64,000 bases of DNA from Deroplatys truncata. Its lineage: Eukaryota; Arthropoda; Insecta; Mantodea; Mantidae. The position numbers and the translations under genes are program-made. The stretch is from NCBI GenBank assembly GCA_030765065.1, contig CM060986.1:72967573-73031572 (forward strand). The letters are read 5' to 3'. The notes under the pieces are model-generated. The model had not been told where the DNA came from. It did no database searches and saw nothing but the letters and a program-made list of their open reading frames with translations. Each line of letters starts with the position of its first letter. Position 1 is the stretch's first letter. This document shows, piece after piece, positions 1 through 64,000 of the stretch.

Positions 1-420
1 TTTGAGGGTTACATTATTGTTCTACATTGTCCTTATCAGACACATTGTTGTTTACGTCCCTCTTGACTGGTAGGCCACGAGTAGTGGGGTACAGCGTCAG
101 TCTCAATTAGGATTCCGTGAGTAACGGACCGCGTGTGTAAGCCGGGCTTTGGATCGGTGGACATCTCCTCCCACCTTCCATTTTTAATAATGTAGGAACC
201 CCAAACGGTTGGGAACTAAATCTAGAAATGTGTGAGTAGATTTGTGAAATGGATTTTGTACAGTAAAAAACCACGCCTTCCTCTTAACCTCCACACTATG
301 TTTCGATCCTCCGAAGCCAGTATACGTCCCCTCAAGGTGCGTGCTGGGTACTCAAAACTAATTTAATTTTCATGTGAACTTTTAGGCCATCCACCCAGCA
401 TGTAACAATACTTCCAGACT
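1..420. other. No recognisable feature
   Basis: AT-rich non-coding sequence. I see no exon, transposase homology or terminal repeat here. Confidence 0.5.
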
Positions 421-500
421 CTGGGGAGAATAGGGAATTATCCTGGCTGGAGAAGACTTCCCATCTCCAGCCGGGAATCGAACCCGGGACCCTTCACACA
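421..500 (-). repeat. tRNA-like SINE fragment
   Basis: Read on the minus strand, the right part gives a B-box-like GGTTCGATTCCCGG preceded by GGGTCCC, as in the T arm of a tRNA. The body running leftward is short and no A box is preserved. This is a fragment of a tRNA-derived SINE, not a tRNA gene. Confidence 0.45.
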
Positions 501-505
501 GTTTT

Positions 506-1130
506 ATAAGTATTTTGCATTACCTCTAAAAATTAATTAAATATATCTCTCTTAAACTATCTGGGTCATACGATTATTGTAATTAGCGACGCTTACAAAC
601 TGATGTTACACAATTAATTAAATACAGATAATATCGATTAAATAAGCAAATTTTATAGGGTTTAAGAGGCAGTACAAATTCAGCACACACACCCAAAAAG
701 CGCGTTTTACTAATTGTTTTTAATTCAGGAGATCTCAAAACCATGATATCCCATGAAATCTCGATACCCAGTTTTTGGGAGAATACTGTGCTTGCTCTAT
801 GTGAAGAGTATTGGCCGTTTCTATGTAGATAAAGAATAACATATCAGAATCCTTGTGTTTAGGCGTTTATTTTCAGAGACTGTGAAGCTACTTTACTCTG
901 TCATGTTGGTGAAATTGTCTTATTGCCTGAAGTCGTTCGATGAACCGTATAACATGTCTGTCCTCTGCTTCGAGACAAAGTGCTGACAATCAATAGATCG
1001 CTACACATACTCGCAGGATCTTTGAAGTTCAATTAATGGCGCGAAACGAACTTTATCTGCGTATCCTTACGCCCTGAGCGTGGGAAATTCAACAGGCCAC
1101 TATTTTTATTTTAGAAGTAGGTGCAGCAAC
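506..1130. other. No recognisable feature
   Basis: AT-rich sequence with no convincing coding or repeat signal. Parts near 1100 may be decayed flank of the R1 repeat that follows. Confidence 0.45.
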
Positions 1131-1139
1131 AAGCAGTTT

Positions 1140-1775
1140 TGTTCGCTAAATACCAAAGTTGGTATTTAAGTTCAATACCTACCGTAGATTTTTAAGAAAA
1201 TTCCCACACACCAAACTACCTATAGAAACAAGTTCTATATTTTTGATTTTCTCTAAAATGGTTCTAACGACTTGGACTAAAATACCCATTTAAACTATTT
1301 AGATGACAAAATGCAAATCTTGAATTTTCTGGCATAGTCTGTGAAGTTTTCTTCTTTCGGAAGGACTTTTGTGCAATTGTGTATAATACAAAATATGCAA
1401 GTAGATCTCTTTAGAATACGTAATTTATTTCAATTTTTTTTATATCAGCAATTTTTTAGTTATGGGTTATTATTGGTTTGAATTTTTCAATGTTTGTTAT
1501 TTTTAAATGCTGTCGTTATTCAGTTGTTTCTCGCAATGTCATATAAAGACTATGGAATTTTAAGACCAGCATATAACGTCCAGATTTCTTAAACATTTGA
1601 CTATCGCTATTCCCTTTGTATCTGTAACGAAATATGTGATGTAGCTATTTCTGCAAAGGTTTATTTGTATTAAAATGTTGTGGATAGAACAATAAGCTTT
1701 AGTGAAAATAGTTTGCATACCCACTAATAAACGATAGAGGGTAGAGAAAACCGTATGTATGTATCACATTAGATT
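1140..1775 (+). repeat. R1 repeat, decayed, forward
   Basis: Matches the second half of the R1 consensus in order: the 'accaaa.ttggtattta.gttca.tac' block, the 'gaattttctgg' block, a cleaved-looking CTATCGCT region, and a terminus reading GTAGAGAAA. The first ~200 bp of the consensus is absent or unrecognisable. Same orientation as the fuller copy at 5521. Confidence 0.55.
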
Positions 1776-1784
1776 TTTTTTTCT

Positions 1785-2235
1785 TGAGTTATGCTACTCA
1801 CACATGCGTGTAGTCACTTTTCTAATTTTGTTTACTGAGGTGACCTCAGAACCTGTATTTTCAGTGAAATTTCGATATCGAAATTTTTTGGTGAAATGCA
1901 ATAATTTCCCTTTAGTATCCACTAGTTAACATTTTCCTAGAGCAGAGAAAGTAAAAAAAAATCAAATGTTTGATATTTACATGTCTTTCTCTACCCCAGT
2001 CGATTATTTTTGTATAATCTATTTTGCAAACTATTATAAAATCTTAGTTTTATATCGAGTTAAACGTTTGCAAAATCGTTTCATCATACATTTATTGTAG
2101 GTACAAAGGGAATAGAGTAGGCTGAATCGATAGTTAAATCTTTTAAAAGCGGATCGCTATATGCTAGCCTTTAAGTTCCTCTCTTTGCATGACCACGAAA
2201 ATTAAGGAATGGCGGCTTAGCACTTCAAAAATAAC
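1785..2235 (-). repeat. R1 repeat fragments, reverse
   Basis: 1787-1960 is the terminal block of a reverse R1 copy (GAGTTATGCT, then a CGATATCGAAATTTT block, ending AGAGAAAGTAAAA). 1983-2235 is the opening block of another reverse copy (TCTTTCTCTAC, then GTAGGTACAAAGGGAATAGAG). They are two truncated copies side by side, or one rearranged copy. Confidence 0.5.
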
Positions 2236-3180
2236 TCTGATACCGTAATTGCTGAACGGGAAGATATAAAAAATAAAGAAATGATAGTAAGACAAAGAAA
2301 TAATTGCAATAAATAATTTCAGTATATTAATACAATGCAGCAGTGTATAATATAAGCTTGAGTTAAAAGCTTTGTCAGAAAGATAGTAATTGGCGAGTTA
2401 AGTTAACCAAAAGCATTAGTAACAGACGAGGGTAGAATACATTAGCTTAAAGATTCTTGGAATTCAGTTAGGTTATAAACTCAGTATGTTTGCAGAGTCA
2501 TGTAGGCCAGAATTGTGGAAAAACTCTGAGAGTTTAGCCAGGCCTTCGTAGGAACAAGAAAACAGTTCAGAGACTCATACACAGGATTTTTATGATTGAG
2601 ACGCGTATGTAGTAACGTTGGTGGGAATAAAGTGGGAGCTTGAGTTAAGAAATAGGTGTGCAATTTTAATCAGACACACATTCGTTCGTGCACACATTCG
2701 TGACTTAATCTGGTGATTACTCGTGTATTACTTTAAGCGCTCATTGACGCTCTTGAGTGAGTAAGATTTAGCGGCCATCGGGAGGGGTTTTACCCGTAAG
2801 CATTTGCGACACACGCAGTTGCGTTTCTAGTTTCTTACATTGCGGAAACAGTTACTTCGAAATGCAAAATTGATACCGCAAAAGTTAACGGGTATAATAA
2901 GTCAATTATTATAGTTTCGGGGCTAAGATTCATAATCAAATTCTTCAAACGGTCGGCAACGTGCTTCAATAGCTCAAGTATTAGATCACATTAAACTTCT
3001 CAATCAATTTAAACTGTTATCCTTTCACTACGCCTACATATACCCTGAGAGAAAGTACTCATAGCTCTACCGCTGGAGCAGCTGGCGCACTAGGCAATAG
3101 AAAGAGCTACATCAGAAGCAGGTAAAGTAAACGGCTTCAAAATTGTCCCACCATCGCGGCATTATACAAACTGGTTGTTT
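2236..3180. other. No recognisable feature
   Basis: Non-coding. The one short open frame here (about 60 codons, minus strand) has no recognisable similarity. Confidence 0.5.
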
Positions 3181-3821
3181 ATCTTCCGCAAAATATTTTT
3201 TAAAGAACTTATTTTTCTATCTGGTTTGTGTTCATCTTGATGAACGTTTGCAATATGTTTTCATTACCGATACATTTCTTTGTAGGTACAAGGGGAATAC
3301 AGCAGACTGAAGCGATAGTCAACGTTTTCAAAAGCGGGTCATCGTGCTGACCCTGAGATTACTCTCTGCCTGACAGTTGAATGGCTACTTAGCTCTTAAA
3401 ATGTAAGTATTCACCATTTCCTTAATAATGGATACCTATTTAAATGCCATAAAAGTTTATTTGACATAGATTGTGTGTTTTAATGTGGTTTACATCTTTT
3501 GTGCAGTAGGTTTTGTCTATCTCTTATGAATTAATTTATTACCAGTCAGTAGGTACATAAAATTATAATTCGTTCAGGATGAAGAGGACTCAACAGGCTA
3601 TTCCCAGAAAATGCAAGATACACCTATGCGTTATTGGTCATGCAAATATGTTAAACATGCAGTTTTTAATCAAAATCGTTAGCTATTTTTGACAAAATAG
3701 AATATAGATAACGAAAACTCTTTCAAATGGCAGTTTGGGCGGCATATTTTCTTAAAAATCTTTGTGTCTCATCTTTGAAAGATCTGAATTGAAGTATTCA
3801 TGTGACATTTCGTTTTTGTCT

Positions 3822-4789
3822 AATGTCGTCCTTCGTGGTGTAGTGGTTATCATGCTAACCTCTAATTCCCAAGGTACGGGTTCAAACCCCTAAATTTACG
3901 GCATGTAAGAAAACCTCAAGCCTGATAAAGAGGTCCCTGAGAAAAATTGCCGGTCTTTCATACCCAGTATACAGGGAGAGCCAAAAAACTACGAACCGGC
4001 TGTACGGTATTTTCTTGTCCGCGTCCTCGGCGCTCGTTGCCGTTTGCCGCTATCATAAAAAGGCGCGGATGAAACCATACATTTTTAAAACTACTTTTAA
4101 AGGCTTTACTTACCAACTTTATGAAAGGAAACGCTGAAACTGGCCACGTTGTTGTCCGTACATTTTTGGCACCTCTTTAGGAAACTATCCATCACTCGCC
4201 GTAGTTCACTTGAGAAACGCTGACAATTTCCTGGCGGTTATTTTGTTTTAATTCTTCCAGGGTGTGTGGGTTTGTCTTGTATACTTTGTTTTAAGTTACT
4301 CCAGAGACAGAAATCGCAGGGGATTAGGTCGGGGGACCACAAATCTCTACTAATAAATCTGTCCTCAAACGCACTTTCAATTGTTCTCATCGAAATATTG
4401 GCCGTATGAACTGTTGCAGGGCCTTGTTAAAAACAGTCAAAATCACGCTCTCTGTCTGTTAATTCTCTAAAAACAGGGGGCAAAATTGTATTCACGTATG
4501 CACGGGCTTCAACTATTGACTCGGAAAAAAATGGATGCCAAAAATGGATGGCCAGTTTCAGCATCTCCTTTCATAATGTTGGTAAGTAAGGCCTTTAAAA
4601 GTAGTTTTAAAAATGTATGGTTTCATCCACGTCTTTCTATGATAGCGGCAGACGGCAACCAGCGCCGAGGACGCGGACAGGAAAAACATCGCGCAGCCGG
4701 TTCCTAGTTTTTTGGCTCTCTCTGTAAAATGGGACGCTAAGGACCACAGCAGTTAAAGAAGGTCCATAAATAAAAAATTAAAAAAAAAA
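3822..4789 (+). mobile_element. tRNA-derived SINE (family S1), interrupted
   Basis: Starts with the S1 head: A-box-like GTGTAGTGGTTATCATGCTA and B-box GGGTTCAAACCCC. The conserved body block CCTCAAGCCTGATAAAGAGG follows, and it ends in an A-rich tail after 'ccataaataaa'. Part of the body between head and block is missing. The fold-back element at 3972-4724 splits it at a TA. With that removed, the S1 sequence reads on as TATAaaatgggacgc, as in the copy at 6959. A 10-bp target duplication flanks the whole unit. Confidence 0.8.
3972..4724. mobile_element. Fold-back Tc1/mariner-like element F1 (DUF4817 family)
   Basis: Termini are inverted: CAGGGAGAGCCAAAAAACTA at the left and the complement of CAGAGAGAGCCAAAAAACTA at the right, flanked by TA. 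The left arm (to about 4540) is the antisense 3' part of a DUF4817-type transposase gene. The right arm (about 4545-4724) is the sense 3' end of the same gene, so the two ends fold back on each other. The right arm is much shorter than the left, which marks an internal deletion relative to F3 at 13928. No intact frame. Inserted in a SINE. Confidence 0.8.
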
Positions 4790-4972
4790 GTTTTTGTCTT
4801 GTGCTGTTCATAGATACACACCGGAGGACGTTTTTGTAAAAGTGTTATTTTCTTTAATTCAAGGGAGCTCATGGCGTGTATTTTCAATGAAATTGCATAC
4901 CTACCTAATTTTTGGGTAGAATACAATACCTTCTTTAATTACTTTAGGTAAGTGGTAGAGAATGTAAAAATG

Positions 4973-5275
4973 CTTCCCACGTAGAAGGATGTTCCGCGGT
5001 TTTCGCTCCCGTAGAAAGCGTAGGGTATCTGCACGGACAGCGCGAAACGCTCGGCATGTGGGTGTCAGTTTTGAGGTGAGGGAGACTGTCCTGGTAGGCG
5101 GACCCCACACGGAGACGGAACCTCCACTATTGGTCCCCGTCATGGGTGAGATGTATCCAGGGTGGGGCCTACTAAGGCAAAGAGATGACGGACAAGCACT
5201 GATCTTGCGCTGGAGTGCAGCCAAACACACACGCTGCAACGCCTTCTGGGTAAACGTCTGCAGTGACCCGTGATT
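4973..5275. other. GC-rich segment, unidentified
   Basis: A sharply GC-richer block between AT-rich R1 copies. It carries overlapping open frames of about 94 codons (+, from 4989) and 112 codons (-, ending at 4901). Neither shows a motif I recognise, and open frames are expected in GC-rich DNA. It may be a remnant of a mobile element or a retrocopy. Confidence 0.25.
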
Positions 5276-5520
5276 AATAGCACCTTCAGCTCAGGTTCAA
5301 ATTAATTCACAGATGAGAGAAATTCTTGTTCACAAAAAGCTTTTCTTTTGCATTTAATACCAGTTGATCAGAGTCAGTGAACTTTCCTATTTGGATTCTT
5401 GTAGAAATGCTTTAATCCTCAGGTCTACAACCGCAGTTCCTTTCTCATTATTGCGTTAACTGAGAAGTTTCTTCCCTATTATTCATTCTTTGTCACACAT
5501 TCTCTCACTATCTCTCCCTC
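5276..5520. other. No recognisable feature
   Basis: Non-coding, with a CT-rich run near 5500 just before the next R1 copy. Confidence 0.4.
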
Positions 5521-5678
5521 GTGTTATATTTACATGACTTTCTCTACTTTTTCAGTACAGTACAGTAGGGGAAGTATTGTATTCCACCCAAAAATTCGAT
5601 ACCGGGATTTCACCTGAAATATATGTTTTGAGGCCCCCTGAATCAAAAAAAAAAAAAAGCATTTTTGGAAATATGTCC

Positions 5679-5709
<31 letters not shown>

Positions 5710-6412
5710 TGTCTGTGAACAGCATAACTCAGAATCGAACAGTCGGATAAACACCAAACTTGGTATTTAGGTTCAGTATCTTCCAGAGATGCGACACAAA
5801 GGTTTTCAAGAACCCCCCACCCCAGATTACCCATTACATGGTACATTTTTCGAAAATTTTAATTTTCTCAAAAATGGCTAACGATTTTTATTAAAATATC
5901 ATATGTTTAAGATATTTTCATGACAAATAAAATGTATATCTTGATTTTCTGGGAATGTCTCCAAAAGTATTCTTCATTGTGAACGACTTTTGCACAACTG
6001 GTAAACCATAAGAGATAGACAAAATTTTACTACACAAAAAATGTAGATCGCGTTAAAATACACAAGTTATGTCATATACATTTTTTGTTTTTGAGTGAAC
6101 CATTTTCGAGATATTGCTTGTTATTCCCATTTTTGTCTTCGATATGTAAAGAGTATTAATCTGTGGCAAAGAGAATGGTGCTGCACATAGCAACCAGCTA
6201 TTAAGAGTAATGTCTATGCTTAAAGGCTAATGTATTTCTATATTGCCCTTGTAAATATGTATTCCCCTTACATCTACAAGAAAACTAGCAATAAGATAGA
6301 GTCTGCAAATGTTTATCTCGATTAACATGAAGTAGACGGAGAATAAGCGTTTGTAAAAATAGTTTGTACAAGAGTAGAGAAAGTCATGTGAGTGTAACCA
6401 TCAGATTTTTTT
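5521..6412 (+). repeat. R1 repeat, full-length forward copy
   Basis: One of the best full-length copies, about 0.89 kb. The left end reads GTGTTATATTTACATGACTT and TCTCTAC. The right end carries GTAGAGAAAGTCATGTGAG and TGTAAC, giving imperfect inverted termini of about 25 bp. An internal (GT)n tract sits at about 5678-5712 after an A-run. No transposase is seen, so the element looks non-autonomous. Its class is not established. Confidence 0.7.
5678..5712. repeat. (GT)n microsatellite inside R1
   Basis: GT dinucleotide run within the R1 copy. Equivalent positions in other copies (about 6580-6630, 42436-42470) carry shorter GT/TCTG-type runs, so the tract is part of the element. Confidence 0.85.
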
Positions 6413-6448
6413 ATACAGTACTAAATACTATTCTTACGAAAACTTATT

Positions 6449-7632
6449 ACTTTCTCTACTACGTATAGTAAGTAGGGGAAGTATTGTATTCCACCCAAAA
6501 ATTCGACACCGAGATTTCACCGGAAATACATGTTTTGAGACCCCTGAATCCAAAAAAAAGCATTTTTGGAAACATGTCCGTGTGCGTGTCTGTGTGTCTG
6601 TCTGCCAGTGTGTCTGTGTGTCTGTGAACAGCATAACTCAGAAACGAACAGTCGGATAAACACCAAACTTGGTATTTAGGTTTAGTATCTTCCAGAGATG
6701 CGACACGAAGGTTTTCAAGAAAATCCCCCCACCCCAGATTACACTTTACATGGAACATTTTTCGAAAATTTAATTGTTCTCAAAAATGGCTCAAACGATT
6801 TTGATTAAAAGATCATATGTTTAAGATATTTTCATGATAAATGAAATGTATATCTCGAATTTTCTGGGAATGTTTTCATAGGTATTCTTCATTGTGAACG
6901 ACTTTTGCATAACTGGTAAACCATAAGAGATAGACAAGTTTTACTACACAAAAAATGTCGTCCTCCGTGGACTAGTGGTACCGTGCTAGCCTCTGGTTCC
7001 CGAGGTCGCGGGTTCAAACCCGGCGGAGGGCGATGGATTTTTTCGGGCGTAAAAATCGTTAGCACGGCTTCCTTCGGAAGGAAAGTAAAGCCGGTGGTCC
7101 CGTGTCGTAGATTTACGGCACGTAAAAGAACCTCAAGCCTGATAAAGAGGCCTCTGAGCAAAATTACAGGTGTTTCACGCCCAATATAGAATGGGACGCT
7201 AAGAACCATAGTAGTTAAAGAGCGTCCATAAATAAAACTCAATTTTTTTTTTACACAAAAAATGTAGATCGCGTTAAAATACACATATACAGTCATATAC
7301 AGTTTTTTGTTGTGTGAACCACTTTCGAGATATTGCTTGTTATTCCCTTAAATTTTCCAATACTTATACATTTTCTCAAATGGAAATTCGTTATTCATTT
7401 TTTTTTGTCCTGGTAATGCAAAGAGAATGGAATACTCCACATAGCAATCAGCTCTTAAAATATTTGACTATCGCTTAAAACCAATTACCCTTGCATCTAC
7501 AAGAAAATTAGCAATAAGATTAATATCTCGATATCTCGATTAACATGAAGCATATGGAGAATAAGCGTTTGTAAAAATAGTTTGTACAAGAGTAGAGAAG
7601 GTCATGTAGGTGTAACACATCAGATTTTTTTC
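6449..7632 (+). repeat. R1 repeat, forward, with SINE insertion
   Basis: Second forward copy, starting only about 40 bp after the previous one ends. Left end ACTTTCTCTACTACG; right end GAGTAGAGAAGGTCATG followed by the CAGATTTTTT tail block. Interrupted at 6959-7251 by a SINE with a 14-bp target duplication. Removing it restores a copy of about 0.88 kb. Confidence 0.75.
6959..7251 (+). mobile_element. tRNA-derived SINE (family S1), best copy
   Basis: A 293-bp SINE with a complete tRNA-like head: A-box region GTGGACTAGTGGTACCGTGC and B-box GGGTTCAAACCC. The body contains GGGCGTAAAAATCG, CCTTCGGAAGG and CCTCAAGCCTGATAAAGAGG, and ends AATAAAACTCAATTTTTTTT. The target duplication TACACAAAAAATGT is at 6945-6958 and 7252-7265. 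Transcription would be by RNA polymerase III from the internal boxes, with mobilisation by a partner LINE. Other S1 copies lie at 3822, 26544, 40013, 50458, 59187 and 62290. Confidence 0.88.
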
Positions 7633-8290
7633 TATCTGCGTCATGTTATTCGAGATAAACAGTTGCAGAAATAGTTCATTACACATTTCGTTGTAAGTAT
7701 AAAGGTCACAAAGGAAATCGAATCGATAACCAGATGTTCAAAAGCGAGTGGCTGTATGCTGGCCTTGAAATTCCTTACTCTATGATATCGCGAAAAACAA
7801 CTGAATAGCAGCGGCGTTTAGAAAAAAAACATTACAAAGTAGCTATTGAAAAATGCAGCCAATAACAACGGATATCTTCGAAATGACTGATGCCTCAAGA
7901 AAGTCATTTGAAATAAATTATTATTGTGTTTTTTAAACCTTTGTGTAGTGCGTTTATGCCTATCTCTTAACATTACCTCTTAACGTTTACCAGCTATAAA
8001 AAATTATACAAAATTCCTTCCGAATAAGGAGAACTTCACAGCCTATTACCAGAAAAGTCAACGTATGTATAGACACATTTTATTTGTCAAGTAATTGTCT
8101 TAAATTTTGGTGTTTTAATCAAAATTGTTAGAGGCATTGTGAGAATATAATAACGTTTCGCAAAATGTTCAATGTTAAGGTTAGTTTTAGATGGGAGGGG
8201 ATTTCTTAAACATTTTCATGTCGCATCTTTGAAACACACCTATTGAATTGAAATACCAAGTTTTGGTGTTTGTCCTGAAGCAACATACAG
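7633..8290 (-). repeat. R1 repeat, reverse, 3'-truncated
   Basis: Reverse R1 copy with the 'acatttcgttgtaagta' opening block, the central block, and the 'tttggtgtttgtcc' block. The terminal GT and TIR part is missing; a short unrelated stretch and a fold-back scrap follow. Confidence 0.6.
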
Positions 8291-8334
8291 TACTAGACAC
8301 GGACAAACTAATACAATAACAATAATAATAACAA

Positions 8335-8459
8335 GTAGTTTTAAAATGTTGTATGGTTTCATCCGCACCTTTTATGATAGCAGCAGACGGCAACGAGCGC
8401 CGAGGACGCGGACAGGAAAAACGCCGCGCAGTCGGTTAGTAGTTTTTTGGCTCACTCTG
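8335..8459. mobile_element. Fold-back element fragment F2, right end only
   Basis: Matches the right terminus of F1/F3/F4: 'tggtttcatccgc', then the GGCAACGAGCGCCGAGGACG block, ending in the complement of CAGAGTGAGCCAAAAAACTA next to a TA. The left arm is absent. Confidence 0.7.
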
Positions 8460-8758
8460 TAGTTAGTCATAAGAATTTCTATGCATTGAAGCCACGAAGG
8501 AAGGAAATAAGGTTGTCGTTGGACTATAGGCAGAGAGGTCGAGATAACAAACCACCCTTCCCAATCCTCGTAAAGTCTTTTGGCATTTTCAGACAGCGCT
8601 CGGGCCAGATTTTATCTTCCTTGGCATCTATTGTTTTGTAGTCTTTGGTTTGAGTGCAGATAAGTTGAAGCTAACTGCTTAAGAATTCTTATGCCTGGTA
8701 ATAATTGACAGAAGTGAAATAAATGAATTTAAGAATCGAACATACCATGTTCAACGTA
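8460..8758. other. No recognisable feature
   Basis: Non-coding. A 64-codon open frame at 8447-8641 has no recognisable similarity and overlaps the fold-back end. Confidence 0.45.

Positions 8759-8823
<65 letters not shown>
8759..8823. repeat. (ATT)n-(ATTT)n microsatellite
   Basis: Compound array: about 12 ATT units followed by about 7 ATTT units. Confidence 0.95.
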
Positions 8824-9019
8824 CAAACAATTAATATTTTATTTCCCTGAAAAGTGAATGAAGGTTGCGAGGGCGATATTGAACATTTCTAAAATGCCAT
8901 GTTTCTAAAAACAAATGAAGTTTCTATAGGTAGGTATATCTGACAGCTACTTTCTAATGTTTTGTGAATTAATTACGGTGTAGTTGCACTAATAGTTTTT
9001 TAATTATCATCTTTAAAGA

Positions 9020-9500
9020 TTTTTTGTTCACCAAAAATTAATTTCACTGCAGAACATTTTCGAGCTATGACCAAGGTACCAATTTACAATTGGTGCAGCG
9101 AATTCAAAAGAGATCGGTTTTTTCTTAGTGATGAATTTCGTACAGGACGCCCAACAACTGTTCTTAATGATGAAAATATTGCTGCTGTTCGAGTAATGCT
9201 TGAAGTAGATCGACGGAGATCTTATGAATTTATTTGGGCGACATTGGTCATTATCCACAACATTTTACATGAACAGCTAGCCGCGAGAAAACTTTGTGGT
9301 CGATGGATTCCACATAAACTGACTCCCAATCAAAAGCAACAATGCAAGAAAAACTCGGGAAAAATTCCAAGGTGGCACTTCAAATTTGGTAAGGAATATC
9401 GTTACTGGTGATGAATCTTGGCTTCATTGTTATGATCCTGAAAAGAAAAGTCAATTGGCTCCACAGCATATCAGAAACTGATCAACGGACATTTTAAGCA
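9020..9500 (+). pseudogene. mariner transposase fragment
   Basis: The frame 9067-9411 encodes a decayed N-terminal half of a mariner transposase. It contains a helix-turn-helix region followed by an FRTGRPTT-type linker, then the family signature IHNILHEQLAARKLCGRWIP followed by HKLTPNQK. After a frameshift, about 9388-9440 continues with NIVTGDESWLHCYDPE-like codons, which hold the first catalytic Asp of the DD34D triad. The C-terminal half, including the other two Asp residues, is missing. I found no terminal repeats. It is a truncated dead copy of a different mariner lineage from those at 17287, 18548 and 55160. Confidence 0.75.
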
Positions 9501-9711
9501 ATAGCCCAGAACATTATTTTTCTCTGTGGTTAAGACTATTTCATCTAAGATTCCATAATGTTTAGTTGTGGCCTGAGAGTGGGGAATCTTCATATACAAC
9601 AATTTCGTCCTATTTCGTTGTACCTATATTATGTATTATGTGAAAGCTGTGTAGCATTTATGTTGTGAAATGACCATGGGACCATTGAGAATGTATAAAG
9701 ACTTAAAATAT
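9500..9711. other. No recognisable feature
   Basis: AT-rich spacer between the mariner scrap and the gypsy element. It ends with AAATAT, whose last four bases form the gypsy target duplication. Confidence 0.4.
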
Positions 9712-10045
9712 TGTGACGCAGCTATGGGCCTCAGTTATTGGTAGAGGGCGCCGAACGGCCGACCCATTGACCTGGGAAGAGATAATTTGACGGGATAGCG
9801 CTCTTGCCCAGCGTAAACACCAGAAGCAATATCGAGAGATAACCGGAATCTTCTGGAAGTTTCCCTTCTCCCCTCCTCCCGAATATTCTAGAACTCTCTT
9901 GAAATTTCCAGTGGCTATCTATATAAGCGAGTGTGCTCGCGAGTTAGTGAATTCATTTCTGGTGCGAATAAAGTGCGCCCACTCCCGAAGACGCTGCCGT
10001 GCAAACGGCAACCAGTGCTGAAGCATTACTACGCGAAGGAGAGTG
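9712..10045 (+). repeat. gypsy 5' LTR (truncated at its 3' side)
   Basis: Starts TGTGACGCAG. Has a TATA box TATATAAG at 9920-9927 and a polyadenylation signal AATAAA at 9967-9972. It is shorter than the 3' LTR, and its exact 3' boundary is uncertain because the internal deletion begins close by. Confidence 0.7.
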
Positions 10046-10659
10046 TTGCAGCCTTACGCCTAGTAACAGTGCAGCTTTCAATCAGTAGGGATGAGGAGAC
10101 CTTGAGGAGGGAGCAACTGGAGGATCGAGACATAGGGCCGATCCTGAAGGATAAAAATCTGGCGTACGACCAGCATGGACGGATGTCGCTCCCAGAGGCA
10201 TGATCTATAAGTCATTGGACCCAGTGTAACTCTCTGGTGGTCTGGAGCGGTGTGTTGAAGAGAATGTGCGAGTCCGAAAAATCAAGATTTAGCAGCTACT
10301 GCTTCCGAGGAGTTGTCCTCGAGGGAATCCATACCGGTACTATCGGAGGGCACTGAATTTGAATTGTCCATGAAGAAGCTACGTCGCCGATTCTGTTCGT
10401 TTGCATCTGCGACGTGGAGAGGCGGTGCCAGGAATGCAACATCTGCGCGGCTCGTATGGCTCTATCGTCCCATTGAGGACTGAAGGGAGGTCGCCAACGC
10501 TATCACGTTCCTAGGACGGCCTGTATGATGCAATCACCCGTATCAACGATGTGGTATACCGCATTCGGCGCCAACCCCGAGGGACGTTGATGACGGTCCG
10601 CCTTGATGACTTGCTCCATATCGCGGAGTTGCTCGGGACGAGCTCTGAAGAGGGAGCTA
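10040..10659 (+). pseudogene. gypsy pol remnant (RNase H-integrase spacer and integrase)
   Basis: In the frame open from about 9931 to 10203, EEQL-type sequence REQLEDRDIGPILKDKN matches the conserved stretch between RNase H and integrase in Ty3/gypsy Pol. In a shifted frame near 10215-10290, HWTQCNSLVVWSGVLKRM follows, the 'W..SLV...GVL.R' block before the integrase zinc finger. Near 10380-10450 the cysteine pair of the HHCC finger (RRCQECNICAAR) appears, again shifted. Near 10520-10600, INDVVYRIRRQPRG and VRLDDL give the Pol C-terminus. The integrase catalytic DDE core is absent and several frameshifts separate the blocks. It cannot make a functional protein. Confidence 0.8.
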
Positions 10660-11176
10660 TTGACACAGATATGGGCCTCAATTATCGGAAGAAGGCGCCG
10701 AATGGCCGACCGACTGATTAGGAATGAGATAACCAGAAGGGGTAGCACTCTCACTCAGCGTAAATACCAGAAGCGGTATCGAGAATCTTTGGAAGTTTCT
10801 CTTCTCCCCGCCTCCCGAATATTCTGGAACTCTCCAGCGGTTACACAAGGTGCGCGCTCGGGAGTTAGTGAGTGCGTTTCTGGAGCGATAAAGTGCTGGC
10901 TACTAAGTGAGTTCTCCGAGTGAGGTTGCAATGATAGTTGTGATAGTGAGTGCTGCTACTGCGAAAAACTAAGAGAGCTCTTGTTTACGACTCCCCAGCG
11001 GGTGAACCATCCGAAGAAGAGGCTGAGTAGTGCGTACTTCATTACCCGCTACGTCGCGAAGAAAGTGAAGTGTGGGTGAGAACCAAGTAAAGTGACAGGG
11101 AAAATTGAACTAGTTCAGATTAGTGAAGTGGCATGGGAACTGAATAAAGTCACAGTGAACACTGGAAGAAGTCACA
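10660..11176 (+). repeat. gypsy 3' LTR
   Basis: About 517 bp, ending AGTCACA next to ATAT. Shares the U3/R blocks of the 5' LTR with many substitutions, so the insertion is old. Confidence 0.75.
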
Positions 11177-11180
11177 ATAT

Positions 11181-11570
11181 CATCTACTCTGATTAACCGA
11201 TACTTACTAGACTATACCGGTAATTGCTTCACTACTAAAATATACTTGCAAACTATAACATTTCCAGAACTTGGAAGACTGTCGAGAAAAGGTTAACGGA
11301 ATCAGGAATACATCCCCAATATTTCATACTGTTTTGTATGAATGTCGAGGAAATTTTCTTACGTTATTGGTAAGATTTTGTTTTTAAGTAGTTAAGGGAA
11401 GGATTTGCCATTAAAACTTTCTAGAATATCTTACAATAATTTCATAAAGAATACGAAAGGAGGTGAATGAAACGAACTAATCATTTGAGGTTTAAAACGC
11501 CAACTATGCAAAGCTGGGTAAGCAGCTAATGAAACCATAATTTAGTCATATTCTCATCATTTAAGCATTT
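11181..11570. other. No recognisable feature
   Basis: AT-rich, non-coding. Confidence 0.45.
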
Positions 11571-11574
11571 TCTA

Positions 11575-12310
11575 TAGTCTTAATAAGACTTAAGACACCA
11601 AACTCAGTTTCTTATAACTTTGCCCTGCTGACACGTATTCCTCGCGCTCCTTTTCCTGATTGGCTAATGTACGCCTTTGAATGGCGATGTATGAAAGCAA
11701 GCCTTGTGCAATGCAAAGTCAGGCGATAAAACACTTTGTCATAATAGATGCGGGTGCTTTCGTCATCCTGAAAGGTAGGTTTAAACCGAAGCATCCTCCT
11801 ACCTGGAAAGCTAGTATCAGTCGACTGAAAAATTCAATGCCACAGACCGGATTTAAACCACGGATCTTCCGGTTTCCGTACGGTTGCTGTAACCAATGAG
11901 CTGCCATGAAAACATGTCGGTACGACATCAAATTCCTCAACTGACTCGCAGTTTAATGTCGTACCGGATTTTGCTATGGTAGCTCAGTTGGTTAGAGCAA
12001 CCGAACGGAAACCGAAAGATCCGGTCTACGGCACTGAATTTTTCTTATTCTACCTTTCCAACCTTGTCCTACACATGGCTTGTATGGAAGGACAATTAAT
12101 TCCATCCTCTTATCTATTTGTTAATATGAATTTACATGCATCTCAGATGCATCAACTCTGTTACGCAATATGTTTTATTCATGCGGTTATGAAAATTTAA
12201 ATTTGTCAATTCTCTTCGAATACATTAACATCATGTTAAATAAGGAACTAAATTTGTATCACACAACAGTCTATTCTATGACGCAGTCATTGAGGGTAGG
12301 GACTACAACA
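11575..12310 (+). repeat. R5 repeat copy A
   Basis: Interspersed repeat shared with 15720-16210 and 32150-33680. Ordered landmarks are CTGATTGGCTAATG, a 'gaatggcgatgta' block, GTGCAATGCAA, 'tttcgtcatcctga', AATTCTCTTCGAATAC, and GTTAAATAAGGAACTA. This copy is split at about 11805-12105 by a palindromic tRNA-like insertion. The class is unknown; there is no coding capacity. Confidence 0.6.
11811..12055. repeat. Head-to-head pair of tRNA-derived SINE units
   Basis: The right unit (from about 11971, +) begins CTATGGTAGCTCAGTTGGTT, a textbook A box, and ends CACTGAATTTTTC. The left unit (about 11811-11908, -) carries the same sequence inverted, with A box GGCAGCTCATTGGTTA and B box GGTTTAAATCC. 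The right unit has lost its B box. Between them lie inverted GTCGGTACGACAT / ATGTCGTACCG motifs. Confidence 0.65.
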
Positions 12311-13165
12311 ACAACAATAATAATATTTATTTGACATAAATATATATATATGCATAATAATTCACACTGTTATACACATGTTATCAGTTTTATATTTTTC
12401 TATGAGGTATGGCTTCTAGCCTTGCGTTCACTCTATATTTCTATTCGCTGGTCACTGTCCATTTTCATTTATTTGTCATCATTTAATTTGTTTCGAGGAA
12501 TAATATGCAACCGTTAAAAGTTGAAACATTCTATATATCATCACATGGCACATTTCCATGATACTTATTTAATTTTTTAAATCATTGTATTGCAATATTA
12601 GGTACAGCGTACCATGAAAATTAATTTTACGCTAGAATTATTTTTAACAAATCTGTTCCAACTAAATTGATTGAAATTTGTAGATATTAACAATTTCAGT
12701 TTAATTTCATTGCCCATTTTGGTTAATTACAAAAGTTAACACCTTTTTAATGTGTTGCTCAGGTCAATGTGGATTTTCTTCCCCAAGGTTGCACACACTC
12801 TCGCCAGAGATCACCACCTCCCATTTATCCATCCACAGCCTGTAGAAGCCTGCCTTACCATTTACACGCTACATTTACTACATCCCGTTCCTTTCAGAAC
12901 CATAACTTCTACCGGAGTTAATTATATTAAATGTGCTGAATAATTTCCTGAGGCTCTGCAAATGCTTTCCGGTGTTTTTCAACACAACAGTATTTAATCC
13001 AGCTCGTTCCACTTTGGATGATATTCGCCATGCAAACTCTGGATTTTGGTTCAGCGGTAGACGTATGACACAGATCGTTCTTTTCATTTAACGATTAGAA
13101 CTCTACATTTACTTTTTATTAACGGTAACAGAAAGGATTAACAAATTCGTTACCAGTTACCGGTG
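12311..13165. other. No recognisable feature
   Basis: AT-rich. A 63-codon frame near 12752 has no recognisable similarity. Confidence 0.45.
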
Positions 13166-13169
13166 GCAT

Positions 13170-13420
13170 ACTGAGCGGGATGGCTCAGGCGGTGCACACT
13201 GATGATACATGAAATGAAACGATCATTGAGAAAGAAATTTGTGAAGAAAACCTTCCAAGTCTAAGTTTAGGGTACCCCTCCGGCATTTGCCAGTTATGAA
13301 GACTGAGGAAAACCTGGAAGAAGCCTCAGGCAGTGAGGACGGCTCGGGGAGGGGGGACTTGAACCGCGGACCTCCCGTTCACGAGTCCATGTCTTAACCA
13401 CCTCGACCAGCCATGTCGGT
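13170..13420 (-). repeat. tRNA-like SINE, minus strand
   Basis: Minus-strand head at the right end: A-box-like GGCTGGTCGAGGTGGTTAAG and B-box GCGGTTCAAGTCC, about 60 bp apart, resembling tRNA-Leu. The body extends left to a second, plus-strand A-box-like TGGCTCAGGCGGT near 13178. The acceptor arm does not pair well, so this is a SINE and not a tRNA gene. Confidence 0.5.
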
Positions 13421-13927
13421 ACAAAACATAATTAAATGAGCAATTCTCAGGGCCGTATTTAGAGGGGGGTTTCTAGGGTCAACCCCCCCCCCGAAACTTC
13501 TGACAGTTTTATTTTTTTAAATTCATAGCAAACCAATATGGGAAAATGTCGTTAGATAACAATAGGTCTATTGCTAGTAGCACATTTACAAGAAAAAGGG
13601 AAACTTAATATCGTCGACTTACATAGGTAAGGTGACCATACATTCCGATTTTCGAAGCAGTCTCCATGTATTGTGTTGTAAGGTGGAATATCCTCATTCT
13701 GGTGAGTTTTTCTTTTCTATATAATGTCTCCAAGAAATTTTCTTATCCATGTAATGTCTATATGCTACGGAGTAGGTATATGGTAACTGTGAGTTTAGAT
13801 CTACTTGTGGAAAACCCTCCCCGAAATTTTTTTCTGGGTACGGGCATGGCAATTCTAACATTTGACTGATACAAACTTTCGGTGCTATATTTCGAGTTGT
13901 ATACTTAAATGTGCAATATTTATTCTA
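13421..13927. other. No recognisable feature
   Basis: Non-coding; contains a C-run at about 13482. Confidence 0.4.
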
Positions 13928-14078
13928 CAGAGTGAGCCAAAAGACTACGTACCGGCTGCGCGGTGTTTTCCCTGCCCGCGTCCTCGGCTCTCTTTGCCGT
14001 CTGCCGCTATCATAGAAAGGCGCAGATGAAACCATACAACATTTTAAAAACTACTTTTAAAGGCTTTACTTACCAACT

Positions 14079-14480
14079 TTATGAAAGGAGATGCTGAAAC
14101 TGGCCACCGTCGTTGTCCATATATTTTCGGCACCTCTTTAGGAAACTATCCATCACTCGCCGTAGTTCACGTTGAGAAATGCTGACAATTTCCTGGCGGA
14201 TATTTTGTTTTAATTTTCCGGGTGTGTGGGGTTTGTCTTGTACACTTTGTTTTAAGTTACTCCAGAGACAGAAATCGCAGGGGGTTAGATCAGGGGACCG
14301 AGGGGGCCACAAATGTCTACTAATAATTCTGTTCTCAAACGCACCTTCAATTGCTATCGAAATATTGGCTGTATAAGCTGTTGCAGAGTCTTGTTGAAAA
14401 AAGGCAAAATCACGCTCCCTGTCTGTTAATTCTCTAAAACAGGGGGCAAATTTGTATTCACATATATACGGGCGTCAACT
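14079..14480 (-). pseudogene. DUF4817-type transposase C-terminus, left arm of F3
   Basis: The minus-strand frame 14079-14312 begins in the WPPRSPDLTPCDFCLW signature, which contains the last catalytic Asp of a Tc1/mariner-like DDD transposase. It ends about 60 codons later in DNDGGQFQHLLS, the usual C-terminus of this family. Just upstream on the minus strand, codons reading FFQQDSATA (second catalytic Asp) are visible in another frame at about 14390-14410. No N-terminal half is attached in this orientation, so it cannot be an intact gene. It duplicates the right arm at 15040-15378. Confidence 0.75.
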
Positions 14481-14754
14481 GTTGACTCGAAAAATTGGCC
14501 CTATAACTCTTTCTTCGCTCATGGGGCACCGTACGCCAATTTTTTCGTTATGAAGAGTTACTTCATGAACAATATTACCGGCTGCACAGTGTTTATACGA
14601 TAACACACTGCTGCTATAAACAAGTTCACGATGCTAACTTTTTTTTTTGGGTGCTCTGCCGTGTGAAGTGCAGTATTGAGTTGACGGTGATGTGATGTAG
14701 TTCAGTTATGACGAGTTATTTATTATTTTGTCACAAAGTATATAGCTCAGTATT

Positions 14755-15378
14755 GTGTTTTCTATTGCACATCCTGTATTTATGTATGATTCGTACCTGT
14801 TAACTCAGTCAGCTCGCCAAGTGAAAGTACGATTCGCAAAAAGATTTCCAGGTGTAAAACTTCCAGGCCGTACAACAATTCATGAACTTTACAATAACTT
14901 TCAGGCCACAGGAAGTGTTCAGGGTAAGAAATTTAAAGACGGCGAAAGAGTTATAGTACAATTTTTTTTCGAGTCAATAGTTGAAGCCCATGCATACGTG
15001 AATACAATTTTGCTCCCTGATTTAGGGAATTAACAAACAGGGAGCGTAATTTTGCCTTTTTCAACAAGACTCTGCAACAGCTCATACGGCCAATATTTCG
15101 ATGAAAACAATTGAAAGTGGGTTTGAGGACAGAATTATAGTAGAGATTTGTGGCCCCCTCGGTCTCCCGACCTAACCCCCTGCGATTTCTACCTCTGGGG
15201 TAACATAAAGTGTACAAGAGAAACCCACACACCCTGGAAGAATTAAAACAAAATATCCGCCAGGAAATTGCCAGCATTTATCAACAAGAACTACGGAGAG
15301 TGATGGATAGTTTCCAAAAGAGGTGCCAAAAATGTATGGACAACGACGGTGGCCAGTTTCAGCATCTGCTTTCGTAAA
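14755..15378 (+). pseudogene. DUF4817-type transposase, loop plus right arm of F3
   Basis: The frame 14755-15033 opens with a DUF4817-like helix-turn-helix N-terminus (YDSYLLTQSARQVKVRFAKR, then PGRTTIHELYNNFQATGSVQ). It then runs directly into arm sequence (from about 14944) and stops. The first catalytic Asp region is missing. Further on, about 15153-15200 encodes the WPPRSPDLTPCDFYLW block, and 15345-15378 the GGQFQH terminus, in shifted frames. The N-terminus is thus fused to the 3' third of the gene with the middle deleted. It is non-functional as a transposase, though it could still be moved by an intact relative elsewhere. Confidence 0.75.
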
Positions 15379-15512
15379 GTTGGTAAATAAAGTCTTTAAA
15401 AGTAATGGTTTCATCTGCGCCTTTCTATGATAGCGGCAGACGGCAACGAGCGCCGAGGACGCGGACAGGGAAAACACCGCGCTGCCGGTTCGTAGTCTTT
15501 TGGTTCACTCTG

Positions 15513-15719
15513 TATATGAAATACTCCATATTAAGTTTTATATTATTTATTTCTTTGCGTTTTCATATAATTTTTCGGGTTATATAAAAGTGTAATTTTC
15601 ATATAAATAAGCTGGTTAATAGATAATAGAACGCCGAACCTAAAAAATTGATCATTTCTTCACAGAGGACATGCTATCATGAATACGCAAGATAACGGAG
15701 TCTACATTTAACCGATTAT
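15513..15719. other. No recognisable feature
   Basis: AT-rich spacer. Confidence 0.4.
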
Positions 15720-16210
15720 CTTTTAGTAAAATACATATCTCTTAACCCTGTTTCTTATAGCCTTTCCCCGCTGACATGTATTCTTCCGCGCTATTTTTCC
15801 TTCACCTTTCCCCTGATTGCCTAATCTAAACTTTTAAATGGTGATTTACAATCCCTGTGCATTGCAAGGTTAGGCGAAAAAATCAATACAAACGCTCTCT
15901 ATTGATAGATGCCCGTACTTTCGTCATCCTGAGAGGCCGGTTTAAACAGAAGGATCCTCCTATCTATTTGTTATTCGTTTACATATTTACATGTATTCCA
16001 TGTGCATTAACTCTGTTACGTAATATATATGATTCATACTGTTATGAAAATATAAATTTGACAATTCTCTTCGAATATATTGAGATAAATGATCGTGTTA
16101 AATAAAGAGCTATTTCGTATCGCACAACACTCTATTCTACAACAGCAGTTAATGAGAGGTGGCTAGTGCACTTGACAGTTAAGAGAGACAGGGCAAAATT
16201 ATATGGAACA
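15720..16210 (+). repeat. R5 repeat copy B
   Basis: Uninterrupted R5 copy: CTGATTGCCTAATC, GTGCATTGCAAGG, 'tttcgtcatcctgag', AATTCTCTTCGAATAT, GTTAAATAAAGAGCTA, then CTATTCTACAACAGCAG and TTATATGGAACAGG. The last block is TATA-like (TTATATAAAACAGG in copy C at 33645). The GC-rich relic below starts directly after it. Confidence 0.65.
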
Positions 16211-17060
16211 GGGTTTCACGCCAACGCCATCTTCAGCTCCGGCCATCACCGACACCACTCTACGAGATGCAGTCCAGGATCTCCACACGGAGGCCCTAAA
16301 CATTGGATCCCGCATGACTCAACAGGAAGAACACATTACAACACTCACCACCGCCGTCAACTCCGCCGAGACCGATCATCATCTCCGCCGACTCCTCCGC
16401 CGAGTAGCCGCATTGGAAACCGGACTTCAAGACCTACACACCATCACCGCAGCCTTGTCATCCTCACTCAACACATTCACCACTGCATTGGACGACACCA
16501 ACACCTCAGTCAGTGGCCTGGTGGAATCCATCATCAGCCTGCCACCAACAACAGCACCGCAGCTCCGACAGATTCCCTGGAGGAGCTCCGGCACACGTTA
16601 TCAGGTCATGCCGACCTACTACGATCCCTGAACACTACGATGACCGAGTGGACTTCTGTCCTCTCCGGACTGAAGAGTGAGCAGGAGCGAACCAGCGTCC
16701 ACTTGGCGTCACTGAAAACTCGCTTTTTATCGACGGCACTACCCAACTACTATCGACAGCCAGAGGGCTCCTATCGAGAGCCGCGCAACAATCACTGAAA
16801 TGATGTAATAAACAACGTCACATCCCTTCCAATTCCTATCCACGTAACTCCCCGAGTGTGGCGGCCAGGGCCTCGGTCATGGTCGTCACCCGGACACATC
16901 CTTACTCCACTGCCAGCGCAATAAGCTGGCAGCTATCCTACCACGCACTAACGGGGTGCAACAGCGGAACCCCAATACCTTTCCTAACTTCTCCTTTCTA
17001 CTCCACGCTCAATCCTACCTATTCCCACCCCCCAAAATTCCTCCAACATCTGGACAGATA
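16203..17060 (+). pseudogene. GC-rich coiled-coil protein relic, unidentified
   Basis: A GC-rich island of about 0.85 kb in AT-rich surroundings. The frame 16203-16631 (142 codons) starts MEQGFTPTPSSAP. It then reads as heptad-like helix with repeated Leu/Ala/Thr (TTLRDAVQDLHTEALNIGS, EEHITTLTTAV, RRLLRRVAALETGLQDLH). Near 16560 the same kind of sequence continues in another frame to 16798 (DSLEELRHTLSGHADLLRSL, then TEWTSVLSGLKSEQERTSVH). One frameshift would join them into about 205 residues. Similar length and composition occur in gag-like proteins of LTR or LINE elements, but I recognise no specific family, nucleic-acid binding knuckle or enzymatic motif. It directly follows an R5 repeat with a TATA-like block. 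Confidence 0.4.
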
Positions 17061-17286
17061 AGTTTTTAACAATCATTTCATTCCACTCACCCAACACTAA
17101 CCTTGTAAGTTCTCAAATACTTCCAAGCAAAATTCAAGTTGAAACTACGTGGTTCATTAACAGTTGGGAAAAGATGACAAGGGAGAAGTAACACTCTGCA
17201 AGAATAAAGATGAATGGGTTAATGCAAAGGCAAATAAGTATATTCATATTCTTTCAAGGGATGTCTTAATATATTCATGAAGATTA
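17061..17286. other. No recognisable feature
   Basis: Spacer between the GC-rich relic and a mariner. Confidence 0.4.
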
Positions 17287-18545
17287 TTAGGTTATCTCAT
17301 AAATAATGTCGGTTTTTTTAATTGGGTTTATATCTTACGTATATAGCTTTAATTTTTGGCAATACTACTTATAGGGTGTTGTGGTTATTGTTCCGTATTG
17401 TTAACATGTTGGCAGCCAGCAGTTGGTAATACAAGATTTCAAATGGAGGCAACAAAGTTTGAGGTTACAGTCCTTCCGAAGCACTACTGGAAACAAGATT
17501 ATAAAACTGCAGCTCAAAGAATATTCGAAGTTGAAGGTGAAGGTGTCGATGGTGAGCGAATAGACAAATGATGGTTCCAGCGTTTCAATAATGAAAACGA
17601 AAACATTAAAGATTTACAACGTTCTGAAGACCCAAGTTACGGAATATTAAGAATACACGCAGAATTTTGGAAGAAAATCCAAGACAAGCACTCCGAGGTT
17701 GTTAGAACTTGGTGCTTCAAAATATACCATACATCGCCATATTAAGACACTTGCCCAAGCATCATTCAGAAGCTGTAAATTTGTACCACACCTGGTACAA
17801 ATTTGACACCCATTTGACACCTGATCAAGCTCAGCGTAGAATGGACATCTGTCGTCAGCTTATCGCTAATCCCTGGGATGATAGATTTATCAGGAGAATT
17901 GTCACGTGTGATGAGAAATGGGTGTATTCCGCAATCCCGCCACCTCGAAACAGTGGCTCGATACCAGTCAGCCTGCAAACGTTGTCGTTAAAATAATCGG
18001 TTCGGCCCCAAAATGATGATATGTGTCTGGTGGAATTTTGAGGGTATGATTCACTGGGAATTTGTTCCAAATGGACGTGCAGTTGATGCGGATCTTTATT
18101 CTCAACAACCGGAACGAACTCAACAAGTTTAGAGGTAGAAGTAACCAGCATTAGTTAATAGAAACAGAGTTCTCTTGTAGCAGGACAATGTCAGACCTCA
18201 TACAGCTCAAAGAACAATGGAAATTCAGAACTTGGAAGGAATCGAACTGCACCACATCCAGCATTAGCCCTGGTCTTGTTCCATTAGATTACCATCTGTT
18301 TAGATTCATGGCCCATTTTCTATGGAAGAAATTTTGAAAACATTGATGCAGTTGAAATGGGTATCAAGGAATTCTTCACATCAAAATCCAGAAACTAGTA
18401 CCATTGCGGGATAGCAAACCTCACTGAAAAGTGGTTTAGGACTATAGAATCTAATGGTCTTTACTTTGAAGATTAGAATCATTTCCGTAAAAGCACATTT
18501 GAAATAAGGTTTTGCTTAAAAACGACATTACTATGAGACATCAAC
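17287..18545 (+). mobile_element. mariner element M1, decayed
   Basis: Inverted termini TTAGGTTATCTCATAAATAA.. at the left and TAGTTGATGTCTCATAGTAA.. (complement of the right end), each followed by TGTCG. TA flanks the left side. The size (about 1.26 kb) is that of a full mariner. The right end abuts element M2, sharing a single TA at 18546-18547. Confidence 0.8.
17443..18476 (+). pseudogene. mariner transposase, M1
   Basis: Begins MEATKFEVTVLPKHYWKQDY at 17443, then hits a stop at 17569. The downstream WFQRFNNENENIKDLQRSED block and the frame 17709-17996 continue the protein with multiple shifts. The IVTCDEKWVY signature (first catalytic Asp) is visible at about 17899-17928. A degraded 'QDNVRPHTAQ'-like block lies near 18183, and the C-terminal WFRTIESNGLYFED, closing with a stop, lies at 18432-18476. 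Many frameshifts and stops make it an old, dead copy. The divergent N-terminus and the CDEKW motif place it in a different mariner lineage from M2 and M3. Confidence 0.75.
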
Positions 18546-18547
18546 TA

Positions 18548-19856
18548 CGAAGCGTATTCCAAAACTAAGGTCTGTTTGGTCCTAATAACAACATCGCTCA
18601 TGAGACAAGGTTTTTATTGACAGTAATATGTGCCTACATATATACTTTACTTTTCCACATAATCACCGTTCACATCTGTACACTTGCTGTAACGCTGCAC
18701 CAGTTTCTTTAACCCCTCGGCATAGAATCCTGCCGCTTGGGACTTGAACCAGTTGGTAAGGCTCGCCTTGAGTTCATCGTCGGTTTGAAATCGTTGTCCA
18801 CCCAGCCACTGCATCAAATGTAAGAAGAGGAAATAATTGCTTGTTACCAAGTCGGGAATGTGTGGAGGGTGGTCAAAGAGTTCTCAACGAAACTCTTGAA
18901 TCTTCTCTTTGGTTTCGGCAGCGGTTTGCGGTCGTGCGTTATCGTGCAGGAGGATGATACCAGACGACAGTTTCCCGCGACATGGATTTTGGATCACATG
19001 TCTCAGTTTGGTATGCGTTGCACAGTACAGTCAGCTGTAATTGTTTACCACGGTCCATGAAGTCAATCAAAAGGACACGGTAACCATCATTTTGCCATTT
19101 ATGTGCGGCGATTGCTTACGCTTTTTGGTTTGGGTGAACCGGAACGGCGCCACTGAATTGACTGTTGTTTTGATTCTGCGTTGTAGTACGGTATCCATGA
19201 CTCGTCGCCCGTAACAATGTGGGAAAACAAGCCATCTCCATCTTGTCTATAGCGCTCCAAAGAATGTCGTGAATTACACATTCGTTGCTCTTTGTGCTAA
19301 CCGGTGAGCAGTTTTGGCACCCACCTCGCAAAAGTTTCCGATATCAAAGCTGTTCAGTGACAATTCTGTAAATGAAGTTCGAGCAACATTTGGGAATTCA
19401 TCAGCCAGACCACTAATCGTCAAGCGCCGATCACTTCGAAGTTTTTGGTTCACTTGCTCAACGATGTCGTCAGTCCGAATACTAGGGCTACCACTCCGCT
19501 GTTCATCGTGCACATTTGTGAGACCATTTCGAAATTCTCGACAGCAGTGTCGAATCTGTATGTCACTCATTATGCCCGGTCCATACATGAGGCATAACTC
19601 ATGGTGGATGTCCGTAGCTGACGATCCTTTTGCCAGCAAAAATCTAATCACACCGCGCACTTCACAAATGGCGGGATCTACCATTGTCGCGGCCATTGCG
19701 ATCTGCTCTCACCGACTGCAAACGCCTATTGCGTCACACCAACACTGCGGTAGGTTCCTCAGGAGTCGGTAGACAGCGTTGCAGGCGTGAAACGCCATTC
19801 AGGCCTACCATGCGTTAAATATTGTTCACCGTACCTTAGTTTTGGAATACGCCTCG
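18548..19856 (-). mobile_element. mariner element M2
   Basis: 1309 bp with near-perfect inverted termini: left CGAAGCGTATTCCAAAACTA and right complement CGAGGCGTATTCCAAAACTA, each followed by AGGT. TA on both sides. The transposase reads on the minus strand. It is inserted immediately at the right end of M1. Confidence 0.85.
18647..19696 (-). pseudogene. mariner (DD34D) transposase, M2
   Basis: Starts at 19696 with a continuous first ~120 codons (helix-turn-helix with FLLAKGSSATDIHHELC, HCCREFRNGLTNVHDEQRSG linker). It then shifts frame. The IVTGDESWIPYYNAESKQQS block (first catalytic Asp) is at about 19140-19205. HDNARPQTA (second Asp) and PPHIPDLVTSNYFLF (degraded third-Asp region) are near 18820-18945. 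A TGA replaces Trp shortly before the latter. The C-terminus VNGDYVEK ends at 18647. The triad spacing is that of mariner. Several shifts and stops make it inactive, but it is less decayed than M1. Confidence 0.8.
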
Positions 19857-20689
19857 TATAAAATCTCCAGATAAAATATCATACAGAGATTGTGACAGAA
19901 TTTCAAAGAGATCAAGAATAACAGAAATATATCTGGTATCTGTGTTATGATTAAGTTAAAAAACTTCACACCTGACGTAGACAAATTAATGTCAAAAAAG
20001 CTAACATAAACATCTTGTGAAGATACATTGTTGTGTCTTTTGTATAGAATTTATCAATATTTGTCAAGTATTCATGCTATCTATCAATTCCCTGTGATGC
20101 AATAAAAGTATTCGCGTTCAGTTTACTTTGTTCATTACTCTTTCGACCTGTTTGCTGAATGACTTCGGTGAATTTAGATATTCAATCCCCAGAATTTCTG
20201 CAGCTTTCATAAAAGTATAATGAGGCAGTGGACAAAATTAATTGTTATATTATACTTTTAATATGCATTTATCTGGAAAGCTGGAGCTTATAAACAGAAT
20301 AAACCCGACGACTCTAATAATAATCTTGTCTAATTTTCAGTAAGCAAATCACTGTTGGCATTTGATTGACACTGCCGGTGCATTCATGCTTGGCCGCTAT
20401 GGCACAAGCATCTAATAGCGTGAACTACAAAAGCATATCAAATGCCTGTAACTAAAACGAAGAGGATTGCTTCTTCTTTTTTGGATTACCCTCCTGTTTG
20501 CAGGACTTATAATCAATTGCCTTGGGTCAGTAGCCTATCCAGGAGCAAGCAAACTCTGGATAATAGCACATCAAGGTTGGGAGATCAGCCCAATGCCTGG
20601 TATAGCGGAGGAGAAGAAGAAGAAGAAAATGAAATGGAGTAATGAAAGGGATGATAGGAACATTTGCGAACTAAAATATTCAACCCAGC
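19857..20689. other. No recognisable feature
   Basis: Non-coding; short overlapping frames near 20442-20757 include a GAAGAAGAAG run and have no recognisable similarity. Confidence 0.45.
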
Positions 20690-20820
20690 ACTCGCCTAGT
20701 GACCAAGGAAAACCGCGAAATAATCTTCGGTCAAATTGGTCGGCCCCGAGTGTTTGAACCTGGGACCTCACGAATGCGGGCCACAGACATTACGCCTGAG
20801 CCATTCCGCAGTTACATTAG
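20690..20820 (-). repeat. tRNA-like SINE, minus strand
   Basis: Minus-strand head with A box TGGCTCAGGCGTAA and B box CAGGTTCAAACAC spaced as in a tRNA. The body runs leftward to about 20690. The acceptor arm is not preserved. Confidence 0.55.
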
Positions 20821-20934
20821 GCTAAAGCCTAAAACTTTGGGCCCTAGTCATAAAATATCTTACGTGATACATTCACATGAATTTCTCTACCCTTATCGTT
20901 TATTAGTGGATATATAAACTATTCTTACTTAAGC

Positions 20935-22483
20935 TTATTTTTTTACTTATAACATTTTAATCCAAATAAACCTCTGCAGAAATAGCTACATTACACATTT
21001 CGTTATAGATACAAAGTGAACAGCGACAGTCAAATGTTTAAGAACAGGACGCGATATGCTAGCCTTAAAACTCCATACTGTTTCTCTGCAATCACGAGAA
21101 ACAATTGAATGTTGACAGGACCTTGAGAGTATGATCAATTAATGAAATATTCGAACTATTAATGGCTTATGCCACAAAAAAAATCTTATTTGAAATAAAT
21201 TGTGTGTTTTAAAGAGATCTACATTTCTTGTTTAGTATGTTTTCGTCTATGGCTAACGTTAACCAGTTATGCAACATTATACAAAATTCCTTTTGAATAA
21301 AGAGGACTTCACAGACTATTCCAAGAAAATTCACGTTAGTACATTTTATTTGTTATGTAAATATCTTTAATATATGTTATTTTAATCAAAATAGTTTTTA
21401 GGAGAAACAAATTTTCGAAAAATGTTCCATATAAATGGTAGTTGGGGTGGGGGATTTTCTGAAAATCTTCGTGTGGCATCCTTGGAATATAATGAAATTG
21501 AATACCAATTTTGGTATTTATTCGACTTTTCGTTTTTTACTTTCTCTCCTACGTAGGTATAGTATGCAGGGAAGTATTGCACTCCACCAAAAAATTCGAC
21601 ACCGAGATTTCACTGGAAATAATGTTTTGACTCCTTTAATAAAAAAAAACACTTTTAGAAAAAGGCCCGCGCGCGCGTATGTGTCTGTGAACATCATAAC
21701 TCAAAAATGAAAACATTCAAAGATGCGACACAAAGATTTTCAAGAAAATCCCTGATCCCACTTTTCGAAAATGTTAATTTCTCAAAAATGGCTCTAATGA
21801 TGGTGATTAAAATATTATATATTTAAGATATTTTCATGACAAATAAAATCTATATCTTACATTTTTGGAAATGTCCCCAAAAGTCCTCTTCTTTCTGGAT
21901 GGCTTTTGCATAACTGGCAAACATAAGAGATAGACAAAATTTTTCCACACAAAAGATTTATATCTCGTTAAAACACACAATTTATGTCATATATATTTGG
22001 AGTGAACCATTTCCGAGATATTTCTTGTTATTTGTTTGAATTTTCCGACACTTATACTTTTTCTCAAATGCAGTTCGTTATTCTTTCTTTTTTTATGTCC
22101 TGTACTTGCAAAGAGAATAATGTTCCATAAAGCAACAAGCTCTTAAAACATTTGACTATCGCTTAAAGCCTACCATATTCCCCTTGTACATACAAGAAAA
22201 TTAGCAATAAGATAGTTTCTGCAAATGTTTATCTCGATTTACATGAAGTAGATGAGGAACAAATATCTGTATAAATAGTTTGTACAAGAGTAGAGAAAGC
22301 CATGTGACTGTAACACATCAGATTTTTGAGTTATGCTGTTCACAGACAGGCACACAAGGATCTTTTTCTAAAAATGATTTTTGTACCCTCAAAACATGTA
22401 TTTCCGGTGAAATCTCGGTATCGAAATTTTAGGTGGAATGCAATCCTCCTCTGGCTACTTTGTACGTTGTAGAGAAAGTAAAA
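20935..22483 (-). repeat. R1 repeat, reverse, split by another R1 copy
   Basis: A reverse copy running 20935-21538, broken inside the 'attcgacttttcgtttt' block. It resumes at about 22325 with GAGTTATGCTGTTCACAGAC and ends GTAGAGAAAGTAA. The interrupting sequence is a forward R1 copy, so the element has inserted into itself. Confidence 0.7.
21539..22327 (+). repeat. R1 repeat, forward, nested in a reverse copy
   Basis: Left end ACTTTCTCTCCTACG; right end GAGTAGAGAAAGCCATGTGA followed by the CAGATTTTT block. All internal landmarks are in order. Confidence 0.7.
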
Positions 22484-22497
22484 ATATACCGTGTAAT

Positions 22498-22809
22498 GTT
22501 ATAGTGTAAGCCCAGTTCTATAGTATTACTATTTTCCAAAATTACAGCTGATAAAATAGGTATTTGTTTTATCAGCTATTGTGTTCGAATACCGCAACAT
22601 TCGGGTGCGCAATGAGTACCTTTCAACACTTATATTACAGTAATAGTGTTTTTACATTCAGAGAATCTAGTCACATTATAAAATGGATCAATTACAAGCC
22701 AATATCTTAAACACAATTTAAATAACTGTTTCACATCGTCAGGTAAGTTTTCTAAAAATGTATGCTTTTTGTAAGGTATCCAGATCTTATCTTTTCTAAT
22801 CTGAACTGT
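22498..22809. other. No recognisable feature
   Basis: AT-rich spacer. Confidence 0.4.
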
Positions 22810-23227
22810 ATGTATTTAAGTCCAACACTCAGGAAGCTATCGTTTTCTCTGCACAGTTAAATTCAAGTTTACTCATTACTTCCATCTCTTAAGACCACAC
22901 AAGGTTTCAAAATGTGAAAAGTTTCAGCTTCACTTTAGGGTTGCCTTAATCCAAGAATCAAAATCAAGGACATAGTCCAAGCATTAAGCAATTTTAGGAA
23001 TGATGATGTTTCACAGCATGAAACGCAAATGTGGCTTCTGCTGCAGCAACCTTATTCGATTCTGTTTGATTACCACTAAAGAAACTGGTCAACTGTTTGG
23101 AAGTTGAAGCAGAATTCACAGCTCTTGTGTGTTTCTTGCTTGTAACATGGTCGTTTAGAGCTCGTTTCCCTCCATTGGCGACTGAAATATAATAGCTGTA
23201 ATGAAATAATTCATGATTAGTTGGCAT
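22810..23227 (-). pseudogene. hAT/ZBED-like zinc-finger relic
   Basis: The minus-strand frame 23227-22994 (77 codons) reads SVANGGKRALNDHVTSKKHT, then ASTSKQLTSFFSGNQTESNK, then a VAAAEATFAFHAVKHHHS block. This resembles the BED-type finger region of hAT-related and CGGBP1-like insect proteins: GG..D...H..SKKH, followed by S..LTSFF and AAE..(W/F)A(Y/F)H. The paired cysteines that should precede the SVANGG block are not in the readable frame. Past 22994 the frame breaks repeatedly, although an MEVMSKLEFNCAEK-like stretch persists to about 22830. I read it as a dead N-terminal transposase fragment. A domesticated exon is possible but not supported. Confidence 0.5.
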
Positions 23228-23230
23228 TTA

Positions 23231-24296
23231 ACCTCAAGTATGTGCATGTTTAAATGAATGTTGAAATTACGCGCTAAACGTTTGCACGATAATTTCATAA
23301 ATGTTGGCAGTATACACAGTTGAAACCACTTTTCGTGTTTACGATTGCTTTTGTCGTTCCGAGACGCGAGCAGAGTCCATAAAGCTTATCTTACTTAAAT
23401 ATACCCTTAATTTCAAAGAATATGAAAATAAAATGTGCTTTTTAGTGTCTATATTGTATTTACCCATACACTTTACAAAAAGCCTCGTGTTCATTTCTTC
23501 CACGTTTAATGCTTGGAAATTGATATATGTTTTCTTCTCGGAAGTGAACTTTTCGTTTCCACAACATTTTATTTTATTAAAATTCCACGTAATTATGTAA
23601 CCAGTAACTGTGGATCATGTTCAGGTTCAGAATTACCCTCCACGTGAATGTTAACCTCATACAAACACTAGACAGGCCCTAGAAATAAAGGAACCGGAAA
23701 CAGCAAAATCACAGAGAATCGATTATAGCATTGCTTCCGCTGTCACTGTTAGCGCGAGATCGGCGATATATCGATGGTCTTCCTCAGCCACGGGTTGCTA
23801 TCTGGAAACTTCTATCGTAAGGAATGGTGAAATACTTGAACGGCATTTGGCGGTAAAACTCGAGTTAATAATAAAAACATTTTTTTAGCACTCGCTGCAC
23901 TTGCTTTTATCTCTTCGTCCAGGACATTCGTCTTCTAGCATAAAATCACGGATTGTCCGCGAAATCCACGACGTATGGCAACCCTAATTTCACTAACAGT
24001 CCTGATTCATTGTTCTGTATTTTTGTTAGAACTGGATCTCACAATTCCAATTCTAATTTCTTAGATGAGAGAGGGCATGTAAAATAGCTTGTGATCCAGT
24101 GTTGCTTACATAAAAACGCATGTACAGTAAGCTAAATGCCCATAAATGTCTGAAAATCGGAATCAGTCACTTGAATTATTTCTATATCATTACAATTCAA
24201 GAATATTTTAAGGACATGTCAATCTATAAATAAAAAAAAAATAACTATTTTAAGTTTATTCTTAAAAGAAGAGAATAATTACCTATGTAGTTTTCT
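23231..24296. other. No recognisable feature
   Basis: Non-coding. A 99-codon frame at 23301-23600 is AT-rich and not recognisable. Confidence 0.45.
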
Positions 24297-24297
24297 A

Positions 24298-25034
24298 CAG
24301 GATGTTCAAAAAGTCACGCAATCATAACCCCTGGAGCGTAGATATATACTTAATGGCAATAAATACACGCAGTTCTAACGTGTACAGTCTTACACGAAAA
24401 CTTTCCGATGCGTCTGCTTTCCTAGAGTGCTTTTCTTTGTTTAATGTTGGCAGATTCTCTTTATCATCTGTGTTCCACAACCAGCCCTGGGTAAGTCAAT
24501 CTCTTATTGGTTTGAATTTAAGTCCGACACATATGCATTAGCCTGTGAACGAAGTTCAGGCCTAGGTGAGTGGCGAAAGGAAGGAATACGGAAACATTTC
24601 ACCAGAATATGCTTTGCCAACCCCTGAATGTGTTCATCTTGTATAGATGTCAAAATTAATATTTTTGATGTTAAAAAGTTGGCACTCAAATATTAACCTA
24701 TGAACACAGGTCGGTTTCAGACTCAGGAGTGAAGGAAAACGGGGGAGGGGTAAGACAAACATTAAATGTACCAAGTAAGGGGTGGGGACTGGCATGGCAG
24801 AGCCGATTAACTATTTTTCTTAGCAACATAAACCACTGCGCATTATATTAGCATGACTTTATGCATGCAGGGCGCTAATAACCTTAGCTGTTGAGCACCC
24901 TTAAACCCCATCTCATCATCATCATGACTTTATGCACTCGACTGTATATCATGATTGCTCGGTTATTGTACATCTGGAAAAGAAAGGGGAAAAAATGGAT
25001 TCCCCATATGTTACGTAACTCTTTGAACATCCTG
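24298..25034. mobile_element. 737-bp non-autonomous TIR element
   Basis: Termini CAGGATGTTCAAAAAGTCAC (left) and CAGGATGTTCAAAGAGTTAC (complement of right) match at 18 of 20 positions; similarity fades just inside. Left flank TA, right flank TG (one change from TA), consistent with a Tc1/mariner-type target. No transposase is readable. It carries a tiny retroposon tail at 24866. Confidence 0.65.
24866..24922 (+). mobile_element. 57-bp 5'-truncated non-LTR/SINE tail
   Basis: The insert holds the hairpin-like GGCGCTAATAACCTTAGCTG, TTGAGCACCC and an (ATC)n tail. It is flanked by the perfect 14-bp duplication CATGACTTTATGCA at 24852-24865 and 24923-24936. Confidence 0.75.
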
Positions 25035-26250
25035 TGTTACTAACCACTGTATTTTCCATAACGTTTTGATGGTGCCGTTTACTTCTGAGCTGTATTGAGG
25101 TATGATCCATACTGGGGTCTATGACTCAATCAAGGTTGTTGTATATCTGGCTGCCCACATCTACTTTATTGGTATTGACTATTGGAGGGGCGAGGAGAAA
25201 AGGTCCTATTTATGTCAGGCATCAAAGAAAACTATGACTGATCCAAACGTGTCACTTGTTTTATTCCAAACAACTGTTGATATGTTCCAAGCTTCCTGCG
25301 GCAGTATTGCGGTGTGAATGTAGTATTTCTGCTGCCCTTGATTGTTTGCCTGGCCGTGGTCTAATTTTCCCACTACTGAGCAGGTATAACACTTCTGAGA
25401 CAGTTTGTGCCGGAGTTAGGCAGGCAGGCAGGCAGGCAGGCAGGATATATGAAAGTCCATATAGTTTGTCGACACGCTGCCGCGTTGGCACCGCTGGCCT
25501 CCTGATGAGAGATATAATGGCATCTGCAGAAAACATTTCTCATTACTGCAAGTCTTCCTTGCGGCCTTCTTTACAATATTTCTGTTTGTTTTTGCTACTC
25601 TTTCTGTTATTAAGAGTCGAGGCGCGAGCTCTGAATTTTCAATTACGAGAGGTTGCCAACAATTTCCTTCAGAAGAACATTTCTAGATTATACATCAAAG
25701 GGTTTTTTATTTCCTTTGTTACAGTTACACAGCATTTTATTATCACAAGTAAGGCTATTGTTGCTTTAATTTCTAAGTTAATATCGTAACATCTATAGGC
25801 GTTCGTTGTAGCAAAAAAAAGTATTTAAACGATAAAAATACGTTATAGGTTATAATCCTACCAGCATTTTATCATTTGTGTGCTACGAAAAAACCCAATG
25901 CCAATTTGATGTTCTGTAACTGTTTTATTTATTTATTTATTTTATACAACAGAGAGGGATGTTTGTGTCTGACAAGCATGCAAAATTTTTGGAAGCAAGT
26001 CTGGAGCATATTAAGGGAACCCCATAATAGTTTCAGCTACAAGATGATTCATCTTAGGATGACTAGCAATGTGGATTGCCTAAGTACTGAGCGTTTATAA
26101 CGGAGAAGACAGAGTAATAAATTGGGCGCAGTAATCTTTATATGCACAGTGTACTTCAGATGTCTATATCTCAGTTAGAGGAGGTTGCACTTCTGCCATA
26201 GATATTTTGTAGGTACTTAATCTCCGGGAGACAGAGCTGAATAATAGGAA
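25035..26250. other. No gene recognised
   Basis: Contains a 177-codon frame at 25256-25789 that overlaps a microsatellite and has no domain, and a minus-strand frame over the same place. Codon use looks random. Nothing else stands out. Confidence 0.4.
25419..25444. repeat. (GGCA)n microsatellite
   Basis: About six GGCA units in tandem. Confidence 0.9.
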
Positions 26251-26254
26251 CCGC

Positions 26255-26386
26255 ACGAGGGCATGATCGTCAGGTGTGGGTGATAAATTCAAAGATCGGG
26301 GAAACCACTTAAAAATCCAGCACCGGGAATTGAACCAAGGATCTCGAACCATAGGCGTTACCGACTGAGCTATTCCGCTCAATACA
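26255..26386 (-). repeat. tRNA-derived SINE, minus strand
   Basis: The minus-strand head reads AGCGGAATAGCTCAGTCGG (A box) and CTTGGTTCAATTCCCGG (B box), with good tRNA spacing. The body runs leftward for about 60-70 bp. The family differs from S1. Confidence 0.65.
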
Positions 26387-26539
26387 CATCTCAGTTGTAT
26401 TGCCTTAGGCTTACGTATTAGGTGTTTTGAAGAATCAGATTTTAGCTTAAAACCCTAAAGTAACTTCTCTGCTTCGACTGTGCAACGGGACGAAGGCTGG
26501 CGTACGTCATCCCCCGTATTTAAGTGTACCATAATAGCA

Positions 26540-26690
26540 TTAGCGGTCGCGGGTTCAAACACGGCGGAGGACGACTGATTTTTTTCGAGCGTATTCAAAG
26601 GTTCCTCATAACATAATTTCCGATGAAATCTCATTATCGATTTATGTGGTAGAGTAAAATACTTCCTCTACCTTATTGATGGGTGTTAAG
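26540..26690. repeat. S1 SINE scrap plus R1 scrap
   Basis: 26544-26594 is the B-box part of S1 (GGTCGCGGGTTCAAACACGG). 26597-26690 matches the terminal block of reverse R1 (GATGAAATCTC, then TGTGGTAGAG). Confidence 0.55.
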
Positions 26691-26866
26691 GAACTAAAAA
26701 GAACTGCATAAACAACTGGCAACTCCCAGCACATTAGGCAACCCGCTTTAATAAATAAGTTGGTAATTTATACTCTCTCCTCGCTATCGCAAGGTACAGT
26801 CGATTTAACTTGCTTCAGCTGTGAGGTTAAATATTATTTCTAACGAGGACAGTGCTTCTTTAAGAC

Positions 26867-27104
26867 CAGTGATGCCCAACCTCGTCTCTTATGAGCTAAT
26901 GTCTTGCCCCACCTCCTTCGTTTTGTGCTATGAAGCATTTCCCCTTCATTCACTCGCTGACCGCGGCTCGTAATGCCATGTCACAAGATAACCAAACATT
27001 GGAGTTTGGACAACCCATGACCACATGAATGCGTCATAGCTCCGCAAACAATACGTGGAGGTAAATCTGCCCTCCTCTGTTTCACTTAAGGTTGGGCATC
27101 ACTG
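26867..27104. mobile_element. hAT MITE, 238 bp
   Basis: Inverted termini CAGTGATGCCCAACCT and its complement AGGTTGGGCATCACTG, a perfect 16-bp pair of the hAT CAGNG type. Flanked by the 8-bp near-duplication TTTAAGAC (26859-26866) and TTCAAGAC (27105-27112), the hAT target size. No coding capacity. Confidence 0.88.
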
Positions 27105-27223
27105 TTCAAGACATTGAAGTAGCAAGAAGGATTCGGTTTGGTTTTATGAAATTTTGAGAAAAAATATAACTATTTTAATACTTTATTTTGTAATTAATTA
27201 ACATTTATGCTAGTGTTTGTAAC

Positions 27224-27870
27224 TTTCTCTACCAATCGTAGAAGACGTATTGCGTTCAAGCCCAAAAATTCAGTATCGAGTTTTCACTAGAAGTGAGAAG
27301 TCGTACACACCAACATACTTTAAAGACGCACGGTGAAACTATTTCCCTCAGCCTAAACAAACCTTTACATGTGCAACTGTTGTTAGTGTTTATTTTCCTA
27401 AATATTTCCCACATAATTTTGTTTAAAATATTATACGTGTCCATTTGGAGCAAGCTCGTGGTTGGCTAGCACAAATACATCTGCTTAATCATAGTTGACG
27501 CCTATCTCAGTCTCCTGTGCGCTACAAAACATGTAAGAATGTCTGCCACAGGTTTCTATAAGATGCCCAAAGTCTGGGGCTTTAAAACTGGTAAAGTTTA
27601 AGTGTGCAACAGCGAACGTTTCGGAAATGGCTTAAGCTACGAAAATTATTTAGCCTAAATTGAAGGTTATAACGATATTTATTATTTTCTCTGCTGCTTA
27701 TCTACAGTAAGTAGAGGTATTATTTTATTTCACTCGGAAATTCTATATCAAAATTTCAACAGTAATGCACGTTTTGAGTTCCCCGAGTAAAAATTCGTTT
27801 TAGAAAAAGATCCATGTGTGTGTCTTTTTTTCCCAGCATAGTAATACTTTTTTCTCTCGGATTTTATAGG
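27224..27870 (+). repeat. R1 fragments, forward
   Basis: 27224-27300 has ACTTTCTCTACC and the CCCAAAAATTC block. 27690-27870 has the same block plus the 'cacgttttgag' and GT-type parts. The intervening sequence is unrelated. Confidence 0.5.
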
Positions 27871-28863
27871 TATATGCAATTTAAAGGAAATGAAGTCTGC
27901 ATAGGCCTATTTGCAAAAAATTCAAATTTATTATAAAATATACGATTTATTTATCATGTGAATATTTCAAAATTTTCCACCACTGATATCCTTCCAGGAC
28001 GTATATAAAAGCCTGAATCCTTTGCACACTAACCAGGAGGGCTAACCATTACACTACAGGGGCAAACGATTCCATTTCAGAATATTAAATTTTAAATAAA
28101 CTCCATATCCTAAATCTACTTTATAGGTAATCTATAACGTATGCGGGTAGTTCATTATTGCTACGAGAGCAAAATTTATGTTGCTTTAATTACAGTGAAG
28201 GATAAATTACACTGTGATTGGCACACGTTCTGAGTAAACTAGTGCAGGGTATGCTATCTTGCGGACCGATCATTTCAGCAAGATTAACTCAGGTCAGCGA
28301 TGTTTGATCAGCAAGATGACGGGACCTCCAGCATCTGACTCAGAGGAGTGTGTGTCAATCACTAGCTAATCTCTCCCTCACCTTAGTCATCTTGATTTAG
28401 ATGCATTTTCCTCTAAACCTGAGATACATTTTGTACATGACCAGCTAATTAACTCGCATTGCGGAATTTCTTTCCCTTTATATAAGGGAACCAGGATGTA
28501 ACAAACTTATCTACATAGTTTAAAGAGTTTTTCTTATATTTGCTGTAATCGCAAACTAACTCCACGCAGATGCATGAAATAAATATTTTAAAGTGTAAGG
28601 GCTTTTTCCCAAAAGAGTTAGTTTCACAGATTATGTAGGTACACTTTTCTTCAAATGTTACAGAACTGAAAGCTAGCACAAACTATGAACCTTAAGGGGT
28701 GAAGAAAGCGAAAACAATAAAATTGTTTAATTTGGGTTAAAAGCAAGTTGTTAATTGATGATTAATTAAAGCATCTATTGCTAGAATAATTAATTTTAAA
28801 TATTACCTACTCTTAATTAACATAATCTACTCTAGAACAATTTAAAGGATGTTTATGTATGTA
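27871..28863. other. Mostly no feature; tRNA-like scrap at 28030-28075
   Basis: 28030-28075 on the minus strand carries CTGTAGTGTAATGGTTAGC, an A-box-like head with no B box. The rest is AT-rich and unrecognised. Confidence 0.4.
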
Positions 28864-29040
28864 TAGGGAGGACCATTTAAGTTCAGACTGTACAGTATCT
28901 CCAAAACTAAACGTTGTAGAAAGAAATGTCTTAAATAAAAGTTGCTTGATATTATGGGGGGAAGTAAATGCTATTAGTCGTGTTTTTATGGAAGACGTTA
29001 TGACGGGCATTTAAATTTTTGCAAATGGGAACCTACATTT
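28864..29040 (+). repeat. R4 MITE, half copy
   Basis: Shares about 170 bp in order with the palindrome at 43990-44331: GACCATTTAAGTTCAGACTG, ATCTCCAAAACTAA, GTTGCTTGATATTATGG. Only one arm is present. Confidence 0.7.
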
Positions 29041-29590
29041 TGTATTTTGTTTTCTCATTAGAAAAGCTGCTTATTTTGTGATGAGGAATAAGGAAACAAA
29101 ATAACAAATGTTTGTTCTCAATTACGAAACGTAACTTGACTCTCCAATGACCATCCATGGATGGTCCAACCATTCAGAGTTTTCATTGTTAATTACGTTA
29201 GTATAAGAACAATTGCAAAGTGCTTTATACAAATGTTTAGTTTTTGATAAGAAGTAAGATAGAAAATAATTTTATTCTAACGGACCTTTAAGGGTACATA
29301 AATATAATAAAAATAGAATTTTGTTTAATCTTGTTAATTTTGCATCTTGTTAACTTGCTGTTGTTATAATTCTTAACTTAAGAATTTGTGCAATATAGTG
29401 TCATAACTGTCTGGAATTAAATTACTTTACACGTGTACTCAGGTTTGCGTAAAGCGGCAATCTTGATTTCTCGTTAATTAATGAATGAATTGCTTATTAA
29501 ATAACCGATAACACCCTCCCATACACACATAGGTATTCTCACATTCAATCACCAGACTCTGGGCATATCGTAATTTTTGTTGTTTTTTTT
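29041..29590. other. No recognisable feature
   Basis: AT-rich, non-coding. Confidence 0.45.
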
Positions 29591-29596
29591 GTTTAA

Positions 29597-29690
29597 AGAC
29601 AACTTTCTGGAGCCCAGCCAAGAATCGAACCCGGAACACCTCATGTAGCAGGCAGTTTCTCTATCGAATGAGCTCGGGAACCAGTAATAG
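29597..29690 (-). repeat. tRNA-like SINE fragment, minus strand
   Basis: The minus strand shows GAGCTCATTCGATAGAG (A-box region) and GGGTTCGATTCTTGG (B box), spaced as in a tRNA. There is no closed acceptor stem. Confidence 0.5.
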
Positions 29691-29958
29691 CAGTTAAAGT
29701 GCTCGTTTTCAAGCATTGTTCTTTCATTTAGCGGTCCCCTCTCTGTCGGTATGAGTCCCCTTAGCGGTTCTGCTTAGGCAAACCTTTTGGTATCTGCGCT
29801 ATCCAGTGAAAATTAACTTCAACTAAGGACGGCTTGTATGAGCTACCTGGTTATGCGGAGGGAGGGGTAAAAGAGAGAGCAATTCCATGTCTAAAATGTG
29901 AGTGCATTTGGACCGATCATTTCTAATAAAAACTTTCTGATGCTCTGCATTCAAACTA
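29691..29958. other. No recognisable feature
   Basis: Non-coding spacer between the tRNA-like fragment and the next R1 copy. Confidence 0.4.
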
Positions 29959-30756
29959 ATTTCTCTACGCACTCTTCTACAATCTAAATTCTACCTGCTT
30001 CATGTTGATCTAAATAAACATTTGCAATAATGGCTTTATTACACATTTCATTGTAGGTACACTGGGAATAGAGTAGGTTTAAGACATAATCAAAACTTTT
30101 AAAAGCGGATCGCTATGTGATGGCTTTGAGGTTCGTTCTCTTGGCATGGCCGCGAGGGAGGAAAACGAATAGTGACAGGTGAAAATCAATTCAGACCATT
30201 AATAACGAATATCTCGGAAATGGTTAATGCTACAGAAACCTCATTTGGTATAAACTGTGTTTTAACGAGATCTATAGGTCTGTGTAATAAGCTATTGTCT
30301 ATCTTTTATAGTTGACAAGTTATACAAAATTCATTCGGAGCAAAGAGGACTTCAGAGACTATTCCCAGAGAATTTAAGCTATACATTTTAGTTGTCTTGT
30401 AAATATCTTAAACATATGGTAAAAGTCGGTAGAACAATTTTGAGAATGTAAAAAATAAACGAACATTTTTCATTGTAAAGGGTAGTTTGGGTAGAGAGGG
30501 ATTTTCTTAAAAATCTTCGTGTCGTATCCTTGGAAGATGTTGAGCTTATGTACCAAGTTTGGTATAATCAACCTTGAGTTATGCTTTTCACAGAGAAAAC
30601 ACACACACGGACCTTTTTTTCTAAAAAAAAAATATTTTCTTTTAGATTCAGGAGCCTCAAAACGTGTGTTTTCGGTGAAATCTCGGTACAGAACTTTTGG
30701 GAGGAATGCAATACTCTATTTAACTATAGATTACTAATAGTAAAAGTAATACAGAA
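29959..30756 (-). repeat. R1 repeat, reverse
   Basis: Contains the TTTCTCTACGC opening, the 'catttcattgtaggtac' block, the central block, the TTATGCTTTTCACAGAG block and a degraded terminus AGTAAAAGTAATAC. Its short open frames near 30519-30778 are shadows of the repeat. Confidence 0.65.
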
Positions 30757-31194
30757 GATAAGAACTTTCAAGTATTGAAAAGCAAGCTTCGTTATTTTTA
30801 AACATGTATATTTCTAGCTTTCACTTTGCGGTTTACATTATATTATTGTCATCTTTGTTTTTTTCCTCACAAAAAGGCGCCTGTTTTCCGCCAAAATAAT
30901 GTCTTGGGACAGGCTCTTCCTAGTGCACCGCCATTGCTGTGTTTTATTTAGTCAGTTGCTTGAGAAAACGAGGGGAAGGTCTGGTTGTTAAATTGAATGG
31001 CGTTGAATAAAGCTGTCAGCGAACCGCGAAAGTGGTGCCTTCATACTGTTCGTGAACCTCTTCAGCAATAGATTCTCCGAGACATGGTGTTATCTGCAAA
31101 AGTGGCCTTGGAAACAATTCAACAACAGGCGACGGTTTCAGGCGTTTCATTTTTAAGTGCTTAGACCAAGTAAGAACTGGTATTCTAAAAGGTA
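30757..31194. other. No recognisable feature
   Basis: Non-coding; about 400 bp without coding or repeat signal. Confidence 0.4.
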
Positions 31195-31553
31195 TCTTGG
31201 GGATGGAAAGGCTTACGGATTTTTAGGGAATATGATACATACTGCAAAACAATTGAATGCAAGGTGCGAGTGATCAAATATTGGATTAAAATTATGAGGG
31301 AGATCAATGACTTATTAGAACATTATGCTATAAGGAGCAGGTTAGATAGAATAGGAGGGGATAAGACTTGGGTATCGAAAATCAAGAGAGGGCTTAAAAG
31401 AATAGGGATGGCTAATATTTGGTTTAAAGAACAAGGAAATAGAGCGGTGTGGAGAAAAGTACAGAAGCGATTGAAAGATATAGGTCGACAGCAGACACTG
31501 TCACAATGTAATACAGTATCGTTAAGCTTGCAGTTGAAACTAAAAAAAGAATA
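31195..31553 (+). pseudogene. Non-LTR retrotransposon (LINE) ORF2 fragment, downstream of RT
   Basis: The frame 31264-31554 reads MREINDLLEHYAIRSRLDRI, then WVSKIKRGLKRIGMANIWFK and AVWRKVQKRLKDIGRQQT. This pattern (W...LK..L..IG...IW..Q) occurs C-terminal to the reverse transcriptase in insect LINEs, before the C-terminal CCHC-like zinc knuckle. No RT catalytic motif and no knuckle are present, so it is a fragment. Related sequence is at 56901-57729. The frame runs on into the flank shared with R5/F4, so its end is not the natural ORF end. Confidence 0.6.
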
Positions 31554-31587
31554 GATTGGCTAATGCACACCTTTAAATGGCGATGTA
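31516..31587 (+). repeat. ~70-bp direct repeat, left of F4
   Basis: Starts TTAAGCTTGCAGTTGAAACT and ends GGCGATGTA. The same sequence with a few substitutions follows F4 at 32148-32217. Confidence 0.85.
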
Positions 31588-32145
31588 CAGGGAGAGCCAA
31601 AAAACTACGAACCGCCTGCTCAGTGTTTTTCCTGTCCGCGTCCTCGGCGCTCGTTGCCGTCTGCCGCTATCATAGAATGGCGCGGATGAAACCATACATT
31701 TTAAAAACTACTTTTAAAGGTTTTACTTAACAACTTTATGAAAGTATGTTTGAAGACAGAATTATTAATAGATGTTTGTGGTCCCTCGGTCCCCCGACCT
31801 AACCCCCTGCGATTTGTATCTCTGGGGTAACTTGAAACAAAGTGTACAAGACAAACCCACACACCCTGGAAGAATTAAAACAAAGTATCCGCCAGGAAAT
31901 TGCCAGTATTTCTCAACGTGAACTACGGCGAGTTTCCTAAAGAAGCGCCAAAATGTATGGAGAACGACAGTGTCCAGTTTCAGCATCTCCTTACATAAAG
32001 TTGGTAAGTAAAGCCTTTAAAAGGAGTTTTGAAAATGTATGCTTTCATCCGCGCCTTTCTATGATAGCGGCAGACGGCAACGAGCGCCGAGGACGCGGAC
32101 AGGAAAAATACCGCACAGCGGTTCTTAGTCTTTTGGCTCTCTCTA
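31588..32145. mobile_element. Fold-back element F4 (DUF4817 family)
   Basis: 558 bp, TA-flanked. Left end CAGGGAGAGCCAAAAAACTA; right end complement TAGAGAGAGCCAAAAGACTA. The left arm is short (to about 31745) and the right arm long. The right arm holds, in sense, the transposase 3' end with PRSPDLTPCDLYLWGNL-like codons in about 31790-31840. It is a deletion derivative of the F3 design, deleted on the opposite arm from F1. Confidence 0.8.
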
Positions 32146-32147
32146 TA

Positions 32148-33680
32148 TCATTAAGCTTGCAGTCGAAACTAAAAACAGAATAGATTGGCTAATGCACACC
32201 TTTGAATGGCGATGTATTACAAACAAGCCTTGTGCAATGCAAGGTCAGGTGATAAAAGCGATAAAACACTGTCAGATAGATACATGTGCTTTTCTTCATC
32301 CTGAGAGGCAGGATTCTACTCTTTGCTGATTAGAATCTACATGCATTCCAGGTGCATTAACTCTATTGGGTAATATATTTGATTCATATGTTTATGAAAA
32401 CAGAAACTCCACAATTCTCTTCGACTATATTAAGATAAATGATTACGTTAAATAAGGAACTATTGTCCATTCCAAACCAGAGTTCCCTCTGATGTAAACA
32501 GAAGCACGTGCTTTGGCTTGTCGCGAACCCAAGAATATACTCTTACGCCAACGTAAGTAGTTCCTTAATACATGTATTGTATTATGAAATATTAGAGCAG
32601 GAAAGGTATAGAACTGCACATTTTATTGCTGTTATCATAAGAACTCATCGTTAAAGGTAATGGATATATACTAGCTGTTAAGAGATTACAAAATATGATT
32701 TTCGCCTGCTATTGCGCTGACGCCGAGATCATCTTGCTTGTTAATACCAACCGACATGCACGACTGCCAATCTCTTACATACACAAGAAATGCAGCAATG
32801 AATTCCCAGAGGTGCTATCTGAGTACCGAATAAACACTTTGCGTAACACAGGATATATGATAAGCGAACAGTCATTCATAATACACTAACACACATATGC
32901 TCAGCTCAGGTCAAATCTTGTGATTTAGTCAGTTGGTATTTGAGCTCACATGCGGAGGAAGGTGCGTGTAGTGCGAACACAGTGCGAATAAACTGTTCAA
33001 ACACAGAAGCGGGAAACAGTTAAAAAGTGGCTAAAAACAAACAATACTTCATATATTCAACTCACTATTACAAAAATACCCGACACATCATTATTGCATA
33101 TTACGAAACTAATATCGGATTTTACAGGCGGTTCAGTGAGAAGTGTAACGAAAGCGAGCAGGGAATATAAACAGACATAATACAACATAGAAGAGGATAA
33201 AATGTGGGAACTTGTTTTAAGTGCGACAGTGCTGTGGAATTGTGGATAAGCTTGTCATTATTTTGGAGAGTAGTTCGGATTCTGATACGGCAGCTATCTT
33301 CGGAGGATTCGGATTTGGGTGTTGCACTTTTGCCCGAGGATTGTGATTAACGTAAGTAAAATGTTCATTGCCGCATACTTATAAAATCGATTGTTATCTC
33401 AGGTTGCATTTTGAACTATGATTCTCACGCAGGGCGCTTTTTTATAGATTAAATAGTGTTCAACAAGCACGCGGGAGGGGAACAAGCAGACATTATGGGT
33501 GGGGATTGCGAACTACTTTCGCGCGGATAATACAAAGAGTTTGTTTTCAGTGAAAGGCACTCTGGTTTGGAATGAACAGTAGTTTGTGTCGCGCATTAGC
33601 CTATTCCACTACAGCAGCCAATGAGAAGTGACTAGCAAAGTTATATAAAACAGGATATAGTACTGTACAAGAGTGCGCTT
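32148..33680 (+). repeat. R5 repeat copy C, split by a 1.1-kb element
   Basis: R5 landmarks run from 32148 to GTTAAATAAGGAACTA (32462), then resume at 33580 with GTTTGTGTCGCGC, CTATTCCACTACAGCAG and the TATA-like TTATATAAAACAGG (about 33645). The split is at a TA. Confidence 0.7.
32463..33579. mobile_element. 1117-bp TA-flanked TIR element in R5
   Basis: Termini TTGTCCATTCCAAACCAGAG (left) and CTGTTCATTCCAAACCAGAG (complement of right) match at 17 of 20. TA lies on both sides (32461-32462, 33580-33581), and the R5 sequence is restored when it is removed. A 64-codon frame at 32695 has no recognisable domain. It is a non-autonomous DNA transposon of unidentified family. Confidence 0.78.
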
Positions 33681-33848
33681 TGTTTAGATTTGACACACCA
33701 TAAACAAGGTTCACGATTGGAGACTCCAACAGGACGGATTTAATGTTGACACATGTAGCGCAGTAAAGAAACCTTGTGACCCCTTGTTTCTATACTCAAA
33801 ATGCTTATTTTGACACTGCATTTCTACTCTACAATGTTTTATTTATTT
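33681..33848. other. No recognisable feature
   Basis: Short spacer; the last eight bases (ATTTATTT) form the left hAT target copy. Confidence 0.4.
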
Positions 33849-34802
33849 TAGGAATGGGACCTTGATACTGTCGATACCTATCTCGATACTCTCGATACTC
33901 GGTGGTATCGAAATACGTCTAAAGCTTGAGATAAACCTTCGATACTTTTAAATTTTTAAGTTTTGCATTATTGAACGCTGTTTCATTTAACTTTATGTAG
34001 ATAAGGAATGAAAGGAATCGAGACTTCGTGCTATTGCCTTGCACCTGTCCCCAAAGAGTTGCTGGACTATAATTCTTGATAGACCTTGACTACATAGACT
34101 CTTGTGTCTAAATGAAAACATGCAAAACAATGGGGGAGGAGCAGAGGTACTCGTGTAACATGCAGCGTCAACTGAGTTGTGAGTAAAGCTGATTTAGCTA
34201 ATGCACTAAATCACGTTTCTGCAATAGCCTGGCTTGGTGACTCACTCTCAGCCATTACAATTGCCTAATCCGCCGACCAAAATCTGTGAATCCAGCAGAT
34301 ACAAATCAGAACTTATGACGTGAGATAATACAGCGTATAGAAATATTTTTTCTTTCAAGAATGCTCGTGTTCTTAAACAAAAATATTTGATTCCCTTATA
34401 TCTCTGCATTTCATACAATACTTCCTTGATTTTTTTTCTTAAGATATTTAATTGTATCTAATATGCCTTTGTATTAAACATGTAGGTATATACTAATATA
34501 TGAGGGTGGGTAGTATAGAGGCCTAACCCACAAACTTACCATGTTTCCGAGCGCTACATGGCTAATTACTTATTACCGGATGAAAAAAATGCATATGTTA
34601 TGTGGTAGTTGTGAATAATAGAATGGTATAATACGCACATTATTTTTAGTTTTTTGAGTTTCATGTAAAATATATATTAGTTTATGTTTTCAAGATTGCA
34701 GAATAAAGAAGAATTGCTAGTATTTGTTTTTCTATGGATATGAAACCCTTTAAATAAACATATCAGCACAAAATATACTTGCATAAAAAGGGAAACAAGG
34801 AG

Positions 34803-34881
<79 letters not shown>

Positions 34882-35159
34882 GCCTTGACTTACAGTAGGG
34901 GATATATAATCTGTGACATTATCAAGGGACAAAAATTGCTGCCAATTGCAGAATGTCAAACAGGAATTTCAGAATTAGCATCAATACAAAATTGGTTACA
35001 TACGTTTATATACAGAAAACTACTAACAAGAGCATAATTCAGTGAACAAGCTATCCCCTCTACAATTTTTATAAAGTGAGTGTCGAGTATCGAATATCGG
35101 TGCTCAAAAATCAGTATCGGTATCGAGTATCGAGAAATGGTATTATCGTCCCGTCACTA
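33849..35159. mobile_element. 1.3-kb non-autonomous hAT element
   Basis: Termini TAGGAATGGGACC (left) and TAGTGACGGGACG (complement of right) are flanked by 8-bp ATTTATTT / ATGTATTT (7 of 8 match). Both subterminal regions are packed with short TCGATA/TATCGA motifs, in both orientations: 33870-33950 GATACTGTCGATACC, CTCGATACTCGGTGG; 35085-35145 GTATCGAATATCGG, CGGTATCGAGTATCG. Such clusters are typical transposase-binding arrays of hAT elements. No transposase is readable. It contains an (ATT)n array. Confidence 0.78.
34804..34881. repeat. (ATT)n microsatellite
   Basis: About 25 ATT units inside the hAT element. Confidence 0.95.
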
Positions 35160-36169
35160 ATGTATTTATTTATTTATTTCGTGTGTATGTTCACATTTAT
35201 ATCATGGGTCCGTCCACATCACAGTAAGTTGAGTACTCTTTTGGAAAATTATGTAAAAAAATTGTTCACCGTGGAAAGAATACTTAGTCATTAATTCACA
35301 GCGCTTTTTTCTCTCTGTTAATATTTGAATATTATCAGAGAAAATCTTGTAACTCAGGAACAAAGAATCTGGTGACTCTTTAGCTTGTTTACTCAAGTTG
35401 CTAAATGAAACATAACGTGCATCTGGTGTTGTAAGTGTAACCGATAATAAGCGTCTCTTTACAAAATTGATTAATAATGGCATGTTTTACAACATAGAAA
35501 CTATGTATAAATGTATAATGAGGCCTAATTAAACACACATTTTCAGCAAAGGTAAAAGACAATGTGACAAGCTGCCACATCAACCCCTAATTTTCCTCCT
35601 ACAAATATTCTATTACATATCAAGTAAATGAAATTTTTTTAACTATAACACGAATAAGACATAAAAGTTTTCCTTTTTCAAATCTTAGGAGCATGCTATC
35701 AGAGGATTCACAGAAATTAATAATTTATGTATATGTATATCTGAGCTACTTCCCACCGTTACAGAATTTAAAATGAGAATGTTTGTGTGCCATATTGGAT
35801 ATAATTCAGTTTTCAACTTCACAGAGCGAGATGGCTATTCGTGTTGCTCACGCAAGCTGTTCTCTGCAGTTTTATGTTTCCCGCATACGGTGGTGTAAAA
35901 AGTCAATTTTTCAAAGGGGAAGTACATGTACAAGGGAAAAGTCACCGAGTAATGCTGTTCTCTGCTCTCGTGGTCGTCCGTTTGCAGTTCGAGTCAGGCC
36001 ATTCAGTCAAACAGGTACAGCTGAAATGTTCACCAACGACGATCGCACAGATATGGTAATTATTAGGCTTCGGACATGACTTTAGGTTAAGTTAACTTCT
36101 ATTATAGCTACTGCTACATTGTTTACAAGCGAACGGAAAGGAGAGAGGCAGTAGTCTAATGCACTACTA
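35160..36169. other. No gene recognised
   Basis: A 98-codon frame at 35783-36079 is unassigned. Its last residues, MFTNDDRTDMVII (about 36029-36067), resemble the start of DUF4817 transposases, so a 5' scrap of such an element is possible. Confidence 0.35.
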
Positions 36170-36224
36170 CTGTGTTTTTCAAATGGGATGATGTTTGTCC
36201 TTGAGCGCGGCCAGAGCGGCAACC

Positions 36225-36295
36225 AATCGGAGTTCCGCTGTGTTGTCATATTGCATTCGCCGTAAGCTAAGCATGACGCGTGCTAAGCGAATGTG
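36225..36295. promoter_or_regulatory. Subterminal palindrome of the Sailor element
   Basis: Imperfect inverted motif with outer ATTCGC / GCGAAT and inner GCATGACGCGTGC. ATTCGCTGTAGCTCAG near the right end (38449) is similar. It could be a transposase-binding site; this is inference. Confidence 0.4.
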
Positions 36296-36790
36296 TTTCT
36301 AATACATATAATTTGCGCTAAGACAAAAATTCAAATTTTGCAAAAAGTAACCCACTAGAAGGTAGGGAGTAATTTTCGTAACACAACCGTAAAAACCACA
36401 TATTTTTAGCTCAAATAGTTTTCATAATACAAACAAATAAACATTCCCATATGTTATAATATAACCACGTAAGCACTGTAATGGTCACATTATTTGTATG
36501 TATGCATTATTGTATACATTATGTATATATATTTGTAATTATACAGAACTACTGACTTGATGGTGATAAAGAATTATGTTGTAAAACCAAGGCGTTTGTT
36601 AAAGCTGAAAGAGAGCAAACAGCCCACCAAGCTCACTTGTGTTACTTGTAGAATCTGCAGAACGTGAGCCGTCACATGTTTATGATTGTGTGTTATTTTT
36701 AAATCTGGGTTGGAGTTTATTTACCCTACACAGTTAATATCAGTATTCAGTTGTTGTTCAGAGAGCAAGCAGCAAGAGTAAAATAGTGCA

Positions 36791-38206
36791 ATGGCTTATT
36801 GTGGTGAATTTAGTGGCGAGTCAAAGAGGCAGGTATTGCGAAGTCAGGCTCGAAGTATTATATTTAGGGTCTACTCGTTTTTTAAAAAATGTAACAATGA
36901 GGAACACAGAAATCAACTTGATTTCAAAAATCCTCAACAGCTTACTGCTAAAGCGTGTTGTGTCGGTAAAGCAAGTGTGTCTCGCATTTGCGGAGAGGCA
37001 AGAAAATCTGTTCCCAGTGATACTCCAGTGTTTGTATCGCCCAGAAAGCACATTGGACCTCCGAAGAGGATTACAAATTTAACTGACTTTGACAAGGACG
37101 TTGTACGCAGAACTGTTTTCGAGTTTTATGACCAAGGTGAATTCCCAACAATACAGAAAATAACTTGTGCCCTTAGAACTAAAATATCATACACTGGTTC
37201 AAATTCATCTACTTATAGAATTTTGAGAGGATTAGGGTTCAGGTACAGAAAGACAAATGATGGGCGACAATTTTTAATGGAGAGGAGTGACATTGTTGCG
37301 GCAAGAATAAAATTCTTACGCAAAATGCACGAAATTCGCAATTCTTGCGATACGAGACCTATATTTTACTTAGATGAGACATGGGTAAATAAAAACCACA
37401 CTCAAAATTCAATCTGGCAAGATTCCTCAAAAAAGGGTGGCCTGAAGGTACCTGTTGGAAAAGGCAGTCGACTTATCATTTGTCATGTAGGGTCCGCTAA
37501 GACAGGATTTGTACCTGAAAGCAAATGGATTTTTCTGTCCAAAACCACCTCAGATTATCACGAAGAGATGACAGCTGATACGTTTAAAGAATGGTTTTTG
37601 AACAGATTCCTAAATTATTTAGAAGAGGGAAGCATAATTATAATGGATAATGCACCATATCATTCGGTTATTGAAAACAAAGTACCGAATACTGCCAGTA
37701 GAAAGAACGAAATTGTTGAATGGTTGCAAAAAAAGGGGGTTGAATTTTCGGCAACAGAAACTAAAAATGAGTTACTGCAACGAGTACTTCCATTTAAAAA
37801 CCAGGGAAAAGTGTATCAGCTGGATCAACTTGCAATGGAAATGGGACACGAGGTAATCCGCCTCCCCCCTTATCACTGCCAGTATAATCCAATTGAGTTA
37901 GTATGGGCTCAAATAAAACGAGGGGTTGCAAACAGAAATAACACTTTTAAACTGACTGACGTTGAACGTCTTATTCACGAAGAAATTGACAAGGTAACTC
38001 AACAAGACTGGGAAGCCTGCGTGAGACATGCAGAAAAACTACAAGAAGACGACTTTTGGAAAGAAATAGGCCGTGACGATATTTTGGAACCTATCATCAT
38101 AAATTTGCAAGACTCAGACGATGAAGACAGTGTCAGTGACGAATTGCCTCTTCACGTAACTGATGACAGTGATACGGATGAGCCACTGGCAGTTCCATTG
38201 GATTAA
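36791..38206 (+). CDS. Sailor-type (DD82E) transposase, 471 aa
   Basis: It would cut the element out and insert it at TA sites, acting in the nucleus. Two helix-turn-helix-like segments lie at about residues 51-72 (LTAKACCVGKASVSRICGEA) and 118-150, separated by a basic GPPKR linker near 89-93. The catalytic triad is D195 (YLDETWVN), D286 (IIIMDNAPYHS) and E369 (YNPIELVW), with 82 residues between the last D and E. Published Sailor elements are defined by this DD82E spacing; Tc1 has 34. PPYHCQYNPIE, the usual lead-in to the last Glu, is intact. The C-terminal ~40 residues are highly acidic (QDSDDEDSVSDE). The frame has no stop or shift, so the gene may be active or recently so. The start at 36791 is the first ATG in frame. 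Confidence 0.9.
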   Translation: MAYCGEFSGESKRQVLRSQARSIIFRVYSFFKKCNNEEHRNQLDFKNPQQLTAKACCVGKASVSRICGEARKSVPSDTPVFVSPRKHIGPPKRITNLTDFDKDVVRRTVFEFYDQGEFPTIQKITCALRTKISYTGSNSSTYRILRGLGFRYRKTNDGRQFLMERSDIVAARIKFLRKMHEIRNSCDTRPIFYLDETWVNKNHTQNSIWQDSSKKGGLKVPVGKGSRLIICHVGSAKTGFVPESKWIFLSKTTSDYHEEMTADTFKEWFLNRFLNYLEEGSIIIMDNAPYHSVIENKVPNTASRKNEIVEWLQKKGVEFSATETKNELLQRVLPFKNQGKVYQLDQLAMEMGHEVIRLPPYHCQYNPIELVWAQIKRGVANRNNTFKLTDVERLIHEEIDKVTQQDWEACVRHAEKLQEDDFWKEIGRDDILEPIIINLQDSDDEDSVSDELPLHVTDDSDTDEPLAVPLD

Positions 38207-38484
38207 AAGCACAGGTAATTCATATCCTATAATTATATAACACTTAAAAAATACGTACGTAGCATGCGAGTATATTCCCAATTATGAATTTAAACACCAG
38301 GAGAATTATAAAAGTTTAGATAATTCAGTTTGGGTTGCTTTACGTCGACCATTCTAGCGACAGGCAGATGTGAGAGTGAGAGGGAAATATGAAAAGAGTG
38401 GGGGTAACGAGGTGGCAACGCTGTGCACGCAAATGCATCTTATTCGCTGTAGCTCAGAACTCTTCCCATTTGAAACTAATAGTA

Positions 38485-38867
38485 AGTTTGTGCTGTGTAC
38501 GCTATAGGTATAGGTGGGCACAGAAGTATACAATTCTATAGTAAACTTAAGCTTTTATTACAAAGTATAAATAAGATGAACAAAATAATAAATCTGAATT
38601 GTGGCAGATGAAATAATCAGTTTCATGTGTGATTTACATGCCTGGACAACTATTCCAATGGATTACAATATATTTTCTGAATGTATCAAAAGCAAAACCT
38701 CTTCTCAATCTCAAAGAAGTTTATCTATATCTTGAAAAGCTCCGTTCCGCATCACATGATGTTACTAGTGCAAAACGAAACTGGCGAACGTCACACACCT
38801 CTGGGAAACGCATGCAGTTTCATTATTTAGAATATAATGTATAATAGAATATTATTATTAATGCCTA
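38485..38867. other. No recognisable feature
   Basis: AT-rich, non-coding; a 71-codon frame at 38629 is unassigned. Confidence 0.4.
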
Positions 38868-39382
38868 ATACGGAACATATTGCATATCCTGGGTTTTTAT
38901 CTAAAACACTCTTCAGTTTCTGCTGCGCTATTTCAGCAGCAGAACATTTGCCTACTTCTATAAAGTGTTGTGTCAAATTATGACAAGTTTCAAGAACTCT
39001 GGTATTGCCATCTATGACAAAGACAAATAAAATTTGCGTAAAGTAGACTCACTTTTCATAGCTGTACATTTCTCCAGAAACTTTTTAAAAGCAAAATTTT
39101 GCAGCTTATTAAATGGGATATTTGTGCTTACCATCATGTCGGACGAATCCTTGTAAGCTTCGGTTTGGTTACATACATCCTCACCACCTCATTTCTAGGA
39201 AGCAACGTAATATTTTGTAAGTGTTTTTTAGACTTGCATTATGTTGCAATAAAAACCCTTCTCTCTCCTTTGATTTCAATCTGGCATACTTTACAAAATA
39301 TATTTTCCCCTCTTACATCAAAATACTCGCGTCCATATTCATTTACAAGCAAGATACTCTTCTTACTGGTTGTTTTCGGCAT
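38868..39382 (-). pseudogene. CGGBP1-like / hAT BED zinc-finger protein relic
   Basis: The minus strand starts at 39382 with MPKTTSKKSILLVNEYGREY, then a finger FCKVCQIEI..(H)CKSKKH (C-x2-C ... H-x4-H type), with a stop/shift just before CKSKKH. Further on, 39150-39010 gives SDMMVSTNIPFNKLQNFAFK and KFLEKCTAMKSESTLRK. This is the block that follows the finger in CGGBP1-like proteins of hAT origin (NIPF.KL...F..FLEK, then ESTLRK). After another shift, 39010-38880 reads FVIDGNTRVLETCHNLTQHF and AAEIAQQKLKSVLDK. The order and spacing match a single protein broken by at least two lesions. It lies in no TIR element I can define. Confidence 0.6.
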
Positions 39383-39427
39383 GTTTTGTCAGCTATCAAC
39401 GGCCGGACTTTGTAACTTCGGAACAGG

Positions 39428-39440
39428 CTGTATATATACT
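39428..39440 (-). promoter_or_regulatory. TATA-like box upstream of the zinc-finger relic
   Basis: The minus strand reads AGTATATATACAG about 50 bp before the ATG at 39382. The position fits a core promoter, but this is weak evidence by itself. Confidence 0.3.
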
Positions 39441-39459
39441 GGTCGCTTGCTTAGAATGA

Positions 39460-39790
39460 ATGACTGGCAGTGCTTGGGGAGGGGGAGGTCTCAGTGAAAC
39501 CCTGTGCGCGCGTAACTGTTTTCCAGTCAAAGTGAAACGAAACAGCAACCGTGTCCGAAGCCGTAATTGGGAGACGCATCGAAATGCAGCCGAGGCTCAA
39601 TGGCTGTATTCTGAACGTTTTCCGACGCGACGCCTGGCTTCTACGCAGATTTTTAGACGTACAAAGATGAGATCACTCCAGGTGCGAGGAATCTTTTCAG
39701 GAACAACGTGCTTGGAACTACTTATCAGCGATGTTTCTCGGAATGTCTTCAGTATTTCGGAGAAAATCCCATGAGGTACGTATAGGTTAA
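39460..39790 (+). pseudogene. DUF4817-type transposase N-terminal scrap
   Basis: The frame 39460-39774 contains NWETHRNAAEAQWLYSERFP and TRRLASTQIFRRTKMRS. This is the N-terminal helix-turn-helix block of the DUF4817 transposase group (RNA.EA.RLY.ERFP.RR.PS...F.R). No catalytic part follows, and the flanks are unrelated. It is a fragment. Confidence 0.55.
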
Positions 39791-39860
39791 ACTGAAATAA
39801 TCTGGTAGCTACGATGCAGTATAAACGATTGTTATTTTGCTATTTTTATTATTGTTTGTC

Positions 39861-39861
<1 letters not shown>

Positions 39862-39936
<75 letters not shown>

Positions 39937-39938
39937 CA
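39862..39938. repeat. (ATT)n microsatellite
   Basis: About 25 ATT units; its translation gives a poly-Tyr frame that is not a gene. Confidence 0.95.
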
Positions 39939-40012
39939 CTATTTTTTCTCATCCATTTATTTTTCTCACATAATTAGAGCAAAAAGAGCGGCAGCTGACC
40001 TAGGGGTTTCGG

Positions 40013-40277
40013 GAAAAAAAATTAAACTGAGTTTTATTTATGGACGCTCTTTAGCTACTATGTTCCTTAGTATTCTATATTGGGCGTGAAAGACCGGTAA
40101 TTTTGCTCAGAGGCCTCTTTATCAGGCTTGAGGTTCTTTTACGTGCCGTAAATCTACGACACGGGACCACCGGCTTTACTTCCCTTCCAAAGGAAGCCAT
40201 GCTAAGAATTTTTACGCCCGAAAAAAATCCATCGCCCTCTGCCGGGTTTGAACCCGCGACCTCGGGAACTAGAACTA
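40013..40277 (-). mobile_element. S1 SINE, minus strand, 5'-truncated
   Basis: Matches S1 from the poly-A/AAACTC tail (left) through CCTCTTTATCAGGCTTGAGG to the B box GGGTTTGAACCCGCGACC. The A-box end is lost. Confidence 0.8.
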
Positions 40278-40372
40278 CGTTGTTAACGTGCTCTAGTAGA
40301 GCAATGGTTAACATGCTGGAAAGTCATGGTGAAGATCGGAAGTTCAAATCACGCCTGCGAATAAATGAGTTT
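40278..40372 (+). repeat. Second tRNA-like unit, plus strand
   Basis: Reads AGCAATGGTTAACATGCTGG then GAAGTTCAAATCACGCC, an A-box/B-box pair about 40 bp apart, ending in a T-run. It abuts the truncated S1 head to head. Confidence 0.45.
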
Positions 40373-40454
40373 TTTTTTTAATTTCTGTTCATATTTCGAG
40401 AACGTTCTAGCACATCATGATTTCTTTCCAAATGCACTAGAAAGTGGATTTGCC

Positions 40455-40462
40455 TATAAATA
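40455..40462 (+). promoter_or_regulatory. TATA box of the DUF4817 relic
   Basis: TATAAATA 41 bp upstream of the ATG at 40496. Confidence 0.45.
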
Positions 40463-40495
40463 CGAATTCTAGCCGTTCGTGCTCACTGTGGAACA

Positions 40496-41560
40496 ATGTT
40501 TCTGAATAGAGAGTATCTGGGCATGCTGTTAATATACGGGGAAGCGCAGGAGAATGCGAGGGGGGCACGTTGTCTATACCAACAGAGGTTTCCGCAGAGA
40601 ACACTTCCTACAGATCAAACGTTTTTGAGAATTGCGAACCGCCTTCTGGAATCAGGAACAGTGCACAAGACACCGCATCCACGAAATCACCCTGTCCGTG
40701 ACCAAGCAACGGCGGATCGTGTGACTGACTATGTCATTCAGCATCCGCATTGTAGTACGAGGGACATTCACAGGCGTTTCAATATTAGCCAATCTTCCAC
40801 GTGGAGAATACTACATCATGCAAAATTTCACGCCTATCATCTTCAACTACACCAGGAGCTACTGCAGCTGGACCATGGACGGAGAGTGGCGTTTGCTAGG
40901 TGGATCATAGACAAACTGAATAAGGTCCACATTTTTGGCAGCTGTGTTATTTACAGGCGAAGCGGGGTTCCACAACACAGGCCATGTAAATCGCTACAAC
41001 ATGCAATACTGGAGCTCTGTAAACCCACATTGGATGCGATAGGCGGCCTTACAGTTCCGATGTGGTTTCAACCTTTGGGCTGGTATATTCGGTGATCATC
41101 TAATAGGCCCGTATTTTTATGATGCCTGGGAATCGCTATATCCACTTCTTACAACACCAGCTGCCTACTCTACTGAATGAAGTGTCGTTGCAGAACCGAC
41201 TATGTGGTACCAACATGATGGGGCGCCAGCTCATTCGGCCCTTCGTGTAACGGCTTATATCGTCACCTACCCTGAGCGATGGATCGGACGGCATGGACCA
41301 ATACGGTGGCCAGCACGCTCACCAGATCTAACCCCTTTAAATTTCTTCTAATTGGTTATTTTAAAGATAACGTGTACCAGGAGCGGCCAGTGACCCCTCA
41401 ACAGCTCAGGGAAGCATTGTCTTAGCTTGCCGTGACATCACACCGCCCATGTTGCGCCAGGTTAGGCTGGCGATGATGGTTAAACTGAAATCTTGCAACC
41501 GCCGGCACGGTGGCCAGTTCGAACACCTTTTACAACTACATGGAGGAAACTGATAAATTG
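40496..41560 (+). pseudogene. DUF4817-type Tc1/mariner-like transposase, decayed
   Basis: The first frame (40496-41095) has an intact N-terminus: EYLGMLLIYGEAQENARGAR, LYQQRFPQRTLPTDQTFLRI, then the ISQSSTWRILHHAKFHAYHL block, typical of the DUF4817 group. After about 40950 the frame shifts repeatedly. Recognisable later blocks are a NPHW-like region, FNLWAGIFGDHLIGPYF near 41070-41120, YQHDGAPAHSA (second catalytic Asp) near 41210-41240 and PARSPDLTPLNFF (third) near 41308-41346. The C-terminal GGQFEH-type end is at about 41510. The full order of a ~340-residue transposase is there but with many lesions. It differs from the F1-F4 family. Confidence 0.78.
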
Positions 41561-41955
41561 TAGAGGTTTATATGTGGAATGGACCGGCATGATGTCACAG
41601 TCACTGTTAAATGCACTACTTTGGGAACCAGAGAGGTTCACAACGATCATAATATGGGCTTGCAACCGTTACCTAGTTTGTATGTACTTATTGCGTTTTG
41701 TGGACTCTCAGAACAATTTATTGGCTTTCTTTTGTATGAAAGAATAGTTTAAATAGTAAAATATTATTTAATGATGCCTTATAGTTGCAAATTATAATTA
41801 CAATGTAGTATGCATTTATTTATGATGTTCATTAAAGCATATTCTAACAAGTAACAATTTGTGTTTTAATGAAATTCACATAATTAAACTAATTAAGTGA
41901 AACGACACTTCCATGTCAAACTATCACTTCTCGTTAAATTTACTGAATATAAAAA
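41561..41955. other. No recognisable feature
   Basis: AT-rich, non-coding. Confidence 0.4.
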
Positions 41956-41959
41956 GCAC

Positions 41960-42035
41960 CTTCAAGTGACAGTATTTGAACCTGGGACCTTCACCACTGA
42001 AGGCTAACGCGCACATTTTTGCGCTACGAGTGCAA
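41960..42035 (-). repeat. tRNA-like fragment, minus strand
   Basis: The minus strand shows GTAGCGCAAAAATGTGCGC and CCCAGGTTCAAATACTG (B box). SINE-like. Confidence 0.45.
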
Positions 42036-42297
42036 GTCGCTGCACGCATAGCGATGCAAAGCAGTCATTTCGGCCGAAATTGATACGACGCGATGCAGTG
42101 GACAGTGTTTACGGCATAGCCTGTACAACGCCGGGACTGCATAACTTCTCAATCCGCAGGCTGAGAAGACTCACCCGGTATATAATGATTTTTCTTCCGA
42201 GCAAAGTATCTGTCAATATCTTGTTAGTCGCCCGCCCCTATAAATCAACTTGGAAATTACCGCTCTAACAACGACAGGCTTGACACTTTTGTTGTGT
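42036..42297. other. No recognisable feature
   Basis: Non-coding spacer. Confidence 0.35.
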
Positions 42298-43968
42298 TTT
42301 TTACTTTCTCTATCACCTACCTGTATTAGGTAAGAGGAAATATTGGATTCCACCCAAAAATTCGATATCGAGATTTCACAGTAAGTACATATTTTAAGAC
42401 CCCTGAATAAAAAAAAGCATTTTTAGAAATGAATCCGTGTCCCCCGTGACCGTGTATGTGTGTGTCTGTGAACAGCATAACTCAAAAACGAAATGCCGGA
42501 TAAACACCAAACTTGATATTTAGGCCCAGTATCTTGAGTATCTATCCATAAGTATCTTAAGATACTATCTTTCACCCCAAACTACCCTTATATGGAAAAA
42601 TTTTCGAAATGTTTTATTATCTTATAAAAATGGTTCTAACAATTTTGATTATGTCATGTATTTAAAGATATTTACGTGAAAAATAAAATATATAACCTCA
42701 ATTTTCTGAGAATATACCGTGAAGTTCTCTTCAGTCGAATGGAACTTTATATAATTTCCTATAACGGTTAAGCCATAAGTTATAGACAAAAACATTCTGC
42801 ACAAAAATGTAGATCTTTTTTAAACACACATTTAATTTCAAACAAATGTTTCTACGGCGTCAGCCATATTCGAAATATCCGTTACCATTGGTTGAACTTT
42901 ACAATACGTATAATTTTTTAAAGTGCTGTCGCTAATTGGTTGTTTCTCGCGATATCATGGAAAAAGTATGGAATTTCAAAGTCGGCATATAGCGACGTCT
43001 GACTATCGATTCTGTTTTCTGTATCCCCCTTTGTCGCGGTATCGTTCGTGTTATCTTATTTGCTGAGCGCCTGTTATTGTATTACTAGTTTGAATTTTGG
43101 GTTTTTTGTCCTCCGGCTAGCTATTATTACAAGTCGAGCAAATCTCTTAAACAGGGTGTGTAAACGAAAAGGAGTTGTTACTAAAAGATAACACTGATAA
43201 AAGAATTTGTTTTTACACTTTTATTGCCGTCACAATTAATTAATTTCACATAATTACTCTTAATACACGCCCGACTGAAACTGTTATATTTTCAAATGTA
43301 ACTATAATCGCTTATTTGCCGCTCATTATTAATTCTAGTATTTCACATTTTGTAACTAACTTTACGACGCGAGAGATTCTGTAGAACTGCGCGACGTGTA
43401 ACCCGTGAATGATTCTGTTGAACTGTGTGTACCCGTCTCTGGCACGGAATTTATACTCCCTCACCCCGATATGCCTAAACATTATAACAAAGCTGCTATT
43501 GGTTAATAAAACGCGCCAACATTAGCGTCTATTTTTATATCCAATCAAAATTACGAACACATATGCTCTAGGGAAGATATTCCCTCCATTTCTACAGAAA
43601 AGCGCACTAATCTGACGTCATTTGCTTGTCTCTTCTAATTAATAAACAACTCACCCCCTCGCTCATTGTTATCCGCTCCTATTGTTAGTTTCAGTGAGGT
43701 CGTGTAAACTTATTTCCTAACAATGCTTATAATTAACAAACATCTCAAATCATTGCCATACAATAATGCTAATTTACACTACAATCACTTTGGTATTTAC
43801 AGTGTTGTGATATAAAATACTGCCTCACCTTGTACCTACAATGAAATGTGTAATGCAACTATTTCTTCAAATGTTTATTTCGAATTATGATGTAAGAAAA
43901 ATACGCTTTCGTAGGAATAGTCTATAGTACATAGCTATATAAAATAAACGATGAATGTAACACATCAA
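42298..43968 (+). repeat. R1 repeat, forward, split by a solo LTR
   Basis: Starts ACTTTCTCTATCACC, with all forward landmarks to 'gtatccccctt' at 43031. Resumes at 43828 with CCTTGTACCTACAATGAAAT and runs to about 43968. The combined length without the insert is about 0.87 kb. Confidence 0.75.
43032..43827. mobile_element. Solo LTR, 796 bp
   Basis: Begins TGTCGCGG and ends CTGCCTCA (TG..CA), flanked by the perfect 4-bp duplication CCTT at 43028-43031 and 43828-43831. Removing it restores the R1 consensus CCCCTTGTACMTAC. It contains an AATAAA at about 43643. No internal region or second LTR is present, so it arose by LTR-LTR recombination. A 4-bp duplication is compatible with gypsy. It is not related to the LTR at 9712. 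Confidence 0.82.
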
Positions 43969-43989
43969 CTTGAGTGTGTGCGCGTGCGC

Positions 43990-44331
43990 GCCATTTAAGT
44001 TGAGACTGTACAATATCTCCAAAACTAACCGTTGTAAATAGAAATGTCTTTAATATAAGTTGCTTGATATTATGGGGGAAATTAAATGCCGCTAGTCATG
44101 TTTTATTTGGAGGATATTGTGATGGTCATTTTAGGGTCAATTTAATTTGACCCTAATTGTAGGTTCCTATTTTAAAAAACTAAATTGACCCTAAAATGAC
44201 TATCATAACGTCGTCCAAATAAAACACGATTAATGGCATTTACTATCCCCCGTAATATCAAGCAACTTTTATTAAAGATATTTCCTTCTACAACGGTTAG
44301 TTTTGGAGATACTTAAATGGTCCACTCTGTA
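43990..44331. mobile_element. R4 palindromic MITE
   Basis: Two inverted arms of about 150 bp (43990-44143 and about 44182-44331) around a short spacer. Arms share CCATTTAAGT, ATCTCCAAAACTAACCGTTG, TTGCTTGATATTA and TTTTAGGGTCAATTTA. The right end reads, in complement, TACAGAGTGGACCATTTAAG. The left end is clipped. The single strand would form a long hairpin. A half copy is at 28864. Confidence 0.85.
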
Positions 44332-45889
44332 TACATACATGTTGTTACGTCATGTTCCATTACATATTTGTAATACCACATGCTAAGGTTAACTTCAATG
44401 AATGATATTTATAATTCATTACGAAGTATAATACAATTCGCTTTTCATGTGACTATAATATATAATGTTACATACTTTGTAAGTTTTCAAAATTGATTTT
44501 CTTGACAAATATGATGAACCATTTCTTTTTATTTCAACTAAGCCTTTTAATTGATGTGGCCACATTCCATTTACTTTTGTTACTTTTCTCTTTAAGTGTA
44601 TTCTTGCATTATCTAACAAAACGTATTCATGGAAATATGTTCTGTAGTCTGTTCATTCTGTTTACACTTGCATATAGGGTCGTCAGTTATTTTAAATTTA
44701 TGAATTTATTTTCCCATAACCAGTTAATGTTACCTTTGCTTCTATTCTATTAAGTACGGTGCAGAAACAGGGTTTTATATTTCGAATTTGATGTTATAAT
44801 TAGGTATCACTCTATCTCCCGTTTCTCGTAGCTTATGTTTTGTGTTTATTATACATTTCCATATTCATAACTTTTCTCCTCTTTTGCATATCCTCCTTAA
44901 AGCTACTGTTCTTGCGCATTTTTTCAAAGTTTATGTTTAACACAGAATTTCATATAATTATTATTCCACAATCCTGAGGATCAACACATGCGGTTGTTGT
45001 TGTTTTTTTTGTATCTGTTAAGACGTGGTACAAGGCTAACGATATACCTCCCTGTAGCCTGGAATGGAAGAATAGGATAGGATAGGATTAGAGTGGAGCG
45101 GAGCAGAGCAAACCTGTTCTAGCCTACAGCAATCGGGACGGAGCACGTTTCTTTGGTTGTAGAACTGGAGTGTTAGGTTTTTCTCCGAATGCATTTTTAG
45201 CGTGCAGCTCAAAGTAGCATACTTACCTATTATTTTACGTTATATTTTCTATGCACAGGGATCACATACTAAAACTGCGTTCTTCAGCTCCGATCTTTAT
45301 GCAAATAGACTGAAGTAGTGAGCATTTATTCAAAGAATGCGCATGCTCCGAGCAACTTGCTTCTCAAGGAACGAGGTATTTGATTTTCTGGGTAAAAGCT
45401 CAACCTCAATTATAATAGTATATGTTTTAATTTAAATATTCAAAACTTCTGTGAAGAAATGTTTAGAGTTGCACATGCACATTTAACTTCATATTTTGTT
45501 AAACACTAGTATTTAAGCCTAATATTGCACTTCATTACTTTTGAGTTAAAAAACTGACAACCATGTATCAGTGGACATGATAAAATTCAACCTTAAGCTG
45601 GTGTTCCTGCTTTTATTAAAAGACAAGCTAGGAATGCTATGCATGGTTCTCTTCTTAAGGGTTAGAAGCATTGTCATATGCCTCTCTTTAACAATGTGTA
45701 AATGCGCTGCTCCCTGCATGCCCTTAAGCAATCACGTTTGCTAAATTATTGCGCTTGTTCAGAAAGAGAAAAACATTACCACGGTTACATAAGATTTAGT
45801 GAGACATCCTCACAACATTGTAAGGAAATTATTTGATGTCAATATGTTTTGCACCTCTGATTAAGTCTTTGTTTTCTTTATTCCACAGA
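44332..45889. other. Upstream intergenic region, no gene recognised
   Basis: AT-rich; a short GGATA/GGAGC tandem patch lies near 45070-45110. Frames of 61-86 codons have no recognisable similarity. Confidence 0.45.
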
Positions 45890-45989
45890 AATTTACTTCC
45901 GTTTCGAATTGTTCATCACAGCGCTCTCTTTGATGCAGAGTTGTCATTAGCCGATGTAGTCTTTGCATTGTAGATGGCAGGATCATCGG

Positions 45990-46181
45990 TACAGCGTGCT
46001 GAGAATCGCTATATATCGAATCCTAAAGGAAACTGTTTGTCCTTTAAATTTTTCATACAGTACTGTCGACTGTCGGAAGTAGCATATGGAGCCTTGCGCA
46101 TGCGGCCTTGAGCTTTCGAACCTAGCCATCTTCCTAAGGAGTGATTGTTTGCTTGTATAAATTGGAAGTATTCTCTCATTC
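45990..46181 (+). promoter_or_regulatory. UBE2G1-like gene proximal promoter and 5' UTR
   Basis: Within 110 bp of the start codon lie three motifs typical of housekeeping promoters: an ETS-like CGGAAGT (46074-46080), an NRF-1-like GCGCATGCG (46096-46104) and a reverse YY1-like GCCATCTT (46125-46132). A CGCTATATATCG patch lies at about 46008-46019. I cannot place the transcription start exactly. Confidence 0.5.
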
Positions 46182-46227
46182 ATGTCAGAGCCACAGTCCG
46201 CTCTTTTATTACGGAAACAGCTAGCAG
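46182..46227 (+). CDS. UBE2G1: UBE2G1-like ubiquitin-conjugating enzyme, exon 1
   Basis: Codes MSEPQSALLLRKQLA plus the first base of the next codon, then a donor GGTACTG. It matches the N-terminal helix of UBE2G1 (E2 of the Ubc7 type), which in vertebrates and insects begins M-(S/T)-E-x-Q-S-A-L-L-L-R-(R/K)-Q-L-A. This helix contacts E1 and E3 partners. The ATG is the first in the exon and follows a promoter with NRF-1, ETS and YY1 motifs. The exon is in phase 1 and joins to exon 2 without shift. UBE2G1 enzymes take ubiquitin from E1 and build Lys48-linked chains on targets, in the cytosol and at the ER. Confidence 0.93.
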
Positions 46228-46590
46228 GTACTGTAAAAATTGATGTAGTATTACTAACTCAGCACAAAATATAGAAGCTGCGGTAATATTCCTCATTAAA
46301 CTTCACTTAAGCGACCTCGCTCATGTTTGGGCCTAGGTCGCTCGCAGCTGATACAATGCGGAATTGTTTTTGTTTTGAGTGCTGTAACTGTAGTATTGCA
46401 TGAAGCGTTTGCTTTTTAAAGAGTTCCATACCCTAACAAAAAATTAAAACGGCGTTACATGTAACCTCTGTCTTATTTTTAAGTCATTCTAGCTACTGAA
46501 TTGGGATACCTGTCTTGCATGAAATGCTTACAACCATTCTGAAGTTAAATCATGTATTACACGACTATATTCTATTAAAATGTGTTTCAG

Positions 46591-46693
46591 AATTGAATAA
46601 AAATCCTGTTGAAGGATTTTCAGCAGGCCTCATAGACGACAATGACATTTACCGATGGGAAGTACTCATCATTGGACCTCCAGATACGTTATA
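46591..46693 (+). CDS. UBE2G1: UBE2G1-like, exon 2
   Basis: Preceded by an acceptor TGTGTTTCAG after a T-rich tract. Intron 1 is 363 bp. The exon codes (E)LNKNPVEGFSAGLIDDND then IYRWEVLIIGPPDTLY, all but identical to UBE2G1 from other animals (usually DLYRWEV at the single visible difference). NPVEGFSAGL is the early beta-sheet lead-in of the UBC fold, and IIGPPDTLYEGG begins the PxxTxYEGG-type signature of E2 enzymes. The donor is TAGTAAGT, in phase 2. No lesion is present, so this is a live gene and not a retrocopy. Confidence 0.96.
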
Positions 46694-46793
46694 GTAAGTG
46701 TGGATACATGTGCACAAAGAATAAAAGTTTTATCACGTGTATGTTAATAGTGTATGTGGACGGTGTTGACTAATATACCCTGAATTGTTTCAG

Positions 46794-46891
46794 TGAGGGC
46801 GGATTTTTTAAAGCACATCTGCATTTTCCTAAAGAATATCCATTAAGACCGCCTCGGATGAAATTTATTACGGAAATATGGCATCCCAATA
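46794..46891 (+). CDS. UBE2G1: UBE2G1-like, exon 3
   Basis: Acceptor TTGTTTCAG after a 100-bp intron. Codes (Y)[20 protein letters not shown] then [12 protein letters not shown], followed by donor AGTAAGTT in phase 1. This is the central UBC sheet and the HPN tripeptide that lies just before the active-site cysteine. The cysteine itself (GDVCI region), the acidic loop after it that marks the UBE2G/Ubc7 subgroup, and the C-terminal helices are on later exons not found in this window. With 82 codons seen of about 170 expected, roughly half of the protein is here. Intron 3 is therefore at least 17 kb. Confidence 0.95.
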
Positions 46892-47555
46892 GTAAGTTAC
46901 ATCTTATTTTAAGCTGCTGTTGCATGTATTACAAAATGCCTGCTCAACCATTCATGTATCACATTCCCAAAGCAGAAGTGCCAGTGTTTGACATTAGCCT
47001 TCTTTGGTTTGTGTAGAGTTGCATTGTCCTTTATGTTTGTATAGAACCTAGTGCTTAAGGAATGAGGATTGTGCTGTAGTAAAGCATAGCTGTAGCTACT
47101 TGTAGCTTTATGCCAGACCTAATTCTCTTAACCTATTGGGCCTAGATATCCAAAACTTCAGCCATGGAGCGCACAAACTTGGTTCTGTATAGGTTTACGT
47201 ATTGAAATTCATTTGAATCTGCTTTTCATATTCACTATGACATGTACGGATTCTTCAGTTTTAACTGAATCTCAATTGAGAATTGATTTTTGCATATAAC
47301 ACTGAAAGTTTGCACACAAATGCTCATCATACTCAGATTCTATTGAAAGTGCTTAACCATATACAAATAAATGGAACAGAGCTATATAGATAATGCTTGG
47401 CACAGTGTAAAAATCACAGATTATTGGATTAATCTTTCAATAGCCAACATTTAAGATATTCTTGCATGAAGATAAAAGGTAAAGAGTGGAATCCAAATCA
47501 ATCTCATTAGATGTAAACTGGAATTGGTATAAAACCAATTCGACATTATGCTCTA
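46892..47555. other. Start of UBE2G1 intron 3
   Basis: AT-rich intronic sequence. I searched onward by eye for the GDVCIS and HEPGED-type codons of the next exon and did not find them up to 64000. Confidence 0.6.
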
Positions 47556-47559
47556 GTTG

Positions 47560-47894
47560 TGGCCTGCACAGCGATGACGATGTCGTATATTTCCAACAGA
47601 TGTCACTCTATGCAAAACACTAGCTCAACAGATGTCACTCTACGTCACACGCTTGACTAACACAATACTGCCAGCATGTGAATAATTGATGCCACCAAAG
47701 CGTCACAACTTCGACCACAGGGCGTAGCCGAGGGATATTATATAACCTTAGGTTTATGAATTCACGGAAGATTACGTTTAGGTTACTTTTTTTTTATTTA
47801 TATAACCTTACGTTTCTGAATTCACGGAAGTTTAGATTACTTTTCTTTTAATATAAGTTTAGGCTTCTGATATCCTTTTATATGTTAGGTTTAG

Positions 47895-47926
<32 letters not shown>

Positions 47927-48535
47927 GCTTGTTTGAATTAGTTACCAGTGGTTACATCAAAGCACACGAGCATGCTTGCGTTCCTAACCTTACGTTTCTG
48001 GTTCATGGTAGATTAGGATTACTTGTTTTTATATAAGCTTACGTTTCTGAATTCAGGAAAGGTTAGCCTTAGGTTAGGGTTTTTTTTTTATGTAAGCTTG
48101 GGTTAACTATCTACCACTGTTACGGTAAAGCAACTTCTTTATTACACTGTTATTACAATCGAAATAACCTCTTAATAAAATATAATTTGACAAAAACTAT
48201 TACAAACTTAAAACTTTGGTGCATATTCTTTTGCTGCTTTCAATTAGTGCATGGTGCAGCCAGTCTTTGAATGCGTTAAGTTTTCTCAGCAGGAATAACA
48301 CATGAAGAAAAACAAGAAAGAAAAAAAAACACTACTAACAACTGCACATCGCATTTCTGGTGGATTTTCATTTAGGTTGGCAGTTCCCACTATACCTCTT
48401 CTTCAACGAAAAAATGGCTACGTTTGTTTTGTTTCGTACGCGATTCGCCTATATAATTAAAACACCATCGAGGGGCGGGTAGGTGGGCACAAGCTATTGA
48501 ACAGACCACATCTACTTCTAAACTCGCTCACAAGG
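47560..48535 (+). repeat. R2 repeat, copy a
   Basis: Begins with CAACAGATGTCACTCTA units and GGGCGTAGCCGAGGGAT. It then has a degenerate minisatellite built on ACCTTACGTTTCTGAATTCA with T-runs, and closes with 'aaaatggct..cgattcgcctata' and CTTCTAAACTCGCTCACAAG. Same order as copy b. No open frame runs through it. Confidence 0.7.
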
Positions 48536-49139
48536 TAAATTATTTGCTTTTCTTTGGCTAATTTAAGCTACTTCGACGGGCCACAACTAGAGTAGGTTAG
48601 CCGGATTAGTAGGAGGACTTGATAGGTGAGCATGGATCATTCAAGTTTTAATGGACAAACCCTGTGGCCGCAACTGTTCCACTCCTTTACTTCTAAAAAA
48701 TATCCCTCAGCTATGCTATGCGGCTTAGGGTCCTCAATACTGTCTCTGGTATGGACACATATATCAAATCTTATCCGACATGGATTTATGGATACAGAGC
48801 AATATTGTAAACTTTTAAGTTTTAAGGAATATTGTTTGTGTTGGTTATAAGATTCAAGGTAATACATTTTAAATTTAATCTTGCAAAAATTGTGTATATC
48901 TCGTCCAACTTCTAGGTCAGATTTACAGATGTTAAGGTATCATTCTAAAATAAATCCACTCAACAGGAAAATTCCAGGATTTGTAACTTGAGGGTAAATG
49001 AGGCAACTTTACTGTGATATGTATAATTGTAGGCATCCGTAAATAGAATGCAGAAGTGACTACTGTCCAAGTTCATGATGAATCTATTTAACATATCTGA
49101 CAATCTGCTCTTAGTCCTCTTCCTGAGTGAGGAAAATGT
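48536..49139. other. Intronic, no feature recognised
   Basis: Two opposing frames of about 75 codons overlap at 48626-48867; neither is convincingly coding. Confidence 0.4.
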
Positions 49140-49539
49140 GTTATATGTCCAACAGATGTCACTCTCTATCATACGCTAGCTCAACAGATGTCATATCATA
49201 TGCTAGCTCTAAGGCAATGTTGGCAACATGAATAACTAATGCCGCCAAAGCCTGTAAGATACTCAGCCTCAAGGTGTAGCCGAGAGACTGAGGGCCCTCA
49301 GCCTCAAAGCGTAGCCGAGGGATGTTTTTTTAGAAGGAGAGGAGTGTAACAGTTGCGTTCCTAAGCTTAGGTTTCTGATTCACGAGAGTTTAGGTTAGGT
49401 TCACTTTTTTGTTTTTATATATATATATCCTTGTTTTAATTTGTTACCAGTAGTTACATCAAAGCACGTGAGCGAAGTGAGCGTGCGTTCCTAAGCTTAG
49501 GTTTCTGATTCACAGGAGGTTAGGTGTAGTTTTTTTTTT

Positions 49540-49589
<50 letters not shown>

Positions 49590-50036
49590 AGCTTACATTT
49601 CTGAATTCATGGAAAGTTAGCCTTAGGTTTTTTTTTATGTAAGCTTGCGTTAACTATCTACCACTGTTACAGTAAAGGAACTTCTTTATTTAATGGAAAT
49701 AACATATTAATATAACAAACTTTCACAAAAAGAATATAAAGGTTACAATTTTGGTGATAGTCTTTCTTACTATGAATGCGTTGCGTTTTTGTCAGCAGCA
49801 GCACTAAACGAAGAAGAAGAAGAAATTCTAGTAACAACACATTTCATATTTAGCGGATTTCACCTTTTCATTTAGGTTGGTAGTTCCCACTTTGCATGTG
49901 ATTTAGGGAAAAAATGGCTGTTTGTTGTGTTCATAATGCGAATTGCCTATAAAAGTAAAACACCTAAAAGGGGCAGGCAGGTGTGCACCAGCTATTGAAG
50001 AGATCACATCCACTTCTAAACTCACTCTTAAGGTAA
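49140..50036 (+). repeat. R2 repeat, copy b
   Basis: Second copy, with CAACAGATGTCACTCTCTAT, AAAGCGTAGCCGAGGGATG, CCTAAGCTTAGGTTTCTGAT minisatellite units, an (ATT)n tract at 49551-49586, and the end block CTTCTAAACTCACTCTTAAG. Confidence 0.7.
49551..49586. repeat. (ATT)n microsatellite
   Basis: About 11-12 ATT units following a T-run. Confidence 0.9.
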
Positions 50037-50440
50037 TTTATTCACATTCCTATTGCTTTTATAGCCATTTTCCAGGAAGATTAAGGGCAGATTTACCAAA
50101 AATGTCTTAAGTATAGTATAAATTGGAGTAGGAGTAGGAATTATAAAATTATGCTTCTTACTTGGTTCCTTATGTGAAAAAAGTAGGACTTTGTTCCATG
50201 CCTGCTTAATAAATTAGTTCATGGTTTGGCCATTACTTGGCACTTTGTGACTGTGCAGTTTATCCTGAAGAGCTGGCAATGTTTGAAAGAAAACAGTGCA
50301 AGGTCAAAACGAAAAATGTTGCTAGTTATTGAGTATTTTAACTCGTATGCCTCTTAAACGAAGAGAAATAGAAAGGAAAACAATATGAGGAGAGCAGAGC
50401 TATAGCAAGACACAGTGAATCGACAGGGTCTTCTGGTTTT
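50037..50440. other. Intronic, no feature recognised
   Basis: About 400 bp of AT-rich sequence. No open frame, terminal repeat or tRNA-like head is visible. Confidence 0.4.
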
Positions 50441-50457
50441 GAGATTTATGCAAGGTT

Positions 50458-50756
50458 AGAAACTAAAAATTGGAGTTTTATTTATGGACGCTGTTTAACT
50501 GCTGTGATCCTTAGCGTCCCATTCTGTATTGGGTGTGAAAGGCCAGAAAGTTTGCTCAGAGGCCTCTTTATCAGGCTTGAGGTTCTTTTATGTGCCATAA
50601 ATCTATGACATGGAACCACCGGCTTTACTTCGCTTCCGAAGGAAGCCATGCTAAGGATTTTTACACCTGAAAAAATCCATCGCCCTCTGCCAGGTTTGAA
50701 CCTGTGACCATAGGATTTAGAGATTAGCATGATAACCACTACACCACGGACACAAT
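50458..50756 (-). mobile_element. S1 SINE, minus strand, full length
   Basis: Reads from the AAACTC tail (left) to the A box (CCGTGGTGTAGTGGTTATCA on the minus strand) at the right end. The near-duplication ATGCAAGGTT / ACGCAAGGTT lies at 50448-50457 and 50757-50766. It is inserted in repeat R3. Confidence 0.85.
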
Positions 50757-51135
50757 ACGCAAGGTTGGGGATAAGTTTAGGGTAGTGTGTGAGAGAGAGA
50801 AAAAATTGGTTTCAAATAACAAGTATGATATAGGAAATTGTACTGTAAAGGAGGCAAGAGCGAAGTTTAGATGCTCATTCATGATTATGCTTATAGTTGA
50901 GTTCCTAACGAGTGTGATAGAAGTAAAAACAGCACTATTTTTGTGGATTATGGTGATACAGTTAGGTTGGCAGTTTTCTCTGCGCATGTGCAGTATTAAC
51001 AAAATTGAATACTTTGACATATTGTGATGAATTTATTCTAAAAGAATCTGTCTTAAAAAGGGATGGTAGGGGTTACAGTCTGAGCAAATCTTCACATCTC
51101 CTTTTCAAGCCAGTGTTATATGCATTTTTGTTCTT
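50757..51135 (+). repeat. R3 repeat, copy a
   Basis: Shares ordered blocks with 59611-59955: AAGGTT..G, 'taaaggag.c.agag', TTAGGTTGGCAGTTT, 'cttaaaaag.g..gg.', and TCACATCTCCT with 'ttatatgcatttt'. The 50785-51027 frame is not conserved in copy b. Confidence 0.6.
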
Positions 51136-52505
51136 TAAATAACTATTTTTTAGCATCTTAATATTAAGTGGATATGGAACTGTTAACAGGAAGGTAACCA
51201 AAAATATGTCTGAGATCCCTGTAAACTAGGGACAAAAGTGGTGAGCAAGTTTTCTGTTCATAAATACACATTTATTTTAACCTTAAAATGAGCAGGGTTC
51301 AGGCATAGGCCAACATGTTACAGTGAGCTGCATGAAAGGCTCTTGAAGTTTACTCAAATTTATCTGGTTTTAAATGTAGGTCTGTGAATTGATGTCGCTG
51401 TAGTGGAAAAGTAGCATAAACTCAATGTCACAATATTCTAGACCTGTTCCACATTACTTCTTGCACAGAATGTCATTACCTTATAATATACCTGTGTATA
51501 ATGTCAAGTACAAAAATTGTGCCAAAAAGGGCTATAACATTCTACAGTCTTTTTGAGCACTAATACAAATTATGCATATTATTTAAACAGATAAATACAA
51601 GAAAAAGAAGTAATATTTTAAGGTGCCTATTTTCTGGCAAATGATTTGAGCAAGTACATGAGAGAACTACATAATGGATGATACAGATTAAAGTACTGAT
51701 CCTAAATAGGTCCTAAAGTAAAATTATGCTTGACATTAAACAAGAAAGGAGCGTAATGAAGATAGTGGTCAAGGAAGTGATTAAATATGTATTTTTGAGA
51801 TGGTTTATAAGTATTAAATTACCGAAGATATAAAATAGAATTGTCACAATAAAATAAAAATGAATGAGCTTGATAAAAGTCCACATTATACAAGAAACTT
51901 GGGAGAAAACATGTTCTACATTATCTCAATACTGTTATGACATGCACAGATAAGAGCATACATTTCTGCAGTAATTTGGGTCAATATACACAGCTGCATT
52001 TAAAATTCAAAATCTAACCCTATGTATTTCCAATGAGAATTCTAGATAACGTTAGTTATGGCATTGCCCTGGCAAGTACTTTAATTTATTGTGAAACCTA
52101 TATGTTATAGGGATAAAAAAAATCTAAAACATTTAAATTATTGACTCCTAAATGGCTAAACGACTAAAAATTTACAAGGACTGAATGTTGGAATACAAAT
52201 ATGTGTCAGAACATAGGTACTGATTAAGATTGCTTGGACTTGGTTGTCACTCCACAGAAATGTGTGTAAAACAAAAACCAAATATATTTATTCCAAGCAA
52301 TTGTAATAATGGCCATCATAAAAGGTACAACATACTGTTTCTAATTCATCACCGACTTAAGTTAGAGCAAATCTAGAGTGATGTTACAAAGGCTTTTTAA
52401 TTTTGCAGGTTAAGAGCAAACTAGAGTGGCATGAGTACGGGTTTGCTTACAGTATGTAGTTGTGACACTTGTAAGGTTTATGGTTATCTGTGCTGTTAAG
52501 GTATA
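51136..52505. other. Intronic, no feature recognised
   Basis: About 1.4 kb of AT-rich sequence. No exon, TIR or tRNA-like head is visible. Confidence 0.45.
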
Positions 52506-52510
52506 GAAAA

Positions 52511-53324
52511 AAAATCTGATGACTTTCTCTACTCTTGTACAACCTATTTTTACAAACGCTTATTCTCCATATGCTTCATGTTAATGGAGATATCGAGATG
52601 TTAATCTTATTGCTAATTTTCTTGTAGATGCAAGGGGAATTGCTAGGCTTTAAGCGTATAAGTGCTGGTTGCTATGCAGAGTATTCCATTCTATTTGTAT
52701 TACCAGGACAAAAAAAATGAATAACGAATTTGAGAAAAAGTATAAGTATTGGAAAATTTAAGGCAATAAGAAGCAATATCTCGAAAATGGTTCACTCAAC
52801 AACAAAAATGTATATGACATAAATTGTGTATTTTAACACGATCTACATTTTTTGTGTAGTAAAATTTTGTCTATCTCTTATGGTTTACCAGTTATGCAAA
52901 AGTCGTTCACAATGAAAAACACTTTTGGAGACATTCCCAGAAAATTCGAGATATACATTTCATTTGTCATGAAAATATCTTAAACATATGATACTTTAAT
53001 CAAAATCGTTAGAGCCGTTTTTGAGAAAATTAAAATTTTCGAAAAATGTTCCATGTAAAGGGTAGTCTGGGGTGGGGGATTTTCTTGAAAACCTTCGTGT
53101 CGCATCCTTGGAAGATATTGAACCTAAATACCAAGTTTGGTGTTTATCCGACTGTTCGTTTCCGAGTTATGCTGTTCACAGACAGATACACGGACATGTT
53201 TCCAAAAATGCTTTTTTTGGATTCAGGGGGTCTCAAAACATATATTTCTGGTGAAATCCCGGTATCGAATTTTTGGGTGGAATACAATACTTTCCCTACT
53301 TACTATACGTAGTAGAGAAAGTAA
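52511..53324 (-). repeat. R1 repeat, full-length reverse copy
   Basis: Uninterrupted. Opens ACTTTCTCTACTCTTGTAC and closes ACGTAGTAGAGAAAGTAA. It is the best reference for the internal order of R1. Frames at 53046-53373 are shadows that recur in other copies. Confidence 0.75.
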
Positions 53325-54700
53325 TAATGCAAATCTCTATCATAGCAATCAAAGACGTACAATAACAGCATGAGTGCTAAAGAACTCGAAAGGTTAAAAG
53401 GTGCATCAACTTTCTAATGAAATACATCCTAATACGTTAGGACAGCTTTTGGAAGTGGTTAGCCTGTGATGGCTTTGACATTTAAAGGTAAGATACATGT
53501 TGCCGAGTTTGTGTTCACAGCATTTTTTTTAAAATGAGTGGTTTTAAGCATGGGTTAAGCACTATTATTATATAATTGTATTTAATTATGCTTGCAATTT
53601 ACATTTGAGTTCTTCATTAAGAATGTTATTTCTCTATAAAGCGGCACTTGACTTATTTGAGTTTTAACCATTCATAATATAAGAAATGAATCAAATTTCT
53701 GATGGATTTGCTGAAAAAGTTAATGAAATGCAAGGATTTAAATTTTTCAAAGACTTCTTGCAGGAACGTTATGGACACCAAGTTTTAAGATAGAAATTGA
53801 TCCCCAAAGAGGTTTTATTTAAACAAAAATTGGATTTAGAAGCAAATATGTGACAAATGATTATTAAAGTTTTCTAAAAGCTTTCAGGTAAATTTTCTCA
53901 TTTACCCGAAGTAAATTTGGTTCATTTTATGAAAACAGCATTTGGGTCTAATACTAGATGTTGAGAGGTAGCGTTGAGGTAACTTCAATTTTACCATGTG
54001 TCATAAAAATAAATTTCATTCATTTAACTGAAAGTAAATTAAAAGCAGAAAAGCAATAAAGGGCTATAAATGGTTAATTAAGAGAATATATTGTTCAGTT
54101 AAAAGCTCTTTTCAGTAGTAATAAAATGCTTTAGTTTGTTTTTTACGTAATTGCAATAGAAATTAGATTTTTAGTATAAATTTATAGATGCTATAGTGTG
54201 GCAATGATTACTCCATATATTTTATAAAAAATACTTAAATGCAAGAGAGCAAATGGTTTCATTGCCATCTGCCTAATATTAGATACCAACCATATTTTAT
54301 AAATAAAATAGAAAATAACCAAACTCACATTCAATTGCTGTGACTATAGCCTCAAAATTCCTAATGGCATAAATAATGTTTTGTCAAGTGTAACCTTAAA
54401 CCTCACACCATGAACAACATAAATGTTTAATTGAAACTTGATAAGTACAAATTTGACAAATTAGGTGGGAGAAAATAAATTCAAGTGCATACTAGGATTT
54501 TAAAAGTTTTTCAGAGAATCACACTTCTAATGCACATTTATGGTTCAGGACTAAAATGTTGAAGATTTAATCTCATTAAGCTAATAAAAATAGGTAATTT
54601 ATGTGTAAGCTGGCTTCTTAAAAAAAATCTGAAGTGTTGTATTCAGGTGTTTCTATAACCATTATCATTTATTTTTATTTACCATCTAAGAAGTCTTCTT
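53325..54700. other. Intronic, no feature recognised
   Basis: AT-rich. A 36-codon open stretch from 53687 (MNQISDGFAEKVNE...) has no recognisable similarity. Confidence 0.4.
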
Positions 54701-55159
54701 GTGACCATTTATTTTTCTATCTACTTCATGTAAATTGAGAAAAAACATTTGCAGAAATAGCTTCATTGCATATTTCATTCTAGGTATAAGGGGAATTGAG
54801 GAAATTGAATCGGTATTAAAATGTTGAAAAGCAGATCACTTAATGCTACCCGTGTAATTCCATACTCTTTTGGTGACATCACGAGAAACAACTGAATTAT
54901 GAGAGCACTTTAAGCAAGTGGAATTCTGAAAAATTCAAATGAGTGATAATGGATATCTCAAATTCTGATGCCACAAAAAAGTTACTGAATATAAATTGTG
55001 TGTTTTAAAGAGATCTGCATTTTTTTGTGTAGTACATTTTTATCTATCGTAAGATTTACCAGTTATTAAAAATTATACAAAATACCTTCTGCATGAAGAG
55101 AACTTCACATGTTATACCCAGGAAAATGGACATTTTCTCATGCAAGTATCTCAAATATA

Positions 55160-56480
55160 CGAGGGTAATCCCAAAAGTAAGGTCTCCAATTTTTTTTAAA
55201 TACAAAGAAACTTTTATTGTCAACAAATGGTACATAGTTTTGAAGCTTTAACATTTGTCTATTTTTCCACATAATTACCATTTCGGTCGATGCATTTTTG
55301 TAGACGCTGTGGCAGTTTTTGTATGCCCATGTCATACCAGCTTGCCGCCAAGCTCTTGAAAAAGTGATGGACCTCATTTTTCACTTCGTCGTCACCGAAG
55401 CGCCTTCCAGCCAAGTGTTCTTTCAACTTGGGAAACAAGTGGTAGTCACTGGGTGCTAAGTCTGGACTATAGGGTGGATGGGTGATGGTTTCCCATCCAA
55501 ATTGTTGCAGAAGATTCATGGTTTGACGGTCGGTGTGGGGGCGAGCATTGTCATGGAGAAGGCTTATGCCCTTGCTCAACATTCCTCTTCTACGGTTCTG
55601 AATTGCCCGTCTGAGTTTTTTTAATGTCTGACAATACCTGTTGGCATTTATTGTTGTCCCAGGATCCATAGTCGACCAACAATATCCCCTTTCGATCCCA
55701 AAACACAATTGCCATGACTTTACCTGTAGACAGTGTTCTCTTGAATTTTCGCAGCTTGGGTGAACTGGAATGCCGCCACTCACGTGATTGTTGTTTGGTC
55801 TCAGGTGTGAAGTGGAAAGCCCAGGTTTCATCACCCGTGACTATTGAATCCAAAAGGTTGTCCTTTTCGTCTGCATAGCGTTGAAGGAATTGGCGGGAAG
55901 TTTCAGCGCGTTGCCTTTTGTGATCTTCTGTTAGCATTCTTGGGACCCATCTTGCACACACCTTCCGAAATTTTAACTCTTCAATCAAAGTCCGATGAAT
56001 AGTGCTTCGAGAAATCTCAGGAACAACAATGCAGAGCTCATCGAGAGTGATCCGCCGATCTTGAAGCACAATTTGTTCAACCTTTGCGATTGTTTCGTCA
56101 GAAATGGACGGTCTCCTGCATCTTTCCTCGTCATGAATTTCCGTGCGACCATTTGCAAATTCTCTACACTACTTGCGGACATTTTTGACATCCATACAAG
56201 ACTCTCCATACACTTCCATCAACTGTCGAATTTCGACAGGTTTAACCGCTTTTGCACTCAAAAAGTGAATAACTGCGCGAACTTCGCACCTGGCGGTAGT
56301 GGCTAACGAGAGCTCCATTATAACTGGCTGCCAAGCCAAGACTGAGGGCGCTAAGGGATGTGCGGTGGTTTCGGAAGATAGTGGGGGGAGGAAGGAAAAA
56401 AGCAGTATGGCCAACATCCACAGAAACAGTTTCCCTGCGATCCCAGCGCTTTGGAGATCTTACTTTTGGGATTATCCTTG
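55160..56480 (-). mobile_element. mariner element M3, nearly intact
   Basis: 1321 bp, with inverted termini CGAGGGTAATCCCAAAAGTA (left) and CAAGGATAATCCCAAAAGTA (complement of right), each followed by AG.TCTCCAA. TA lies on both sides. The transposase is on the minus strand with few lesions, so it is the youngest mariner here. It is inserted in R1. Confidence 0.9.
55259..56318 (-). pseudogene. mariner (DD34D) transposase, M3
   Basis: Starts MELSLATTARCEVRAVIHFL at 56318 and ends RNGNYVEK at 55259, about 350 codons, the usual mariner length. I can place two lesions: a TAG at 56169-56171 where the family has Trp (K-stop-CREF), and a frameshift near 55670 just after a KGILLVDY motif. Between the lesions the protein is clean. 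It includes SIVTGDETWAFHFTPETKQQ (first catalytic Asp). Past the shift come LLHDNARPHT (second) and PPYSPDLAPSDYHLF, whose last Asp is 34 residues after the second. All three catalytic residues are kept. Confidence 0.88.
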
Positions 56481-56514
56481 TATATATTTTTAATAATCGT
56501 CAATAAGATCAAAA

Positions 56515-56920
56515 AATAATTCTAGAAGATAAAACAATAGAACAAGTCTCCAACTTTAAATATCTAGGTTTCAAATTTACTATGCGATTTGAAACACAAA
56601 AACACATTTATACAAAGTTGTTAAAATTTCAACAGTTGTATGTGATGCAAATCATAGAACATTAAGATGAAAAGAAAGGAAACAAGAATAAGGTTCTATA
56701 AAAAATGGCTGTTCCTTTACTTCTTTATGGTAGTGAAACTTAAGTGATTAGTAAGAAAATTAATATGTAGTAGAATTCAGAGGGCAGAAATGACTTTGAG
56801 AAGGACTAATGGCTGCACAAGACCTAATCACGTGCAAAATGAAGACATCAGAAATGAATTAGGTATATTCCATACCTGATCAAATTCAATATCGAAATAA
56901 TTGGAAAAAGCTGTAGTAGA
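56515..56920 (+). pseudogene. LINE ORF2 fragment, end of RT domain
   Basis: Reads TIEQVSNFKYLGFKFTMRFE, later KMAVPLLLYGSET and, after stops, AEMT..RRTNGCTR and EDIRNELGI. These are the typical pieces after the reverse-transcriptase palm in insect LINEs (F.YLG, LLYGSE.W, R.AEM.FLR...G). The Trp after GSET is a stop. Heavily decayed; no YxDD box is present. Confidence 0.65.
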
Positions 56921-57729
56921 AGCAAAAATGGTCTATGGATCAAAGATAGGGGGAAGTGACAAAGGATGGGAGATGATTGATAAAGTATATAGATCGTTCT
57001 GTAAATGTATGTTAGGTTTATCTATTTCATCACCTAATGGAGCAGCAATGTTGGAGTTGGGAAGAGTAGGTAGCAAGGGCATGATAGTAGAAAGGATACT
57101 TAAATATTGGCATAGATTGAAATCATTGGACGAGCATAATATCTTGAGGCAATGTTTAATAATACAAGAAAAATCCAGTAATGGATGAACTGGGCTCAAG
57201 GAATAAGGAGAGTGTTACAGGAAATAGGAATGGGAGGAGTGAGAGGGGTTAGTTAAAGGTTTCTGGAAAGAAGTGAGGAACAGAGTAGAAGATATAGAGA
57301 AACAAGAATTATTTCAGTGTCTGGAAGGAAAGAAAAGTTTGGAACTATATAGACAATTAAAGGTGGACTGGGGAACAGAAGTATGTGGATGTAGGTAATA
57401 GGTTAGTGAGAGAAGGGTGCGCCTGGTCTAGATTAAGTGCATATAGGCTAAGGGGAGATAAGAAGGGAGCGAATTTGAATAGGTGTCCTTGTGGAGAGGC
57501 AGATAGTGATTTGCATTATATAATTGAATGTGAAGAAACCAAGTTGTGGAGAGATCAGTTTTTACCTAAAGAATGGGAGAATGTTAACAAAGAAGTATTA
57601 AAAGTTAGGATAATGAAAATACAAAAGGAGAGGGATATAAAAAGAATAGGAGAATATATGGAGAGAGTAAGAGAAAAATGGTTTAGAAAAATAAAGCAAT
57701 ATGAATTTATGACCCACATGCATAAATAA
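56901..57729 (+). pseudogene. LINE ORF2 C-terminal fragments with zinc knuckle
   Basis: The frame 56901-57188 gives MVYGSKIGGSDKGWEMIDKV, CKCMLGLSISSPNGAAMLEL and ILKYWHRLKSLDEHNI, the post-RT region of another LINE lineage. The frame 57385-57729 gives YRLRGDKKGANLNRCPCGEA and DLHYIIECEETKLWRDQFLP, a C-x-C..H-x4-C knuckle close to the C-terminus of such proteins. The intervening ~200 bp has stops. It belongs to the same kind of element as the scrap at 31264 and joins directly to the LINE piece before it. Confidence 0.7.
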
Positions 57730-57843
57730 CCACAGTGTTAAACTGCATGCTGGACTAAAGAAAGAAAAAATAGCAACTCAAAGTAATGTATTAAAAATTG
57801 TAAGAATTTTGTATAGCATTATGGAAATAAATATATATATATA

Positions 57844-57855
57844 TACATACATACA

Positions 57856-57887
<32 letters not shown>

Positions 57888-57909
57888 CATACATACATAC
57901 ATACATACA

Positions 57910-57941
<32 letters not shown>

Positions 57942-58746
57942 CATACATACATACATACATACATACATACATACATACATACATACATACATACATACAT
58001 ACATACATACATACATACATACATACATACATACATACATACATACATACATACATACATACATACATACATACATACATACATACATACATACATACAT
58101 ACATACATACATACATACATACATACATACATACATACATACATACATACATACATACATACATACATACATACATACATACATACATACATACATACAT
58201 ACATACATACATACATACATACATACATACATACATACATACATACATACATACATACATACATACATACATACATACATACATACATACATACATACAT
58301 ACATACATACATACATACATACATACATACATACATACATACATACATACATACATACATACATACATACATACATACATACATACATACATACATACAT
58401 ACATACATACATACATACATACATACATACATACATACATACATACATACATACATACATACATACATACATACATACATACATACATACATACATACAT
58501 ACATACATACATACATACATACATACATACATACATACATACATACATACATACATACATACATACATACATACATACATACATACATACATACATACAT
58601 ACATACATACATACATACATACATACATACATACATACATACATACATACATACATACATACATACATACATACATACATACATACATACATACATACAT
58701 ACATACATACATACATACATACATACATACATACATACATACATAC
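57844..58746. repeat. (CATA)n microsatellite, ~0.9 kb
   Basis: Follows an (AT)n run. There are two interruptions (CATATACAT) near 57884 and 57938, about 54 bp apart, then an unbroken run of about 200 units to 58746. It is open in several frames (YVCM/YIHT translations), which are not genes. Confidence 0.97.
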
Positions 58747-58747
58747 T

Positions 58748-58775
58748 AGATAGGTACATGGTAGAGAAAGTAAAA
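58748..58775 (-). repeat. R1 terminal scrap
   Basis: GGTAGAGAAAGTAA, as at the end of reverse R1 copies, directly after the microsatellite. Confidence 0.4.
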
Positions 58776-59186
58776 GAACATGGACTCACTATCTTAAGAC
58801 TTGTGTTTACCAATTAGGTAAAATTAATTTTTAGGAGTATTAATTCATTTTTTTGCATGTAATGTAATGAAAATTACCATATATATGTTGTACTCAATTA
58901 CATTAGCATCTGTTTTCAAGCAGATTAAATCTAGAAACAACAGGACCAGGTGTCACTATGATATGCTATAGTTTGACAGTCTATACTTGCCTAATACTTG
59001 TATTTAAAAATAGTGAATACTGGAAAGTGGATTTAATATGAAGTATACTTTACTCCAAGGCTTCTGATGCATGCAGAGCATGGACTTGCATCTTAAGGAT
59101 CCCAATGAGTTAATCTTAGCTTGACATAAGCAGTCATCTTCCAAGTATTTCATGCAAAATGGCATGAATGCTATACTTTTGTTTAG
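58776..59186. other. Intronic, no feature recognised
   Basis: About 400 bp of AT-rich sequence between the R1 terminal scrap and the next SINE. Nothing identifiable. Confidence 0.4.
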
Positions 59187-59473
59187 GTCATCTTCCGCAG
59201 GTTACCCTGCTAGCCTCTAGTTTACGAGGTCGCAAGTTCAATCACGGCAGAGGGCAATGGATTTGTTCGGGCGTAAAAATCCTAACATGGCTTCCTTTGG
59301 AAGGGAAGTAAAGCAGGTGGTCCCATGTAGATTACAACATGTAAAAGAACCTCAAGCCTGATAACGAGGCCTCTGAGCAAAATTTCCAGTCTTTCACGTC
59401 CAATATAGAATGGGACACTAAAGACCACAGCAGTTAAAGAGCGGCCGTAAATAAAACTCAATTTAATTTGTTT
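59187..59473 (+). mobile_element. S1 SINE, plus strand
   Basis: Degraded A box, B-box-like GGTCGCAAGTTCAATCACGG, the CCTCAAGCCTGATAACGAGG block and an AAACTCAATTT tail. The near-duplication TTTTGTTTAG / CTTTGTTTAG flanks it (59177-59186, 59474-59483). Confidence 0.8.
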
Positions 59474-59610
59474 CTTTGTTTAGTTTATGGTTCTGCTAGT
59501 ATGGAGCACTTTGTGCCTCTTGTTCTTGGAGCTCACACTGAAGAGCCAACATTTGAGTGAAAAACACAGCTAGCTTTAGTGTGTTGCAGTAAAACGACCT
59601 GTGTTTCGAC

Positions 59611-59955
59611 ATTTACCCAAGGTTAAGCTTACAATGTTTAGGTTAGTGTATATACTGAACTGGATTCAAATAGTTTTAATGATATCGATATGGCCAGTAA
59701 AGGAGCTGAGAGCAAATTTCAGACACCTGCCTAAATCTTCAGTAAAAACATTGCTATTCTCACGATTTACACTAATAGGTTTGGGTTGGCAGTTTCTTCT
59801 GAGCATACACAGTAGTAACAAGATGGAGTACATTGAAATTCTGCAATGATTTTGCTATGAAAGAAATTGTCTTAAAAAGAGTGGGTAAGCGGATTGCGGG
59901 CTGTGTAAGTGCTCACATCTCCTCTTAAAACCTGTCTTATATGCATTTTCATTAT
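59611..59955 (+). repeat. R3 repeat, copy b
   Basis: Second R3 copy: CCAAGGTTAAG, 'taaaggagctgagag', TTGGGTTGGCAGTTT, GTCTTAAAAAGAG, CTCACATCTCCTCTTAAAAC. Copies differ by many substitutions and small gaps. Confidence 0.6.
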
Positions 59956-62135
59956 TTTCATCTCCGCTTTTCTTTCTTTCTTTCCCGCTTTACCCCAAAA
60001 GCTATTAAAACAAAATTAATGAAATTTATTTACAAAATTGTAAAAACTACTTAATGCATTGAGGAAATACAGTAGTAATTAAAAACAATTTCTTTTGTTT
60101 TTAAGGAAATTGCACAGAAATCCATTACAAAATTTCAGGCTTGCTATAGATCAATGTTATTGGAAGTGAAGTTTGCTTGAAACATCCTAACCTGGTGTTA
60201 CATGAGTGGATTTTTAAATCTTGAATTATTTTAATTTCATTTATATCCTTACACACTTTTGCGTGAAATATATATGCATCCTTAGGCCAAATTTAGAAAG
60301 AAAAAGTATTAAACTCTCAAGGTGTAAATGTGTGTAAATTCTGCTGTTTTTTTTTTTTTCTTTCTTTTCTTTCTTCCTCCCTCCCTCCTGTCATCTTGTT
60401 CTAGCAGAATGTTTAAATATTCTTCTCGTTTACGCTAAAAAACATAATTTCATAAAGTCCCTTTGATGTAAATAGACCAAAACTCTCTTAATATCAGTAT
60501 TTACAAAAATACAATAACGTTAGCAGATGTTTCATTGCTCCTTAAATAATCCATAGTCCTCCAAATTTTAAAAATTCACATAGTATACTTTACCAGCAAA
60601 AGAAATATATAAATGGACAAGTAATACAGCTTAATAGAAGCTGTGTACTAAAATGCAAATGTTTTGTTTGGGTAAAACAAGGAATTAAGGAAATTATACA
60701 GCAAACAATGAGGAATTTATTGCCACAACAACAGGCAGTTTTGTATATAAGTATGTGCCTTGGAAATCTGAATTAATTCTTAATGACAGGCATATTAGGT
60801 GCTACTACACATTAATTAGCCTCAAGAACTTGGTTCCATATAAAAAATTTACTAAAAGCAATAAACACCCATATCCTCAGTATAGATCAGGCATCTGTCA
60901 ACTATAATGACTGTAACGTGATATACATCACACATATGAAAAGAAATTGGAAATCAAGAAAAGTGAGCATATCAGAAAGTGAATGACAAGCAAACAGAAA
61001 ATTCTGCAACAATTGAACATTTTTGGGGTGCAGGCCATGAATGAAATTAATCAAACTTTTAAAGTCCATCAATAAACCAGGAATCTTCGGCATGTGGAAA
61101 ACATGAACAAGGACCCTTTTATGAACTTCAACATCCTTTTCTGTGATTTTGTTATGGATGCCAGAGATCTTGGCATCAATAGAAACCAACAAATCCACCA
61201 TGAGTCAACAGTTGCACTTGAACTTGGGATGGGAGTGATTGTTGCCAAAACAAGTCTTGATTCATGGTAAATGCATGTGAATTCATAGCGTTACTATAAC
61301 AGACCCCTTGTAATTATTAAAATCCTAATCTGCCATTACCATCTTTGTAACCCCAAGCCTCCCAAAATTAACAAAACACTATTCCAGCTTCTTAAAAAGC
61401 AACAGGGTACATGGTCTACCATTATGTCTCTGTAGAACTGAAAAACTTTTAATTTTTGTGAAATCTGCATTACTTGAAAAATGATTCCTGTTCTCTAAAT
61501 GTTGCAAATAAAAATTTTTGTGAACTTAGATTTGAGATTGGTTTATGTAATAGTTATTTGTAATACAGGCATTTTATTTGTCAGTAGAAATCCTATGGGC
61601 AAAATAAAATTACTTTTAAGATGTGTGACACACTTTTTAGACAGCCCTGAAATTTCTAAAATAACAAAATGATACTATATTGATTCCAGGCCTAAATGTA
61701 ACCAAGAGAACTGCGATCTACATTCTACACTAGTATATCAAGAATGTAGATGAGTTGATTCATGTGTCTTGTGTTAAAAGTCCTATTTTTAATTCCAGCT
61801 CTGGGAAAAAAAATTGCCTAAGAAGTATTTGCAGCACATGTAAGAAGCTTGATTATACATAAACCATGATAATTTCTGTTTCATTGGCAATGACATGTAG
61901 TTTCCTTTGCCTGTGATATTATTAAACATCATTTGGAATTGATGGTTTGGAATTTTGAGTGTGTGTCTACCTAGGGCAATGAATCTGGCAGGTGAAAATT
62001 TATGGTTCTTAAAAATATTAAATGTTCATTTGGTGAATATAAACCACTTAATATTTTGCATATCATTTGGAGGATTTGTATTCACAGCTGTATAGAGTGT
62101 TTTTCTTGATTGGCAAAACATTTTTTCTGCTGTTT
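59956..62135. other. No gene recognised
   Basis: About 2.2 kb of AT-rich sequence with a CT-rich tract at 60345-60392. A 99-codon minus-strand frame at 60902-61201 has no domain or recognisable similarity. Confidence 0.45.
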
Positions 62136-62140
62136 AACTG

Positions 62141-62813
62141 TAGTAGAAGTATTGCATTCCAAATACAAATTCTGTTTGGAGATTTCACTAGAAATACACA
62201 TTTTGAGGTACCTTGAATTAAAAGAAGAGCATTTTAGAAAGAGAGCATGCGTGTGTGTGGGAGGGGTTGTGTTAGAGAGAGAGAGAAAGAAAGAATTGAG
62301 TTTTATTTATGGATGCTCTTTTATCAGGCTTAAGGTTCATTTAGGTGCTGTAAGTCTACGATATGGGACCATTGGCTTTACTTCCTTTCCAAAGGAAGAC
62401 ATGCTAAGGATTTTACCCCCAAAAAATCCATTGCCCCGAACCAGGTTTGAACCTGTGACCTCGGGAACTGGAGGCTAGCATGGTACTACTAGACTATGGA
62501 GGACGACAGAGAGACACCATAACTCAAAAATGAAAATTGGATAAATATCAATTTTGGTATTTAAGTTCAGTATCTTCAAAAGATGCAACACGAACATTTT
62601 CAAGAAAATCCCTCTACACCAGACTACCCTATTTGGAGAACATTTTTTATTTCCTTTAATTAAATATTAAAGATATTCACATGACAAGTAAAATGTATGT
62701 CTGGAATTTTCTGGCAATAGCCAGTGAAGTCCCCTTCATTTGGAATGATTTTTGTATGGTAAACAGAGATAATTTCCTTATAATTTTTTGTGCTAAGTTG
62801 CTGTTCGGTTTTT
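62141..62813 (+). repeat. R1 repeat, forward, with SINE insertion
   Basis: 'Gtagtagaagtattgcattcc' opening, split by a SINE at 62290-62507. It resumes with CATAACTCAAAAATGAAAA and stops at the next copy. Confidence 0.65.
62290..62507 (-). mobile_element. S1 SINE, minus strand, internally deleted
   Basis: Tail AATTGAGTTTTATTTATGG at left, then a jump to TTATCAGGCTTAAGGTTCA (the block CCTCTGAGC.. and its neighbours are missing). At right it has B box CAGGTTTGAACCTG and A box GTAGTACCATGC. Confidence 0.78.
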
Positions 62814-63645
62814 ACTTTCTCTACTACTTACCTGTAGTAAATAGAAGTATTGCATATCACCTAAAAATTTGATTTGGAGATATACTAGAAATACACATTT
62901 TTAGGTTTCCTGAATCCAAAAAGAAGCTTTTTTGGAAAAGTTCCATATGTGCATGTCTGTTAATCAAAAAATGAAAAGTTGGATAAATCCCAAACTTGGT
63001 GAGAGTGTTCAGTATCTTCTAAAAAGTTATACAGATTTTAAAAAATCCCCGCACCCCAAAGTTACCCTTTTGAACAAGTTTTTTTATTGCTTTCTATTTC
63101 CTCAAAAAAATGGCTGTAATTATTGATTAAAATACCATCCATTTTAGATATTTACAGGACAAATAAAATGTATATCTTGAATTTTCTATGAATAGCCTGT
63201 GAAGTTCTCTGTATTTGGAAAGATTTTTGTATAATTTTGTAAACTATAAGAGAGACAAAAACATACTACACAGAAAATGTACACCTCTTTAAAAAAACAA
63301 TTTATTTCACATAACCCTTTCTCTTTGCTATTAGTCATTTCAAAGATATTTGTTACTGATTTGAAATTTTCATGTTTTGTCAGTTTTTAAAGTGATCATT
63401 TGTTTTTGAGATGTCGTGGAAAGAATAAGGAATTTCAAAACCAGCCTATAACAATCTGAGTTTATAACATTTGACTATAACTTTTGCATACAATGAATGC
63501 GTACATAATTGAACTGTTTCTGCAATACTTAGATAAATTAATATGAATTATAAAGAAAAATAAGCTTTTGTAAGAATAGTTTGTAGAAGCGATATAAACA
63601 TAAATGATAGCGACTAGAGAAAGTCTTGCGAATATAACACATGAT
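62814..63645 (+). repeat. R1 repeat, forward, tandem to the previous copy
   Basis: Starts ACTTTCTCTACTACTTACC and ends CTAGAGAAAGTCTTGCGAA with the 'aacacatga' block. It starts exactly where the preceding copy breaks off. Confidence 0.7.
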
Positions 63646-63889
63646 ATCCCTTTATCTCTTTTGTATTCTGCATTTAACGTTTAAGGCCAGAATGATAGTT
63701 TTAACGTTGGAATAGTTGCTCATCTGCAACACTTATTCACGTGTGGTTATAGTGGTTGGATTTTTGTTACTTTTTTATTTTTTAAATGTTGATTCACACA
63801 CATTTACAATATTATTAATACTTTTAGACTTGAGGATAGGAAACAGTTGTACTCCTAACTAAAGAAATATTCCCCTTTCAAGCTATAAA

Positions 63890-63950
63890 TTGAATTCAAG
63901 ACTTCTGGATTTAGAGATAATATTCTAATCACTAAAGCACAGAGGCATTT
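63890..63950 (-). repeat. tRNA-like fragment, minus strand
   Basis: The minus strand shows TGTGCTTTAGTGATTAGAAT (A-box region) and AGTCTTGAATTCAAT (B-box-like). Weak. Confidence 0.35.
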
Positions 63951-64000
63951 GGCAATGCCCCTATGATTGGCAGACATATGCATTGTTTAAAATTATCCAA

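Follow-up and report, generated by a model that had tools for sequence, protein, structure and literature searches.

Sailor (DD82E) was defined from sequence as a single clade, distinct from Tc1/mariner, Gambol, pogo and IS630, and the available text of PMC8533490 reports no activity assay. According to that text, Sailor elements are 1.38-6.98 kb long and consist of one transposase gene with terminal inverted repeats (TIRs); in arthropods they measure 1799-4408 bp and encode a transposase of 334-676 aa (Shi et al. 2021), and intact copies are reported for some hosts. The spacer between the second Asp and the Glu counts 78-111 residues, mostly 82, and is described there as holding two inserts, of 13 and 36 aa, with no family match found. 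The consensus motifs are I/VVYLDET, VIIMDNA and HCELNPIEL, the TIRs usually start with GT or CC, and the target duplication is mainly 4-bp TATA, a majority trait that the text does not state to be universal. As for the relatives, ISY100 and Tc1/mariner move by cut-and-paste with 2-bp staggered joining at TA (PMC2170065), and a preference of IS630 for CTAG is given by the title of a 1991 study by Tenzen and Ohtsubo, as cited in the same paper.

We analyzed a window of 64,000 nucleotides from Deroplatys truncata and conclude, with high confidence, that it contains a transposon of the Sailor (DD82E) type, which is complete and belongs to a family that multiplied very recently. The element is 2313 bp long (36170..38482, forward strand) and carries on the same strand a single open frame for a transposase of 471 aa with an ATG start (36791..38206). 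This frame is the longest stop-free stretch of the window (474 codons), and it holds the catalytic residues D195 (IFYLDET, 37373..37375), D286 (IIIMDNA, 37646..37648) and E369 (HCQYNPIEL, 37895..37897). Codon count and alignment both place 82 residues between the second Asp and the Glu, so that the sequence-only reading, which had claimed a 471-codon open frame, these three residues and this spacer, was correct on each point. Pfam DDE_3 matched the transposase with E=4.6e-11, and the NCBIfam IS630 model scored 65.6 bits, below its cut-off of 100. A sequence search against solved structures returned no significant match; Foldseek with the transposase placed Mos1 and SB (Sleeping Beauty) among the top rows, indicating an RNase-H-like catalytic fold. 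Residues 97-164 (37079..37282) may form a winged-helix DNA-binding part.

The DDE_3 RNase-H-like domain and the TA target duplication described below are traits of the IS630-Tc1-mariner hyperfamily, and both are also what the element has in common with Mos1 and Sleeping Beauty, from which it differs in its longer spacer and its motifs (PMC8533490). The Sailor assignment made from the sequence alone holds for the spacer, which lies within 78-111, for the three motifs, which are near matches to the published consensus and not letter-for-letter copies of it, and for the lengths of element and transposase; the short TIRs and the intact copies found here fit the published description as well. It does not extend to the TATA duplication or to the GT or CC start, since the present element duplicates TA, prefers CTAG and starts with CT.

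The borders of the element could be resolved only by looking beyond the window. The left TIR (36170..36193, forward) and the right TIR (38459..38482, reverse) match at 17 of 24 positions around an exact 12-base core, TTTCAAATGGGA, at 36177-36188. When the pair is extended to 36168-36207 and 38445-38484, 28 of 40 positions are paired (70% complementary), with the exact 12-mer inside. Judged within the window, such ends are modestly unusual, as 3 of 200 flank shuffles scored equally high, and a window-only search with 2500-base flanks gave a simple ATT/TAT repeat as its best inverted match. A protein search of the 4.29-Gb assembly (818 contigs) yielded 26,537 first-look candidates, of which the best 90 were scored; 48 further copies were fetched from these 90 (8 + 40). 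Among 48 two-ended copies (47 fetched copies and the window), 47 are flanked by TA on both sides at precisely the borders 36170 and 38482. The ends proposed in the sequence-only reading are thus exact, and in contrast to the window-only evidence the genome copies settle them. The left duplicate (36168..36169) is TA in 47 of 48 copies; the right one (38483..38484) is TA in all 48, a count to be read with the right-end search string in mind, as this string included the TA. None of the 48 fetched copies was without the right end, and in the copies inspected the distance between the ORF and the right end is also constant, independently of the search string. We counted 436 occurrences of the exact 32-base left end in the genome (215 + 221, deleted and broken copies included; reversed control, 0), and the same termini are therefore found at many other loci, as the earlier reading had asked.

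The element ends begin with CTGTG and CTATT, and because the copies inspected have the same 17/24 mismatch in common, it belongs to the design of the element and is not a sign of decay. For the same reason dating by comparison of the left with the right end was dropped. Five copies (L032, L043, L046, L051 and L073) start on the left with TAGTG, GTGTG, ATGTG, CAAAG and ACGTG, respectively, instead of CTGTG, while their right-end string is unaltered; L046 also lacks the left TA. Imprecise end joining is possibly the origin of these altered starts.

An open frame beside ends that match at only 17 of 24 positions could suggest a domesticated host gene, in which the transposase is held open by selection while the ends degenerate; neutral change sufficient to explain the end mismatch would also have added stops, as none of 2000 simulated frames stayed open at 15% change. 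At the window locus this explanation is ruled out by copies, near-identity, borders and empty sites, and we give it practically no weight. At least 90 near-identical copies with open frames are dispersed in the genome: each of the 90 scored matches covers residues 1-471 at ~100% identity, with the 474-codon frame open and stop-free, and 33 of them, the window included, have the top score in common. Of the 48 fetched copies all share the right end and 47 the left, their flanks differ, and with the window counted 47 of 48 copies have TA at either side. Many near-identical copies with the same borders, together with the empty sites, point to a recently mobile family and not to a lone kept gene. 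The suggestion that selection had preserved this copy as a lone gene of the host is therefore unsupported, although some other single-copy locus could have been domesticated.

The transposon family is young as well as numerous. Our alignment comprised 46 fetched copies and the window (L021 was omitted for its missing left end and L049 because the exact ORF-start string was absent from it), and 43 of these 47 copies are exactly 2313 bp long. Pairwise differences average 0.127% and reach at most 0.43%; no difference is seen in 83 of 1081 pairs, and 13 of the 47 copies, among them the window, are identical over 2313 bp. Insect mutation rates are of the order of ~3e-9 per site per generation. From these figures we infer an age of the order of 2e5 generations, with a bias towards young copies from the way they were picked. 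Within the ORF we counted 8 silent and 5 amino-acid-changing variants, and since the copies had been picked by protein score the lower amino-acid-changing variation was set aside as evidence of selection. From position 511 onward L021 agrees fully with the window element, whereas other sequence takes the place of its left end; the junction lies at ~1390 in the locus.

A less biased sample was formed by the first six left ends outside the 90 protein matches, all on contig C1. Two of these copies (L069 and L073) have the full open frame, and two (L071 and L072) are full length with broken frames. The remaining two, L070 and L074, have one internal deletion in common (element positions 835-2031); their mutual identity is 97%, against 93-94% with the window copy, and they represent a non-autonomous derivative that is older and about 1.1 kb long. 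As they lie at different sites, the non-autonomous form has moved too.

These observations bear on whether the family is still mobile. The earlier suggestion that this copy may still be active is strengthened by the near-identity and by the open frames in 90 of 90 scored matches, and we consider present activity of the family probable. The principal competing explanation is a recently extinct burst, in which the copies are young but the family has since been silenced or become immobile. It derives some force from the fact that identity dates past spread and not present movement, and from the existence of broken and deleted copies; on the other hand, 13 of 47 copies are identical over 2313 bp and the 90 scored matches show no disabling stop or frame break. 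We regard such a burst as a serious but distinctly less likely alternative to continued mobility.

Two lines of evidence establish what the element does to its target. First, when the joined flanks of L016 were used as a query, the best 40 of 1,932 candidates each gave a contiguous match of ~196-204 bases, and all six uninterrupted host repeats that were fetched contain CTACTAGT. In each of them one TA stands where the flanks meet, and the bases that follow are ACG in five repeats and GCG in L068. The single TA at these empty sites shows the TA duplication directly. Secondly, longer duplications were tested and ruled out, both for TATA and for any other 4-bp sequence in the flanks: a matching 4-bp duplication was present in none of 48 copies, one of which had TATA at one of its two borders, and no other duplication offset or length tested in 47 copies reached 15%. 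The sequence ACTA at 36166-36169 and again at 38475-38478 is a chance pair, because the right-hand one lies inside the element.

The choice of target is far from random. Among the 48 two-ended copies the target is CTAG in 33, with C before the TA in 41 and G after it in 39, whereas CTAG makes up 110 of the 5478 TA sites (2%) in the window (binomial P ~8e-45, with the window as the only background); the window copy itself sits in CTAA. Moreover, at least five of 54 fetched copies (L016, L057, L071, L074 and L030) are inserted at an identical ACTAGT position in copies of a single dispersed repeat, with L030 oriented opposite to the other four. Flanks of L016, L030 and L057 differ by 10-12% and the elements by no more than 0.43%, a discrepancy that identifies them as separate insertions, and the ACTAGT position is an insertion hot spot. 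As to mechanism, the N-terminal part of the transposase would bind the imperfect inverted ends and the RNase-H-like D-D-E center would cut, with cut-and-paste chemistry presumed from the family. The element would then join into TA, preferably within CTAG or ACTAGT, leaving a TA on each side, probably with a 2-bp stagger as in ISY100 and Tc1/mariner (PMC2170065).

This target choice adds complexity to the Sailor assignment. TA in CTAG is a habit of IS630 (reference title in PMC2170065), and most Sailor elements are reported with TATA (PMC8533490), so the element could belong to an IS630/Tc1-like lineage outside Sailor that gained its long spacer independently. Likeness to bacterial IS630 indeed comprises the TA duplication, the CTAG preference and an alignable catalytic core, but five plasmid IS630 proteins have 34 residues between the second Asp and the Glu and no insert, against 82 here. 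The motifs YLDET, MDNA and HC..NPIEL also speak against an origin outside Sailor, as does a relative (L006) from a contig of 3270 bp that is catalogued as a gill symbiont of Bathymodiolus, a Sailor-like element whose protein (424 aa, DD83E) is 34.6% identical to the window transposase over 437 aa, insert included. In an 8-row tree made up of the two proteins, the five plasmid IS630 proteins and a mariner row, the two grouped with support 96/96, apart from the IS630 proteins, a result that carries a long-branch warning; the placement of the mariner row is meaningless, as that row has a long branch and represents just one frame of a gene split over two. All in all we consider an independent lineage improbable and retain the Sailor-type reading.

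L006 resembles the window transposase in its acidic C-terminus and the same insert, and differs in its DD83E spacer, its 114-nt ends (81% complementary, with arms spanning ~2.33 kb) and its host. Its element size, transposase and TIR lengths fall within the molluscan Sailor ranges of PMC8533490 Table 1, and it is consequently read as probably mussel DNA and not symbiont DNA. Contigs of this kind could inflate claims of bacterial Sailor and of bacteria-to-animal transfer. A degenerate HC..NPIEL pattern found seven stretches in bacterial genomes, of which only L006 encodes a relative, a scan that cannot exclude a bacterial Sailor. In plasmids and phages tblastn at E 1e-5 found no relative, and none was confirmed in viral contigs, where a single pattern match (L001) was attributed to chance. 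With E up to 10, tblastn in plasmids gave weak partial matches, the best listed being at E 0.05 with the window protein as query and at 3e-6 with L006; six were fetched and five used as the IS630 rows, the Spiroplasma match (L012) being dropped because it has no open frame with a catalytic domain.

Other mobile-element remains lie elsewhere in the window. A fragment of Tc1 type, in which a DUF4817 helix-turn-helix is recognized (E=2e-11), is located at 40496-41095 on the forward strand, and a mariner-like transposase split over two overlapping frames at 55259-56069 on the reverse strand. At 57827-58746 an ATAC array of 231 copies with 98% matches produces long spurious open frames on both strands.

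The lengthened spacer is explained entirely by one insert of 48 residues (295-342; 37673..37816, forward), delimited by alignment with the five IS630 proteins, each of which has 34 residues where the window transposase has 82. A 45-residue piece of it matched Pfam Ish1 with E=7.5e-4, and the corresponding region of L006 with E=8.7e-3; these scores, 20.2 and 16.8 bits, lie under the curated cut-off of 26.6. None of 10 shuffles of the insert matched Ish1, and one matched an unrelated family (E=0.14). Foldseek with the insert alone found nothing significant, and residues 301-330 are the best-predicted part of the structure model. The insert bears a weak resemblance to the Ish1 family and to helix-loop-helix folds of the SAP/Rho type, with a possible Ish1/SAP-like helix-loop-helix at residues 306-332 (37706..37786, forward). 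We lean slightly towards a small helix-extended-loop-helix fold of the SAP/Rho-N kind. The published spacer, as described in PMC8533490, differs in having two inserts without a match, against one with a weak match here. The insert follows the strand of the second Asp and precedes the helix after it, and may contact DNA or a partner subunit.

Classical insertion domains, as in Tn5, Hermes and RAG1, are located at beta5-alpha4. We tentatively propose, at somewhat less than even confidence, that Sailor transposases are enzymes of the IS630 type with an acquired small SAP/Rho-like helix-loop-helix module at a different site, after the strand of the second Asp and before the RNase-H helix that follows, and that the present family is an intact mobile member retaining the CTAG target of bacterial IS630. 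If the insert does have a recognizable fold, the role of the long spacer becomes testable by mutation.

The value of the element lies in its being part of a natural and near-uniform Sailor-type family with a defined target. Its insertion into TA within CTAG means that TATA is not universal among DD82E elements, and through its target choice this eukaryotic element is connected with bacterial IS630. The family numbers at least 90 near-identical copies; their frames are naturally intact, their ends are exactly defined and empty sites are known, which makes it a ready test piece.
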